Shown: positions 1 through 51,802 of the stretch, in pieces
How the letters are laid out: each line of letters starts with the position of its first letter
How positions within the stretch are numbered: position 1 is the first letter of the stretch
From: a bacterium
Lineage (GTDB): Bacteria; SZUA-79; Acidulodesulfobacterales; Acidulodesulfobacteraceae
NCBI GenBank assembly: GCA_021845685.1
Contig: JAJZVN010000013.1
Span: forward strand, 1-51,802
Length of the DNA stretch: 51,802 nt
Direction: 5' to 3'
Made by a program: the position numbers and the translations under genes
Notes under the pieces: model-generated
What the model saw: only the letters and a program-made list of their open reading frames with translations
Told to the model about the DNA's origin: nothing
Databases searched by the model: none

Positions 1-120
1 TTTTATTTTTTTTATTTATTTTATTTATTTTATTTATTTATTTTATTTTATTTATTTTATTTATTTTATTTATTTTATTTGTTTTATTTATTTTATTTAT
101 TTTATTTTTTTAAAAAAAAG
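1..120. repeat. Low-complexity T/A repeat at window edge
   Basis: Almost pure TTTTATTTA / TTTATTTA units run from the first base to about 115, with small unit-length variations. No reading frame or RNA motif is visible. Tracts like this are replication-slippage products and often coincide with contig ends, so both length and sequence may be unreliable. Confidence 0.8.
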
Positions 121-235
121 CCTGGATCGAGTTTATTTGGATTAGCTTTTTCTAATCCCGTTGATTCTCAAAGGTTTTTTCTTTTTAATAAATTTTTTAT
201 TTCATTTAAAAAAAATTAATCCGGTTCGCTTTTCT

Positions 236-252
236 CCCCCCCCCCCCCCCCC
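236..252. repeat. C17 homopolymer followed by A9
   Basis: Seventeen consecutive C are followed at once by nine A (253-261). In such an AT-rich genome a 17-base C run is striking. It is either a hypermutable homopolymer of the kind used in phase variation or a sequencing/assembly artefact. No gene crosses it, so any regulatory role would have to be on a promoter, and none is evident. Confidence 0.75.
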
Positions 253-390
253 AAAAAAAAACCTAAAATATAGTCGCTTATTGTCAATCTATACTGCACC
301 CATAGTCAAGACATTTTTTTAAGTTTTCTTACTCTAAATTTTAACAAATTTTCGGGTTCAAGTAATAAGAAACTTAAAAGTACTGTTCAG

Positions 391-408
391 ATTTATGGGT
401 TCATTATA
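391..408 (+). repeat. 18-bp inverted-repeat partner of 51657-51674
   Basis: ATTTATGGGTTCATTATA here is exactly the reverse complement of 51657-51674 near the other end of the window. It is preceded by TGTTCAG, and the distal copy is followed after a few bases by TGTTCA. Possibly ends of a shared insertion sequence family; no transposase is present at either place. Confidence 0.45.
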
Positions 409-520
409 CAACCAGTAAAGTGGAACTGTTAAAATTTTTTTGACATATTTTTATGATTTTATATTTTTATGATTTTTATGTAAATTATGACAATTTAGGA
501 TTGAATTTAGGAATGAATGT

Positions 521-567
521 TATAGCCTAAAAGGCTTATTTGCTACGGTTTTATAATGGCTGGGGGG
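521..567 (-). other. Decayed att-like copy of tRNA-Gln 3' end plus downstream flank
   Basis: Read on the minus strand, this stretch keeps the tRNA acceptor end CCCCCAGCCATT followed by AAAACCG, AGCAAATAAGCC and a short hairpin (AGCCT/AGGCT). The same order occurs after the tRNA fragment at 2204-2252 and after the intact tRNA-Gln at 15633-15706. Only about 11 bp of tRNA remain. It may be the original downstream flank of tRNA-Gln or the scar of an older integration; both readings make 570-2196 inserted DNA. Confidence 0.5.
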
Positions 568-595
568 CGGTTTATATTTAAATTGATTTTGTTGT

Positions 596-874
596 TTAAT
601 TATCCGCAAAAGTATAGGTTATAAAATGTTTGTCTATAAACACTTTTGTTATATTGTCAAAATCATTGTTAAATATTTCGGCTGAAACATCAAACAAATT
701 AAGAATTATATCTTTTATATCTTTATCGGTTTTATTACCATCGCATAGTGATAAAATTTTAAAAGATACCTCGTTTAGCTTGTATATATTACCGTCTACG
801 GTATTAAAAAGCATATAGCCGTTTTCATCGTTATGCAGGCTAAAGTTTTCAGAAAGTTTATATATTTTCATCAT
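596..874 (-). CDS. PqqD-like peptide-modification chaperone (RRE protein)
   Basis: 92 aa, the usual size of stand-alone PqqD/RRE proteins, which bind the leader of a ribosomally made peptide and present it to a radical SAM enzyme. The characteristic middle section is visible: GYMLFNTVDGNIYKLNEVS (beta strands, then a helix), followed by a D..I helical half (NKTDKDIKDII). It lies 54 bases downstream of the radical SAM/SPASM gene on the same strand, so the two are probably co-transcribed. The start may be either of two adjacent Met codons; no strong ribosome-binding site decides. Family assignment rests on fold pattern and neighbour, not a database hit. The precursor peptide is not obvious (see 2050-2097). 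Confidence 0.7.
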   Translation of the reverse strand: MMKIYKLSENFSLHNDENGYMLFNTVDGNIYKLNEVSFKILSLCDGNKTDKDIKDIILNLFDVSAEIFNNDFDNITKVFIDKHFITYTFADN

Positions 875-928
875 TGTGAATTTTTAGTTAATGTTTTTAT
901 TAAAAAAATAGTTATACAGGTTTTTTAA

Positions 929-1945
929 TTAAATCCAGCACTGAGGATCTTTTGCATTAAAATCATTATGGTAATAATAGCTTATCGCTTTGCAGCCGCC
1001 GCATCTTTCAAAATGCGAACATTTTAAACATTCTTTCGATAAATTATTCTTTTTTCTCATTTCCCATAATATTTTTGAAGTGTACCATATCTTAAACAGC
1101 CCGTCGTCTATAATGTTTCCGATAGGCAGATAAAGCCGCCTGCATGGAAGAACCGTTCCGTCGTGAAGGATACAAATTGAAGACAGTCCGACGGGACAGT
1201 ATCCTCCGATATTTTCATCTATCATATTCCATAACGGTCTTGAGGCTGCAAGTTTTGTTTTTTTATCCGAAAAAATTTTTTTTGATTTAACATAAACATC
1301 GTTGTAAGCTTTTTTTAAATCCTGAGGCTGTATAAAAAATTCATTCTTCTCCGCTTCGCTCATAGTTGTCATTCTTTCAACGGTAAGCGTATCTGCATTA
1401 AGCTCATAAGCCATATCGGGCATATTTACGGCAGACCTAATATTCTTACTGTTTAGAGTAAACATTATTGATGTTTTTATTCCTGCCTCTTTTAATTTTT
1501 TAATTGAATTTACCGTTTTTAAAAATGTCCCTTCGCCTCTGATGGCTTCATGGGTTTTGGCGTCCGCCCCGTCAAGCGATATTTGTATTTCGGTTATCTT
1601 TTTATATTTTTTAATTTCTGCTATCAGATTATCATCTATCATGGTTCCGTTAGATAAAATAGCGATATCTTTAAAATTGGGCGAATTTTCAATAAGACTT
1701 GCTAAATAAAACAGGCTTGAGGGTTTCAAAAACGGTTCGCCGCCTGTTAGAGAAATTACCCCTTTCGTGTTCCATTTAGCCATTGCCTCGTCAAGTCTTG
1801 AAAAAATTAATCTTAGCTGCTCTAAATCAGGCTCCTTAGAAACATAGCCGTCTTGATAACAGTGAATACATCTTAAATTGCAGCTTTCAATAAGGTGCCA
1901 TTGGATATAAAATTCATTTTCTTCTTTATTTGAATATTTGTCCAT
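929..1945 (-). CDS. Radical SAM/SPASM peptide maturase
   Basis: 338 aa. The N-terminal radical SAM motif is CNLRCIHC (Cys 22, 26, 29), which would bind the SAM-cleaving 4Fe-4S cluster; the SAM-contact segment SLTGGEPFL lies about 40 residues later. The C terminus is a complete SPASM domain: Cys at about 250 and 268, then CLKCSHFERCGGC (306-318) and a final Cys at 336, enough for two auxiliary 4Fe-4S clusters. Proteins of this design modify peptide side chains (PqqE, AlbA and sactipeptide/ranthipeptide maturases) or serve as anaerobic sulfatase-type maturases. The PqqD-like gene behind it favours peptide modification. The substrate is unknown. The cassette sits between two tRNA-Gln remnants, which suggests acquisition by transfer. 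Confidence 0.85.
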   Translation of the reverse strand: MDKYSNKEENEFYIQWHLIESCNLRCIHCYQDGYVSKEPDLEQLRLIFSRLDEAMAKWNTKGVISLTGGEPFLKPSSLFYLASLIENSPNFKDIAILSNGTMIDDNLIAEIKKYKKITEIQISLDGADAKTHEAIRGEGTFLKTVNSIKKLKEAGIKTSIMFTLNSKNIRSAVNMPDMAYELNADTLTVERMTTMSEAEKNEFFIQPQDLKKAYNDVYVKSKKIFSDKKTKLAASRPLWNMIDENIGGYCPVGLSSICILHDGTVLPCRRLYLPIGNIIDDGLFKIWYTSKILWEMRKKNNLSKECLKCSHFERCGGCKAISYYYHNDFNAKDPQCWI

Positions 1946-2049
1946 TTCTGCAATTGATAATAACGGGATAATATAGATAATTTTAAAATAACTCTTTAAT
2001 TTTTATTTTATCTTATTATTAATTAATTTCAAGTTTCTCTTAATTCATG

Positions 2050-2097
2050 TTAAAACAATTTAGGAATACGTACATATTTAGGTGCATCTTTTTTCAT
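2050..2097 (-). CDS. 15-codon micro-ORF upstream of the radical SAM gene
   Basis: Encodes MKKDAPKYVRIPKLF and stops. It lies directly after a good promoter and 104 bases before the radical SAM gene. The YVRIPKL segment recalls the Y..P.L leader motifs recognised by PqqD/RRE domains (lasso-peptide type), but the spacing is YxxxPxL and there is no core after it. It may be a truncated precursor, a leader peptide, or chance. There is no Shine-Dalgarno, and the predicted transcript start is almost at the ATG. Confidence 0.25.
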   Translation of the reverse strand: MKKDAPKYVRIPKLF

Positions 2098-2102
2098 AAT
2101 CA

Positions 2103-2131
2103 ATAATATAAATAAAAAAAAATAATGTCAA
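2103..2131 (-). promoter_or_regulatory. Sigma70-type promoter for the radical SAM cassette
   Basis: Minus strand: TTGACA (2131-2126), 17-base spacer, TATTAT (2108-2103). It points at the micro-ORF 2050-2097 and the radical SAM gene, and lies just outside the left boundary of the tRNA-Gln island. Confidence 0.5.
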
Positions 2132-2196
2132 TTAACTATAAGTTTTAGATACTGCCAAGAGATATGATATCGCCGGAACGGCTTATTTGCTGCGGA

Positions 2197-2252
2197 TTTT
2201 GAATGGCTGGGGGAGAAGGATTCGAACCTCCGTAATGGGAGTCAGAGTCCCA
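2197..2252 (-). other. attL: 56-bp direct repeat, tRNA-Gln 3' fragment
   Basis: Identical base for base to 15626-15681. Positions 2204-2252 are the 3' two-thirds of tRNA-Gln on the minus strand (anticodon loop, T arm, acceptor 3' strand, CCA), cut off in the anticodon 5' stem. The 25 bp further left (2172-2196) match 15601-15625 with four mismatches. This is the expected product of tyrosine-recombinase integration into a tRNA gene, where the element restores the tRNA at one end and leaves a fragment at the other. Confidence 0.93.
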
Positions 2253-2308
2253 ATAATAAGCTTGTAAGTGTTTGATGTTACTTTGTTATTTTAACGATAT
2301 AAAATTAG

Positions 2309-2330
2309 TATAGCAAATATATAGCAAATA
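2309..2330. repeat. Paired TATAGCAAATA repeats at left island end
   Basis: Two perfect back-to-back copies of TATAGCAAATA (2309-2319, 2320-2330), 57 bp inside attL. The right end holds the related pair TATAGCAATA (15521-15530) and TATAGCAAAA (15532-15541). Paired short repeats just inside both ends are what arm-type integrase/excisionase binding sites look like; that role is inferred. Confidence 0.55.
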
Positions 2331-2389
2331 TCCTCCAATAATCTTTTATTGCTTAGCCTTATAATTTTCAAACTCGTGCATAGCTAAAC

Positions 2390-3055
2390 CTATTGTAAAA
2401 ACTGAAGACCTTCGCTAAATTTTTCATGGTCTATATCCTGGTTAGTTTCCAGCAATACTTTTATAAAATCGTTTGCGGCAAAAGAAGTGAGGAATTCATT
2501 TACATAATGAACGATTTTTACCGCGTTTGAAAAATTTGCCGCAACATGGTGCTTTTCATATAATTTTCTTAAAACATCTTCTTGTTCTTCCGTCATCTTA
2601 ATTTTATTTTCCAAATCGGCATTAATTTCAACGTTATGCCTTTTTAATATTTTCCTCATTCCCGATATATCCAGCCCTGCGCCCGACTCGTCCCAATCAA
2701 GTGCGGAAATTATAGTTTTCTTGACCCCGGCGTTAAGCAGATATATTACGTCCTCCGTAAGATTAATATCCTCATGCCTAACCCTGCGATTTTCGAATAT
2801 TTTATTAGGATTTAATCCTGTGCGTTGCGCAAATTGCATCACTCTGGCAAGTCCGAAAGACTCCGAAAAATTACAGAAATATTCCATTAAATCCGGGGCA
2901 AACGGGTCATCATAAGACTCGGGTTTTTTAGGAGCTTCAACGCCTTCCAGTATCCTGTTAAGCCTTGCTTTTGATATTCCGTAATGCTCGATTATTTGGG
3001 ATTTTTTTAATCCCGCCCTGTAACAAATCCTTAAATCTTCTTCGTTAGCCAGCAT
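2390..3055 (-). CDS. Predicted HTH DNA-binding protein of the island
   Basis: 221 aa, no family recognised. The N terminus (residues about 5-36) reads as a helix-turn-helix: LRICYRAGLKKSQIIEHYG then ISKARLNRILEG, the pattern of a resolvase/Hin-like or Cro-like recognition unit. The remainder is mostly charged helices. It is transcribed leftward, divergent from the AlpA-like gene at 3175, with 119 bp between the two starts. That arrangement suggests the element's regulator controlling a divergent promoter, as repressor/AlpA pairs do in satellites. The start is supported by GAGG seven bases upstream of the ATG. Confidence 0.5.
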   Translation of the reverse strand: MLANEEDLRICYRAGLKKSQIIEHYGISKARLNRILEGVEAPKKPESYDDPFAPDLMEYFCNFSESFGLARVMQFAQRTGLNPNKIFENRRVRHEDINLTEDVIYLLNAGVKKTIISALDWDESGAGLDISGMRKILKRHNVEINADLENKIKMTEEQEDVLRKLYEKHHVAANFSNAVKIVHYVNEFLTSFAANDFIKVLLETNQDIDHEKFSEGLQFLQ

Positions 3056-3174
3056 ATATATGCCTCATTAAAATTATATAAACATAAATAATATTATATC
3101 AAAAATTTTAAAAAAAATTAAAAAGGTATCGAATGTCCTCTTTTTTCTACAGGGGGATATCGTAAAATATTTTT

Positions 3175-3384
3175 ATGATGAAAGAAAAAGGAGCCGAAAA
3201 ACAAATTGCCGGATTATTAACAATGCGGGAAGCCGCAAGGTATCTCGGCATATGTTACAGGACAATGCAACGTCTTATATATGAGAGAAAAATTGGATTT
3301 GTAAAGATGTATTCGGAATATAGGTTCAGAACAGAAGATTTAGATAAATTTATCGAAAAAAATTACATCAAACCGGTGAAATGA
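3175..3384 (+). CDS. AlpA/excisionase-like HTH protein
   Basis: 69 aa, a winged-helix excisionase-type (MerR-like HTH_17) protein. The core LTMREAARYLGICYRTMQRL followed by the wing YSEYRFRTEDLDKFIEKNY matches proteins that bind operators or att DNA and direct excision or early transcription of integrated elements. It opens the rightward replication operon and overlaps the next gene by ATGA. The start could be Met1 or Met2. No good ribosome-binding site is seen; GGGGG at 3152-3156 is too far upstream. Confidence 0.75.
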   Translation: MMKEKGAEKQIAGLLTMREAARYLGICYRTMQRLIYERKIGFVKMYSEYRFRTEDLDKFIEKNYIKPVK

Positions 3385-4292
3385 CCATGAGTAATATAGA
3401 AATAAAAACATTAAGAGAATTAGACCTTAAAGCCGTTATGGATATCTTAGGATATGAACCGGATAGGAAATCATCCGATACCCGAAGAACTGTTTATGAA
3501 ACGCCGTTAGGGAAAATTTCAATAATGGGCCTAAAATTCTTTAATTTTTCTAATAATTTCGGCAACGGCGGAGCAATCGACTTGGTAATGCATTTAAAAG
3601 GATTGTCCTTTTCGGAGGCAATAAATTTCTTAAAAAATATCTACTATTCGGAACCAGCCTACTCGGAAAAGAATAATATACCCTTATCCCTTGAGCATAA
3701 AGATAATCTTGAATTACCTGCCCCTGACTACGCAAAAAAAGACATATTAATAGAATACCTGCACGGAAAAAGAAAAATACCGTTAAAGCTAATTGATTTA
3801 ATGATTCACAAGAAAGCCGTTTATCCGAATAAATACGGCTCGGTGGTATTTCTTCATTGTTCTTTTCTGCCGCCCTACAAAATTACCGGCGCCACGATTA
3901 GAGGAACCCATAATAACTTTAAACAAACCATCGGTAATAAAAATAAAGGCTTATTCTGGTTCGGAAAAAACATTAAAGAGGCGGCACAGATTATTTTGGC
4001 AGAATCGCCTATCGACCTTATTTCTTATTACTGCTTAAAAAGTGCTTCCCCTGAGATTTGTTATATAAGCCTCTCAGGGATTTCTTTTCCGAGCAGCCTA
4101 TCTGATTTTTTGAAGAATAAAAATATCATATTGGCCACGGATAATATAGCCTATGAAAAAAGCGAAGCCGCAAGAGAAGCAAATCTTAACATAGAAAAGG
4201 AACTTAAAAGAACCGGCGGGATTGTTATAAGAGAAATTCCGCAATATAAGGACTGGAACGAAGACTTAATCCATAAAGGGACGAATAAATAA
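3381..4292 (+). CDS. Primase-like protein (degenerate CHC2 + TOPRIM)
   Basis: 303 aa. The first 90 residues resemble the DnaG zinc-finger domain without its cysteines: FNFSNNFGNGGAIDLVMHLK then LSFSEAINFLKNI is the hallmark helix that follows the CHC2 core. The second half contains a TOPRIM-like fold with IILAESPIDLISYYCLK (acidic Glu), a glycine turn around SLSGISF, and the Asp motif IILATDN. TOPRIM primases of satellites and plasmids start replication of the element. It is translationally coupled to both neighbours: ATGA overlap upstream, TAATG overlap downstream. Missing zinc ligands are common in mobile-element versions. The start may instead be the Met at 3387. Confidence 0.65.
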   Translation: MTMSNIEIKTLRELDLKAVMDILGYEPDRKSSDTRRTVYETPLGKISIMGLKFFNFSNNFGNGGAIDLVMHLKGLSFSEAINFLKNIYYSEPAYSEKNNIPLSLEHKDNLELPAPDYAKKDILIEYLHGKRKIPLKLIDLMIHKKAVYPNKYGSVVFLHCSFLPPYKITGATIRGTHNNFKQTIGNKNKGLFWFGKNIKEAAQIILAESPIDLISYYCLKSASPEICYISLSGISFPSSLSDFLKNKNIILATDNIAYEKSEAAREANLNIEKELKRTGGIVIREIPQYKDWNEDLIHKGTNK

Positions 4293-5684
4293 TGGAAAAA
4301 CATACAGAAGTGGGGATTGAAGACGATTTTAAGATAAAAAGTGCTGACCATTTGCTGACCGATTTGTCAGTGCCTAAAACCCAAACTGCGCTGAGGATTA
4401 ATGGTAATTCTGTTGACGCTGACAGGGGGCTTGCAACGGCGAAAAAAAAAGGGCAGAAAAGGCGGCAACCGCAGGAATTTACTTGATTTAATTCTTGACG
4501 GAACTATGTCAAAAACCGCAAAAAACGACATAAAAGGACTAATTTTTTTAAAAAATGACGTGAATTTTCGTCTCTTTTATGTAATTCCCGTAGCTTCTTT
4601 TTTCATTGAAGATTCGGTCAACGCATTTAAAAAATATACTGATATCCCGCTTGAAATACCGTTTAGCATTGGAATGCACTTCTTGGCGGCATATTTGCTT
4701 GACATGAATGTAAAAGTAAATTTTGAAGGACAAACCGTTAGGCCAGACATATGGTCTATCGTTTTAGCCGATAGCGGCGGCGGCAAGTCCTATGCTGAAA
4801 GCCGCTACGCTTCCGTCATAGAGATAAAAAATAAATTGTCCGCCGGAATACAATTGTCGGCAAAATTCATCGAAGAACTTGCGAAGACACCGCATACGTC
4901 ATGGACAAGGGACGAAGTAGCTCAGTTTATAAAAGCGATAAAGACACAAACATACCTTTTTGAACTCAAAGACTATTTATTAATCGTGGCGACAAACGGA
5001 ACTATCAGTCGGACTACCAAAAAGGATGGCGATATTGTAGTAGAAGACCCCGCCATAGCTTTCTTGGGGCTTAACGTTTTCGAAACATTCGTAAAGACTA
5101 TCGATGCGGAAGATTTAACGGACGGCTTCGCCCAGCGGTTTAATTATATTATCGTAAAACCTGACTCCGCCAGGCCGCCTTTATCTGTCCCTCGGTATAA
5201 AACGTCAGAAATTGAGAAGACGATAAAATCCGCATGGAAAAAAATGCCGAAACCAAGAAAAGACAAAACCTATAAACTATCTCCGGAAGCCATTAAAGAA
5301 TTTGATAAGTCTTTTTCTCTTTTTGCCGCAAACGAAGAAATAAAAAACAACATACCTGCAAGTTTCTCGCGTAGGACACTATTTAAGGCGGTAAAATATG
5401 CAATGATTTATCACTGCATATTGGGCAAGGCGGCAAAGACGTATCTTGACGCAGAGGACATTTCCTATGCGATGCGGTTTATATCGGTAAATTTTTCGGA
5501 TATTAAGGCATTACTGGAACATTACGGGCTTTCAGATTTGGAAAAAACAGTCCGGGATGTGGAAAGATTAAAAAACGAATACAAAGCGGCAGGAAAAATT
5601 TTGAAAACTCGTGATGTTATTTCAAATATTCGGGCGATTAGAAATGTTGCTGAGGCAAAAGCGATTCTTGAAATATCAAATTAA
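4292..5684 (+). pseudogene. DUF3987-like replicative ATPase, frameshifted at A9
   Basis: Two overlapping frames make one protein of about 463 aa if joined at the nine-A run 4442-4450: 4292-4486 supplies the start (TAATG-coupled to the primase gene), and the +1 frame continues to 5684. The downstream part has a P-loop-like segment VLADSGGGKSYAES, an acidic segment SWTRDEVAQFI and the long C-terminal helical region of DUF3987/YfjI-type ATPases found beside primases in integrative elements. Read alone, the downstream frame lacks a credible start with a ribosome-binding site. The cause may be mutation (loss of helicase function), a homopolymer error in the read, or slippage on A9 yielding some full-length product; the sequence alone cannot decide. 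Confidence 0.6.
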
Positions 5685-5726
5685 ACCTATTCAACATAAT
5701 TTGTTATTAAAAACGGAGGAATTATC

Positions 5727-6146
5727 ATGGAAATTAAACCGAAAAGCAATATTATGTTATATCTTACAAGCGAAACCGATAATTTTTTTCATTTATCGCC
5801 ATGGGATGTATTCGATCCGGAATTCGGAAGCGATGGCTATCATTACCTTTTACCGAAAAGCAAAGCCCATTTTAAATTTATATCCCAAGACCAAGAACTA
5901 ATCGTTTTTGTCGAAAAGATTGATGAAACCAAAAAGGAAGTCTATCTCTCGCAAACTCATTGGCTCTATATGAAAAACCTGATTAAATCCGAATTAGAGT
6001 TGGATGTAAAAATAATAAAAAGGTATCCGGGGAAACTAACCGTTGCGGAACTCGTTAACCCGAACCAGAGAGTTAATAAGACATTATTAAAGCTGTTGGC
6101 ATTAGCGGTTGGAGAGAAAATATATATAAGATTGTTGAAGAATTAA
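5727..6146 (+). CDS. Small island protein of unknown function
   Basis: 139 aa, not recognised. A strong ribosome-binding site (GGAGG, eight bases before the ATG) sets the start. The N-terminal half is beta-rich with aromatic residues (FHLSPWDVF, GYHYLLPKS); the C-terminal half is charged, with KLTVAELVNPNQRVNKTLLK. No membrane segment or signal peptide. It follows the ATPase by 42 bp on the same strand and ends the rightward replication operon. It could be an accessory replication or regulatory factor, but nothing in the sequence proves this. Confidence 0.55.
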   Translation: MEIKPKSNIMLYLTSETDNFFHLSPWDVFDPEFGSDGYHYLLPKSKAHFKFISQDQELIVFVEKIDETKKEVYLSQTHWLYMKNLIKSELELDVKIIKRYPGKLTVAELVNPNQRVNKTLLKLLALAVGEKIYIRLLKN

Positions 6147-6246
6147 TTGCCCATGTAAACAATCTAAAATTACTTTTTCATACAATGCTGATGAATTTAT
6201 AATACTGCAATATTATGAAACTATCTAATTCCATGTTTATTAATAG

Positions 6247-7776
6247 CTAACTAAATTGGGGAAATGGATTTATTTCTTTCATAGAAACAATTGGGTCAAT
6301 TTCTTCCATAATTTTTTTACAGAAAATTTTATTAGCGTCCATGGCATTAATTACAGGATGCGTAGACCTAATAAAATTATTACTCCATATCTGAACATCT
6401 TTACTACTTGAGGATATACTATTTCCTATAATTTGACAGAGGGGTTCTTCAAACATTATATTTTGTAAGATGGGATATTTTATAATTATTCTTTGAAGCC
6501 AAATATCCATATATCCGGTATTAGGTATTTGAGAAAATTTTTTTTTGATTCTATTAATAATACTTTTCTTTTTTGGACTTGGAATAAAATAAATAAGTTT
6601 GCTTAAGATTGCCGATACAACAGGGTATGTTCTGGGATTTCTATATGCTATTTCAACAACAATACTTATCATTGGTTCAATATCGGCAATATTTTTCTTA
6701 TCTTTTATTCTTATGTAAAAGTCTATTAAAGAGCGGAACAAACTTCCTGAGTTTGAAAACTTCATAGCATGCGAATAAATAATAAGTAAATGTTTTTGTA
6801 AATTTTTTTCACTATTTTTTTTATTAATCCATGCTAATTTATCCGGTTTTAACGAATCCTCTATAATAGAATCACTTATTTTCGTTTTATTACCATTAAG
6901 TTTAAGCCCAAGATCAATTAGAACTTCTGTTAAACATTTTAGAATTTTATCGGCATCAACTGCGCTATTTACAAATATGCGATAATCATCGCGATATCGT
7001 AATATATAATATTTGCTAATTTTAATGGTTTTAATTTTTTTAGTTAATTCTGAATCTGCATAACCTAAAACCATCTCGGCTATAAAATCCATTAAAACTG
7101 ACCCTTGTGGAATGCCATTAGTTTGCCCATGTTTCATTTCTTGTATGCTTTTATCAATAATATTCCCGATAAGTTTATTATTGTGCCGCTCACCTTTAGC
7201 CTTATCTTTTCCATGTATTGCCCATGCAATTGAATGCGTATAAATAGACCCATAACAATCGGTAATATCTGAATGAATAATATATTTATAATCAAGTGAA
7301 AGCTTTAATGACTCTTGTTCGATTTCATCCCGCCATATGCCTATTTGAACTGCTTTATCCTTTTTATGTGTCAATGAAGCAACTGGATAGCTTATGCATT
7401 TAATCTTACGATTGTTCTGAAATTCTTTAAATCTATCGCAGATTAATTTCCAATGTTTATCTTGTGTCAATTTAATAATCATGTCAACATAAAGGACAGG
7501 ATGGATAAGCTCAAATGGCCTCCATGAATATTTTCCGTCTTTATTGTTAAATATTATATGATTAACATTATTATAGTACTTATATTTATCTTTACCTTTA
7601 GCATGACTATCAACATAATCCGAATTTTTTTCTAAAATATTATAAATATCGTTTAACATATTCTTAAAATTAATATAAGGTGGTAAATCCATATTGCAAT
7701 AACCCTCGTTTTTAAGAAAGAATTCTTTTGCTTCTATAGAGGATAATTCACAAATTGTTTTATATCGCTTTTGCAT
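6247..7776 (-). CDS. Reverse transcriptase of defence (UG/DRT-like) type
   Basis: 509 aa. RT core motifs appear in order: SDITDCYGSIY (about residue 169, first catalytic Asp), NGIPQGSVLMDFIAEMVL (about 220), and the active site RYRDDYRIF (about 260-268, YxDD form). An N-terminal region of about 130 residues and a helical C-terminal extension of about 200 residues flank the core. There is no maturase, endonuclease, integrase or nitrilase motif, which argues against a group II intron or retrotransposon. YRDD with 'YRIF' and this architecture resemble the unknown-group/DRT anti-phage RTs. The exact class cannot be assigned by eye. It is the only long gene reading leftward inside the island, and its 5' side faces a 1.2-kb hairpin-rich region, where DRT and retron systems keep their non-coding RNA. 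Confidence 0.8.
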   Translation of the reverse strand: MQKRYKTICELSSIEAKEFFLKNEGYCNMDLPPYINFKNMLNDIYNILEKNSDYVDSHAKGKDKYKYYNNVNHIIFNNKDGKYSWRPFELIHPVLYVDMIIKLTQDKHWKLICDRFKEFQNNRKIKCISYPVASLTHKKDKAVQIGIWRDEIEQESLKLSLDYKYIIHSDITDCYGSIYTHSIAWAIHGKDKAKGERHNNKLIGNIIDKSIQEMKHGQTNGIPQGSVLMDFIAEMVLGYADSELTKKIKTIKISKYYILRYRDDYRIFVNSAVDADKILKCLTEVLIDLGLKLNGNKTKISDSIIEDSLKPDKLAWINKKNSEKNLQKHLLIIYSHAMKFSNSGSLFRSLIDFYIRIKDKKNIADIEPMISIVVEIAYRNPRTYPVVSAILSKLIYFIPSPKKKSIINRIKKKFSQIPNTGYMDIWLQRIIIKYPILQNIMFEEPLCQIIGNSISSSSKDVQIWSNNFIRSTHPVINAMDANKIFCKKIMEEIDPIVSMKEINPFPQFS

Positions 7777-7928
7777 AAAAGTAAATATATTAAAAGATTA
7801 ATATTTATGGTTTTTTACTTAATTTATTTTAACATCTAACTTTGTCAATTAAAAGACTGAATAGGCAAAATATTTTTTATGCTATTTTGCATATAAAACT
7901 TTTTCGCCGCCGCAAAAAAGTTTCCCAA

Positions 7929-8036
7929 GGGAATTTGATAAAGCCGCCTGATTATACCAAAAAGACTTAACCATTATACTTTCATTCTGATATTACTATC
8001 CCTTTATCTAAATTAATCCGGCTTTGTCAAATTCCC
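7929..8036. repeat. 18-bp inverted repeat enclosing ~70 nt
   Basis: GGGAATTTGATAAAGCCG (7929-7946) pairs with CGGCTTTGTCAAATTCCC (8019-8036), with a single T/G mismatch that remains a G-U pair in one RNA strand. The enclosed 72 nt are AT-rich. A long closing stem around an open loop about 150 nt before the RT start codon is the shape expected for an RNA template or msr/msd-like element. Confidence 0.7.
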
Positions 8037-8040
8037 GGTC

Positions 8041-8122
8041 AGGCGTTTTAGCAGAATTAACCCGCAAGGGCTTGACACTCGGAGTTTACAATGGGTGTTT
8101 AATTCTGCGTTAAAAAACGCCT
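8041..8122. repeat. Two-part 19-bp inverted repeat
   Basis: AGGCGTTTT (8041-8049) pairs with AAAACGCCT (8114-8122), and GCAGAATTAA (8051-8060) with TTAATTCTGC (8099-8108), separated by small bulges. The apical 38 nt can form a further CCC/GGG mini-stem. It directly abuts the preceding inverted repeat, giving two large consecutive stem-loops. Confidence 0.7.
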
Positions 8123-8180
8123 GTGGAAAACTTTAATAACAAAAAACCGTTTCCTGCCGTAGTGAGCGCCGGAGCAGGCG

Positions 8181-8204
8181 TTGGATTTTCGGTAGAAAAT
8201 CCAA
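8181..8204. repeat. 10-bp perfect hairpin with GGTA loop
   Basis: TTGGATTTTC GGTA GAAAATCCAA. It is flanked by CGTTTCCT (upstream) and AGGAAAGAAACG (downstream), which can pair as an outer stem, so it may be the tip of a larger structure spanning about 8147-8240. Confidence 0.6.
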
Positions 8205-8247
8205 GCATCTGCGTAGCAAGCGAACAAAGGAAAGAAACGACAAGAAT

Positions 8248-8292
8248 GCCCCATTCTTCAGTTTGTGGTTTTTACAAACTGAAGAATGGGGC
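8248..8292. repeat. 19-bp perfect hairpin with 7-nt loop
   Basis: GCCCCATTCTTCAGTTTGT (8248-8266) is perfectly complementary to 8274-8292 across the loop GGTTTTT. No T-run follows on either strand, so it is not a classical terminator. It is the longest perfect stem in the region and is comparable with the msd stem of retrons or the stem of a structured ncRNA. Confidence 0.75.
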
Positions 8293-9012
8293 AGAAAGGC
8301 TTATGTAATATGACTGCCCATGAGTGATTACTATTTTTAAATTTGATTTTTTTTAAAAATATGGTAATATAAAAATATTAGTCAATTCATTTATGATTCT
8401 GCGCTTTCATTGGCGGTGCTTTAAAGGGAATCATATATCTTCGCAAGAGATTAAAACTTACCTATTTTCGAAAGAAAATCAAAAACTTTCCAATCCGAAG
8501 CGGACGGATTATTAAATTCGCAAATATTTGCGCTACCGGTTTGTAAGGCCCTGTTGTTCTATGGTGATTTTTAAATTTATCTTTTGATAAGCGATGAAAA
8601 TACCGGTTGAACCAGTGATTTTATAATGGAATATTAAACATTCCTGCCGGAAAAGAAAAACATTTCCTTTTTCGTGCCGCCGATACAGTAAATACCTTTC
8701 TAAAGGAAGCCGAAATCTTCCATAGTTATCCTTAAATAACTATAAAAAAACAAGAAAAGACTTGCCGGGTCTATAAATTCGGAAAATAACTTTATAAAAA
8801 CATATAAGGATTATTGGCTTTATCCCTTTAGTTTAATCTTCAGTGAGCTGGGATTGTCTACCCGGTAGAAAGCCACCAAAAAAAAGACAATTCGACCTTA
8901 AAGCCGGAATCGTATGGTTCCAAAAACATATAATATGCAAAATAGGCAGACGCAAAAATGCCGCCGCCGGAATTTTGTTTAAAATTAACATTATTTATTG
9001 GAGGAAATAACA

Positions 9013-9885
9013 ATGACCAAAATAGAATATAAAATAAACCAGGAATTAAAGCAGATAAAGCATTTCCACAAAATGGATTCTCCGTTGTCCGTAGTTTCCA
9101 ACAAAAGCGACCACGATATTAGACAGGATATGCGCCGTATTGCCGCTGACGCCAGAAATTTCGGGATCGGCGTTACCGCAAATCAAAAAGGCGACATCGA
9201 AAAATGGACTAACGAGGATATTGTTAAAATGGTGGAATGCTATAAAACCCAAGGACTAAAGGACCCAACGATTATTAATTACGTTTCTTCTCTAAGGTCA
9301 TTTTTACATGAAACCGGAAGAACGAACATTGATATATCCAATGGTGAGCTTGGGCTTAAAAGGGTTACAGAATACAAAGATAAAAGCCTTAAAGCCAAGG
9401 GTGTGGACATCAATGAGAAACTTGCGTATTTCAAAGAAAAAGATGCCAATGTTTACGTTCAGCTAAAAATTGCGGCCATAGCCGGCCTTAGAAAAGAAGA
9501 AAGCGTCCATGCCGGACTTGCTTTATCTAAAGGTTATGACATCGTAAAAAATGGCATGCTCGAGTTAAAAGGTTCATGGTGCAAGAACGGCAGACCCAGA
9601 GAAATAAAACTTTCTTCCGAAAAGATTACGGAACTTGCGGAACTTAAGAAATATGCAATGAATAATAATTATAATATTAGCAGGACATTAAAGCAGGAAA
9701 AAGACCACCTGGGCAATTCTATAAAGAACGCAGGATTTAACATGCACGCCGTAAGACATTCAGTTGCGCAGGAAAGATATGCGGAACTGGTTTCAAACGG
9801 TGATTCCAAAAAAGAAGCCAAAACGGCAGTTTCCAATGAGCTTGGGCATAACAGAGATTACGTGACGAAAGTTTATCTTGGATAG
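9013..9885 (+). CDS. Second tyrosine recombinase (Integrase_1-like)
   Basis: 290 aa from the ATG at 9013, which has GGAGG eight bases upstream; a TTG five codons earlier is less likely. Catalytic residues are visible: Arg in AGLRKEES (about 160), the basic NGRPREIKL hairpin, HAVRHS (His 245, Arg 248), and LGHNRDYVTKVYL (His 279, nucleophile Tyr 288). An N-terminal SAM-like helical domain precedes. It resembles Integrase_1 proteins found in ICEs and islands rather than the tRNA integrase at 14461. No att site adjoins it. Possible roles are inversion, dimer resolution, or a relic of another element. It stands between the hairpin-rich region and the R-M genes. Confidence 0.8.
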   Translation: MTKIEYKINQELKQIKHFHKMDSPLSVVSNKSDHDIRQDMRRIAADARNFGIGVTANQKGDIEKWTNEDIVKMVECYKTQGLKDPTIINYVSSLRSFLHETGRTNIDISNGELGLKRVTEYKDKSLKAKGVDINEKLAYFKEKDANVYVQLKIAAIAGLRKEESVHAGLALSKGYDIVKNGMLELKGSWCKNGRPREIKLSSEKITELAELKKYAMNNNYNISRTLKQEKDHLGNSIKNAGFNMHAVRHSVAQERYAELVSNGDSKKEAKTAVSNELGHNRDYVTKVYLG

Positions 9886-9961
9886 GAATAGTTGTTAATT
9901 TAATTTTAATTTAGTTGACAAGTATGCTTACACTTATCTGCCATAAGGGTCAACTTTAGCA

Positions 9962-9989
9962 TTGACAATAATAACCGATGTATTATATG
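9962..9989 (+). promoter_or_regulatory. Candidate promoter for the type IIS R-M operon
   Basis: TTGACA (9962-9967), 16-base spacer, TATATG (9984-9989). A second TTGACA at 9915-9920, with GTCAAC at 9949-9954, gives an imperfect inverted repeat that could be an operator. R-M operons often have such control, but no C-protein gene is seen. Confidence 0.4.
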
Positions 9990-10052
9990 ATAAAATTAAT
10001 TAAATTTCAATATCAAGGATTGATTAATTTATTACATATTGGGACTTATAAT

Positions 10053-10244
10053 ATGCTTAAGTTTAAAAAACCTCCTTTGGCTAAAGTAATAGTAGCCATA
10101 CAATGGGCCTATATCCCACATTCTTTTCATCGGGTCAACAAAACATTTGGTAAATTAATTTCAGCTTTTACTAATAAGGCTACAAAGGAAGATTTATGTC
10201 AATTCGAAAGCATACCAATACTTTTTGTTCTTAGGGGTTTATAA
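10053..10244 (+). pseudogene. Fragment resembling the N terminus of TIGR04255-family proteins
   Basis: Starting at the ATG, the frame reads MLKFKKPPLAKVIVAIQW, like the 'K.K.PP.VEAV...F' beginning of TIGR04255 proteins, which are sporadic proteins often near defence genes. The full family is about 250 aa; here only about 64 codons remain and the frame ends one base before the methyltransferase start. Probably a remnant displaced by the R-M genes. The resemblance is from memory and short. Confidence 0.3.
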
Positions 10245-10245
10245 G

Positions 10246-12771
10246 ATGAAAACTAAAAAAAGATTGACATATATAAGTTTATTCAGCAGTGCTGGGATAG
10301 GTTGTTACGGTTTTAAAATGGTAAATTACGATTGCGTTGCTACTGTTGAAATTCTTGAAAAGCGTTTAAAAATACAACGCTATAATCATAAATGCAAATA
10401 TGATTCGGCATATATAAGCGATGACATTACAACTGATGAATCTAAAGTTAAAATTAAGTCCGAATTAAATCGCTGGAATATTAAAAAAAACGACCTTGAT
10501 GTGCTAATAGCAACTCCACCTTGCCAAGGGATATCGGTAGCAAATCATAAAAAGGGGAACGAATTACGCAGAAATTCCTTGATTACCGAATCTATTTCAT
10601 TAATAAAAGAAATAAGTCCAAAATTTTTTATTTTTGAAAATGTACGCGGTTTTCTAACGGCGCTATGTACCGATTTTGACAGTAAAGATAAAAAAATAAA
10701 AGAAGTCATAGAAATAAATCTTGCAGGGCATTATCATATTAATTACCAAGTTATAAATTTTAAGGACTACGGTTGTCTTTCAAGTAGGACTAGAACTCTG
10801 ATTGTAGGCACCAGAAAAGATTTGAAAGAAATTACACCTTTAAATATTTTTCCGGAACTTTCCAAAGAAAAATCATTAAGAGAAACAATCGGACATTTGC
10901 CATCGCTAAATAAAATTGGGGAGATTTCAGAATCAGATATTTTTCACGGCTTTAAAAAATATGCCGCTGAAATGCGCGAATGGATTAAAGATATTAAAGA
11001 GGGCGAATCGGCATTTGACAATAAAGATTATAAAAAAATCCCTCATAAAATCGTTAACGGTTTAATATCCTGTAATGTTAATAAAAACGGCGACAAATAC
11101 AAGCGGCAGTGCTGGGATAAGGTTGCCCCTTGTGTTCATACAAGAAATGACATTTTATCCAGCCAGAATACCGTTCACCCAACAGACGACAGGGTGTTTA
11201 GCATACGCGAACTAATGTTAATGATGTCTATTCCGGATTCATTTAACTGGACAGACAAAACAATTAAAGAATTAAATGCTCTATCCGTTGAAGAAAAAGA
11301 AAAGTTCTTGGCAAAAGAAGAGATGAATATTCGCAATTGCATTGGGGAAGCTGTTCCTACAATTATATTTCAGCAATTGGCAAATAAAATAAAAAATTAC
11401 TTGTTAAATGACAAATTCGACGAAAAAGCAATAAAAAAAATAATTAAGCAGCATAGACTTGAAAGTATAGATAATCTAAAAAATTATATTAAGGAAAACA
11501 CTGATAAGCAAAGTTATTCTGTTCTTTCTAAAATTGCAGAGCTATCAAATACTGCAAGAACAGAAACCGCGGCATACTATACTAGACAAGATATTTGCTT
11601 TTCTATTATAAAAGACTTACCTGAAGCAAAAGATTTTAAAGTTTTAAGAATTCTTGAGCCATCGGTCGGCGTTGGCAATTTTATACCTTTATTAATTGAA
11701 AAATATAAAACTATTAATGAAGTTATAATTGATGTTGTTGATATAGATAAAAATTCAATTGAAGTTTTCAAGCTATTATTAAAAATATTGAAAATCCCAA
11801 AAAACATTACAATTAATTTCATTAATGCCGATTTCCTTGCATATGATTTTAAATTTAAATACGATATTATTATTGGAAATCCTCCTTTTAAAAAAATAAC
11901 TCACGATAAACTTTTATTGGCTGCTTATAAGAAAAAAGCCTATAATACCGACTCCAATAATTTATTTTCTTTCTTTATCGAGAAGTCGTTATGTCTTGGA
12001 AACGTGGTTTCATTAATAGTTCCTAAAAGCCTTATTAATGCGCCTGAATTTAACAAAACAAGAGAGCTGTTAGAGAACATAATGGTTAAAAAAATTACTG
12101 ATTATGGGGAAAGCGGATTTAAAGGCGTTAAGATTGAGACAATAAGCTTCATAGCGTTTACACAAAAGAAACCAAAAAATAATAAGGTAGAAATTGAGTC
12201 TTACATTACTGATAATATAAGAATGCAATCGCAAGAATATATTTTTTCAAAAGAGTTTCCATATTGGTTAATTTATCGAGATAGTTTTTTCGATTCAATT
12301 GCCAAAAAGATGAATTTCGGCATATTTAATGCCTACCGCGACAGACAAATTACGAAAAAAATAACTAATGGTTCAGGTCGAATAAGAGTTTTAAAGTCAA
12401 GAAACATAAGTTCAATTAAAACGATCGATATTAAAAACTATGACTCATATATTAATAAAATTGAAAATCTAAGTGTAGGAAAATTTCTAAATAATACTTC
12501 TGCGGTATTGGTTCCAAATCTTACATACTTACCAAGAGCATGTTTTTTACCCGAGAATGCCGTAACCGATGGGTCAGTCGCAATTCTTACGCTTAAAGAT
12601 GATGCTATTTCTCTTGATAAGAGAGATTTAGAATATTTCGGGACAAAAGAATATAAGGAATTTTATAGAATAGCAAGGAATTTTGGGACACGTTCCTTGA
12701 ATATCGACAACAATTCAGTTTTCTTTTTCGGAGTTTTAAAAAATGCAGGCGATAAAAGATTATCTTGCTAA
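10246..12771 (+). CDS. Fused m5C + m6A DNA methyltransferase (type IIS, Alw26I/Eco31I/Esp3I-like)
   Basis: 841 aa, two enzymes in one chain. The N-terminal half is a cytosine-5 methyltransferase: LFSSAGIG (SAM site, about residue 10), TPPCQG (catalytic Cys, about 91), FENVRGF (about 130), SSRTRTLIVG (about 180), a target-recognition region, RVFSIRELM..SIPDSF (about 315) and NCIGEAVP (about 363). The C-terminal half is an adenine-N6 methyltransferase: YYTRQDI, LEPSVGVGNF (about 470) and GNPPFKK (about 543). Enzymes protecting an asymmetric site need one methylase per strand, and m5C plus m6A is known for Alw26I/Eco31I/Esp3I. The start ATG has AGGGG eight bases upstream; a TTG seven codons earlier is less likely. 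It overlaps the endonuclease gene by 29 bases. Confidence 0.85.
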   Translation: MKTKKRLTYISLFSSAGIGCYGFKMVNYDCVATVEILEKRLKIQRYNHKCKYDSAYISDDITTDESKVKIKSELNRWNIKKNDLDVLIATPPCQGISVANHKKGNELRRNSLITESISLIKEISPKFFIFENVRGFLTALCTDFDSKDKKIKEVIEINLAGHYHINYQVINFKDYGCLSSRTRTLIVGTRKDLKEITPLNIFPELSKEKSLRETIGHLPSLNKIGEISESDIFHGFKKYAAEMREWIKDIKEGESAFDNKDYKKIPHKIVNGLISCNVNKNGDKYKRQCWDKVAPCVHTRNDILSSQNTVHPTDDRVFSIRELMLMMSIPDSFNWTDKTIKELNALSVEEKEKFLAKEEMNIRNCIGEAVPTIIFQQLANKIKNYLLNDKFDEKAIKKIIKQHRLESIDNLKNYIKENTDKQSYSVLSKIAELSNTARTETAAYYTRQDICFSIIKDLPEAKDFKVLRILEPSVGVGNFIPLLIEKYKTINEVIIDVVDIDKNSIEVFKLLLKILKIPKNITINFINADFLAYDFKFKYDIIIGNPPFKKITHDKLLLAAYKKKAYNTDSNNLFSFFIEKSLCLGNVVSLIVPKSLINAPEFNKTRELLENIMVKKITDYGESGFKGVKIETISFIAFTQKKPKNNKVEIESYITDNIRMQSQEYIFSKEFPYWLIYRDSFFDSIAKKMNFGIFNAYRDRQITKKITNGSGRIRVLKSRNISSIKTIDIKNYDSYINKIENLSVGKFLNNTSAVLVPNLTYLPRACFLPENAVTDGSVAILTLKDDAISLDKRDLEYFGTKEYKEFYRIARNFGTRSLNIDNNSVFFFGVLKNAGDKRLSC

Positions 12772-13945
12772 TTTTAATTTAGATATAAGAGAATCCGGCG
12801 ATGCTAGATTTATGGACCAAAAATGCACGCCCGATGTTATTTCTATAATAGCCGACTGCGTAATAAATTTTGTCGGAAATAATCACGATAAAACTTTTAC
12901 AGTAAACGATATTTGGAATTCCCAATATTTTATTAAAACTGTAAGTAATATTTTTAAGAAGCCGGAAGCTAATAATCCGACAGTAGAACATGAATACGAT
13001 AAATTTATTGCACAACCATTAAGGACACTAGCATATTCCCATGTCCTTAATATTGAGAAATCCGGGGTTACAAATTTATATTCCATTGCCGAATATGATA
13101 TTTTAGAGTATATATCTTTAAAAGATAGGAATGCTTATTTGTTCCTATGTGAATATCTGGAAAAAGTTTTAATTGATAGCGGTATTTACAGTAGTTTTGA
13201 AAACTATAAGAATCTTTATTTAGGGCATAAATTAGATACAGCCGCTTTTAATACTCTTAAAGAGAAATTCCAAAGATTTATTATAGGTAATACCAAAATA
13301 AATGGTTATGTAGAAGTTAATAGGATATTTCCTAAGATTCTAAATATTTATGCTGTCCAAAATAATCTGCCGGGAACTATCAAAGGGTTCCTTTCCAAAT
13401 TTGAATTTTCTTATTCTGATTTAATGTATAATCGAAAAAACTGGAGAGATGTTAAGAAAGATAAAAAAATCTCCAGACAAGAGGCAGAAGCCGAATATAA
13501 TTTATTAAATTTAGAGTCAAAAAACTACTATGATGATTATTTAATTCAAAAAGCAATGAACCAAATAAGAAAAATGTATACAGAAAGTGAAGTAAGAGAC
13601 CAATGGTCCATCGGAGAAGCAACCCAAATACATCATATATTTCCAAAACAGAAATTTCCACAAATAGCCCATTATTTAGAAAATTTAATAAAACTTAACG
13701 CAACACAGCATTATACTAAGGCTCACCCGAGTAATAAAACAAATAGTATAAACATTGACTACCAACTTGTTTGCCTACTTGCAAAATCCGATAGCATAGA
13801 AAGATCTTTACAGATAAACCAACCTTATTACCGGAAAGAATCTTTTATATATTGTATAAATACAGGATTATCGGCAGAATTAAAATACGATCTTACTTTT
13901 AAGCAAATAAAAGCAGAATTGGCAACCATTTACAATAATCTTTAA
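12743..13945 (+). CDS. HNH restriction endonuclease, type IIS-like
   Basis: 400 aa. The C-terminal part holds an HNH nuclease motif: TQIHHIFPKQKFPQI (about residues 294-308), then LENLIKLNATQHYTKAHP with the central Asn and final His. The N-terminal 280 residues should carry DNA recognition. Eco31I is known to cut with a single HNH site, and together with the upstream m5C/m6A fusion this makes an Alw26I/Eco31I/Esp3I-type system the best reading. It overlaps the methyltransferase gene, so translation is coupled and methylase is made first. The recognition sequence cannot be read from the protein. A generic HNH protein is the alternative. Confidence 0.75.
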   Translation: MQAIKDYLANFNLDIRESGDARFMDQKCTPDVISIIADCVINFVGNNHDKTFTVNDIWNSQYFIKTVSNIFKKPEANNPTVEHEYDKFIAQPLRTLAYSHVLNIEKSGVTNLYSIAEYDILEYISLKDRNAYLFLCEYLEKVLIDSGIYSSFENYKNLYLGHKLDTAAFNTLKEKFQRFIIGNTKINGYVEVNRIFPKILNIYAVQNNLPGTIKGFLSKFEFSYSDLMYNRKNWRDVKKDKKISRQEAEAEYNLLNLESKNYYDDYLIQKAMNQIRKMYTESEVRDQWSIGEATQIHHIFPKQKFPQIAHYLENLIKLNATQHYTKAHPSNKTNSINIDYQLVCLLAKSDSIERSLQINQPYYRKESFIYCINTGLSAELKYDLTFKQIKAELATIYNNL

Positions 13946-13974
13946 GAAATATAATAGGGGGGGTAATTATTATC

Positions 13975-14355
13975 ATGGTGAATCTTTTATTCGGGAAAAA
14001 GAGGCAAATCGCATTTAATACAAATAACGAGTTTTATGAATCACTCGGATTTTTATCAAAAAACAACGATACGACCTCATTGCATTGGGAACATAATGAA
14101 ACAAGCGGCGCATGGGGAAGCGAAGGCAGAATCCATTTCTATATAGAAGACAGATTTTATCCTTTGTACTTTAGTAGGTCATTCACAGCTGGTACGGGAA
14201 ATATTATTCATAGAGTAAATTGTAATGAATATGTAGAATATATTTCAACGCATCATTATTTTCAAATGGGCCATATCCAGAATACACAAAATATTTTAAC
14301 GACAATTCCAAGTAGGTATTTGACCGATTTTAATAGAGGATTATTTGTGCTGTAA
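13975..14355 (+). CDS. Unknown small protein trailing the R-M operon
   Basis: 126 aa, not recognised. Rich in aromatic residues and His with beta-type patterning (TSLHWEHNETSGAWGSEGR, FYIEDRFYPLYFSRSF); no Cys, signal peptide or membrane segment. It follows the endonuclease by 29 bases on the same strand. The G7 stretch upstream is 14 bases from the ATG, further than usual, so the exact start is uncertain. It may be an accessory of the R-M system or separate cargo. Confidence 0.5.
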   Translation: MVNLLFGKKRQIAFNTNNEFYESLGFLSKNNDTTSLHWEHNETSGAWGSEGRIHFYIEDRFYPLYFSRSFTAGTGNIIHRVNCNEYVEYISTHHYFQMGHIQNTQNILTTIPSRYLTDFNRGLFVL

Positions 14356-14414
14356 CAGGTACTGTCAATAATTTTGAACATTACCAAATTAATAATATTC
14401 TAAGGAGAATTATT

Positions 14415-14453
14415 ATGGGCACTAAAGAACAAAAAGAAAAGCTGACATTCTAA
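14415..14453 (+). pseudogene. 12-codon stub with strong ribosome-binding site
   Basis: AAGGAG stands eight bases before an ATG that opens MGTKEQKEKLTF and stops, seven bases before the end of the convergent integrase gene. It looks like the surviving start of a gene removed when the element's right end was assembled, or a very small peptide gene. Confidence 0.25.
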
Positions 14454-14460
14454 ATAACAA

Positions 14461-15495
14461 TTATTTATCCCTCCACACATCATTAACAGCTTTCCGTAGC
14501 GTATCCGGCACCAAATGGCTATAACGCTTGGTCATTTGCGTCGTACGGTGTCCAAGGAGTTCCCCAGTGATATACAGGCTCGTTCCGCCCATAACCATTT
14601 TGCTCGCAAAGACGTGCCGCAAATCGTGTATCCGCAAATCCTTAAGTCCGGCATTCCGGCAGGCCGTTTTGAATGAATGTTTAAAATCGACGATTTTTTT
14701 ACTGGAATTGTTAAACACATACAAACAGTCGCCCTCTCTCCCAACTCCGCTTAAAAGGTCTTTTAAAGGGCTGGAAACCGGTATGTAGCGGTCGCGCTTT
14801 GTCTTCGTCGCCTTTATGGCGATAACACAGTTCTGTAAGTCCACATCATCCCATTTTAAGTTAAGGGCTTCGCCTTTCCGGCATCCGGTGTAAATTAAAA
14901 AAGTAATTATGTCGCGGGTAAATTTATTTGCGGCGCCGTCGATGAGTTTTTGTATGTCTTCGTCGGACAGGGTTTTGAGGCGGGAAAGTTCGTTTAATTT
15001 TTTAACTCCAGCACAGGGGTTTTTGTCGGTATATTTTTTCTCGACGCAGTAATTAAAAAAATTGCGCATTATGGCAATCTCGTAATTAACAGAGCTGAAA
15101 TTTATTTCTGATTCCTTTTTGCCCTTATTTTTAGCCAGGCCCATAATTTCGCGCATTCTTTCGAGCTGATAATTTTTAATATCCGGCGTTGCTATATTAT
15201 TTAACGCTTTGTTTCCGAATACGGGTAGGAAATGATTTGCGGCGGTTCTTTTTCTTACGTCGGGATTAACCTGCGTCTTTAAATATTCCTGCCAAAGTAT
15301 AGTAAAATTTGCTATACTTTTCTTCAGAATCGGAATCCTGTGTCCCTCTCTTGCCATATCGGTCTGCTTAGCTTCCGCGATAAGTTTGGCCGATTGCTTG
15401 TCCGAGGTTTTAGTACTGCCCTGATAGTGCTTTCCCTGGTAGGTTATGCTATAATACCAGTTTTTAGAGTTTTTAGGTCTGTAAATGCTTGCCAT
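14461..15495 (-). CDS. Tyrosine integrase of the tRNA-Gln island
   Basis: 344 aa from the ATG at 15495, which has GAGGGG upstream; a TTG eleven codons earlier is a weaker start. The N terminus carries an arm-binding beta domain (SIYRPKNSKNWYYSITYQGK), followed by a core-binding domain (to about 165) and the catalytic domain with Arg 206 (TGCRKGEAL), a Lys in TKTKRDRYIPV, HDLRH (His 290, Arg 293), LGHR (His 316) and nucleophile Tyr 325 (MTKRYSHL). It reads away from tRNA-Gln, with its start 138 bp from the tRNA 3' end, the usual position for an element that integrates in that tRNA. It should catalyse exchange between the 56-bp repeats. Confidence 0.92.
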   Translation of the reverse strand: MASIYRPKNSKNWYYSITYQGKHYQGSTKTSDKQSAKLIAEAKQTDMAREGHRIPILKKSIANFTILWQEYLKTQVNPDVRKRTAANHFLPVFGNKALNNIATPDIKNYQLERMREIMGLAKNKGKKESEINFSSVNYEIAIMRNFFNYCVEKKYTDKNPCAGVKKLNELSRLKTLSDEDIQKLIDGAANKFTRDIITFLIYTGCRKGEALNLKWDDVDLQNCVIAIKATKTKRDRYIPVSSPLKDLLSGVGREGDCLYVFNNSSKKIVDFKHSFKTACRNAGLKDLRIHDLRHVFASKMVMGGTSLYITGELLGHRTTQMTKRYSHLVPDTLRKAVNDVWRDK

Positions 15496-15520
15496 TGCCG
15501 ATTTACCCCTCTTTAAAAAG

Positions 15521-15541
15521 TATAGCAATAGTATAGCAAAA
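15521..15541. repeat. Paired TATAGCAA repeats at right island end
   Basis: TATAGCAATA (15521-15530) and TATAGCAAAA (15532-15541), just upstream of the integrase start, match the left-end pair at 2309-2330. Probably arm-type binding sites for the integrase, which may also autoregulate its own promoter there. Inference from position and sequence. Confidence 0.5.
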
Positions 15542-15625
15542 TAATGTCATACCTATTCATTTTTATACATTTTTTTGCATAGGCTTGTCAAGAGGAAAAT
15601 GCCGGAACAGCTTGTTTACTGCGGT

Positions 15626-15681
15626 TTTTGAATGGCTGGGGGAGAAGGATTCGAACCTCCGTAATGGGAGTCAGAGTCCCA
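15626..15681 (-). other. attR: 56-bp direct repeat inside tRNA-Gln
   Basis: Perfect copy of 2197-2252. It covers the tRNA 3' part up to the anticodon 5' stem plus seven bases of downstream DNA. The first difference (base 15682) lies in the anticodon stem, placing the likely crossover in the anticodon-loop to T-arm region. Confidence 0.92.
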
Positions 15682-15706
15682 GGTCCTGCCGCTAGACGAT
15701 CCCCCA
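15633..15706 (-). tRNA. tRNA-Gln (anticodon CTG)
   Basis: 74 nt with encoded CCA. Acceptor TGGGGGA pairs with TCCCCCA, discriminator G; the D arm contains GTCTAGCGGCAGGAC; the anticodon stem TGGGA/TCCCA encloses the loop CTCTGAC, giving anticodon CTG; the T loop is TTCGAAT. The first pair T-A and discriminator G are typical of glutamine tRNAs. It is the intact integration target of the island; the 3' part is supplied by the element. Confidence 0.95.
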
Positions 15707-15873
15707 ATTATATATATATTAATTAATAGTTAGATTGTGCAATTATATAACATACGACAATATTGCGCAACCATTAATAATTAATTTAACTAATAAAACC
15801 AAAAACCGCTGCCTTATATTTTTATTACTATAAATAAAATAAGGGGCTTTACGGCAATTATTTAATAATTTAA

Positions 15874-16308
15874 TTAGCTAAAATATCTAAAAATTCCTTT
15901 TTTGCTTTTTTTTATAACAGGTTTATAACTTTCAACATTCGCTATTTCTTCAGGTTTTTCAATAGAAACAATAATCCATGGCGGAGGGGTTATAATAGAA
16001 CAGCTGCTGCCCCCCGACATTCTAGGATGGTATATTTTAATTATTTCAGGATTATCCATAGTATAAACATAAAACCATCCGCAAATTTTATCCAGCTCTT
16101 TAATTTCGGCAGAGCGTTCTTTTAAAAAATTGCCGGCTTCTTCTGCGGTTATTTCCGTTGTCGGGTTATCGATCTGCGTATAGTTGTAATACCATTGTTT
16201 ATTTGAATTTTTTACTTTTTCAACCAGTAAATCAATCTGTTCCCATTTTAATAATCCCGAAAACGACAAAGTATCTATTTTCCATACTTTATTATTCTTA
16301 TTTTCCAT
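15874..16308 (-). CDS. Conserved-looking protein of unknown function
   Basis: 144 aa, not recognised. Cytosolic, with many Trp (VWKID, LLKWEQIDLL, KQWYYNY, PPPWIIVSI) and a glycine/serine patch MSGGSSCSI near residue 105. It starts 27 bases downstream of the AmmeMemoRadiSam-type radical SAM gene on the same strand and is probably co-transcribed with it, so it could be a partner or substrate of that enzyme. It reads toward tRNA-Gln. Confidence 0.55.
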   Translation of the reverse strand: MENKNNKVWKIDTLSFSGLLKWEQIDLLVEKVKNSNKQWYYNYTQIDNPTTEITAEEAGNFLKERSAEIKELDKICGWFYVYTMDNPEIIKIYHPRMSGGSSCSIITPPPWIIVSIEKPEEIANVESYKPVIKKSKKGIFRYFS

Positions 16309-16335
16309 TTTTTATATTTATAATATCTAATTAAA

Positions 16336-17373
16336 TTAAAAAACTCCGAAAATTTTAAAACCGCAAAATTTACATTTACTTTCAATAATATTGTTTTCAA
16401 TTATATTATAACCGCGTCTTTCAATCAACAGTTTTTTACATGACGGACAATATGTATTTTCAAATTTTTCAGAAATCAAATTACCTATATAGATATAATT
16501 TAATCCTGCTTTTTTGCCGATATTATAGGCATTAGCCAAGCTTTTTTCATTTGTTATATGTCCGTCTTTCATTTTATATAGCGGAAAAAATCTAGAGATG
16601 TGCCACGGAATATCAGAGTTAACAGAATAAATAAAATCGGCTATTGATTTAATCTCTTCATCATTATTATTATAATCGTCAATTAATAATGTTGTTAATT
16701 CTATATGAACTCCTAATGAATAAAATTCTTTTATAGATTCCAAGACAGGTTTTAACGTGCCTCCGCAAACTCTTCTATAATTTTCATCTTTAAAAAATTT
16801 AATATCAATATTAGCGGCGTCCAACAAATCTTTTGCAGCTTCCACAGATTCATGCGTATAATATCCGTTTGTTACAAAAATATTTTTTAATCCTGATTTG
16901 TTAGCAAGACTCATGGTTTCCAAGCTATAATCAAAAAATACTGCAGGATCCGTATATGTATAGGAAATAGAAGAAGCGCCGGATTTTAAAGCTTTTTTGA
17001 CAATTTCTTCAGGCATAACTCTTTTTATGTTATTAAAATAGCTCAAAAATTCTTCATAATTCTCGTCTCTGTATGTTTGCGAAATATCAGCATTTTGACA
17101 TCCGAGGCATCTAAAGTTGCATCCGGGCGAAGCAATAGAATAAGAAAAACTTCCCGGCAAAAAATGAAAAAGGGGCTTTTTTTCTATAGGATCTAAACTT
17201 TCTGCAACAATTATTCCATAATTTATAGTATATAGTTTTCCTTCTTTATTTGTTATTGTTTTACATACCCCAAGTCTATTTTCTTTAATTTTGCATCTAT
17301 GGGCGCATATTAAACATTGAGTATAGTCGGGTTCTTTTTTAAATAAACTTATTTCTTTAAAATTATTTTCCAT
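16336..17373 (-). CDS. AmmeMemoRadiSam-system radical SAM enzyme
   Basis: 345 aa. It begins with a Cys-rich segment CLICAHRCKIKENRLGVC, then the pyruvate-formate-lyase-activase-like core with CNFRCLGCQNADIS (cluster-binding CxxxCxxC) and GVHIELTTLLIDDYNNN. The C terminus has a zinc-ribbon-like CPSCKKLL...CKFCGF. This matches the radical SAM member of the AmmeMemoRadiSam triad (with AMMECR1 and MEMO-like dioxygenase proteins), whose product is not established. Neither partner lies in the window, and the usual fusion or neighbourhood is replaced here by an unknown 144-aa protein. Confidence 0.75.
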   Translation of the reverse strand: MENNFKEISLFKKEPDYTQCLICAHRCKIKENRLGVCKTITNKEGKLYTINYGIIVAESLDPIEKKPLFHFLPGSFSYSIASPGCNFRCLGCQNADISQTYRDENYEEFLSYFNNIKRVMPEEIVKKALKSGASSISYTYTDPAVFFDYSLETMSLANKSGLKNIFVTNGYYTHESVEAAKDLLDAANIDIKFFKDENYRRVCGGTLKPVLESIKEFYSLGVHIELTTLLIDDYNNNDEEIKSIADFIYSVNSDIPWHISRFFPLYKMKDGHITNEKSLANAYNIGKKAGLNYIYIGNLISEKFENTYCPSCKKLLIERRGYNIIENNIIESKCKFCGFKIFGVF

Positions 17374-17435
17374 GATTTATTTATTGATTTGTATATTATT
17401 TAAAAAATTTAATAATTATTTATACTACTTAATCC

Positions 17436-17586
17436 AACTTCACCGCTTTTAATTATAAAATTTAAAATTATAACTTATTGATATTGTTGCATTTTATTTT
17501 TTTATTTTGTAATTCCCATGGATATTTTTTTATTGTCCCCATAAATATAGTACTATCAACATGCTGCTGGTAATTATGGTGAAGTT
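17436..17586. repeat. 151-bp palindromic MITE-like repeat, copy 1
   Basis: Starts AACTTCACC and ends GGTGAAGTT (9-bp terminal inverted repeats), with inner matching segments TATTGATATTGTTGCAT and ATGCTGCTG and a CCCCATAAATATAGTA block. A clearly homologous copy lies at 19922-20064. No coding capacity. It is either a miniature insertion element or an RNA-forming intergenic repeat. The rest of 17374-17945 is extremely AT-rich, with no other feature except the ribosome-binding site of the IclR-type gene. Confidence 0.7.
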
Positions 17587-17945
17587 AGGTTAATATAAAT
17601 TCTCATCAGCAATTCTAAACTCTTATTTTAATAATATTATAATATCTTTTTAAACTTATTTTAATTTTAAATTATAACTCTTTCTCGTTATACTTAATAC
17701 TTAAATTATAACTCTTTTATATTTTTTTGTTAAATTTTAATTTAAATTATATTATAATAGCTTATAATAGCATTGATAATTTTATTTTTTGTAATAAGAT
17801 ATAAAAAGTATTATTTTTAAAATTTTGTCTTATACTTATAAATATATTATATAAATTATAATTTATATATATTATATTTTTTAGCTTTTTATAAATTGCT
17901 TAAAATTGTTTAACTAATTTAATTTATAAATCACAAGAGGATAAA

Positions 17946-18803
17946 ATGGTTACATCTGTAAAAGATACTAAGAAACTTAAAGAAACAATCCATAAGGGGA
18001 AAAAAGACAAAACCAACTATATTATCAAAACAGTTTTAAATGCATTTGAACTCCTTGAAGCCTTTAAAGGCGATAGATCAGAGTTGGGGGTCAGCGAATT
18101 GAGCAAAATACTGAAACTCCATAAAAATAAAATATTCAGGCTTCTTGCAACTTTAGAATATACAGGATATATAGAACAAGATTCTTTTACCGAAAACTAT
18201 AGGCTTGGTTTAAAAAGTCTAGAATTGGGACAATCTTTTATTCATCATCTAAGACTGCTAAGTATTGCGGAACCAGTGTTAAAAGAGCTCGTCAATAAAG
18301 TAAAAGAATCCGCGTACGTGGGAGTAATAAGAGAAAAAAATGTTATATATTTAGATATAATTGAGGCGGATCAAGTGCTAAAAGTTGCTTCCAGGGTAGG
18401 CAATATGCTACCTATATATGCAACAGCCATAGGTAAATGTCAGGCAGCATTTGAATCTAAAGATGCTATCGAAAAATTATTGCCTACGGAGCTTAAGCCT
18501 TATACCAAAAACACTATAATAGATAAAAATAAATTATATGAAGAACTCGAAAAGGTTAAAAAGCAAGGCTATGCCATAGATAATGAAGAATTAGACAACG
18601 GCATTATTTGTATCGGCGTTCCCTTAAGAGATTATACGGATCATATAATCGGAGGAATATCCGTTTCAGCGCCTCTGATAAGAACAACTAAAGAACTGTT
18701 AAATAATGTAATTATTCCAATGACCATTGAAGCAGGCAAAACTATATCTGCCAAACTTGGATACGAAATTAAAAAGAAAATTGAAGACAACAAAAATGAT
18801 TAA
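17946..18803 (+). CDS. IclR-family transcriptional regulator
   Basis: 285 aa. The N-terminal winged helix-turn-helix (about residues 25-95) has ELLEAFKGDRSELGVSELS, HKNKIFRLLATLEYTGYI and NYRLGLKSLELG, the standard IclR pattern. The C-terminal effector domain follows (ESAYVGVIREKNVIYLDII, YATAIGKCQAA, NGIICIGVPL). IclR proteins sense small carboxylates or aromatics and act near their targets, but here both neighbours are long AT-rich spacers, so the target is unclear. The start is fixed by AGAGG six bases before the ATG. Confidence 0.9.
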   Translation: MVTSVKDTKKLKETIHKGKKDKTNYIIKTVLNAFELLEAFKGDRSELGVSELSKILKLHKNKIFRLLATLEYTGYIEQDSFTENYRLGLKSLELGQSFIHHLRLLSIAEPVLKELVNKVKESAYVGVIREKNVIYLDIIEADQVLKVASRVGNMLPIYATAIGKCQAAFESKDAIEKLLPTELKPYTKNTIIDKNKLYEELEKVKKQGYAIDNEELDNGIICIGVPLRDYTDHIIGGISVSAPLIRTTKELLNNVIIPMTIEAGKTISAKLGYEIKKKIEDNKND

Positions 18804-19060
18804 ACTTTGCAGGGAATTTTTAATAATTTCCTATCGGCAATTTTGGATTTTTACGGATGAGATTGGGCCAAAAAACCCTATACAACGCTCGTTAAAATAT
18901 TTGCAAACCGCCAGCTTTAGCAGTGGTTTGAACTGCGGATGGGTTATGGCAATAGATTGTTTTTTTTAGAATTTGGTATATAATAATAAATAAAGGGTGC
19001 ATCGGCTTGATATCTAAAAATATTACGGTTAAATTTATTTTGGGTTAATTTTTTTTATTT
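18804..19060. other. Intergenic, possibly decayed sequence
   Basis: From 18804 to about 18970 the composition is more coding-like, and an open frame continues in another register (ending GLNCGWVMAIDCFF), but it has no start signal and no recognised family. It may be the remnant of a gene or mobile element. The rest is AT-rich. Confidence 0.3.
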
Positions 19061-19158
19061 AGCAGTTATTTAATTTTAGCAGTTATTTAATTTTAGCAGT
19101 TATTTAATTTTAGCAGTTATTTAATTTTAGCAGTTATTTAATTTTAGCAGTTATTTAA
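19061..19158. repeat. 17-bp tandem repeat, five and three-quarter copies
   Basis: The unit AGCAGTTATTTAATTTT is repeated exactly five times (19061-19145), followed by 13 bases of a sixth. Perfect identity between units indicates recent expansion or active slippage. It ends 157 bp before the small gene at 19316. Confidence 0.95.
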
Positions 19159-19315
19159 ATAGTTATTTAATGAAAATTTTATTAGCTTTACAATTTCTTT
19201 AACATTAATAAATGTTTTTATTTATATATGTTTTACTATTTAATATAAATTTTATATATAAATAATTAATTACATTTTAATTTATTTGCAATAATTAATT
19301 CGGAGGTGTTTAATT

Positions 19316-19576
19316 ATGTTGTTAAAAGATGAAAAATCATTCAGGGAAAAAAGATCCGATTTGAGGCATAGAATTGTTAATGCATTTTATGACAGAATTC
19401 CTGCAGATGTCGTAGAACATATAGGCAATGCCAATAAAGAGGTAATTTATGCCGTTGAAGGATTATTTAACGGAATTATTAATAGAATAGACAACAGGGT
19501 TGAAAAGACTAAGACAAGACAGTCAAAAAAGAATAAAGGAGAGGATCCGGACGATTTTGAAGACGAAGGTCAATAA
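19316..19576 (+). CDS. Small acidic-tailed protein of unknown function
   Basis: 86 aa. A strong GGAGG 7-8 bases before the ATG makes translation likely. The N-terminal 60 residues form amphipathic helices (SDLRHRIVNAFYDRIPADV, ANKEVIYAVEGLFNGIINR), followed by a basic stretch (KTKTRQSKKNK) and an acidic tail (EDPDDFEDEGQ). No family recognised. It stands alone between a tandem repeat and a strong bidirectional terminator. Confidence 0.65.
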   Translation: MLLKDEKSFREKRSDLRHRIVNAFYDRIPADVVEHIGNANKEVIYAVEGLFNGIINRIDNRVEKTKTRQSKKNKGEDPDDFEDEGQ

Positions 19577-19790
19577 TAAATTAGTGCTTTATATTAAATT
19601 TAATTAAATATTAATAAATAATATTAAATATATTAAATTTTTCTGTTATTTTTTTATTAATTTTACTTACTGTTAAAATTTAATTTATTAGTTTACTTAA
19701 GAATAATAGTGAATTTAAAAATGTTCTTTCGCCTGCTTAATAAAAAATAGCATTTTAGTTTAATTAGCAGTGCATAAAACATAAAACTTT

Positions 19791-19837
19791 AAAAATCATG
19801 TATGCATAGTATGTATAACTATGCATACATGATTTTT
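19791..19837. terminator. 20-bp perfect hairpin, bidirectional terminator
   Basis: AAAAATCATGTATGCATAGT (19791-19810) pairs perfectly with 19818-19837 around a 7-nt loop; A/T runs at both ends suit Rho-independent termination on both strands. It lies between the rightward gene 19316-19576 and the leftward cydAB operon. Confidence 0.85.
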
Positions 19838-19921
19838 TTATATTTTTTATATTTTTGTGGTTTTATTTTTTTATAGTTCTATTATATTGTGTAGTTTTAT
19901 TTAATGTTAATAATTTAACTC

Positions 19922-20064
19922 AACTTCATCGTTTTTATTATTATAAAATTATAATTTATTGATATTGTTGCATTTTATTTTTTATTTTGTAGTCCCCATA
20001 GACATTTTTATTGCCCCCATAAATATAGTAATATCAATATGCTGCTGTTAATTATGGTGAAGTC
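19922..20064. repeat. 143-bp palindromic MITE-like repeat, copy 2
   Basis: Homologue of 17436-17586 in the same orientation: starts AACTTCATC, ends GGTGAAGTC, and shares TTGATATTGTTGCATTTTAT and the CCCCATAAATATAGTA block. The two copies differ by several substitutions and small indels, so they did not arise very recently. No gene lies in the rest of 19577-20141. Confidence 0.7.
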
Positions 20065-20141
20065 GGGTTAATATCAAAATTAATTTATTAACATCTTCTA
20101 CTATACTTGTATTGTATATTAATAATATAATTATATTATTA

Positions 20142-21167
20142 TTAATAACTGTCTTCATCTAACTTTACTTTCAATCCGAACTTTTTATAGGCATACGCTG
20201 CATAAATTACAATTAAAGGTAAACCGATTAATGTAGCTATAAGCATTACTATTAACGTAAGTTCATTTGACGATGAATTAAACAATGTAAGGCTATACTT
20301 TGGATTAATAGTTGAAGGAAGTATATCAGGAAATAAACCTACCGCAACGCTCGCCACCGTACCGATTATGCTTAAAATAGACATCATAAAAGGTTTTATG
20401 TCGTTGTTTGATTTCATAGCCAATATAACCCCTACCGCTCCTATTATCATTATTATCGGCATAATATCTCCTAAAATACCGAGGCTATTATTAAGCAATC
20501 TATGCGCAAATATTGGAGAAATCAACAAAAAAATAACGGTAAATATTATAAATGCATAGGCAAATTTTGTTCCGTATTTCCTTGCTCTTTGCTGAAGTTT
20601 ACCTTCTGTTTTCATAACGAGATAAGTTGAACCATGCATCAAAAACATAGATAAAGAAATAAGCCCGCCGACAATTGCAAAAATATTCAACAAACTAAAT
20701 AGCGATTCAAAATCTATGTGATTTTTGTTTAAAGGAACACCCCTTAATACATTAGCTAAGGCTATTCCCAGCAAAAATCCTATGCCGAGCCCCGTTACTG
20801 TTATAACAATATCCCAGCGCTTTTTCCAGCTTTCATTTTCAACTCTGCTTCTAAATTCAAAAGAAACCGCCCTAAATATTATCAGCCAGACAACGAGCAT
20901 CATTGCAAGATAAAAACCGCTGAATACCGAAGCATAAACCTGCGGGAAAGCGGCAAATATAGCGCCTCCTCCTAAAATAAGCCATACTTGATTTCCATCC
21001 CATACAGGACCTATGGAATTTATTGTAATTTTCTTTTCTCTATCACCTTTGGCTATAAATGCCAGCAGTCCGCCTACACCGTAATCAAATCCGTCCATAA
21101 CTGCCCAGCCTAAAATTATAACCGCGATTAATATAAACCATAGTATTTGTAAAAATTGAAGACTCAT
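20142..21167 (-). CDS. cydB: Cytochrome bd quinol oxidase subunit II
   Basis: 341 aa, an integral membrane protein with about eight to nine helices. The N terminus is diagnostic: FILIAVIILGWAVMDGFDYG, then GPVWDGNQVWLILGGGAIFAAFP. CydB is the structural partner of CydA in the O2-reducing quinol oxidase of the inner membrane. It starts two bases after the cydA stop, a tightly coupled operon. Together they give high-affinity O2 respiration or protection. Confidence 0.95.
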   Translation of the reverse strand: MSLQFLQILWFILIAVIILGWAVMDGFDYGVGGLLAFIAKGDREKKITINSIGPVWDGNQVWLILGGGAIFAAFPQVYASVFSGFYLAMMLVVWLIIFRAVSFEFRSRVENESWKKRWDIVITVTGLGIGFLLGIALANVLRGVPLNKNHIDFESLFSLLNIFAIVGGLISLSMFLMHGSTYLVMKTEGKLQQRARKYGTKFAYAFIIFTVIFLLISPIFAHRLLNNSLGILGDIMPIIMIIGAVGVILAMKSNNDIKPFMMSILSIIGTVASVAVGLFPDILPSTINPKYSLTLFNSSSNELTLIVMLIATLIGLPLIVIYAAYAYKKFGLKVKLDEDSY

Positions 21168-21169
21168 GA

Positions 21170-22546
21170 TTATACCCCCTTTGGTTTAGCATTAAGTTCA
21201 TCTTTGCCTTCCACCCTTTCTTTAAGTTCTTTTTTAAACAAAAATAAAGCAAAAGAAAGCAGAATTAGATAAATTGTAATAAACATTGCTAATGATAACA
21301 CGACTTCAAAAACCGATACATTTGGAGAAACAGAATTTTGGGTTTCTAACAGTCCGTAAACCGTAAACGGCTGTCTGCCAATCTCCGTAGTGCACCATCC
21401 CATTTCCAATGCAAGGAGAGGTAAAAACGTAGAATACCATAATACTTTTAAAAAGAACTTATTATTGTATAATTTATCTTTCCAGAATAATATCAATGCA
21501 ATCAGCATAATTCCCGCCAGATAAAAACCTATATACATCATAATATGGAATGTAGTATAAACCGCATCTACCGGAAACATAGAAGGTTTTAAATTCGTTA
21601 TATGGTCTTTATGCGCAATGTATTTTATTGCACCGTCAAGCCCCATCACCTTGCCATAGGGATTTCCCGTCGCTAGCATGCTCAAAAGATACGGAACTTT
21701 TATCGAAAAATAATCTTTTTGCTGCGCTTCATTCGGTACCGTAAACAATACTTCGGGCGCATCTTTTTGAGTTTTCCACTGGGCTTCCATCATAGCAAGT
21801 TTTGTAGGCTGATATTTAACAACTTCTTTAGCGCTTACATCTCCTAAAATAATTTGAATAACAGAAATAAATATTCCTGCAATTATTGCAACTTTTAATG
21901 CTTTTCTCATAACCATATCTTTATTATTTTTCATTAAAAACCATGAAGCTACCCCTGCCATAAAAAATGCGCCGTATTCCCATGCTCCCATAATAGTATG
22001 AGTAAATTCAGCAGAAAAATACGGATTAAAAACAACATGCAAAAAGTTAGTCATTATAGGCTTTCCGTTTACTATTTTATACCCTGCAGGTGTTTGCATC
22101 CATGAATTTGCAACTATAATCCAAACGCCTGAAAGAGCAGATCCAAATGCGGTAAGTATAGTAGAAACCCAGTGAGCTTTTGGCGATAACCTGTTCCAAC
22201 CAAATAACATAACGCCTACAAAAATGGATTCCATAAAAAAAGCAAAAAGTCCTTCTATAGCAAGCGGAGATCCAAAGATAGTTCCTACATAAGCCGAATA
22301 TTGAGACCAGTTTGTTCCAAATTGAAATTCTAAAACGATGCCCGTTGCAACTCCAACCACAAAGTTGATCGCAAACAGTTTTACAAAAAATCTAGTGATT
22401 TTAAGATAATCTTCATTCTTAGAATAAACATAAATTCCTTCCGTAATAACAAGTAAAGCCCCCAAGCCAATAGTCAAGGGAGGGTATAAAAAATGAAAAA
22501 ATGCCGTTAGCCCAAATTGAATTCGGGCAAGAAGTAATGCATCCAT
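21170..22546 (-). CDS. cydA: Cytochrome bd quinol oxidase subunit I
   Basis: 458 aa, the haem-bearing subunit. The N terminus reads LARIQFGLTAFFHFLYPPLT with the haem-ligand His near residue 18; later come EFTHTIMGAWEYGAFF, NSWMQTPAGYKI and GWCTTEIGRQPFTVYGLL, all family signatures. The periplasmic Q-loop region is short, as in bd enzymes of the S/short type. A clear GGAGG precedes the ATG. No CydX-like gene follows cydB; the 21-aa gene at 23139 lies upstream and has no membrane segment, so it is not CydX. Confidence 0.96.
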   Translation of the reverse strand: MDALLLARIQFGLTAFFHFLYPPLTIGLGALLVITEGIYVYSKNEDYLKITRFFVKLFAINFVVGVATGIVLEFQFGTNWSQYSAYVGTIFGSPLAIEGLFAFFMESIFVGVMLFGWNRLSPKAHWVSTILTAFGSALSGVWIIVANSWMQTPAGYKIVNGKPIMTNFLHVVFNPYFSAEFTHTIMGAWEYGAFFMAGVASWFLMKNNKDMVMRKALKVAIIAGIFISVIQIILGDVSAKEVVKYQPTKLAMMEAQWKTQKDAPEVLFTVPNEAQQKDYFSIKVPYLLSMLATGNPYGKVMGLDGAIKYIAHKDHITNLKPSMFPVDAVYTTFHIMMYIGFYLAGIMLIALILFWKDKLYNNKFFLKVLWYSTFLPLLALEMGWCTTEIGRQPFTVYGLLETQNSVSPNVSVFEVVLSLAMFITIYLILLSFALFLFKKELKERVEGKDELNAKPKGV

Positions 22547-23087
22547 AAATAATCAACCTCCATTAATAATTAATGATTTTAAATTAAATAAATATAAGAG
22601 AAAAATTATAAGATAACACATACTAATACATACAATTAATCATTAATTATATGCTATCAACGCTAAACGTATAATAAATAAAACGCCTAACGAAAATTAA
22701 ACAAAATGCCGATTTAATCTTTATTGTTCTGTATTGTTCTGTTGATTTTATTATTTTTTGCAGTATATTTTTATATTGTCAAAATAATAAATATTAAATA
22801 CAAAAATTTATTGCCGTTAGTAATAATTACTAATTAAAAATAATTATAAAACAATAAAAAACGATAATCAATAAAAATTTTAATAAAGTTTTTATTATTT
22901 AAATTTTTGTTTATTTTGTTTATTTATGTGCACAATAGGAATAGGTAGATTTATAAAATTTGGGGCATTCGGATATTAATCTTAAGAATTTAAAATTCAG
23001 CAAGATCAATAAAAAAGAAAGGGCATTATTATTGAATATCAAATATCAACATATTAAAATATATTATATAATATTACAAAATATATA
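22547..23087. other. AT-rich upstream region of cydA
   Basis: No gene or repeat recognised. It should contain the cydAB promoter, but the A/T richness prevents a confident choice of -10/-35 boxes, and no clear FNR/ArcA-type palindrome was seen. Confidence 0.4.
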
Positions 23088-23128
23088 ATATGCCTCCATT
23101 TATTAATTATCAATAAATGGAGGCATAT
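23088..23128 (-). terminator. 17-bp perfect hairpin after the 21-aa gene
   Basis: ATATGCCTCCATTTATT (23088-23104) pairs with 23112-23128, 7-nt loop. It lies 10 bp beyond the stop of the micro-gene 23139-23204, on the correct side to end its transcript. Confidence 0.8.
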
Positions 23129-23138
23129 ATAATTTAGT

Positions 23139-23204
23139 TTATTTACTTTTTGTTTTCGGTGGTTTCGTTTTAGTGCCCTCTCCTTTTTTTGAAGCGCATG
23201 CCAT
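23139..23204 (-). CDS. 21-aa basic micro-protein with strong translation signal
   Basis: Encodes MACASKKGEGTKTKPPKTKS plus a final Lys. The Shine-Dalgarno is nearly perfect (AAGGAGGTGATTATA before the ATG) and a strong terminator follows at once, so this is a complete monocistronic unit and not chance. Very basic, Pro/Thr/Lys-rich, one Cys at position 3, no hydrophobic segment. It could be a nucleic-acid-binding or ribosome-associated micro-protein; the function is unknown. Confidence 0.6.
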   Translation of the reverse strand: MACASKKGEGTKTKPPKTKSK

Positions 23205-23443
23205 TATAATCACCTCCTTATAATATATACATCTTATACTTTAATCTTATATTTTATAAGTTATCTAATATTATATATTATATTATACCGCTATTTTTTT
23301 ATTTTTTTTATTTTAAAACTTTATAATATTTTTATAATTTTAAAAAACCTGTCTTAATTTTTAGGTTCATTACGCATTATATTATTTATATATTTAAAAT
23401 AATTATTTATTGATGATTTATTGATGTATAATTTTTTATATTT

Positions 23444-25135
23444 CTAAATTTCTATAATCATAGGAAAAATAAAAGGCTGCCTATCTATTGTTTTATTCAA
23501 ATATTTCTTAATAACTCTTCTGATTTCATCTTTAACTTTTACCCAGTCTATATCTTCACCTTCTTCTTCCTGATTTGAATGTATAATATTCAAAACCTGA
23601 CCGTTTAAATCTTTATAGAGACTTTTAAAATAATCTTCAAAGACAAATCCTTTTGATGTTATTTCAGGTCCGGAAATAATATTTGAAGTTTTAGAATCAA
23701 CGACTAATACGATTATTATCATTCCATTTTCCGACAAATGGGCTCGTTCTTTTAATATTCCCGTTTCAACATCGCCTATCCCTTTGCCGTCAACAAATAT
23801 CCTGCCTGAATAAACTTTATTCCCTTTAGTTAAACAATTAGATACATCAAAAACTAAAACATCGCCATTTTCTATCGTAAATATATTCGCAAGATTTATA
23901 CCCAAATCTGCTGCTACTTTTTTATGCTGATAAAGATGCCTTATTTCTCCATGTATAGGTATAAAATATTGCGGTTTTGTCACATTCATCATCAATTTAA
24001 GCTCTTCTTTGCTCGCATGACCTGAAACATGAATTTCCGATATCTTTTCATATAGAACTTCTGCGCCTTTTTTATATAGATTATTTATAATTTTCGTTAT
24101 TGCTTTTTCATTGCCGGGTATAAACTTTGATGACAAAATAACAAGATCGTTATTTTTTATTTTTATGTACTTATGGTCGTCAACCGAAATTCTGGAAAGA
24201 GCCGACATAGGTTCACCCTGCGTTCCCGTTGTTAAAATTAACAACTCTTCAGGTTCAAAATACGGTAATGCTTCTTCGTCAATTAAAGTATCTTCATAAT
24301 AGTTTAAATAACCTAATTTTTTTGCAACTCTGGTATAAGTTATTAAACTTCTGCCGCTCATTAAAACCTTTTTGTTAAATTCTCTCGCAAGGTCTAATAG
24401 CTGGGAAGTCCTGTGAATATTAGACGCAAAAAGAGCGATTATTATTCTTCCTTTATGGTCCCTAAAAGCATTTCTGAATGTCTTTTTAATATCTTTTTCA
24501 GAAATTGTAAAACCGTCCTTTTCAACATTTGTCGAATCGGAAAGAAGCGCTAAAACGCCTTTGTCTCCGTAATGCGCAAGTCTGTTAAAATTTGTAGACT
24601 GGGACTGCTCCAAAGATTGATCTAATTTAAAATCTCCTGTATGGATAATAACTCCGAAAGGGGTAGTAATAGCCAAACAGGCTCCGTCAATTATCGAATG
24701 CGCCACGCTTATAAATTCGACGCTGAAATCTCCCAGCGTAATAGTGCCGCCGGTTTTAACCGTAAATAAATAAAATTTAGTCGGCAAATCATGTTCTTTT
24801 AATTTTTCTTCAAGGATACCTAACGTAAACGGGGTTCCAAATATCGGAATATTAAATTCCCTTAAAAGATAAGGAATAGCGCCTATATGATCTTCGTGTC
24901 CGTGCGTCAGCAGCAGACCGCGTATTTTTTCTTTTTTATTGTATAGATAATTAAAATCAGGGATTACCATATCTATTCCAAGCATATAATCTTCCGGGAA
25001 CATTAATCCGCAGTCAACTATGATAATATCATTGAGGGTCTCGTAAATCATCATATTAAGACCGATTTCGCCTAATCCCCCTAAAGGAATAATTTTTAAA
25101 TTTTTTTTACTATCCGGATTATCTGCATTACTCAT
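23444..25135 (-). CDS. rnj: Ribonuclease J
   Basis: 563 aa, the family's normal length. The metallo-beta-lactamase core has LTHGHEDHIGAIPYLL (zinc ligands, about residues 74-89), VAHSIIDGACLAI, IHTGDFKLDQ and LSDSTNVEKDGFT; the beta-CASP part includes RIIIALFASNIHR and ILTTGTQGEP; and IHVSGHASKEELK precedes the C-terminal dimerisation region. It performs 5'-3' exonuclease and endonuclease steps in mRNA turnover and rRNA maturation. It appears monocistronic, 170 bp upstream of (and same strand as) plsC. Confidence 0.95.
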   Translation of the reverse strand: MSNADNPDSKKNLKIIPLGGLGEIGLNMMIYETLNDIIIVDCGLMFPEDYMLGIDMVIPDFNYLYNKKEKIRGLLLTHGHEDHIGAIPYLLREFNIPIFGTPFTLGILEEKLKEHDLPTKFYLFTVKTGGTITLGDFSVEFISVAHSIIDGACLAITTPFGVIIHTGDFKLDQSLEQSQSTNFNRLAHYGDKGVLALLSDSTNVEKDGFTISEKDIKKTFRNAFRDHKGRIIIALFASNIHRTSQLLDLAREFNKKVLMSGRSLITYTRVAKKLGYLNYYEDTLIDEEALPYFEPEELLILTTGTQGEPMSALSRISVDDHKYIKIKNNDLVILSSKFIPGNEKAITKIINNLYKKGAEVLYEKISEIHVSGHASKEELKLMMNVTKPQYFIPIHGEIRHLYQHKKVAADLGINLANIFTIENGDVLVFDVSNCLTKGNKVYSGRIFVDGKGIGDVETGILKERAHLSENGMIIIVLVVDSKTSNIISGPEITSKGFVFEDYFKSLYKDLNGQVLNIIHSNQEEEGEDIDWVKVKDEIRRVIKKYLNKTIDRQPFIFPMIIEI

Positions 25136-25305
25136 AATGTTTGAATTACCTCATCATTGTTTTTTTAACTAAAGCTGACCTATTTCATTTTATTATTATA
25201 ATTATAATTATGAAAATTAGCATAATCAATATATCTGCAAAAAAAATGTTAAGTTTAAAATAATTTATTTATATATTTATGATTTGAATTTTACAATAAT
25301 TTACG

Positions 25306-26085
25306 CTATGAAAGTTCTTTATTTATTTTTTCAGCAATATTTTTAATAAGTTCAAATGAAAATTTTTGACCGCTTTCATAAATTAAAATAGGTTTTAATA
25401 TTTTAATATTTACTTTTTTCCATCCATGTATTGTCAACGAACCTTTTTTTAAAATATCAAATGTACCGCTAATTGCAACAGGAAGAATCGGCAGATTTAA
25501 TATCTCAATAAGCCTTTTTAATCCGGCGGTTTTGAAATTTTTTAATTTTCCGTCGGCAGAACGTGTTCCTTCGGGGAAAATAAGAATAGACATATTTTTT
25601 ATTTTATCGGTATTTTTAATATCGGCATCAATATTATTTTTAGAATTATTTTCAGAAGATTGTATTTTGTGATTAATTGAATTAAACAAGGCTAATGTTT
25701 TTTTTAAATTTTTTCTGTCTATTGAAATATAGCCCAATCTTTTCATACTCCAGCCTAAAAAAGGAATATTAAATAAAGATGATTTTGCGATAAATTTAAA
25801 TTCTATATTCAGCGAAGCAAGCAATATAAAAATATCAAAATAGCTCTGATGGTTGGAAACTATTAAATAAGAAGAACCATAGCTTATATTTTCCAGACCG
25901 TTCGTTTCTATTTTAATATTAAGCAGATATAAAATTGTTTTAGCCCAAAGTTCTGCAGTTTTTTGCGTTTTTTTTCCTGAAAAATCAAAAAATGAAATTA
26001 TTATAGCGGCTATTCCAAAAAATATAGTATTAAAAATTATAATCAACCAATAAAAAACGCTATATAATGTATCTTTTATAATCAT
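25306..26085 (-). CDS. plsC: 1-acyl-sn-glycerol-3-phosphate acyltransferase
   Basis: 259 aa. It has an N-terminal membrane helix (about 10-35), then the acyltransferase boxes VSNHQSYFDIFILL (catalytic His and Asp), GYISIDRKN and LIFPEGTRSADGKL, and LPVAISGTFDILKKGS. It makes phosphatidic acid from lysophosphatidic acid at the inner membrane. An Asn/Ser-rich stretch (SSENNSKNNIDADI) interrupts the domain, a habit seen in other proteins of this genome. Confidence 0.9.
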   Translation of the reverse strand: MIIKDTLYSVFYWLIIIFNTIFFGIAAIIISFFDFSGKKTQKTAELWAKTILYLLNIKIETNGLENISYGSSYLIVSNHQSYFDIFILLASLNIEFKFIAKSSLFNIPFLGWSMKRLGYISIDRKNLKKTLALFNSINHKIQSSENNSKNNIDADIKNTDKIKNMSILIFPEGTRSADGKLKNFKTAGLKRLIEILNLPILPVAISGTFDILKKGSLTIHGWKKVNIKILKPILIYESGQKFSFELIKNIAEKINKELS

Positions 26086-26669
26086 ATATAATCATAAAAA
26101 TAAATTTTTATTTTTAAGTATCTGATATTGTATTATTGTATTTTATTCCATTTTGAAAAATTAGTTTTTGACCGATGATTTCTTTAATTTTCATTCGGCG
26201 TTTTATCTATTACATAAACATATAACCGATAACGATATAATATAAATAATCAATACATATAATAACATGTAATGTTTTTAAATATTACATGTTATAAAAT
26301 ATTTTTTTGTCTAAGTGAATTATAAATTATATGTTGTTTTATCGCTTACATTATAAAATTTTATAATTTTATCAGTTTGTAAACAAATATATTATACAAT
26401 ATTATTTAATGTAATAATGAAAATTTAATAAATTCGTAATATATTTTAAACAAAAAATTAAAATAATTGTAACTTGATTATTCACTTTTTCTATCTTATT
26501 ATCAATAAAGACAATTAATAATAATAAAATTCTGTATGATAATTAATTATTATTATAATTATTATCGTCATCTTTATTTTATTCTGTATTTTCATTATTT
26601 TTTTAAAATTAATATTTATATTTAAATTTATTTTAATTATGATAAAATTAATTAATTACAGGAGGGTTT
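26086..26669. other. AT-rich divergent intergenic region between plsC and ssb
   Basis: No gene. A 12-bp perfect hairpin ATAACATGTAAT (26262-26273) with 26284-26295 is the only strong structure; it may be an operator or transcript-end structure. The region must hold promoters for both divergent genes. Confidence 0.4.
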
Positions 26670-27185
26670 ATGGCAAGTTTAAACAAAGTGCAATTGATAG
26701 GCAATTTAGGGAAGGATCCCGAGTTAAGCTATACTCAGGATGGCTTGGGTATTTTAAAGTTTACTTTAGCCACAGGCGAAGTGTACTCAGATAAAAATGG
26801 CGAAAAAACTGAAAAAACTACGTGGCATAATGTTATTTTGTTTGGAAAATTAGCCGAGACTTTAGCTAATTACTTATCTAAAGGAAAACAAGTTTATGTT
26901 GAAGGTAAAATAAGAAATAGTGATTATACGGACAAAGAAGGCATAAAACGCTACCGCACCGATATTGTCGCAAATAGCATAATTATGCTGGGTAATAGAG
27001 GGCAGGGCGGCGATATGGATATGCAGGCAGACCAGCGTAGTTCTTCATCAGGTTCATCAAAATCTTACAATCAAGACAGCGCATCAGGCAAAGGACGGTC
27101 TATGAATCAGAATAATAATACGGATTATGAACAGACAGGGCAATCACTTGACAATTCATCAGACGACGAAGATGTTCCGTTTTGA
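26670..27185 (+). CDS. ssb: Single-stranded DNA-binding protein
   Basis: 171 aa. The OB fold occupies residues 1-110 (NKVQLIGNLGKDPELSYT, TTWHNVILFGKLAETLANYL, GKQVYVEGKIRNSDY). A flexible Gln/Ser/Asn-rich linker leads to the acidic tip DDEDVPF, the docking site for replication and repair partners. GGAGG stands before the ATG. Confidence 0.96.
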   Translation: MASLNKVQLIGNLGKDPELSYTQDGLGILKFTLATGEVYSDKNGEKTEKTTWHNVILFGKLAETLANYLSKGKQVYVEGKIRNSDYTDKEGIKRYRTDIVANSIIMLGNRGQGGDMDMQADQRSSSSGSSKSYNQDSASGKGRSMNQNNNTDYEQTGQSLDNSSDDEDVPF

Positions 27186-27362
27186 CGTGTACCTGACAAC
27201 AAAGTGTAAAGATTTTTAATAAAATTAATATTTAAAACTTACTCCGATATAACTTAATTTATGCTTTCTTTCGATATTCTCATTTATTTTTTATTCAAAT
27301 AGATATTACATTAGAAAAAGCGACACTACTAAAAACCATTAATAATTTAATGAAATAAAAAT

Positions 27363-28778
27363 ATGAATCGTATGGTGCTAAGTAAACAAATAAATAAAGA
27401 CCAGATTGATATTATGAAAAATGATACGGAAGCCCTATTATCATTTTTAGAAGACCAAAACGATGGCACAGTTATTTATGTGCTGGAAAAATTTGGAAGA
27501 TTAGAAAATGGGTATAGTAAACAACCATTATTGAATTTATTAAACAATAAAAATGAAACTATTAGATCTCTTGCTATAAAAAATCTTGCGAAAATAGGTG
27601 ATGTTTCTTTATTGGATACTTTCGTAAATTTTGCAAAACAGGATGAGAGTACAGAGGTCAGACGCGAATCTGTTTCTGCTATTGGAAGATTAAGGAATGA
27701 AAAAACAATACCGGCTCTAATTAAATTACTATCGGATAAAGATCCAAAAGTTGTAATGCAGGCTATAAGAGGATTGCTTGTTTTTTCAAATAATAATCAA
27801 ATAAAAAAAGAATTATCAAAGTTACTCGAACATCCCAATGAATTAATTAAGGAAGTTATCGGCAAAGAAATTAACGGGGTTAGCTATGGCTCGAAAAATA
27901 ATGGAAAGCACGATGAATTTCCGGTCTATCTTAAAAATACAATTGTTCATGGTGATGTTATAGAAATATTAAAATATGTTCCCGATGAATCTATTCATCT
28001 AACTTTTACTTCACCGCCCTACTACAATGCTAGAGATTATTCAATTTACCAGAGTTATAATGAATATTTGAAATTTTTAGAGGAAGTTTTCAAAGAAATT
28101 CACCGAGTTACTAAAGAAGGTAGATTTTTTGTTTTAAACACTTCTCCAATAATCATTCCGAGAATTAGCAGGGCTCACGCAAGCAAAAGATATCCCATTC
28201 CTTATGATATTCACCCATTATTAGTAAAAATGGGCTGGGAGTTTATCGACGATATTATATGGGTAAAACCGGAGGCAAGCGTAAAAAATAGAAATGCTGG
28301 TTTTTTACAGCATCGAAAACCTTTGGGATATAAGCCAAATGCTATTTCTGAAATGCTAATGGTCTATAGGAAAAAAACGGACAAATTGCTTGATTGGAAT
28401 ATACACCAATATAGTTTGGAAAAAGTTAAAAAAAGCAAGGTTTTAGGTAAATATGAAACAACAAATGTTTGGCATATTGATCCAACCTTTGACAGGGTTC
28501 ATAGTGCAGTTTTTCCTATAGAGTTATGTCACAGAGTCATTAAATACTATTCATTTGTTGATGATTTAATATTCGATCCGTTTGCGGGAAGCGGAACACT
28601 TGGTCGAGCAGCTGCTAATTTATATAGACATTTCTTTTTAACTGAAAAAGAGTTAAAGTATGTAAATCGCATGAAAGAAGATTTGATTAAAAATACTAAC
28701 TTATTTAGTTCAAAAGAAGCTGAGCCAAAATTTGTCGATATAAATAATTTTATAGCTTTAACTATAGGAAAAATATGA
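27363..28778 (+). CDS. HEAT-repeat/SPPY DNA methyltransferase
   Basis: 471 aa. Residues about 40-170 are three to four HEAT-like repeats (ETIRSLAIKNLAKIGD, TEVRRESVSAIGRLRNEKTI, KVVMQAIRGLLVFS). The methyltransferase follows: LTFTSPPYYNARDYS (catalytic SPPY, about 215) comes before DPFAGSGTLGRAA (SAM motif, about 404), the beta-class order of m4C/m6A enzymes. CfrBI-type systems use an m4C methylase, consistent with the restriction gene next to it (4-base overlap). The HEAT part is unusual for a modification methylase and could mediate protein contact or DNA wrapping. Target base and sequence are unknown. Confidence 0.85.
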   Translation: MNRMVLSKQINKDQIDIMKNDTEALLSFLEDQNDGTVIYVLEKFGRLENGYSKQPLLNLLNNKNETIRSLAIKNLAKIGDVSLLDTFVNFAKQDESTEVRRESVSAIGRLRNEKTIPALIKLLSDKDPKVVMQAIRGLLVFSNNNQIKKELSKLLEHPNELIKEVIGKEINGVSYGSKNNGKHDEFPVYLKNTIVHGDVIEILKYVPDESIHLTFTSPPYYNARDYSIYQSYNEYLKFLEEVFKEIHRVTKEGRFFVLNTSPIIIPRISRAHASKRYPIPYDIHPLLVKMGWEFIDDIIWVKPEASVKNRNAGFLQHRKPLGYKPNAISEMLMVYRKKTDKLLDWNIHQYSLEKVKKSKVLGKYETTNVWHIDPTFDRVHSAVFPIELCHRVIKYYSFVDDLIFDPFAGSGTLGRAAANLYRHFFLTEKELKYVNRMKEDLIKNTNLFSSKEAEPKFVDINNFIALTIGKI

Positions 28779-29689
28779 CAATAACAGAACAAGTTGTAAA
28801 AAATATAATAAAAAAATTGTTAAAGGGCGAGGATTACCGAATTGAAGTCGTTACCCTTATAAATGCCGAATTTTTGCAGTTTGCAATTGATTTTTTCAAA
28901 AATATTGTCGATGCAAAGTTAAAAAGTAAGGACATTACGGTTGATTGGTATAAAAAAACATTTTTAAATCCAGATTTGCCGGCGAAAGAAATTGCTATTA
29001 ATTCCGGCCTCAACAAAAAAACGATTCATAATATGTTTAATTCCTCAACTAAAGGGATAGTAATTGACGCATCTAATGTACATTATGATTTGCTTTATGA
29101 ATCTATTAAAAATCTGGTTGATGCCGAACATGATCTTGAATTAACTCTAACAATTAAATTTAAGGGTGTTAGTGTTGACCTTAATGTTAGCGAAAGCCTA
29201 ATAGTGATAAATACTCTGGCTGTAAAGAGAGCTGAGCTGAGAGGCGGCCTTTGGAGTGCTGCCGGAAAAAGGGTTGAGAAACCATTAATGCAAACATTAT
29301 GTAAATTATATAGTGTACGTGAACAAAACTATGCTTTAAAAATAAAGGGAAAAGAAATCGAAGAAGATGATTTTGAAAGAGAAATTGATTTTTACTTAGT
29401 AGAAGGTAAAAATCAATACAAATGTGAAGTAAAATTGATGGGAAGAGGAAATCCGGAAAGCGCCGATGCGGTTATAGCAAGAGATAGTAAAGTTTTTGTA
29501 GCAGATAAACTTTCTGATACTAATAAAAAGCAATTAAATAGCCGAAAAGTTGAATGGGTTGAATTAAGAAGCGACGGCGGGTTCGAGAGATTTGATACAA
29601 TATTAAAAAATTTGAAAATTCCCCACGAAAAATTACCAAATAATATTGATAAAAAAATAGAAATTATATTCAAGGAAATTTTTAAATAA
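28775..29689 (+). CDS. CfrBI-like type II restriction endonuclease
   Basis: 304 aa. A PD-(D/E)xK nuclease core is visible at about residues 195-215: FEREIDFYLVEGKNQYKCEV then K, with the acidic and Lys residues in the right order. The preceding AAGKRVEKPLMQTLCKLY and following GRGNPESADAVIARDSKVFV look like the CfrBI endonuclease family (CCWWGG cutters), from memory. Its start codon overlaps the methyltransferase stop (ATGA). N-terminal residues 60-90 contain an HTH-like segment (PAKEIAINSGLNKKTIHNMF) that may aid recognition. A hairpin terminator follows. Confidence 0.7.
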   Translation: MTITEQVVKNIIKKLLKGEDYRIEVVTLINAEFLQFAIDFFKNIVDAKLKSKDITVDWYKKTFLNPDLPAKEIAINSGLNKKTIHNMFNSSTKGIVIDASNVHYDLLYESIKNLVDAEHDLELTLTIKFKGVSVDLNVSESLIVINTLAVKRAELRGGLWSAAGKRVEKPLMQTLCKLYSVREQNYALKIKGKEIEEDDFEREIDFYLVEGKNQYKCEVKLMGRGNPESADAVIARDSKVFVADKLSDTNKKQLNSRKVEWVELRSDGGFERFDTILKNLKIPHEKLPNNIDKKIEIIFKEIFK

Positions 29690-29722
29690 AGAATTTGTGA
29701 TATGTATATTTAAATAATATAT

Positions 29723-29775
29723 TATTTAGCTGCCGCAACAAACTTTAATAATTGATTTATCGCAGCAGCTAAATA
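29723..29775. terminator. Hairpin between convergent R-M operon and glnA
   Basis: TATTTAGCTGC (29723-29733) pairs with GCAGCTAAATA (29765-29775); the 31-nt loop may pair further. Located exactly between two convergent genes, so it probably acts for both. Confidence 0.6.
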
Positions 29776-29806
29776 TAATTTCATTAAATAACACTAAATC
29801 ATCAAA

Positions 29807-31219
29807 TCAAATGTCGTAATAAAGATGAAATTCATATGGAACAGGGGTCATACGTACAGGATTTACATCATGTTCCATTTTATAATCAATCCATGTTTGA
29901 ATCATTTCTTCGGTAAATACATCTCCCTGAAGCAAGAATTTATGATCTTTTGCAAGACTGTCAAGAGCTTCTTCTAGAGACCCCGGAGCAGTAGGAATGG
30001 ATTTTAATTCTTTTTTAGATAATGTAAATAAATCTTTGTCAATAGGTTTTCCGGGATCAATTTTATTTATTATTCCGTCAAGACCTGCCAATAACAATGC
30101 TGAAAATGCAATATAACCGTTTGCGGAAGGATCCGGCGTCCTGTATTCTACTCTTTTCGCATTAGGATTATTTGAATACATCGGTATTCTGACTGCAGCG
30201 CTCCTGTTTCTGGAAGAATAGACAAAATTAACGGGAGCTTCAAAACCGGGAACCAATCTTTTATATGAATTTGTGGTTGCATTTGTAAAAGCGCAAAGAG
30301 CTTTGGCATGTTTTAAAATTCCGCCTATGTAATGAAGTGCTATTTCGGATAAACCTGCGTACCCCGTGCCTGCAAAAAGAGGTTTACCGTTCTTCCAGAG
30401 ACTTTGATGAATATGCATCCCTGAACCGTTATCGCCAAAAAGAGGCTTCGGCATAAAAGTTACCGTTTTGTCGTATCTTCGAGCAACATTTTTTACTATA
30501 TACTTGTAAATCATAAAGTAATCGCCCATTAAAGTTAAAGGGGCAAATCTCATGTCAATTTCAGCCTGTCCTCCTGTTGCAACTTCATGATGAGCGGCTT
30601 CAATTCTGATTCCCGCATTTTGAAGCTCTAAAACCATTTCATTTCTAATATCGCTCTGCGTATCAATCGGAGAAACAGGAAAATATCCTTCTTTATGGCG
30701 CGGCTTATGTCCTAAATTTGGCATTTCATCTTTTCCGCTATTCCATATGCCTTCTTCCGAATCTATAAAATAATATCCTGAATTTGAGGTTTGATCATAT
30801 CTTATATCGTCAAATATAAAAAATTCGGCTTCAGGACCAAAATATGAGGTATCTGCAATACCTGTAGATTTTAAATATTTTTCAGCTTTTTGGGCTATAT
30901 AACGCGGGTCTCTATCATAAAATTTTCCTGTTATAGGGTCTTTAATATTACATATCAAAGAAAGGGTTTTTGCTTCCATAAATGGGTCTACAAATGCGGT
31001 TTTAGGATCAGGGATAATAAGCATATCGGATGCTTCAATAGATTGCCATCCTCTTATGCTTGAGCCGTCAAAACCAAAGCCTTCCTTGAAAGAATCTTCG
31101 GATACTTCGCTTATCGGCACGATAAAATGCTGCCATGTGCCTAATAAATCGCAAAACTTTACATCAACCATTTGAACTTCATTTTCTTTAATAAATTGCA
31201 TTACTTCATTCTCGTTCAT
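29807..31219 (-). CDS. glnA: Glutamine synthetase type I
   Basis: 470 aa, ammonium assimilation (glutamate + NH3 + ATP). Signatures are [64 protein letters not shown] and [20 protein letters not shown]. Length and the C-terminal region match the GSI-beta class controlled by adenylylation. However, the segment aligned with E. coli KNLYDLPPEE reads [10 protein letters not shown]: the modified Tyr397 is Phe (codon at 30026-30028), so GlnE-type control should be impossible at this site. It lies 49 bp downstream of the PII gene on the same strand; an operon is likely. Confidence 0.97.
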
Positions 31220-31268
31220 GCTTCCTCCGATAATAATTATTTTTATTAACTTTTTTATTATATTTTAT

Positions 31269-31625
<357 letters not shown>

Positions 31626-31739
31626 TTAAAGCAAAAAATATGCCATTTATATAAACATAAAATTGTAAAAATCCTATTGTTAATATGAAAATATTGCCTA
31701 CTATTTAATCAATAAACAATATATTGATTACAATTTAGG

Positions 31740-32225
31740 CTATTCTCTAAAATTTACGAAAGATAATTCTATATTAATTTCAAAAGTTTTTAAGTGAGAA
31801 ATAATTTTTTGCAAATCATCTTTTGATTTTGAACTGACTCTTAAATGATCTTTTAAATTTTCAACCGTAGCCTTTGGAGATATTTTTTTTATTTCTTGAA
31901 TTATAAGTTTAGAAGGTTCTTTGTCTATGCCCTCTTTAATTTCTATCTCCTGCCTCACCATTCCCTTGGAAGCATCTTCCTTTTTTTTAAAATCTAAATA
32001 TTTAATTGACAATCCCCGTTTAATAAGTCGCCCCTTAAATATGTCTATAACCGCCTCAAGCTTAAAATCGCCGTCCGCCAATATTTTCACAATATTTTCT
32101 TCTCTTGTTATTTCGTTTTTCGAACCTTTAAAATCATATCTGCTTAATATTTCTTTTGAAGTTTGGTTTATTGCATTGTCAACTTCTTGTAGATCCGCTT
32201 TTGAAACTATATCTAAAGAAGGCAT
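31740..32225 (-). CDS. yajQ: YajQ-family nucleotide-binding protein
   Basis: 161 aa, the family's usual length. SLDIVSKADLQEVDNAINQT, the strand-turn SRYDFKGSKNEI, LIKRGLSIKYLDF and the closing LRVSSKSKDDLQKIISHLK are characteristic. YajQ proteins bind nucleic acid or nucleotides, and some bind cyclic di-GMP; the role here is unknown. It follows lolA by three bases, the last gene of an ftsK-lolA-yajQ operon. Confidence 0.92.
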   Translation of the reverse strand: MPSLDIVSKADLQEVDNAINQTSKEILSRYDFKGSKNEITREENIVKILADGDFKLEAVIDIFKGRLIKRGLSIKYLDFKKKEDASKGMVRQEIEIKEGIDKEPSKLIIQEIKKISPKATVENLKDHLRVSSKSKDDLQKIISHLKTFEINIELSFVNFRE

Positions 32226-32228
32226 AAT

Positions 32229-32903
32229 TTACTCCTTTTCATTAATTATTTTATAAGATGAAGGAAATTTATTGCTAAATATACTGTTTTTTATACTTCC
32301 GTTAAATTTTTCATTTGAATAATAAGTTTCCATTCTGCCCTGCGCCGTAACAATTAAGATAGAATTTATATTATAGCCGTTTTTTTCAAAATTTATATAA
32401 ATCAGTTTGGCAAGTTGAGATTTTAGCGGTTTCATTTCTATTTGAATTGAATTTGTTTTATAATTTTGTTTTATATTAATTATTTTAAAATATTTTCTTA
32501 TTTCCCCCAATAATGAAATCACATTGGGCGGAAAACCTCCCGATGCATTGTTATTCATATTATAAACAAGCACCTGCTTCAGTTTGCCGTTAATTATATA
32601 CAGCCTTTTATTTATATATACCTCTTTTTGTTTATAAGGCAATGTATATATCCATGCTAATCCATCAGGTCTCTTATAAAAAAAGGAGCCCTTTGAAGTA
32701 ATAGATTGAGAATACCCTCTTAAAATTTCTTTCTGTATAAAATTTGCGGTAATAGAATCTATACTTGAATATTTTAATTCTATTTTTTTTACAATCGCGT
32801 TATTTTCTGATGCATAGGTTTTTTTAATGTTTGCCGTAAATAAAATAATAAAAACCGATAAAATTATTAGACATAAATTAAAAAAAATTGATAATTTTTT
32901 CAC
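32229..32903 (-). CDS. lolA: LolA-like outer-membrane lipoprotein carrier
   Basis: 224 aa. An N-terminal signal sequence (KLSIFFNLCLIILSVFIILF, cleavage near residues 25-32) directs it to the periplasm. The mature part has the LolA open beta-barrel pattern: YSSIDSITANFIQKEI, KGSFFYKRPDGLAWIYTLP, YIINGKLKQVLVYN. It ferries lipoproteins to the outer membrane. The start codon is GTG, overlapping the ftsK stop as GTGA. Its presence supports a Gram-negative envelope. Confidence 0.85.
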   Translation of the reverse strand: MKKLSIFFNLCLIILSVFIILFTANIKKTYASENNAIVKKIELKYSSIDSITANFIQKEILRGYSQSITSKGSFFYKRPDGLAWIYTLPYKQKEVYINKRLYIINGKLKQVLVYNMNNNASGGFPPNVISLLGEIRKYFKIINIKQNYKTNSIQIEMKPLKSQLAKLIYINFEKNGYNINSILIVTAQGRMETYYSNEKFNGSIKNSIFSNKFPSSYKIINEKE

Positions 32904-35485
32904 TTATTTACTCTCCCTTTATTGTTTAGAATTCCTTCGCCCTGCAGTCTTTCAATAAGTCTTGCAGCCCTATTAAAACCGATTCTAAATCTTCTTTGAA
33001 CAAATGATATGGAAACATATTCCATTTCGCTGTCATCTATTAAATCTAATAGCTCATTATATAAATCTTCATCTTGACTATTTTCTGTAATTCTATCAAA
33101 ATTATTAGATTTTTCAAACTCATTTATTAAAGATTCTTTTTTTTGGGAAGGCAAATGTTTTTCTATAATAGAATCAATCACATTTTTTATTTCTTTTTCG
33201 CTTACATATGCACCGTGTATTCTTAACAATTTTCCCTGTCCCGGAGGCATAAACAGCATATCTCCGCTACCAAGCAATTCTTCTGCTCCGTTTGAATCCA
33301 GAATGGTCCTTGAGTCTACTTTTGAAGACACTAAAAACGCTATTCTCGAAGGCATATTTGCCTTAATTATTCCAGTTATAACATTAACCGAAGGTCTTTG
33401 GGTTGCTATAACAAGGTGTATTCCGCAGGCTCTTGCCATCTGGGATAATCTCATAATTGAAGTCTCTACATCTTTAGGACTGACAAGCATAAGATCGCTT
33501 AATTCGTCTATAATAATCACTAAAAAAGGTAATATTGGCTTATGATTTTGCTTTAAATATCTATTGTACTGCTCAATATTTCTGACTTTAGCTTCCTGCA
33601 TATTTTTATACCTTTCTTCCATTTCTCTCACCGCCCAGCTTAAAGCCGCAGCAGCTTTTTTCGGATCACACACAACATCAGTGACAAGATGAGGTAATCC
33701 TTCATAGAATGTTAATTCTAACCTTTTTGGGTCAATCATTAAAAAATTAACTTCTTCGTAAGTTGCTTTAAATAAAATACTAGTAATAAGCGTATTTAAA
33801 AAAACGCTTTTGCCTGAACCTGTTGAGCCTGCAACAAGTAAATGAGGGCACTGCGCCAGATCAAAAACTGCATTATTTCCTTTAGGTCCTTTGCCAAGTA
33901 CGATAGTCAACAATGATTTAGAATTTTTAAATTCGGCAGAATTAATTAATTCAGAAAAATAAACCGTTTCCCTTTTGCTGTTGGGGACTTCAATGCCCAC
34001 GGCCGATTTGCCCTGAATAACTCCGGTTATCCTTACGGATCTTGATTTTAAAGCCATTGTTAAATCTTCCGAAACAGTTTGAATTTTCCCGACTTTAACC
34101 CCGCTTTCAGGTTCAAATTCATACATTGTAATAATAGGACCGGGTTCAATTCCTGTTATGCGTCCTTTAATTCCCAAATCGGATAATTTCTTTTCTATTA
34201 TTTTTGCATTTTGCGTTAGCTCAATTTTATCTATTTTTTGTTTACTGTCCAATACTTTAATAGGCAAGATTGATAGCGGCGGAATTTCATTGTCTTTATT
34301 TATTATTTGAAAATTTGACCCGCGATCATCTTTAGATTTTAATATGTCGTTTTTTATATTGTCAATATTGTTTTCATGGTTTTTATTATTTAAATCTTTA
34401 TTCTTATTAAAATCATTATAGGGATTATCTTGAGATTTTGTTATATCATTTTTATTTTCAATATTGTTTACATCATTTGTACTATTTATATTATTAATCT
34501 TATTAAAATTAAAATCATTGCCTGATTTTTCATTTTTTGCATTATTTCTTATATCCGGTGATTTTAATTGCGCCGATCCCGTTTCTAATTGTTTCTCGTC
34601 ATCAATTTCGCCGCTCAACGCTTTAATGGGATCATATTTTTGTTTATTTGATTCATTTAATCCGCTCTCATATTGTTGATATTCTTCGTTATTATATTTA
34701 TTATTTATTATGTCGCCGTTTTTAGTATTTAAATTAAATTTACCGCCTGATTTTAAATCATTATAATAGTCTTTTTTATTGTTTTTTATATTTGTATTAA
34801 TTTTTAATTTTAATTTGATAATATTTATTATCGTAAAATATTTTTCTTTCAAATTATTGACGAATTGTTTTTTAATTGCAGTACGATTATTATTTATAAA
34901 TTCTTTTTCATTGTTATCGATTTTAATTTTTAATATGCCGTTAATTTTTGTTTTTAATTTATTCTTTGTTTCCTCAAATAACTCCAACGCTTTTTTTAAG
35001 TCGTAATTATCGAACAGTAATAAAAAAACTATTGTATATATAAGCAAAACAATAAGTACTATGCCTATTTCTCCGAGCCATCTCTTTCCAAAACCCGATA
35101 ATTCTTCCCCTATTAATCCGCCTCCCGATATATTAAATATATGATACGAGGAATCAGAAATTATTAAATTTAAAAAGATTAGCGAATTAATATAAAATAA
35201 TATTAATCCTGTATAAAATTTATAGTCCTTTTTTGTAATTAATAAAACAGCGCCTAAAATTAATAAAATTAATATCAGCAAAAAGTAGCCGTATCCGAAG
35301 AATTGAAGCATCCACATAGACAGATAAGAACCTAATTCTCCGCCTAAATTTATACTATGTTTTGCAGCTATAGAATATGAGTTTGAAGATATTTGATAGA
35401 TATTATAGGAGAGCAGGGATAAAAGGCAATAAATTGCAAATAATATTACAATAATAGCGCTTAAAAATTTTTTATAGCGTTCCAT
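32900..35485 (-). CDS. ftsK: FtsK/SpoIIIE DNA translocase
   Basis: 861 aa. Four to five N-terminal membrane helices (1-165) are followed by an Asn/Lys/Asp-rich low-complexity linker (about 200-390), then the alpha/beta motor (LLVAGSTGSGKSVFLNTLI Walker A; FLVIIIDELSDLM Walker B; RMSQMARACGIHLVIATQRP) and the gamma winged-helix domain (YVSISFVQRRFRIGFNRAAR) that reads KOPS/SRS polarity signals. It pumps chromosome ends through the septum and activates XerCD. The linker expansion is compositional. Confidence 0.95.
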   Translation of the reverse strand: MERYKKFLSAIIVILFAIYCLLSLLSYNIYQISSNSYSIAAKHSINLGGELGSYLSMWMLQFFGYGYFLLILILLILGAVLLITKKDYKFYTGLILFYINSLIFLNLIISDSSYHIFNISGGGLIGEELSGFGKRWLGEIGIVLIVLLIYTIVFLLLFDNYDLKKALELFEETKNKLKTKINGILKIKIDNNEKEFINNNRTAIKKQFVNNLKEKYFTIINIIKLKLKINTNIKNNKKDYYNDLKSGGKFNLNTKNGDIINNKYNNEEYQQYESGLNESNKQKYDPIKALSGEIDDEKQLETGSAQLKSPDIRNNAKNEKSGNDFNFNKINNINSTNDVNNIENKNDITKSQDNPYNDFNKNKDLNNKNHENNIDNIKNDILKSKDDRGSNFQIINKDNEIPPLSILPIKVLDSKQKIDKIELTQNAKIIEKKLSDLGIKGRITGIEPGPIITMYEFEPESGVKVGKIQTVSEDLTMALKSRSVRITGVIQGKSAVGIEVPNSKRETVYFSELINSAEFKNSKSLLTIVLGKGPKGNNAVFDLAQCPHLLVAGSTGSGKSVFLNTLITSILFKATYEEVNFLMIDPKRLELTFYEGLPHLVTDVVCDPKKAAAALSWAVREMEERYKNMQEAKVRNIEQYNRYLKQNHKPILPFLVIIIDELSDLMLVSPKDVETSIMRLSQMARACGIHLVIATQRPSVNVITGIIKANMPSRIAFLVSSKVDSRTILDSNGAEELLGSGDMLFMPPGQGKLLRIHGAYVSEKEIKNVIDSIIEKHLPSQKKESLINEFEKSNNFDRITENSQDEDLYNELLDLIDDSEMEYVSISFVQRRFRIGFNRAARLIERLQGEGILNNKGRVNK

Positions 35486-35698
35486 ATTTAATTATTAAAT
35501 AATTTTATAATAATCTTAATTTTACCGTATGTTCAATTATATTTTTATCAATATAAATTATTATATTATATTTTAATTTAAATAAAATAATTAATTAATT
35601 TTTCAGGTATGATAAAGCAAAATGCCCTTTGAATTTTCTTTTGAAGAAATTTATTTTTATTAAGTTAAAATATCTTTTCAAGTAAAGAAGGGGGGTAA

Positions 35699-36964
35699 TT
35701 AGATAAATTCTTCGGAACCGAAATATTGTTTTAGCGCTTCAGGAATTCTTACGTTTCCGTCTATCGTCTGATAATTTTCTATTATTGCTATCATAACTCT
35801 TGGAAGCGCTAATCCTGAACCGTTTAATGTAGCGGCAAATTCTGGTTTGGAATCATTTTCGCGTTTAAATTTTATATTTGCGCGTCTTGTCTGAAAAGTA
35901 TTAAAATTGGAACAGGAACTTACTTCTAACCATTCGTTTATTCCAGGGGCGTAAACTTCAATATCGTATTTTTCGGCTGCAGAAAAACTTAAATCACCCG
36001 TGCATATTTCAACAAGTCTATGGGGCAAATCTAATCTGTTTAAAATATCCTGTGCATCTGCAATAAGTTTAAAAAGCTCTTCTTTTGCGTCTTCAGGCTT
36101 TACAATTTTTACAAGTTCAACTTTATCAAATTGATGCCCTCTTTTAATGCCGCGCGAATCTTTCCCCGCAGACATTTTTTCTTTTCTGAAACATGCCGTA
36201 TAAGCAGCGTGATATATGGGCAATTCACTGCCGTTCAATATCTCATTGCGGTACATGTTTGTAATCGGAACCTCTGCAGTCGGAACAAACCACATATCGG
36301 AATCGCTATCCATATACAAATTATCTGCAAACTTAGGGAGCTGTCCCGTGCCTATTAAACATTCTTTATTAACCATAAACGGGGGGTATATTTCTTCATA
36401 TCCATGCTCGTATACATGAGTATCAAGCATAAAATTAATCACGGCTCTTTGAAGTTTAGCGAATGAATTTCTTAATATATAAAATCTTGTTCCCGAGATT
36501 TTTGCACCGCGGTTAAAATCAATAAACTTCTTTTTCTCTCCTATGTCATAGTGGGTTTTCGGCGTAAAACTAAATTGCTTTTTTTCGTTAAAATAAGAGA
36601 CGGGAATATTTTCAGAATCATCTTTGCCGATCGGCACTTCGGATTCAGGAAGATTTGGAACTTCAAGCATAAGACGATTAAATTTTTCTTCTATACCTTT
36701 TAATAAATCTTCTTCTTCTTTTATTTGTTCATTAATCTCTTTTACTTCTTCTTTTTTTGATTGTAAAACTGCGGCATCTTTTTCTTTTGCAATTTCGGCA
36801 GATAAAATTTTTCTTTTATTTCTAAGATTTTCTACAATAAATAATTTGTTTCTTCTTATTTCGTCTAACTCGTAAATCTCATCAATCGGTGCTTCAATAA
36901 AAAGTTTTGCTATTTCATTTTTGACAAAATCTTTTTGTTCTCTTATCAGCTTTATGTCAAGCAT
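35699..36964 (-). CDS. serS: Seryl-tRNA synthetase
   Basis: 421 aa, the normal class II SerRS length. N-terminal coiled-coil arm (about 30-105, many Glu/Lys), then motif 2 (YHAAYTACFRKEKMSAGKDS) and motif 3 (FAATLNGSGLALPRVMIAII). It charges tRNA-Ser in the cytoplasm. It starts five bases after the atpC stop, so it is the distal gene of the ATP synthase operon, an uncommon pairing. Confidence 0.96.
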   Translation of the reverse strand: MLDIKLIREQKDFVKNEIAKLFIEAPIDEIYELDEIRRNKLFIVENLRNKRKILSAEIAKEKDAAVLQSKKEEVKEINEQIKEEEDLLKGIEEKFNRLMLEVPNLPESEVPIGKDDSENIPVSYFNEKKQFSFTPKTHYDIGEKKKFIDFNRGAKISGTRFYILRNSFAKLQRAVINFMLDTHVYEHGYEEIYPPFMVNKECLIGTGQLPKFADNLYMDSDSDMWFVPTAEVPITNMYRNEILNGSELPIYHAAYTACFRKEKMSAGKDSRGIKRGHQFDKVELVKIVKPEDAKEELFKLIADAQDILNRLDLPHRLVEICTGDLSFSAAEKYDIEVYAPGINEWLEVSSCSNFNTFQTRRANIKFKRENDSKPEFAATLNGSGLALPRVMIAIIENYQTIDGNVRIPEALKQYFGSEEFI

Positions 36965-36969
36965 ATTAA

Positions 36970-37212
36970 TTATCCTTTTAATAATATGCTTATTGCATTA
37001 TCGCTAAGTTCCGCGAAACCTTCTTTCACTTCAATTTCATTTTGACTATCTTGAATTTTATATTTAATTTTACCCTCTTTTAAAAAAGAAATAAAATTAA
37101 TATGACCAGGCAAAATACCTTCAATACCGCATTTAGCCGGAATTTCACAATAATCTACTTCATCGTCGAATAAAATTTTTTTGGTATTTACTATTTTTAA
37201 TTTTAACGGCAT
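36970..37212 (-). CDS. atpC: ATP synthase epsilon subunit, beta-sandwich only
   Basis: 80 aa instead of about 130-140. The beta-sandwich that binds gamma and the c-ring is complete (LKIVNTKKILFDDEVDYCEI, CGIEGILPGHINFISFL, VKEGFAELSDNAISILL). The C-terminal two-helix domain that inhibits ATP hydrolysis is absent, and the serS gene begins five bases later. Short epsilon subunits exist elsewhere (for example Chlorobi). It is separated from atpD by 273 bp containing a microsatellite, unlike the usual tight spacing. Confidence 0.88.
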   Translation of the reverse strand: MPLKLKIVNTKKILFDDEVDYCEIPAKCGIEGILPGHINFISFLKEGKIKYKIQDSQNEIEVKEGFAELSDNAISILLKG

Positions 37213-37255
37213 ATTATTATTAAAATTTTATTATAAATTATCTATCTGTCTATTT

Positions 37256-37308
37256 ATGTTATGTTATGTTATGTTATGTTATGTTATGTTATGTTATGTT
37301 ATGTTATG
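37256..37308. repeat. ATGTT pentanucleotide microsatellite, ten copies, in the atp operon
   Basis: ATGTT is repeated ten times without error from 37256 to 37305, then ATG. It occupies the atpD-atpC gap, a place normally a few bases long. Copy number is probably variable between cells, changing the spacer in the transcript. Confidence 0.97.
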
Positions 37309-37485
37309 ATCTATTTATGCTAATTAACCTGATTAAATCTAATTTTGATAATAGTTAATGATATTTTTTTGCTGCTTTTTAACTTTAATTTTATTTTGAT
37401 AATTAAATAAAATTATATTCTTATCATTTTATATTTTTATTAGTTTTATATCAAAATTAATATTTTTTTTATTTAAAATCTATCT

Positions 37486-38892
<1,407 letters not shown>

Positions 38893-38910
38893 CTAAAAAC
38901 CTCCATGGAA

Positions 38911-39777
38911 TTATTTTAGCGCATTAGCTCCATTCACTAAATCTAATATTTCAAGAGTAACTGCCGTTTGTCTTGCTTTGTTATATGTAAGCGTTAATTT
39001 ATTTATCATTTTTCCTGCATTTCTTGTGGCATTATCCATAGCATTCATTCTTGATGCCTGTTCGCCAGCATTTGACTCTAATAATCTGATATTTATTTCC
39101 GTATATATAAAATCATTAAATATTTTGGTTAAAACCTCTTCTTCGTTAGAATCAGGTTCAATTATATACCCGCCTGAATTAATAGGTTCTTTGTTTTTTT
39201 CAATCGGAAGTATTTTGATGCTGTCAGTTTTTTGAGTTAATGTAGAAACGTATCTGTTTGAAATAAAATACAACTCGTCTATTTCGCCGTTTATAAAATC
39301 TTTTGAAACAATATCGGATAATTCGCCTATAAAATCATTTTCTGCATTTTTAACGGTTGCCGACGCATTATGCTTAATATTATAATTGTATCTTTTTAAA
39401 AAATCTGTTCCTTTTTTTCCGGCAATGTACAATTTTATATTCTGATTATCTAATTTTTTACTTTTTATGCTGTCTAATGCTTCTTTAAATATGTTAATAT
39501 TAAAAGAACCGCACAAACCTCTGTCTGAGGATATAATTAGATAGCCTATGTTTTTAACATGCTCTCTTACTTCAAACAAAGGGTTATTATGCAATATTGT
39601 ATTATTTGCTATATTCTGGATAATTTTCTCGTAAGTTGAAGCATATGGCTTAAACTCATTCATAGCAAGCTGAGCTTTTTTTAATTTTGCGCCGGCAACC
39701 ATTTTCATTGCTTTTGTTATCTGGCGAGTATTTTTTACGCTTGCTATTTTTCTTTTTATAGATTTTAAATTTGGCAT
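38911..39777 (-). CDS. atpG: ATP synthase F1 gamma subunit
   Basis: 288 aa. N-terminal helix KSIKRKIASVKNTRQITKAM and C-terminal SRMNAMDNATRNAGKMINKL form the rotor coiled coil; the middle Rossmann-like part holds ISSDRGLCGSFN. Located between atpA and atpD as usual. Confidence 0.97.
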   Translation of the reverse strand: MPNLKSIKRKIASVKNTRQITKAMKMVAGAKLKKAQLAMNEFKPYASTYEKIIQNIANNTILHNNPLFEVREHVKNIGYLIISSDRGLCGSFNINIFKEALDSIKSKKLDNQNIKLYIAGKKGTDFLKRYNYNIKHNASATVKNAENDFIGELSDIVSKDFINGEIDELYFISNRYVSTLTQKTDSIKILPIEKNKEPINSGGYIIEPDSNEEEVLTKIFNDFIYTEINIRLLESNAGEQASRMNAMDNATRNAGKMINKLTLTYNKARQTAVTLEILDLVNGANALK

Positions 39778-39881
39778 ATATTTTTTTATAAGTTATCTTT
39801 TATTATGTATGCGGGAATCCATAAAATAAATTTTTAGGAAGAATTAATGTTTAAATTTAAAAAATTTTTAAATTTATGCAA

Positions 39882-41393
39882 TTAATCTTCTACAAATAAA
39901 GGTTTAAATTTATCTAACGCCGACATCAACTTTTGTTTTATATCATCGTCAATTTGTTTTTTTTCTCTAATACCCTCTAAAATATCAGAATTATTATTAT
40001 CAATATACGATAAAAGTTCCTGCTCATATTTCTTTAGAGATGAAGTTTTATAATCTTTACAATATCCGTTGTTAGCCGCAAATAATATAATTACTTCTTT
40101 TTCAACCGGCATAGGTTTATATTGCTCCTGCTTTAGCAATTCGGACATCATGATGCCGTGCGCAATCATATCTTGTGTAACTTTATCTAGATCTGCGCCG
40201 AATTGAACAAATGCAGCTAATTCTCTATATTGAGCCAATGAAAGTCTTAACCCTCCGGCAACTTGCTTCATTGCTTTTATTTGCGCATCGCCGCCTACTC
40301 TTGAAACGGATAAACCCGCATTAACGGCAGGTCTAATTCCTGCATAGAAAAGGTCAGTTTCTAAGAATATCTGCCCGTCTGTAATTGAAATAACATTTGT
40401 AGGAATATAAGCCGATACATCCCCAGCCTGAGTTTCAATAATAGGCAAAGCCGTAAGAGATCCTCCTCCAAGTTCGTCGTTTAATTTTGCCGATCTTTCC
40501 AATAATCTGGAATGTAAATAAAAAACATCGCCGGGATAAGCTTCTCTTCCCGGAGGTCTTCTAAGAAGTAGAGATAACTGCCTGTATGCTACGGCATGCT
40601 TTGAAAGATCATCATATATAATAAGACAATGCATTTTATTATCTCTAAAATATTCTCCCATACTAGCTCCGGTATAAGGGGCAAAATACTGAAGAGTTGC
40701 CGGATCACTCGCATTAGCTGCAATTATCGTAGTATATTCCATTGCTCCTTCCTGAAACAATTTGTCGTAAATAACGGATACGCTAGATTGTTTTTGACCA
40801 ATAGCAACATATATGCAGTATATTCCGGAATTTTTTTGATTAATAATTGTATCTACGGCAATGGCGGTTTTTCCTGTTTGCCTGTCGCCGATTATAAGTT
40901 CCCTTTGTCCGCGTCCGATAGGGATAAGCGCATCTACAACTTTCATTCCGGTATACATCGGCTCGTTAACTTTTTTTCTTTGAACTATGCCTACCGCTTT
41001 TTTTTCAATAGGCGAATACATTGTAGTATTGAGAGGACCTTTTCCGTCAATAGGTCTTCCTAAACCATCAAGCACCCTGCCTATTATTTCTTTTCCAACG
41101 GGAACCTGAGCAATTTTACCTGTTCTTTTAACTATATCGCCTTCTTTGACTCTGTAATCTTCTCCAAGAATTGCTACACCGACGTTATCTTCCTCAAGGT
41201 CCAGAACATATCCGAAAATATCAGGCGTAAACTCAAGCATTTCGCCGGACATTACATTGTTTAATCCGTATATTTTCGCAACCCCGTCACCAACTGAAAG
41301 AACAATTCCCACCTCACTTGTATCTACGCTTTTCTTATATGTTTCTATTCTTTTTTTAATAATATCGGTAATTTCCGAGGCTTTAATTCCCAT
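39882..41393 (-). CDS. atpA: ATP synthase F1 alpha subunit
   Basis: 503 aa from the ATG at 41393 ([10 protein letters not shown]), with AAGGAG nine bases upstream; a TTG two codons earlier is less likely. [17 protein letters not shown] (Walker A), the catalytic-interface Arg in [15 protein letters not shown] and [16 protein letters not shown] are present. Non-catalytic hexamer subunit. The start overlaps the end of atpH by 11 bases. Confidence 0.97.
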
Positions 41394-41958
41394 ATACAAA
41401 AGCTCCTTGTTTTAAAAATGCAGATATATTTTTAATTTGAGTCATTAAACTTCCGTCAAATATTTTTCCGTTAATATTTATTAAAAATCCGCCTATTGTA
41501 TTAGATGAAATATTTTCTTCCAAAATTATTTTTTTGTTTAATGTTTTTTCAATTTTTTCTTTTAATACCGCCAAATCGCCATCTTTAATTTTTTGACCGG
41601 AAATTATAGTCATATTAACTATACCGTTTTTTTCATTTTTTATTTTTATAAATTCTTTAAATATATTATTTAAGATATTAATTCTTTCGTTTTCAACTAA
41701 TAAAGAAAGAAAATTATTTAAAATTTCATTTAGAGATAAGTCTTTGCTTAAAATATTAATTGTATCTATTCTTTCTTTTTTGTCAATAAACGGAAGACCT
41801 ATATATTCTTTAAAATCTAAATTACAGTTATCGTTATAGTAATCTATAAATTTTTTAAATTGTGAATATATATTTTCAATCTCTTTTTCTTCAAAGGATA
41901 TGTCTATCAATGCATTTGCATATCTTTTTGAAACTATATTATTAAGCAATTGATTCAC
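41383..41958 (-). CDS. atpH: ATP synthase delta subunit (OSCP)
   Basis: 191 aa, stalk protein joining b/b' to F1. N-terminal helical domain starts [20 protein letters not shown]-terminal [22 protein letters not shown] is the family signature. Overlaps atpF by 17 bases and atpA by 11. Confidence 0.93.
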
Positions 41959-42415
41959 CTATATTTTCAATCAATTTTTTATTTATTTTTTCCTGAAGTT
42001 CAGGAGTTAATTCATCAAGTATAATTTTTTGCGCTAATTCCACAGACATTCTCACAGCTTCTTCATATATTTCTCGTTTCTGTCTATTTAGCTCCGTCTG
42101 AGCTAAAATTTCATATCTTTCGTATATTTTTGCTGCAGTTTTTTTAGTTTCTTCAATAATTCTTTCTTTTTCTATCAATGCTTCGGCTTTTGCTTTTTCT
42201 TTAAGCAGTTCCATTTCTTTTTTAACATCGTCAAGCTGTTTTTTTGCATTAGCTAATAACGTCTTAGCTTTCTCTTCGGATTCTTCAGCCTGGTTTAAAG
42301 CCTCTATAATTTCTTTTTTTCTTTTGTCAAAAAAAGGAGCTATATATTTAATTAATATATACGCCAGACCTGCGATAAGAATAAGAGTGTCAAACAGTCG
42401 CCAAAATAATTCCAT
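41942..42415 (-). CDS. atpF: ATP synthase b subunit
   Basis: 157 aa. One N-terminal membrane helix (LFDTLILIAGLAYILIKYIA) followed by a long charged coiled coil (FFDKRKKEIIEALNQAEESE onward). Forms the peripheral stalk with b' from the gene just upstream (8 bp gap). Confidence 0.92.
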   Translation of the reverse strand: MELFWRLFDTLILIAGLAYILIKYIAPFFDKRKKEIIEALNQAEESEEKAKTLLANAKKQLDDVKKEMELLKEKAKAEALIEKERIIEETKKTAAKIYERYEILAQTELNRQKREIYEEAVRMSVELAQKIILDELTPELQEKINKKLIENIGESIA

Positions 42416-42423
42416 TATTTTTT

Positions 42424-42852
42424 TTATTCCATTATTATTTTATTAGCTATTAATTTAGAAATAGAAGCCGATTCCGATTTTATAGAATCTAAAATAGACT
42501 CTTTTGATTTTTCAATTTCGTTTATTTTTTCATCAAATTTCTGCATTGCTTCTTTTTTTGTCGAATCTAAAATTTCATTTGCTGTTTTAACAGCTGTTTT
42601 ATGGTAATCTTCTCTTAATTTATTTAAGAATAGTTTATATGCTTTTTTTTCATCTTCAATATTTTTTAGAATATTTTCGACAGAACTCTCGTAATCTTTT
42701 TGTTTGCCGATATTTGAATTAAGCAGCTCCTGCCTTTTTTTAATTATATTTCTAATAGGTTTAAATAGAAAAAGATTTATCAGATAAGTAAAAACAAGAA
42801 AAGCTACGGCTTCAAACAGTAAACCCTGCCATGTAATTATTAATTGCTGCAT
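42424..42852 (-). CDS. ATP synthase b' subunit
   Basis: 142 aa. Membrane helix FEAVAFLVFTYLINLFLF, then a coiled coil starting KPIRNIIKKRQELLNSNIG. A second, diverged b gene ahead of atpF is typical of cyanobacteria, alpha- and many deltaproteobacteria. First gene of the F1 operon; a and c subunits (atpB, atpE) must be elsewhere. Confidence 0.9.
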   Translation of the reverse strand: MQQLIITWQGLLFEAVAFLVFTYLINLFLFKPIRNIIKKRQELLNSNIGKQKDYESSVENILKNIEDEKKAYKLFLNKLREDYHKTAVKTANEILDSTKKEAMQKFDEKINEIEKSKESILDSIKSESASISKLIANKIIME

Positions 42853-43261
42853 TGTAAGTAATGGTAAATAATAATGTATTTAATTGTTTTTTTAATAAAT
42901 ATTTTATTAGTACTTGTAAATACTTTTTAATATCATAAAAAACTAATTGAAGTCAAGAAAAATTATTTGTTCAAATTTTATTCAAAATTTTATTTATATT
43001 ATATCAAAAACATATATATTACAATATCGTTTTTATATTTTTCAATAAAATTTTTATTTTATATAATTGAAACAAAATTTAACTATACGTAGCCAAACAT
43101 GCCCAAAAAGCAAATATTAATATATTTGATATTTATATTATTAGTATTAAAAAGTATTAAAAAATATTTATTTTTTTTAATTGATTTTAATTAATAAATT
43201 GATAATTGATTAATAATTGATTGATAATTGATTGGATATGTCGGGCATGTTATTATTTTAG
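42853..43261. other. Leader region of the ATP synthase operon
   Basis: No gene. It contains near-tandem ATTGATAATTGATT units (about 43198-43234) and a 9-bp inverted pair AACATGCCC (43096-43104) / GGGCATGTT (43243-43251). It should include the atp promoter downstream of parB. The sequence is too AT-rich for a firm box call. Confidence 0.4.
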
Positions 43262-44221
43262 TTAATCGGTTAATACTTTAATTAGTTTTTCAAGTTCTTC
43301 TGCAGAATTAAAACTTATTTCAAGATTGCCTTTTATTTTATTGTTTTTATTATGATAATTTATTTTTACCTTAGCCTGTAAATTCTCAAAAATTTCTTCT
43401 TCGTATTTTTTGATTTGAGAATACAAAACAAAATCATTTGCGTTATGCTTTATGCCCGCCGCATTTTTATCATTTATATGCTTATTCGGCGTAATATATT
43501 TTTTTTTGTTTTTTATTTTTTGCGCATATTCTTCCACTTCTCTAACGGTTAATTTTTCCTTTTCAATTTTATCGGCAAGCAAATTTATCTCATAATCAGG
43601 CAGTCCTATTAAATTTCTTGCATGCGACGGTGAAATATTTCCGTTTATTATTTTTTCTTTTATATTATTGCTAAGAGACAATAATCTTAATATATTTGTA
43701 ATAGTTGCTCTGTCTTTTCCTATTTTCTTTGATAATTCTTCATGCGTTAAACTATATTCTTCAATTAATCTTTTATAGCATCCTGCTTCTTCTATAACAT
43801 TTAAATCCTGACGCTGTATATTTTCAATCAAAGCTATTTCAATAGCTTTTGAACCTGTAAAATCTTTAATTATTGCAGGAACGGTTTTAAAATTAAGTTC
43901 TTTTGCAGCTCTATATCTTCTTTCGCCTGCAATTAAATCATAAATATTTTCGTTTTCGTTAGTATCTGATTTTTCTAAAGATTTTGAAATTATTAGCGGC
44001 TGTATTATTCCATTTTCTTTTATTGAATTTTTTAATTCTTCTAATTTTTCTTTGTCAAAATAGATTCTTGGCTGGTATGTTCCTGTTTTTATTTTATTTA
44101 AGTCTATTTCAAATATTTTATAGTTTGACATTTCATTGTCGTCATTATTTGACAGCAATGCCCCAAGTCCCCTTCCGAGAACATTTTTTTTAATTTTCAG
44201 TGTTTTATTATTTTCTGTCAT
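43262..44221 (-). CDS. parB: Chromosome-partitioning protein ParB
   Basis: 319 aa. GRGLGALLS near the N terminus, then the CTPase/ParB-box region IAGERRYRAAKEL and ALIENIQRQDLNVIEEA, an HTH (LSKKIGKDRATITNILRLLS) for parS binding and a C-terminal dimerisation domain. Downstream of parA with 53 bp between. Confidence 0.95.
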   Translation of the reverse strand: MTENNKTLKIKKNVLGRGLGALLSNNDDNEMSNYKIFEIDLNKIKTGTYQPRIYFDKEKLEELKNSIKENGIIQPLIISKSLEKSDTNENENIYDLIAGERRYRAAKELNFKTVPAIIKDFTGSKAIEIALIENIQRQDLNVIEEAGCYKRLIEEYSLTHEELSKKIGKDRATITNILRLLSLSNNIKEKIINGNISPSHARNLIGLPDYEINLLADKIEKEKLTVREVEEYAQKIKNKKKYITPNKHINDKNAAGIKHNANDFVLYSQIKKYEEEIFENLQAKVKINYHNKNNKIKGNLEISFNSAEELEKLIKVLTD

Positions 44222-44274
44222 ATTTTAGCTTATATAATTATATACTTATATAATTTCGACTTATTTATTTATGT

Positions 44275-45063
44275 TTACGCTGCTCTATTTACGTCTCTGC
44301 TTAGAATTTCTTTCGTTAATTCTAAGTAGCTGTTTGCTCCTTTAGAATTTATATCATATAAAATAATAGGCTTGCCAAAACTCGAACTTTCAGGTAATTT
44401 TATGTTTCTAGGTATAACATTTTCGTATATTTTGTCTCCAAAATATTTCTTGACTTCGTTTATTATCTGATGAGTCAAATTCATTCTTGAATCGTACATT
44501 GTAAATAATACGCCTTCAATTGCCAATTCTTTATTTAATTTTTGATTTATTATTTTTATAGTATTCATTAACCTCGATATTCCTTCAAGAGAATAATATT
44601 CGCATTGCATAGGAATAAGCGCGCTGTTTGATGCCACAAGAGCATTAATAGTTAAAAGCCCGAGCGAAGGAGGCGTATCTATAAAAATATAGTCAAAATC
44701 TGCAGAAATTTTTTCTATTATATTTTTCTTTAATATATACTCCCGATTTTGCATATCTACAATTTCAACTTCAATGCCTGCAAGGTCTGAACATGAAGGT
44801 ATAATAAATAAATTTTTCATTTCGGTGGGCTTTATTGCTTTTTTAATGTTTTTAGAGTCTATCAGGCAATCGTATATAGTAAAAAAATTTTTATCATTTT
44901 TATTTGATTGAATGTTTAAACCGCTTGTAGCATTTGCTTGGGGATCTGCGTCTATTAATAAAACTTTTTTTTCGTATGCCGCAAGACATGCCGCAACATT
45001 AACAGCGGTAGTAGTTTTGCCTACACCGCCTTTTTGATTTGAAATACAAATAACTTTTGCCAT
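44275..45063 (-). CDS. parA: Chromosome-partitioning ATPase ParA (Soj)
   Basis: 262 aa. Deviant Walker A KGGVGKTTTAVNVAACLA at residue 10, LIDADPQANATSGLNI, and YIFIDTPPSLGLLTINALVA. No N-terminal HTH, so the short chromosomal type. Works with ParB and parS to move origins apart. Confidence 0.96.
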   Translation of the reverse strand: MAKVICISNQKGGVGKTTTAVNVAACLAAYEKKVLLIDADPQANATSGLNIQSNKNDKNFFTIYDCLIDSKNIKKAIKPTEMKNLFIIPSCSDLAGIEVEIVDMQNREYILKKNIIEKISADFDYIFIDTPPSLGLLTINALVASNSALIPMQCEYYSLEGISRLMNTIKIINQKLNKELAIEGVLFTMYDSRMNLTHQIINEVKKYFGDKIYENVIPRNIKLPESSSFGKPIILYDINSKGANSYLELTKEILSRDVNRAA

Positions 45064-45133
45064 AATATTTATTAAATTATATAAATTTATTTATCTGAAT
45101 GAATTAAATGAATGAATTAAAATGTGCATTAAA

Positions 45134-45153
45134 TGAATTTCAATTGAAATTCA
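45134..45153. promoter_or_regulatory. 20-bp perfect palindrome upstream of parA
   Basis: TGAATTTCAATTGAAATTCA is perfectly self-complementary and lies 71 bp before the parA start, in the only intergenic space of the par cluster. A dimeric regulator site is plausible; the regulator is unknown. It does not resemble parS. Confidence 0.45.
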
Positions 45154-45255
45154 AAGTATTTTTATTATATTGTATGTATTGTATATTTAACGTACGTATG
45201 CATAATTTATATTTTTATTTATATATAATATACTATACTTTTTAATATAAATATT

Positions 45256-46131
45256 TTAATTTATATATTTAATCTTAAAATTGGCAATAAGTTTAAATTC
45301 ATTATTTGTATCTTTATAATTATTATAATTATTGTAATTATTTTTATACATTAAAAATTTATCAATGTAAAGAATTTTATCGTTAAATTCTTGTTTTTCA
45401 ATTGTTAACGCTTCGGAATATTTTGAAAGGAAAAAAAATAAATCTACAGGCAAATTTTTATTTGCATTATTTAATTTTATTTTATCTATCAGCTTAATTA
45501 ATTCTTTCAAATTAAATGCTGCCCGAGTGGTTATTGCGTTTACTAAGGGGAGTTCTTTTAATTCGTAAATATTTCGGTTAATACAATCAAAATTTTTAAA
45601 ATTAAATTTTCCGGCAATATATTTTTGAAAATTGCATTTTTTTTGGATTGATTCAACCGAAATTAAATCTATTTCCGGATTAAATATTTTTAGCATTATT
45701 CCGGGAAATCCCCCGCCTGAACCTATATCCATCAATTTAATTTTATTGTCTTCTGTTTCATTGTCTTTGCAGTCTATTATATTTATATCATCTTTAAAAT
45801 TAAAATCTTTATTTATATTTATATTATAATTTTTTTTTAATAATTTTAAAAGCATTAATGAATCTATTACATGCTTTTCTATAAAATCTATCGGGTCGAT
45901 AATAGAAGTTAAATTTATTTTTCTGTTCCATTCAATTAATTCGTTATAAAAAATATAATATTTTTCAGCCTTACTTTTTAAAACGTCATTAAATATATTT
46001 TTGCTTGCATTTCTATCTTCGTTTTTTTTATAATTTTTATATTCATATTCATATTTATAACAGACATTTAATTTATTATGAATATAATCTGTAAATAAAC
46101 TGATAAATTCATTCTTTGAATAATTATCCAT
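45256..46131 (-). CDS. rsmG: 16S rRNA m7G527 methyltransferase RsmG
   Basis: 291 aa, longer than the usual about 210. The core is clear: YYIFYNELIEWNRKINLTSI, the SAM motif LMDIGSGGGFPGIMLKIFNP, SVESIQKKCNF, and NAITTRAAFNLKELI. Extra length comes from an N-terminal extension and an Asn/Asp-rich insertion just before the SAM motif (about residues 98-125). rsmG next to parAB is the classic origin-proximal arrangement. Confidence 0.93.
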   Translation of the reverse strand: MDNYSKNEFISLFTDYIHNKLNVCYKYEYEYKNYKKNEDRNASKNIFNDVLKSKAEKYYIFYNELIEWNRKINLTSIIDPIDFIEKHVIDSLMLLKLLKKNYNININKDFNFKDDINIIDCKDNETEDNKIKLMDIGSGGGFPGIMLKIFNPEIDLISVESIQKKCNFQKYIAGKFNFKNFDCINRNIYELKELPLVNAITTRAAFNLKELIKLIDKIKLNNANKNLPVDLFFFLSKYSEALTIEKQEFNDKILYIDKFLMYKNNYNNYNNYKDTNNEFKLIANFKIKYIN

Positions 46132-46224
46132 TCTCTTCTCTTAATTTCTTATTTTATTTATATTTTTATTTTTTTATATTATATACGTTTATTTTATTAT
46201 TTTATATATTGATTATTATCATAT

Positions 46225-46240
46225 TGTTTCACATGAAACA
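46225..46240. promoter_or_regulatory. parS-like ParB binding site
   Basis: TGTTTCACATGAAACA differs from the general parS consensus TGTTTCACGTGAAACA at one central base. It lies 94 bp upstream of rsmG in the rsmG-parA-parB cluster, exactly where origin-proximal parS sites occur. Confidence 0.75.
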
Positions 46241-46249
46241 TTTATGAAA

Positions 46250-46430
46250 ATTTGTTTTCTCGGCGACCGCTTCGCTCTCGACTTATAGCCTCTTGAACAG
46301 AAACGCCTTGCGTTTCTATCTTCAGAACTTTCCCGTCTTCGCGGAATGACTTTGCGAAGTTTTATTATTTCACCTTTTGGGTGTAATTTAGGTGTAATTC
46401 CTTCGAAAGCTGAAATCTAATGTTCAACGT
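46250..46430. other. GC-richer palindromic block in origin-like region
   Basis: Within a very AT-rich 770-bp gap (46132-46901), this block contains GAAACGC-CTT-GCGTTTC and CTTCGC...GCGAAG hairpins. No DnaA boxes of the TTATCCACA type were seen, so it is not clearly oriC. It may be a small repeat element or a structured RNA. The rest of the gap up to 46901 holds no gene. Confidence 0.35.
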
Positions 46431-46901
46431 AACTTTAAAGCTATTTTAAAGATTTTTATCGGCAATTTTATGAATTAAGCATCTATTATTTATTATTATA
46501 TTATTTATTATATTATATATAATTATTATTATTTTATTTTATTAATTCTATTAATTTTATTTGCTGATATTGACATTGCATTATTTTGTGATAGACTTAA
46601 TTTAAGGTTATCATAAATTATTGATAAATCAATTAATTTATAGAAAACTATAAATTTGTTTCAATATTTTTTTAATTAAAAACTTTTAATTAAAAAAAAG
46701 AAACGTTTCTAAATTGCTTTTTTGTTTTATTTATAATATAATAACTTAAAATCAAATCTTAAAATGAGGTTAAACAATAATAAAATAATTAAATTTAAAA
46801 TTAAAAAAATTAAATTTAAAAAGGTTGATAAACTTATTTTTTAATAAATATTTTGAAAAATTAAAATTTTAATAAATTAAATTAATTTTAAGGAGAATTA
46901 A

Positions 46902-47543
46902 ATGGAAATTCAAAAAAGAAATCAAAAGTATTCGGGCAGCAAAATTAAAATTGCCGCATTGTTTGTTATTGCAGCTATTTTTACTTTTGCATTTACATTT
47001 GCAAATATTAGCAAAGCTAATGCTTACAATTTAAGTTACAGCAAGTTTTATCTTGCTTTAAACGGCGGAATTGGAAATACTCATATCGGAAGTGGATTTT
47101 CCAACAAATCTGGGGGGACTTATAATTTAACCTTAGGGGACAATTATCATTTAATAAACGGCAATAATAATAACGGCGTCGTGCTGGGTGGCGGCGTATT
47201 AATTGGCTATGCCGATAACGGCAACTACAGCTACAACAACAATTATCTTAGTTTAAACTACAACTTTAGCGTGCACTCGGTATATTACGGCGCATTTTTA
47301 AAAGGCGGATATGATTATGATAATTTCACCCCTTTTGTTAAACTCGGATATATAAATTATGCTTTTGTTGGCGGCTCTAATAACTATTACAGTGTAAGCG
47401 ATGAAGGCGGTTTTTTATACGGTGTAGGCGTAAAATATTCATTTACTCCAAATTGGGGCGTAACGGCTCAATATATGGGTGCTGCAATGTCCAGCAGCTA
47501 TAGAATAAACAATTATTTAATAGGAATAGATTATAGCTTTTAA
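46902..47543 (+). CDS. Outer-membrane beta-barrel protein
   Basis: 213 aa. A signal peptide (IAALFVIAAIFTFAFTFA, cleavage after about ANA at 40-42) is followed by alternating aromatic/glycine strands (SKFYLALNGGIGNTHIG, YYGAFLKGGYDYDNF, YGVGVKYSFTPNWGVTAQY) ending in LIGIDYSF with a terminal Phe, the outer-membrane insertion signal. Eight-strand OmpA/OmpW-like barrel by length. No enzymatic motif. AAGGAG before the ATG; a strong terminator follows. Confidence 0.85.
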   Translation: MEIQKRNQKYSGSKIKIAALFVIAAIFTFAFTFANISKANAYNLSYSKFYLALNGGIGNTHIGSGFSNKSGGTYNLTLGDNYHLINGNNNNGVVLGGGVLIGYADNGNYSYNNNYLSLNYNFSVHSVYYGAFLKGGYDYDNFTPFVKLGYINYAFVGGSNNYYSVSDEGGFLYGVGVKYSFTPNWGVTAQYMGAAMSSSYRINNYLIGIDYSF

Positions 47544-47578
47544 TTAAAAATTCAATTAAAAGCTATTGATGTTTTTTT

Positions 47579-47626
47579 AAATACCTGCAAACTTTTCGCA
47601 ATAATAATAAAAGTTTGCAGGTATTT
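47579..47626 (+). terminator. 18-bp Rho-independent terminator
   Basis: AAATACCTGCAAACTTTT (47579-47596) pairs perfectly with 47609-47626 and runs into seven or more T. Ends the beta-barrel gene. Confidence 0.9.
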
Positions 47627-47769
47627 TTTTTATTATATTATAATATCGCAATATTATAATATAAATTCAATTGACATTAATTCTAAATAATTTTATGTTA
47701 ATAATTAATAATTAATAAATAATTAAAAATTAAAATAATTAAAATAAATATTAAATTAAATATGATAAA

Positions 47770-48807
47770 TTGATTAATTACTATATTTTAATTCCTCTTC
47801 CGTTAGCCTTTTTATTAGAGTTTTATATTGGCGGCATCCGATATAATTTTCATCCGTTAAACATTATGGGGCAAATTGCAGGTTTTCTTGAAAAGATATT
47901 TTACCGCATTTCAAACAGTTTTTTTTCAGGAGCGTTATTTAATATTTTCACTATTTTTATAATTGTAGCCATTTTTGTCGGAATTGATTTTATAACAATT
48001 AAGATTTCAATCTTTTTATTCTATTTTTTTTCAATATTTATTCTGCTTTCTTTTCTTTCTGCCGGGGGTTTAAAGCACGAAAGCATAAAAATATACGAAC
48101 TGTTAAAAGCAAACGATATTGACGGTGCGAGAAAAAACCTTCTGTCTCTTGCAGGCAGAGATAGTAATAATCTTGGCATATCCGAAATTTCTAGATCCGT
48201 GGTTGAATCGGTCGCGGAAAACACGGGCGACGGCATCGGTTCGATAATTTTTTACTTTACGGCAGGGTTAATTATTGGATTATTTGCATTAAATTTTGTC
48301 AAAACTACCGGGATATTTGTTGCTTTCGGTATTATAGGCACGGTTATTTATAAAACCGCAAACCTTCTTGATTCTATGATAGGATACAGAAATGCTAAAT
48401 ATGAAAAGTTTGGTAAGTTTTCTGCCCGGTTGGATGATGCGCTTAACTATATACCCTTTAGGATAACTGCTTATTTTATGCTTTTGTCGGTATTCATTTT
48501 AAATATAATAAGTAATAAATATCATAATAAAGGCGGTTTTAAATCATGGCTTAAATTTAGAAAATCGCATCCGAGTCCAAACGGCGGGCAGCTTGAATCT
48601 ATAATGGCAGGAGCGCTGCATATAAAATTGGGCGGCACAAACTTTTACGGCGGTGTAGAAAGCAAAAGACCTATTATGGGGTTTGAAAATTACGGCAGCG
48701 CAAATGAAAATAGCATTATAAGCGCCGTCAGGATTATGGAGCTAACATCCGCAATTCTTGTTATTTTTTATACATTAGTAATAGCATTAATATTTGCTAA
48801 TTTCTAA
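47770..48807 (+). CDS. cbiB: Adenosylcobinamide-phosphate synthase CbiB/CobD
   Basis: 345 aa, integral membrane. VESVAENTGDGIGSIIFYF, YKTANLLDSMIGYRN, FGKFSARLDDALNYIPFR and SHPSPNGGQLESIMAGAL are family signatures. It attaches aminopropanol phosphate to the corrin ring late in B12 synthesis. The start is TTG (MINYYILIPLP) with a poor ribosome-binding site; no ATG in frame fits better. No cobalamin riboswitch is visible in the 143 bp between the preceding terminator and the start, and no other B12 gene is nearby. Confidence 0.92.
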   Translation: MINYYILIPLPLAFLLEFYIGGIRYNFHPLNIMGQIAGFLEKIFYRISNSFFSGALFNIFTIFIIVAIFVGIDFITIKISIFLFYFFSIFILLSFLSAGGLKHESIKIYELLKANDIDGARKNLLSLAGRDSNNLGISEISRSVVESVAENTGDGIGSIIFYFTAGLIIGLFALNFVKTTGIFVAFGIIGTVIYKTANLLDSMIGYRNAKYEKFGKFSARLDDALNYIPFRITAYFMLLSVFILNIISNKYHNKGGFKSWLKFRKSHPSPNGGQLESIMAGALHIKLGGTNFYGGVESKRPIMGFENYGSANENSIISAVRIMELTSAILVIFYTLVIALIFANF

Positions 48808-48932
48808 AGAAGACAATATTAAAATTTTTATTAAGTTAGAAATATACCAAAATATATAAATATTTTATAATAATTATATTAAACTCAATAAAAATTATAA
48901 AACTTATATTATATGAATAATGAATTTTAATT

Positions 48933-50291
48933 TTATGCGCAGTCTATCCACTGCCAAGGAACGGCGATAACCTTTGAATTAAGCCATTTAACCTCTTGGC
49001 CCGTATGAAGCAAAATCCCTATAACAGTTTCAGGATGCTCATCAATAAAAATAAGAAGGTTTTTAATATCTTTAACTAAAGGATTTTTTGTAATTTTAAC
49101 CTCTATTGCAAGTAATTTTTCCCCATATTCAAGAATAAAATCTACCTCTTTTCCCAAGACAGTTCTCCAATAATGTATTTTAGCTGGAGGTTTTAACATT
49201 TCGCAAAGACATTTAAGATGAAAAAATACCGTTGTTTCAAAATAACCGCCCAATTTCCTTGAACTACCCAAAGACTCTTCGTCAAAATATCCGGATAAGA
49301 AAATACTTAATGCAGGATCGACAAAATATATTTTAGGCGATTTAGTTATTCTTTTGCCTTTGGAGGTAAAAAATCCAGGAATACGTTCTATGATATTAGA
49401 TATTTCTAAAAGCTTTATGTAACGATATATTGTTGAATTACTTATTCCCGTATCTCTTGAAACATCAGCCTGATTTAATATATTGCCTGTCCTTAAAGCC
49501 AAAACCTGCATAACTTTTCTAAAATCTATTATTGATTCTACCTGAGATAAATCCCTTAAATCTCTTTCAAGATATGTTTTAACATAACCATCTAACCACA
49601 ATGTTACATCATTTTGATCTTTAGCCATAATATTGCGCGGCATAAAACCTTTCATCATTAAAGAAACAAGAGAGTTGTTTTGGACAATTGCACAGATTTT
49701 CTTATTTTCATTTATAGATTTTTTATCGTTATCATCATCATCTAAATCATCTAAAAATTTTTTGCTATCATATATATTTTCATTTTTTTTTATATTTTTA
49801 GTATTAAAATCAGCATAATTATCTTTCCATAAATTTAAAAAATTTGTCGGGGTCAAAATACCATTAATCTCTCCAAATGTTATCGGCATCATTTCAAAAT
49901 ATAACGCTCTGCCCGCAAGGGATTCGGTAATATTTTTCATAAGCAAAATATTTGATGAATCTGAAATAATAATTCTTTTATTTTTGTCATTATCAACGGC
50001 AAGCTTAATTGCATTAAATATCGCAGGAAATTTTTGTGCTTCATCTATTATGATAAAATCATGCTGCTTAAAAATAAATGACGAATCAGCTTTTATCATA
50101 TCTATAGTATCAAAATTATCTAATGTAAAATAGGTAAAATCACTAAATTCGTTTGTTAGCATGGTACTTTTGCCTACCTGACGGGCGCCGCTTATTACAA
50201 CAACGGAAAATTTCTCTATCGCTTCCCTTACAATTATAGCTAAACGCCGCTTTATGTATTTTGTTTCACCATGTGAAATATTTTCTTTCAT
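48933..50291 (-). CDS. AAA-type ATPase with DUF4143
   Basis: 452 aa. Walker A ISGARQVGKSTML (about residue 34), Walker B IIDEAQKFP, then a C-terminal DUF4143 region with HYWRTVLGKEVDFILEYG and LLAIEVKITKNP (a PD-(D/E)xK-like strand pair). An Asp/Asn-rich loop interrupts the middle (about 180-200). Such proteins are common, highly variable accessory genes with unclear function, possibly toxin/defence-linked. It stands alone. Confidence 0.85.
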   Translation of the reverse strand: MKENISHGETKYIKRRLAIIVREAIEKFSVVVISGARQVGKSTMLTNEFSDFTYFTLDNFDTIDMIKADSSFIFKQHDFIIIDEAQKFPAIFNAIKLAVDNDKNKRIIISDSSNILLMKNITESLAGRALYFEMMPITFGEINGILTPTNFLNLWKDNYADFNTKNIKKNENIYDSKKFLDDLDDDDNDKKSINENKKICAIVQNNSLVSLMMKGFMPRNIMAKDQNDVTLWLDGYVKTYLERDLRDLSQVESIIDFRKVMQVLALRTGNILNQADVSRDTGISNSTIYRYIKLLEISNIIERIPGFFTSKGKRITKSPKIYFVDPALSIFLSGYFDEESLGSSRKLGGYFETTVFFHLKCLCEMLKPPAKIHYWRTVLGKEVDFILEYGEKLLAIEVKITKNPLVKDIKNLLIFIDEHPETVIGILLHTGQEVKWLNSKVIAVPWQWIDCA

Positions 50292-50526
50292 ATACTGAAC
50301 AATAATACATTATAAAGATTTTGTCAAGAGGTTGAATAGCATTATTATTGTATGCAATTATATGCAGCGGTTATTTAGAACGCCATAACCGTGAATTTAT
50401 TTTGCAATAATGGGTAATTATATTATGCAATGCAATAAACGCCGTAAATTTTCGGACATTAAAACTGAGTAGCAGAACGCTTTTATGTTATACTGTGTAT
50501 TCGGCAAATTTTTGCTATCCGTTATA

Positions 50527-50762
50527 TGTTGTTAATGGTATTATAAATTCCCCATGACATGGCGGATTAAATTCCCCACCTAAAAATTAAATTTTTTTTT
50601 AAACCATTAACATAATATATTTCAGCAAGGTTTAAAAAATACTAAATATAAGGGGTGACAAATAAAATAAAATTATTAATGAATAATTAAATAGTAGTTT
50701 AACTAATTTTGAAAGTGGGGAATTTTTCCGCCATTAGGTAGGAATTTTAGTTGACTTTAACA
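50527..50762. mobile_element. 236-bp MITE resembling IS21-family ends
   Basis: Begins TGTTGTTAATGG and ends ACTTTAACA. Inside each end stand inverted blocks: AAATTCCCCATGACATGGCGG plus a second ATTCCCCACC on the left, and GTGGGGAATTTTTCCGCCAT on the right. GTGGGGAATT-type repeats are typical of IS21-like termini. TATA flanks both sides (50523-50526 and 50763-50766), a possible 4-bp target duplication. No istA/istB is present, so it would need a helper in trans. The rest of 50292-50895 contains no gene. Confidence 0.55.
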
Positions 50763-50895
50763 TATAGTTAAATTGGAATAATATATAATTTTTGCTATTT
50801 CCTATTAAGTTATCTATAATTATATATAGTATAATAATAAGTAAAATTAATTTTTATCTTTAAGAAGAAATTAATTTTTAAAAATAGGTAGGATA

Positions 50896-51192
50896 ATGAG
50901 ACTTAGCAATTTAGAAAAAAATGCGATAATAGATTTAGCAGGGAAATATTTCGGTCATAATGTAAAAATATATCTTTTCGGGAGCAGGGTCTACGATGAA
51001 AAAAAGGGCGGAGATATAGATTTATATATAGAAACTCATAAAAATATAGACAGGCAGACTGAAATTAAATTTCTGGCGGATTTCCATAAACTTGCCACCG
51101 AAAGAAAGATAGATTTGATTATAAAAACACCTTCTTCAAAAGAAAAAAGCATATATGAAACCGCAAAGACGGAAGGGGTGCTTTTATGTTAA
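50896..51192 (+). CDS. MntA-like minimal nucleotidyltransferase antitoxin
   Basis: 98 aa. The nucleotidyltransferase fold is visible: IYLFGSRVYDEKKGGDIDLY supplies the GS...DxD catalytic signature, and IDLIIKTPSSKEKSIYETA closes the domain. In MNT/HEPN pairs it AMPylates the HEPN toxin. It overlaps the next gene by seven bases. Confidence 0.85.
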   Translation: MRLSNLEKNAIIDLAGKYFGHNVKIYLFGSRVYDEKKGGDIDLYIETHKNIDRQTEIKFLADFHKLATERKIDLIIKTPSSKEKSIYETAKTEGVLLC

Positions 51193-51635
51193 AAGAAACT
51201 ATCGAGACAATTACGATAAATCTAAAAAGAGCACAAAACGATTTTAACGAAATAAAATCATGGGGTAATATAAGCCCGGATTATTTTGATAACGATGAAA
51301 AAAGAAGGGTTATAGATTCTTTTATTTTTCGTTTTACAAAATTACAGGATTTAATGGGAGACAAGCTGTTCAAAGAAGTTTTAAATTCAATAGGGGAATA
51401 CAAAAGAAGCATGTCGTTTATTGATGTTTTAGATAAACTTGAAAAATTAGAAATAATTAAGGACGCGAACGAATGGAACGGCATTAGAGAATTAAGGAAT
51501 AACTTGTCGCACGAATATCCTTCCAATCAAGACGAAATTATTAAGGATATAAAATTGGCTTTAGGATTATTTGAAAAGATCGCCGATATATATAAGAATA
51601 TAATTAGTTATATAGATAAAAACAAACTTATATAA
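51186..51635 (+). CDS. HepT-like HEPN-domain toxin
   Basis: 149 aa, all helical. The HEPN motif RX4HXY is exact in LRNNLSHEYP (about residue 101-108); Arg/His give RNase activity and the Tyr is the AMPylation site in HepT. SFIFRFTKLQDLMGDKLF and the N-terminal helices match the HEPN bundle. Translationally coupled to the MntA-like gene, forming a two-gene toxin-antitoxin/defence cassette beside a MITE. Confidence 0.85.
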   Translation: MLKETIETITINLKRAQNDFNEIKSWGNISPDYFDNDEKRRVIDSFIFRFTKLQDLMGDKLFKEVLNSIGEYKRSMSFIDVLDKLEKLEIIKDANEWNGIRELRNNLSHEYPSNQDEIIKDIKLALGLFEKIADIYKNIISYIDKNKLI

Positions 51636-51656
51636 ACAAAAAAGATATCCGATAGA

Positions 51657-51674
51657 TATAATGAACCCATAAAT
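51657..51674 (-). repeat. 18-bp inverted-repeat partner of 391-408
   Basis: TATAATGAACCCATAAAT, exact reverse complement of 391-408, followed by CGGGAGTGTTCAATA. Located 22 bp after the HepT-like gene. No gene follows to the window end. Confidence 0.45.
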
Positions 51675-51802
51675 CGGGAGTGTTCAATATTTTGTGTCAA
51701 CCTGATGTGTTAAAATAATATTTTGTTATATTAGAACATAGTTTTAATGTTTTGTCAATATAAAATTTGATCAAATTTTAAAAGTTTTTCGTATTTATAT
51801 AC

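Follow-up and report, generated by a model that had tools for sequence, protein, structure and literature searches.

A tRNA-Gln-integrated island with interchangeable defence genes and a candidate mobilisation module resembling that of SGI1

The stretch of DNA analyzed here (51,802 nucleotides; hereafter the window) contains an island of about 13.4 kb that is integrated in a tRNA-Gln gene, has a matching integrase, an empty counterpart site in a sister genome and related islands elsewhere, and has two places at which the defence genes are exchangeable. We hold with moderate confidence that it is an integrative element most likely mobilised via the conjugation apparatus of another element, using a relaxase module that is SGI1-like and possibly assisted by an RNA. 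The mobilisation module, comprising a putative oriT and relaxase, is a candidate deduced from homology and layout.

The island is flanked by two exact 56-bp att copies (positions 2197-2252 and 15626-15681), which are nested in a longer repeat of 81 nt (2172-2252 and 15601-15681) whose copies are 95% identical and start 13,429 nt apart. The second att copy is located inside the intact target gene, tRNA-Gln (CTG) (15633-15706, minus strand), which was detected by ARAGORN and also matches the Rfam tRNA family; the left copy consists of a fragment from the 3' end of tRNA-Gln together with 7 further nt. Because ARAGORN found this single tRNA in the window, a tandem duplication of the tRNA gene, which would have been another source of the repeats, is ruled out. 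The gene adjoining the intact tRNA encodes a tyrosine integrase (14461-15528, minus strand; Pfam Phage_integrase, 8e-27; PHROGs). Comparison of the joined flanks with the tRNA-Gln region of G002, a genome of another species of the same genus, gave an unbroken match (503 nt at 95.8% in one comparison, 403 nt at 96.0% in another), showing that the site is empty in G002. These results bear out the first-pass annotation, which had described a discrete island with exact 56-bp att repeats in tRNA-Gln and had proposed the comparison with sister genomes. The island therefore has its own integration module and att sites, as expected of an integrative mobilizable element. Related islands are present in the same host family, both in the same tRNA gene and in other tRNA genes.

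Comparison with relatives in the same family revealed a common core, consisting of a repressor-like HTH gene, an AlpA gene, a gene encoding a protein of 139 aa, and a noncoding region with the gene for a second tyrosine recombinase, Yrec2, downstream of it; primase and ATPase genes are often part of this core. In the window, the first of these encodes a 221-aa DNA-binding-like protein (2390-3055, minus strand), a candidate repressor with weak HTH matches that is divergent from AlpA and has homologues beside AlpA in loci L108, L178, L179 and L038. It is followed by genes encoding an AlpA/excisionase-like HTH_17 protein (3175-3384, plus strand; Pfam 1.5e-13; PHROG excisionase/regulator), a primase-like protein with DUF3991 and Toprim_2 domains (3381-4292, plus strand; Pfam) that has relatives on plasmids, and a DUF3987 primase/helicase-type ATPase (4401-5684, plus strand; Pfam 3.3e-9; PHROG DNA primase, 2.3e-12) with homologues in 10 of 61 genomes.

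Variable defence genes occupy two slots between the core genes. Slot 1 contains a gene for an AbiP2-type antiviral reverse transcriptase (6247-7776, minus strand), identified by whole-length matches to the family model (PADLOC, 2.6e-191) and to PDB 7r08 (6.8e-93), which we take to be AbiP2 and whose listing reads "Reverse transcriptase"; it differs from these in host lineage and island setting. Slot 2 contains a type II restriction-modification (R-M) system, composed of a fused C5 and Eco57I-type DNA methyltransferase (10246-12771, plus strand; the ORF list opens at TTG 10225, and the ATG at 10246 was read by eye) and a type II restriction enzyme (12743-13945, plus strand; PADLOC REase_II, 2.2e-103). 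The reverse transcriptase and R-M genes reported by the first-pass annotation are thus present, as are the AlpA-like, primase and ATPase genes; for the R-M system, Pfam and PADLOC identify the fused methylase and a type II enzyme, and the label "type IIS" given to it is plausible. A 126-aa ORF from the ORF list (13975-14355, plus strand) has no convincing match in NCBIfam. Slot contents differ among the annotated islands and include AbiP2, EcoRV, HaeII, type I and type III R-M, SIR2 and TIR genes.

Some relatives appear damaged. Loci L106 and L107 contain the module without an AlpA or S1-KH gene (the latter encoding the 139-aa protein, see below) and look truncated, and the S1-KH gene of L038 is broken by two TAG and two TAA stops. 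Such observations would fit a decayed, immobile genomic island, but in the window every core ORF is open, the two att copies match exactly and the nearest sister has an empty site, making decay very improbable here.

Small size, an integrase, AlpA, a primase and ATPase, and the lack of capsid genes led the first-pass annotation to regard the island as a phage satellite, i.e. an element whose induction depends on a helper phage and which replicates by its own primase and ATPase, is packed in phage particles and uses its defence genes to hit competing phages. P4-like and PICI satellites carry an integrase, AlpA, a primase and variable defence genes, all of which the island shares. Defence cargo in exchange slots is likewise described for P4-like satellites in PMC9122126. 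However, a PHROGs scan of the ten larger island proteins recognised no capsid, packaging, capsid-size, terminase or hijack gene, although hijack genes may be of unrecognised kinds, and no helper phage is known. Moreover, TerL (PF03354) and the HK97 capsid (PF05065) were each found in 0 of 20 same-family genomes, a count that covers two phage families in metagenome-assembled genomes, which can lose prophages. Relatives of DUF3987 were found in neither phages nor viral contigs, and the viral contigs searched also contained no relative of the reverse transcriptase or Yrec2. With a core module near the second recombinase that resembles a conjugative mobilisation module, we consider it unlikely that the island is a phage satellite.

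Yrec2 (9013-9885, plus strand; its ATG was picked by eye from the upstream GGAGGA) is a candidate relaxase. Residues R160, K191, H245, R248, H279 and Y288 are invariant among 20 aligned proteins, so that it has the tyrosine nucleophile and catalytic residues expected of tyrosine-recombinase-like relaxases. Relatives of Yrec2 are present on 163 plasmid records, with 24-32% identity among the 20 matches listed. Among the plasmids inspected, those of Vibrio, Acinetobacter and Psychrobacter have a short ORF and then a T4SS coupling-type gene downstream of the recombinase gene, one having only the coupling-type gene annotated, and on those of Rhizobiaceae the relative is located near MobA/MobQ genes. 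In several of these modules (pSIO1, Acinetobacter, Rhizobiaceae) the recombinase is homologous, is annotated as "phage integrase N-terminal domain" and is preceded by a comparable hairpin and motif. They differ from the island in being plasmid-borne, in having a short ORF and a coupling-type gene downstream, and in the placement of the motif. On the island no coupling protein was recognised, and 12 stretches downstream of Yrec2 in islands contained no MpsB-like ORF. Literature searches in an open-access library turned up no description of a module of this kind, either for these islands or for the plasmids.

The noncoding region (about 8240-8906), located directly ahead of Yrec2, contains a hairpin and a fold that is accompanied by compensatory changes. 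The hairpin is a perfect 20-bp inverted repeat with a 7-nt loop (8247-8293), a candidate oriT-like structure; the conserved structured part, identified by alignments, spans 8395-8906. A coding function was ruled out, as the longest stop-free stretches (48-86 codons) differ from locus to locus in frame and strand across nine loci. No Rfam family matched at gathering score, and a known RNA was also ruled out: with E values up to 5, only matches below the threshold were obtained, mostly on the hairpin.

Folding of the single sequence gave z scores of -2.56 (sense) and -2.05 (antisense). The fold alignment (A3) contained ten sequences, obtained from a set of 16 (A2) by removing the partial L110, L112a, L112b, L113, L114 and L116; L110, L112b and L113 match parts of the region only. 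As the opposite-strand fold is about equally good (-57.3 versus -62.2; compensated pairs, 19 versus 13), the comparison gave no decision on the strand of the folded molecule and does not prove that an RNA is made from this region. For five Rhizobiaceae sequences (A8), the fold energy was better than that of shuffles, and we make no claim of covariation since shuffles reached as many compensated pairs (maximum, 11) as the alignment itself (11). Much of the covariation in the Acinetobacter alignment (A9) falls in the hairpin.

Using a strict definition (perfect arms at least 13 long, no more than 850 nt upstream of the recombinase gene), hairpins were found in Acinetobacter (10/11), Rhizobiaceae (5/5), Vibrio (1/1) and Psychrobacter (1/1), compared with 4 of 300 control stretches. 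Within the window family 6 of 11 loci have one and three more carry hairpins with longer loops. The strict hairpin is missing in the other five window-family loci, one Acinetobacter member, the Pseudolysobacter plasmid and every distant relative tested (L117-L119, L145, L147, L148, L149 and L151, of which L145 and L147 are repeats of L119 and L118).

A motif that the island shares with plasmid modules is present as GAGATTAAAACTTACC (8447-8462, plus strand), which ranked first among 103,574 window positions in a scan whose matrix derived solely from plasmid sites. Upstream matches to its consensus, AA[AC]ACT[TA]ACC, were obtained for 17 of the 21 plasmid members and for 6 of the 12 close island members, compared with a background of 0.034 per 1.5 kb. 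The motif is absent in 13 of 36 loci (L038, L105, L109, L110, L112, L113, L117, L118, L119, L129, L133, L169 and L171), with near matches in L109, L129, L169 and L171. Its placement differs: islands have it before the folded stretch, plasmids behind the conserved stretch.

For the 139-aa protein (5727-6146, plus strand), searches of Pfam, PADLOC, PHROGs and NCBIfam gave nothing convincing. Its predicted structure (pLDDT 89.7) has an S1 followed by a KH fold, as in the S1-KH1 part of NusA, and its best fold matches are NusA, antitermination complexes included (Foldseek E 4.4e-9; VIA Z 14.3, rmsd 2.3, 129 of 139 residues aligned). It differs from NusA in that it is a stand-alone protein with 10-17% identity, lacking the N-terminal and KH2 parts. 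This likeness, together with the position of the noncoding region directly ahead of Yrec2, would suit an antitermination or attenuation leader RNA that is bound by the S1-KH protein, so that the polymerase reads through Yrec2 and cargo. However, the scan passed no promoter at the right place (a site read by eye ahead of the folded region also failed), L106 and L107 carry the region without the S1-KH protein, and the plasmid relatives may lack this protein. A leader function, which would be compatible with mobilisation as the reading of the rest of the island, is rather improbable.

Alternatively, Yrec2 might be a multimer resolvase or replication recombinase without a role in transfer, and the hairpin region either the site at which it recombines or the origin from which the excised circle replicates. 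Its catalytic residues are complete, its fold search returns integrases, Cre and XerH, a replicating element needs resolution, and hairpin and fold also suit single-stranded DNA. MobK and TcpM share with Yrec2 the tyrosine recombinase catalytic residues and a presumed oriT adjoining the gene; the passage concerned of PMC8152469 describes MobK, TcpM and MpsA as lacking a core-binding domain. Yrec2 may be an ordinary recombinase because in its model, unlike in these proteins, N-terminal helices, partly of low confidence, precede the catalytic domain. Against this, the plasmid relatives adjoin coupling-type or mobilisation genes, and the conserved folded stretch is, to our knowledge, far longer than known resolution sites. 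We regard a resolvase role as rather doubtful.

Mobilisation, the reading that we prefer, draws on SGI1, in which, according to passages of PMC9299015 and PMC6414798, oriT is followed by the essential sgm-sRNA and mpsA. Transfer of SGI1 requires this small RNA, whose mode of action the passages of PMC9299015 leave unexplained. The island shares with the SGI1 module (oriT, sgm-sRNA, MpsA, MpsB) the order of hairpin region, noncoding stretch and tyrosine-recombinase gene, and both are integrated elements carrying their own replication genes. The likeness between Yrec2 and MpsA is one of gene order and description. None of mpsB, traG, traN and sgaC was named in Pfam, PHROGs and NCBIfam scans of the island. 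The island differs in having the S1-KH protein and defence cargo, and in its target: SGI1 uses trmE, and the family targets given in the part of PMC8409611 concerned are trmE, dusA or yicC, whereas the island uses tRNA-Gln.

We envisage that AlpA and the divergent HTH protein would switch excision, and that the excised circle would be copied by the primase and ATPase. At the hairpin region, Yrec2 would serve as the relaxase, one of the tyrosine-recombinase type; the folded stretch may be made as an RNA that aids transfer, as sgm-sRNA does in SGI1, and may be bound by the NusA-like S1-KH protein. The secretion channel would be supplied by a helper: scans of the ten larger island ORFs (Pfam, PHROGs) recognised no T4SS protein, and VirB4 is present in 10 of 20 and a VirD4-type ATPase in 20 of 20 same-family genomes. 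AbiP2 and the R-M system could repay the host by stopping phages. More speculatively, and with rather little confidence, a large folded RNA, S1-KH protein and tyrosine recombinase might form an RNA-protein relaxosome, a general transfer machine with variants on the islands of this lineage and on plasmids from several groups of proteobacteria, of which the sgm-sRNA of SGI1 would be one case.

The islands of this lineage show how defence systems get shuffled. If the folded region and the upstream regions of the plasmids are of the same kind, they would provide a comparative set from distant bacteria, along with a possible RNA-binding partner and a conserved motif open to mutation, which would bear on the RNA of SGI1.

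The repeat pair placed at the island's ends in the first-pass annotation is genuine: positions 2197-2252 and 15626-15681 are identical over 56 bases, inside an 81-base repeat of 95%. The single tRNA gene found in the window is tRNA-Gln (15633-15706, minus strand), and the island integrase is encoded at 14461-15528 (minus strand). The window spans one complete contig of the host genome (G000:C7). The comparison with sister genomes, which had been proposed as a check, was borne out in the same-genus species G002, the closest relative examined at the site, where the tRNA is intact and the joined flanks are matched without a break. Inspection of the tRNA-Gln site in 11 relatives (G002, G003, G004, G005, G006, G009, G010, G011, G012, G018 and G026) revealed an adjoining integrase of the island's family in six (G005, G006, G009, G012, G018 and G026), and a 20-residue remnant in G003. 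Within the sequence stretch examined for each, three of eight islands tested contain a second att copy, two of them at tRNA-Gln (L038, with 59 nt at 95%, and L039, with 74 nt at 93%) and one at tRNA-Phe (L027, with 58 nt at 98%). The island is very likely mobile.

A third, degenerate copy of the tRNA-Gln downstream/att sequence is located at 522-566 (80% over 45 nt), and the 1.6 kb between it and position 2172 may be an older island remnant. This stretch contains a radical SAM/SPASM gene (929-1945) and an adjoining 92-aa ORF (596-874); their products are possibly a peptide-modification pair, for which the top NCBIfam match is under the cut-off. The 3.0-Mb host genome has 42 matches to the island integrase family, many partial. 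At L037 (G012:C12), the same tRNA is accompanied by an integrase 93% identical to that of the window, beside two large unrelated ORFs.

DUF3987 relatives were detected in 10 of 61 genomes, with two further matches in the host genome and four in G016; at L025 (G016:C2), a further island combines DUF3987 with a primase of the RepB type and a recombinase of the Integrase_1 type. The window island and L027 share the order repressor-like HTH, AlpA, (primase, ATPase), 139-aa protein, cargo slot 1, noncoding region, second tyrosine recombinase (Yrec2), cargo slot 2 and integrase, which is partially present in L028, L038, L105, L108, L110, L112, L113 and L115. In L106 and L107, host-like genes are followed by the noncoding region, Yrec2 and integrase. 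Replication genes differ between islands: L110 encodes a DnaG zinc-ribbon/DnaB-like protein, which the start of the L113 replication protein resembles. Defence cargo also varies among the annotated islands (window, AbiP2 and type II R-M; L027, EcoRV and HEPN; L038, type I R-M; L105, HaeII, Vsr and a ThsB-type TIR protein; L107, REase and TIR; L108, type III R-M and SIR2).

Yrec2 (9013-9885, plus strand) is a candidate relaxase whose predicted fold is nearest to integrases, Cre and XerH in a structure search, and residues R160, K191, H245, R248, H279 and Y288 are kept across 20 aligned proteins. At E <= 0.001, 20 of 61 genomes contain DNA resembling window 8240-8997; many of these matches are short. 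Near-complete Yrec2 (at least 72% identity) is present at 14 loci, and the region match adjoins it at 13; at the exception, G010:C13, the contig starts ~200 bases ahead of Yrec2. An Rfam search of the noncoding region (~8240-8906) gave no family match. For a 92-pair fold over ten aligned sequences, two-sided changes occur at 13 pairs, against 6.1 +/- 1.6 in shuffles (none of 500 reached 13) and 1 to 5 pairs when the fold was slid; its energy is -62.2, against -19.7 +/- 4.0 in 20 column shuffles. Because the opposite strand folds comparably (-57.3, with 19 pairs changed on both sides), the fold does not settle the strand of the folded molecule, and it is possible that the region acts as folded single-stranded DNA instead of RNA.

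Yrec2 relatives occur on 163 plasmid records; the phage set searched for them yielded one Salmonella record only. In the 21 plasmid regions compared, gaps free of annotated genes ahead of the recombinase often measure ~1.1 kb, but in several Acinetobacter plasmids an ORF is annotated at this position. The motif AA[AC]ACT[TA]ACC is located ahead of the recombinase at 23 of 36 loci, and for a matrix built from plasmid sites only, the top score across the entire window, 17.5 bits, falls on the plus strand at 8447 (runner-up 14.0). In L115 the motif stretch AAAGATTAAAAACTTACC occurs twice, at a spacing of 29 nt. Hairpins whose perfect arms reach at least 13 were found in the 850 nt ahead of the recombinase in 10 of 11 Acinetobacter, 5 of 5 Rhizobiaceae, 1 of 1 Vibrio and 1 of 1 Psychrobacter loci and in 6 of 11 loci of the window family, compared with 4 of 300 controls. 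The Acinetobacter hairpin has invariant inner arms and an outer stem that changes with compensation, a pattern that the islands, judged by eye, also follow. In L125 (Vibrio pSIO1), PAGEV RNA (348-565), a known Rfam family, is located upstream of the recombinase module.

According to published descriptions, the gene for an essential RNA of Salmonella Genomic Island 1 (SGI1) separates oriT from mpsA, whose product is a relaxase of the tyrosine-recombinase type with residues R162, H247, R250 and H251 (PMC9299015, PMC6414798). The R-to-H distance is 85 in both MpsA, as there described, and Yrec2 (R162-H247; R160-H245). We lean slightly towards the window island being a mobilizable element with an SGI1-like module. 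The likeness is one of layout and not a family assignment: the tRNA-Gln target is unlike that of SGI1, and MpsB was not found in 12 stretches downstream of Yrec2. That the island is instead a phage satellite, as its first description suggested, appears improbable: neither TerL (PF03354) nor HK97 capsid (PF05065) was detected in any of 20 same-family genomes. VirB4 (PF03135) was found in ten of these 20, the host genome having a lone borderline match (E 6.6e-4), and PF02534 (VirD4-type) in all 20, but also in 5 of 14 control genomes, so that this family may catch other ATPases.

The 139-aa protein (5727-6146, plus strand) had no convincing family match in Pfam, PADLOC, PHROGs or NCBIfam. Its model (pLDDT 89.7, from 8 sequences) retrieved NusA in all top 17 Foldseek rows, and superposes on NusA with Z 14.3 and rmsd 2.3 over 129 residues; a predicted NusA-like fold does not by itself establish function. 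The protein was detected in 14 of 61 genomes. Clear matches lie on 16 contigs, 11 of which have the noncoding region as well; the remaining five matches (L178 to L182) are on short contigs, close to a contig end or in remnants, with AlpA adjoining the 139-aa gene. The folded region, the motif and this predicted S1-KH protein are worth following up.
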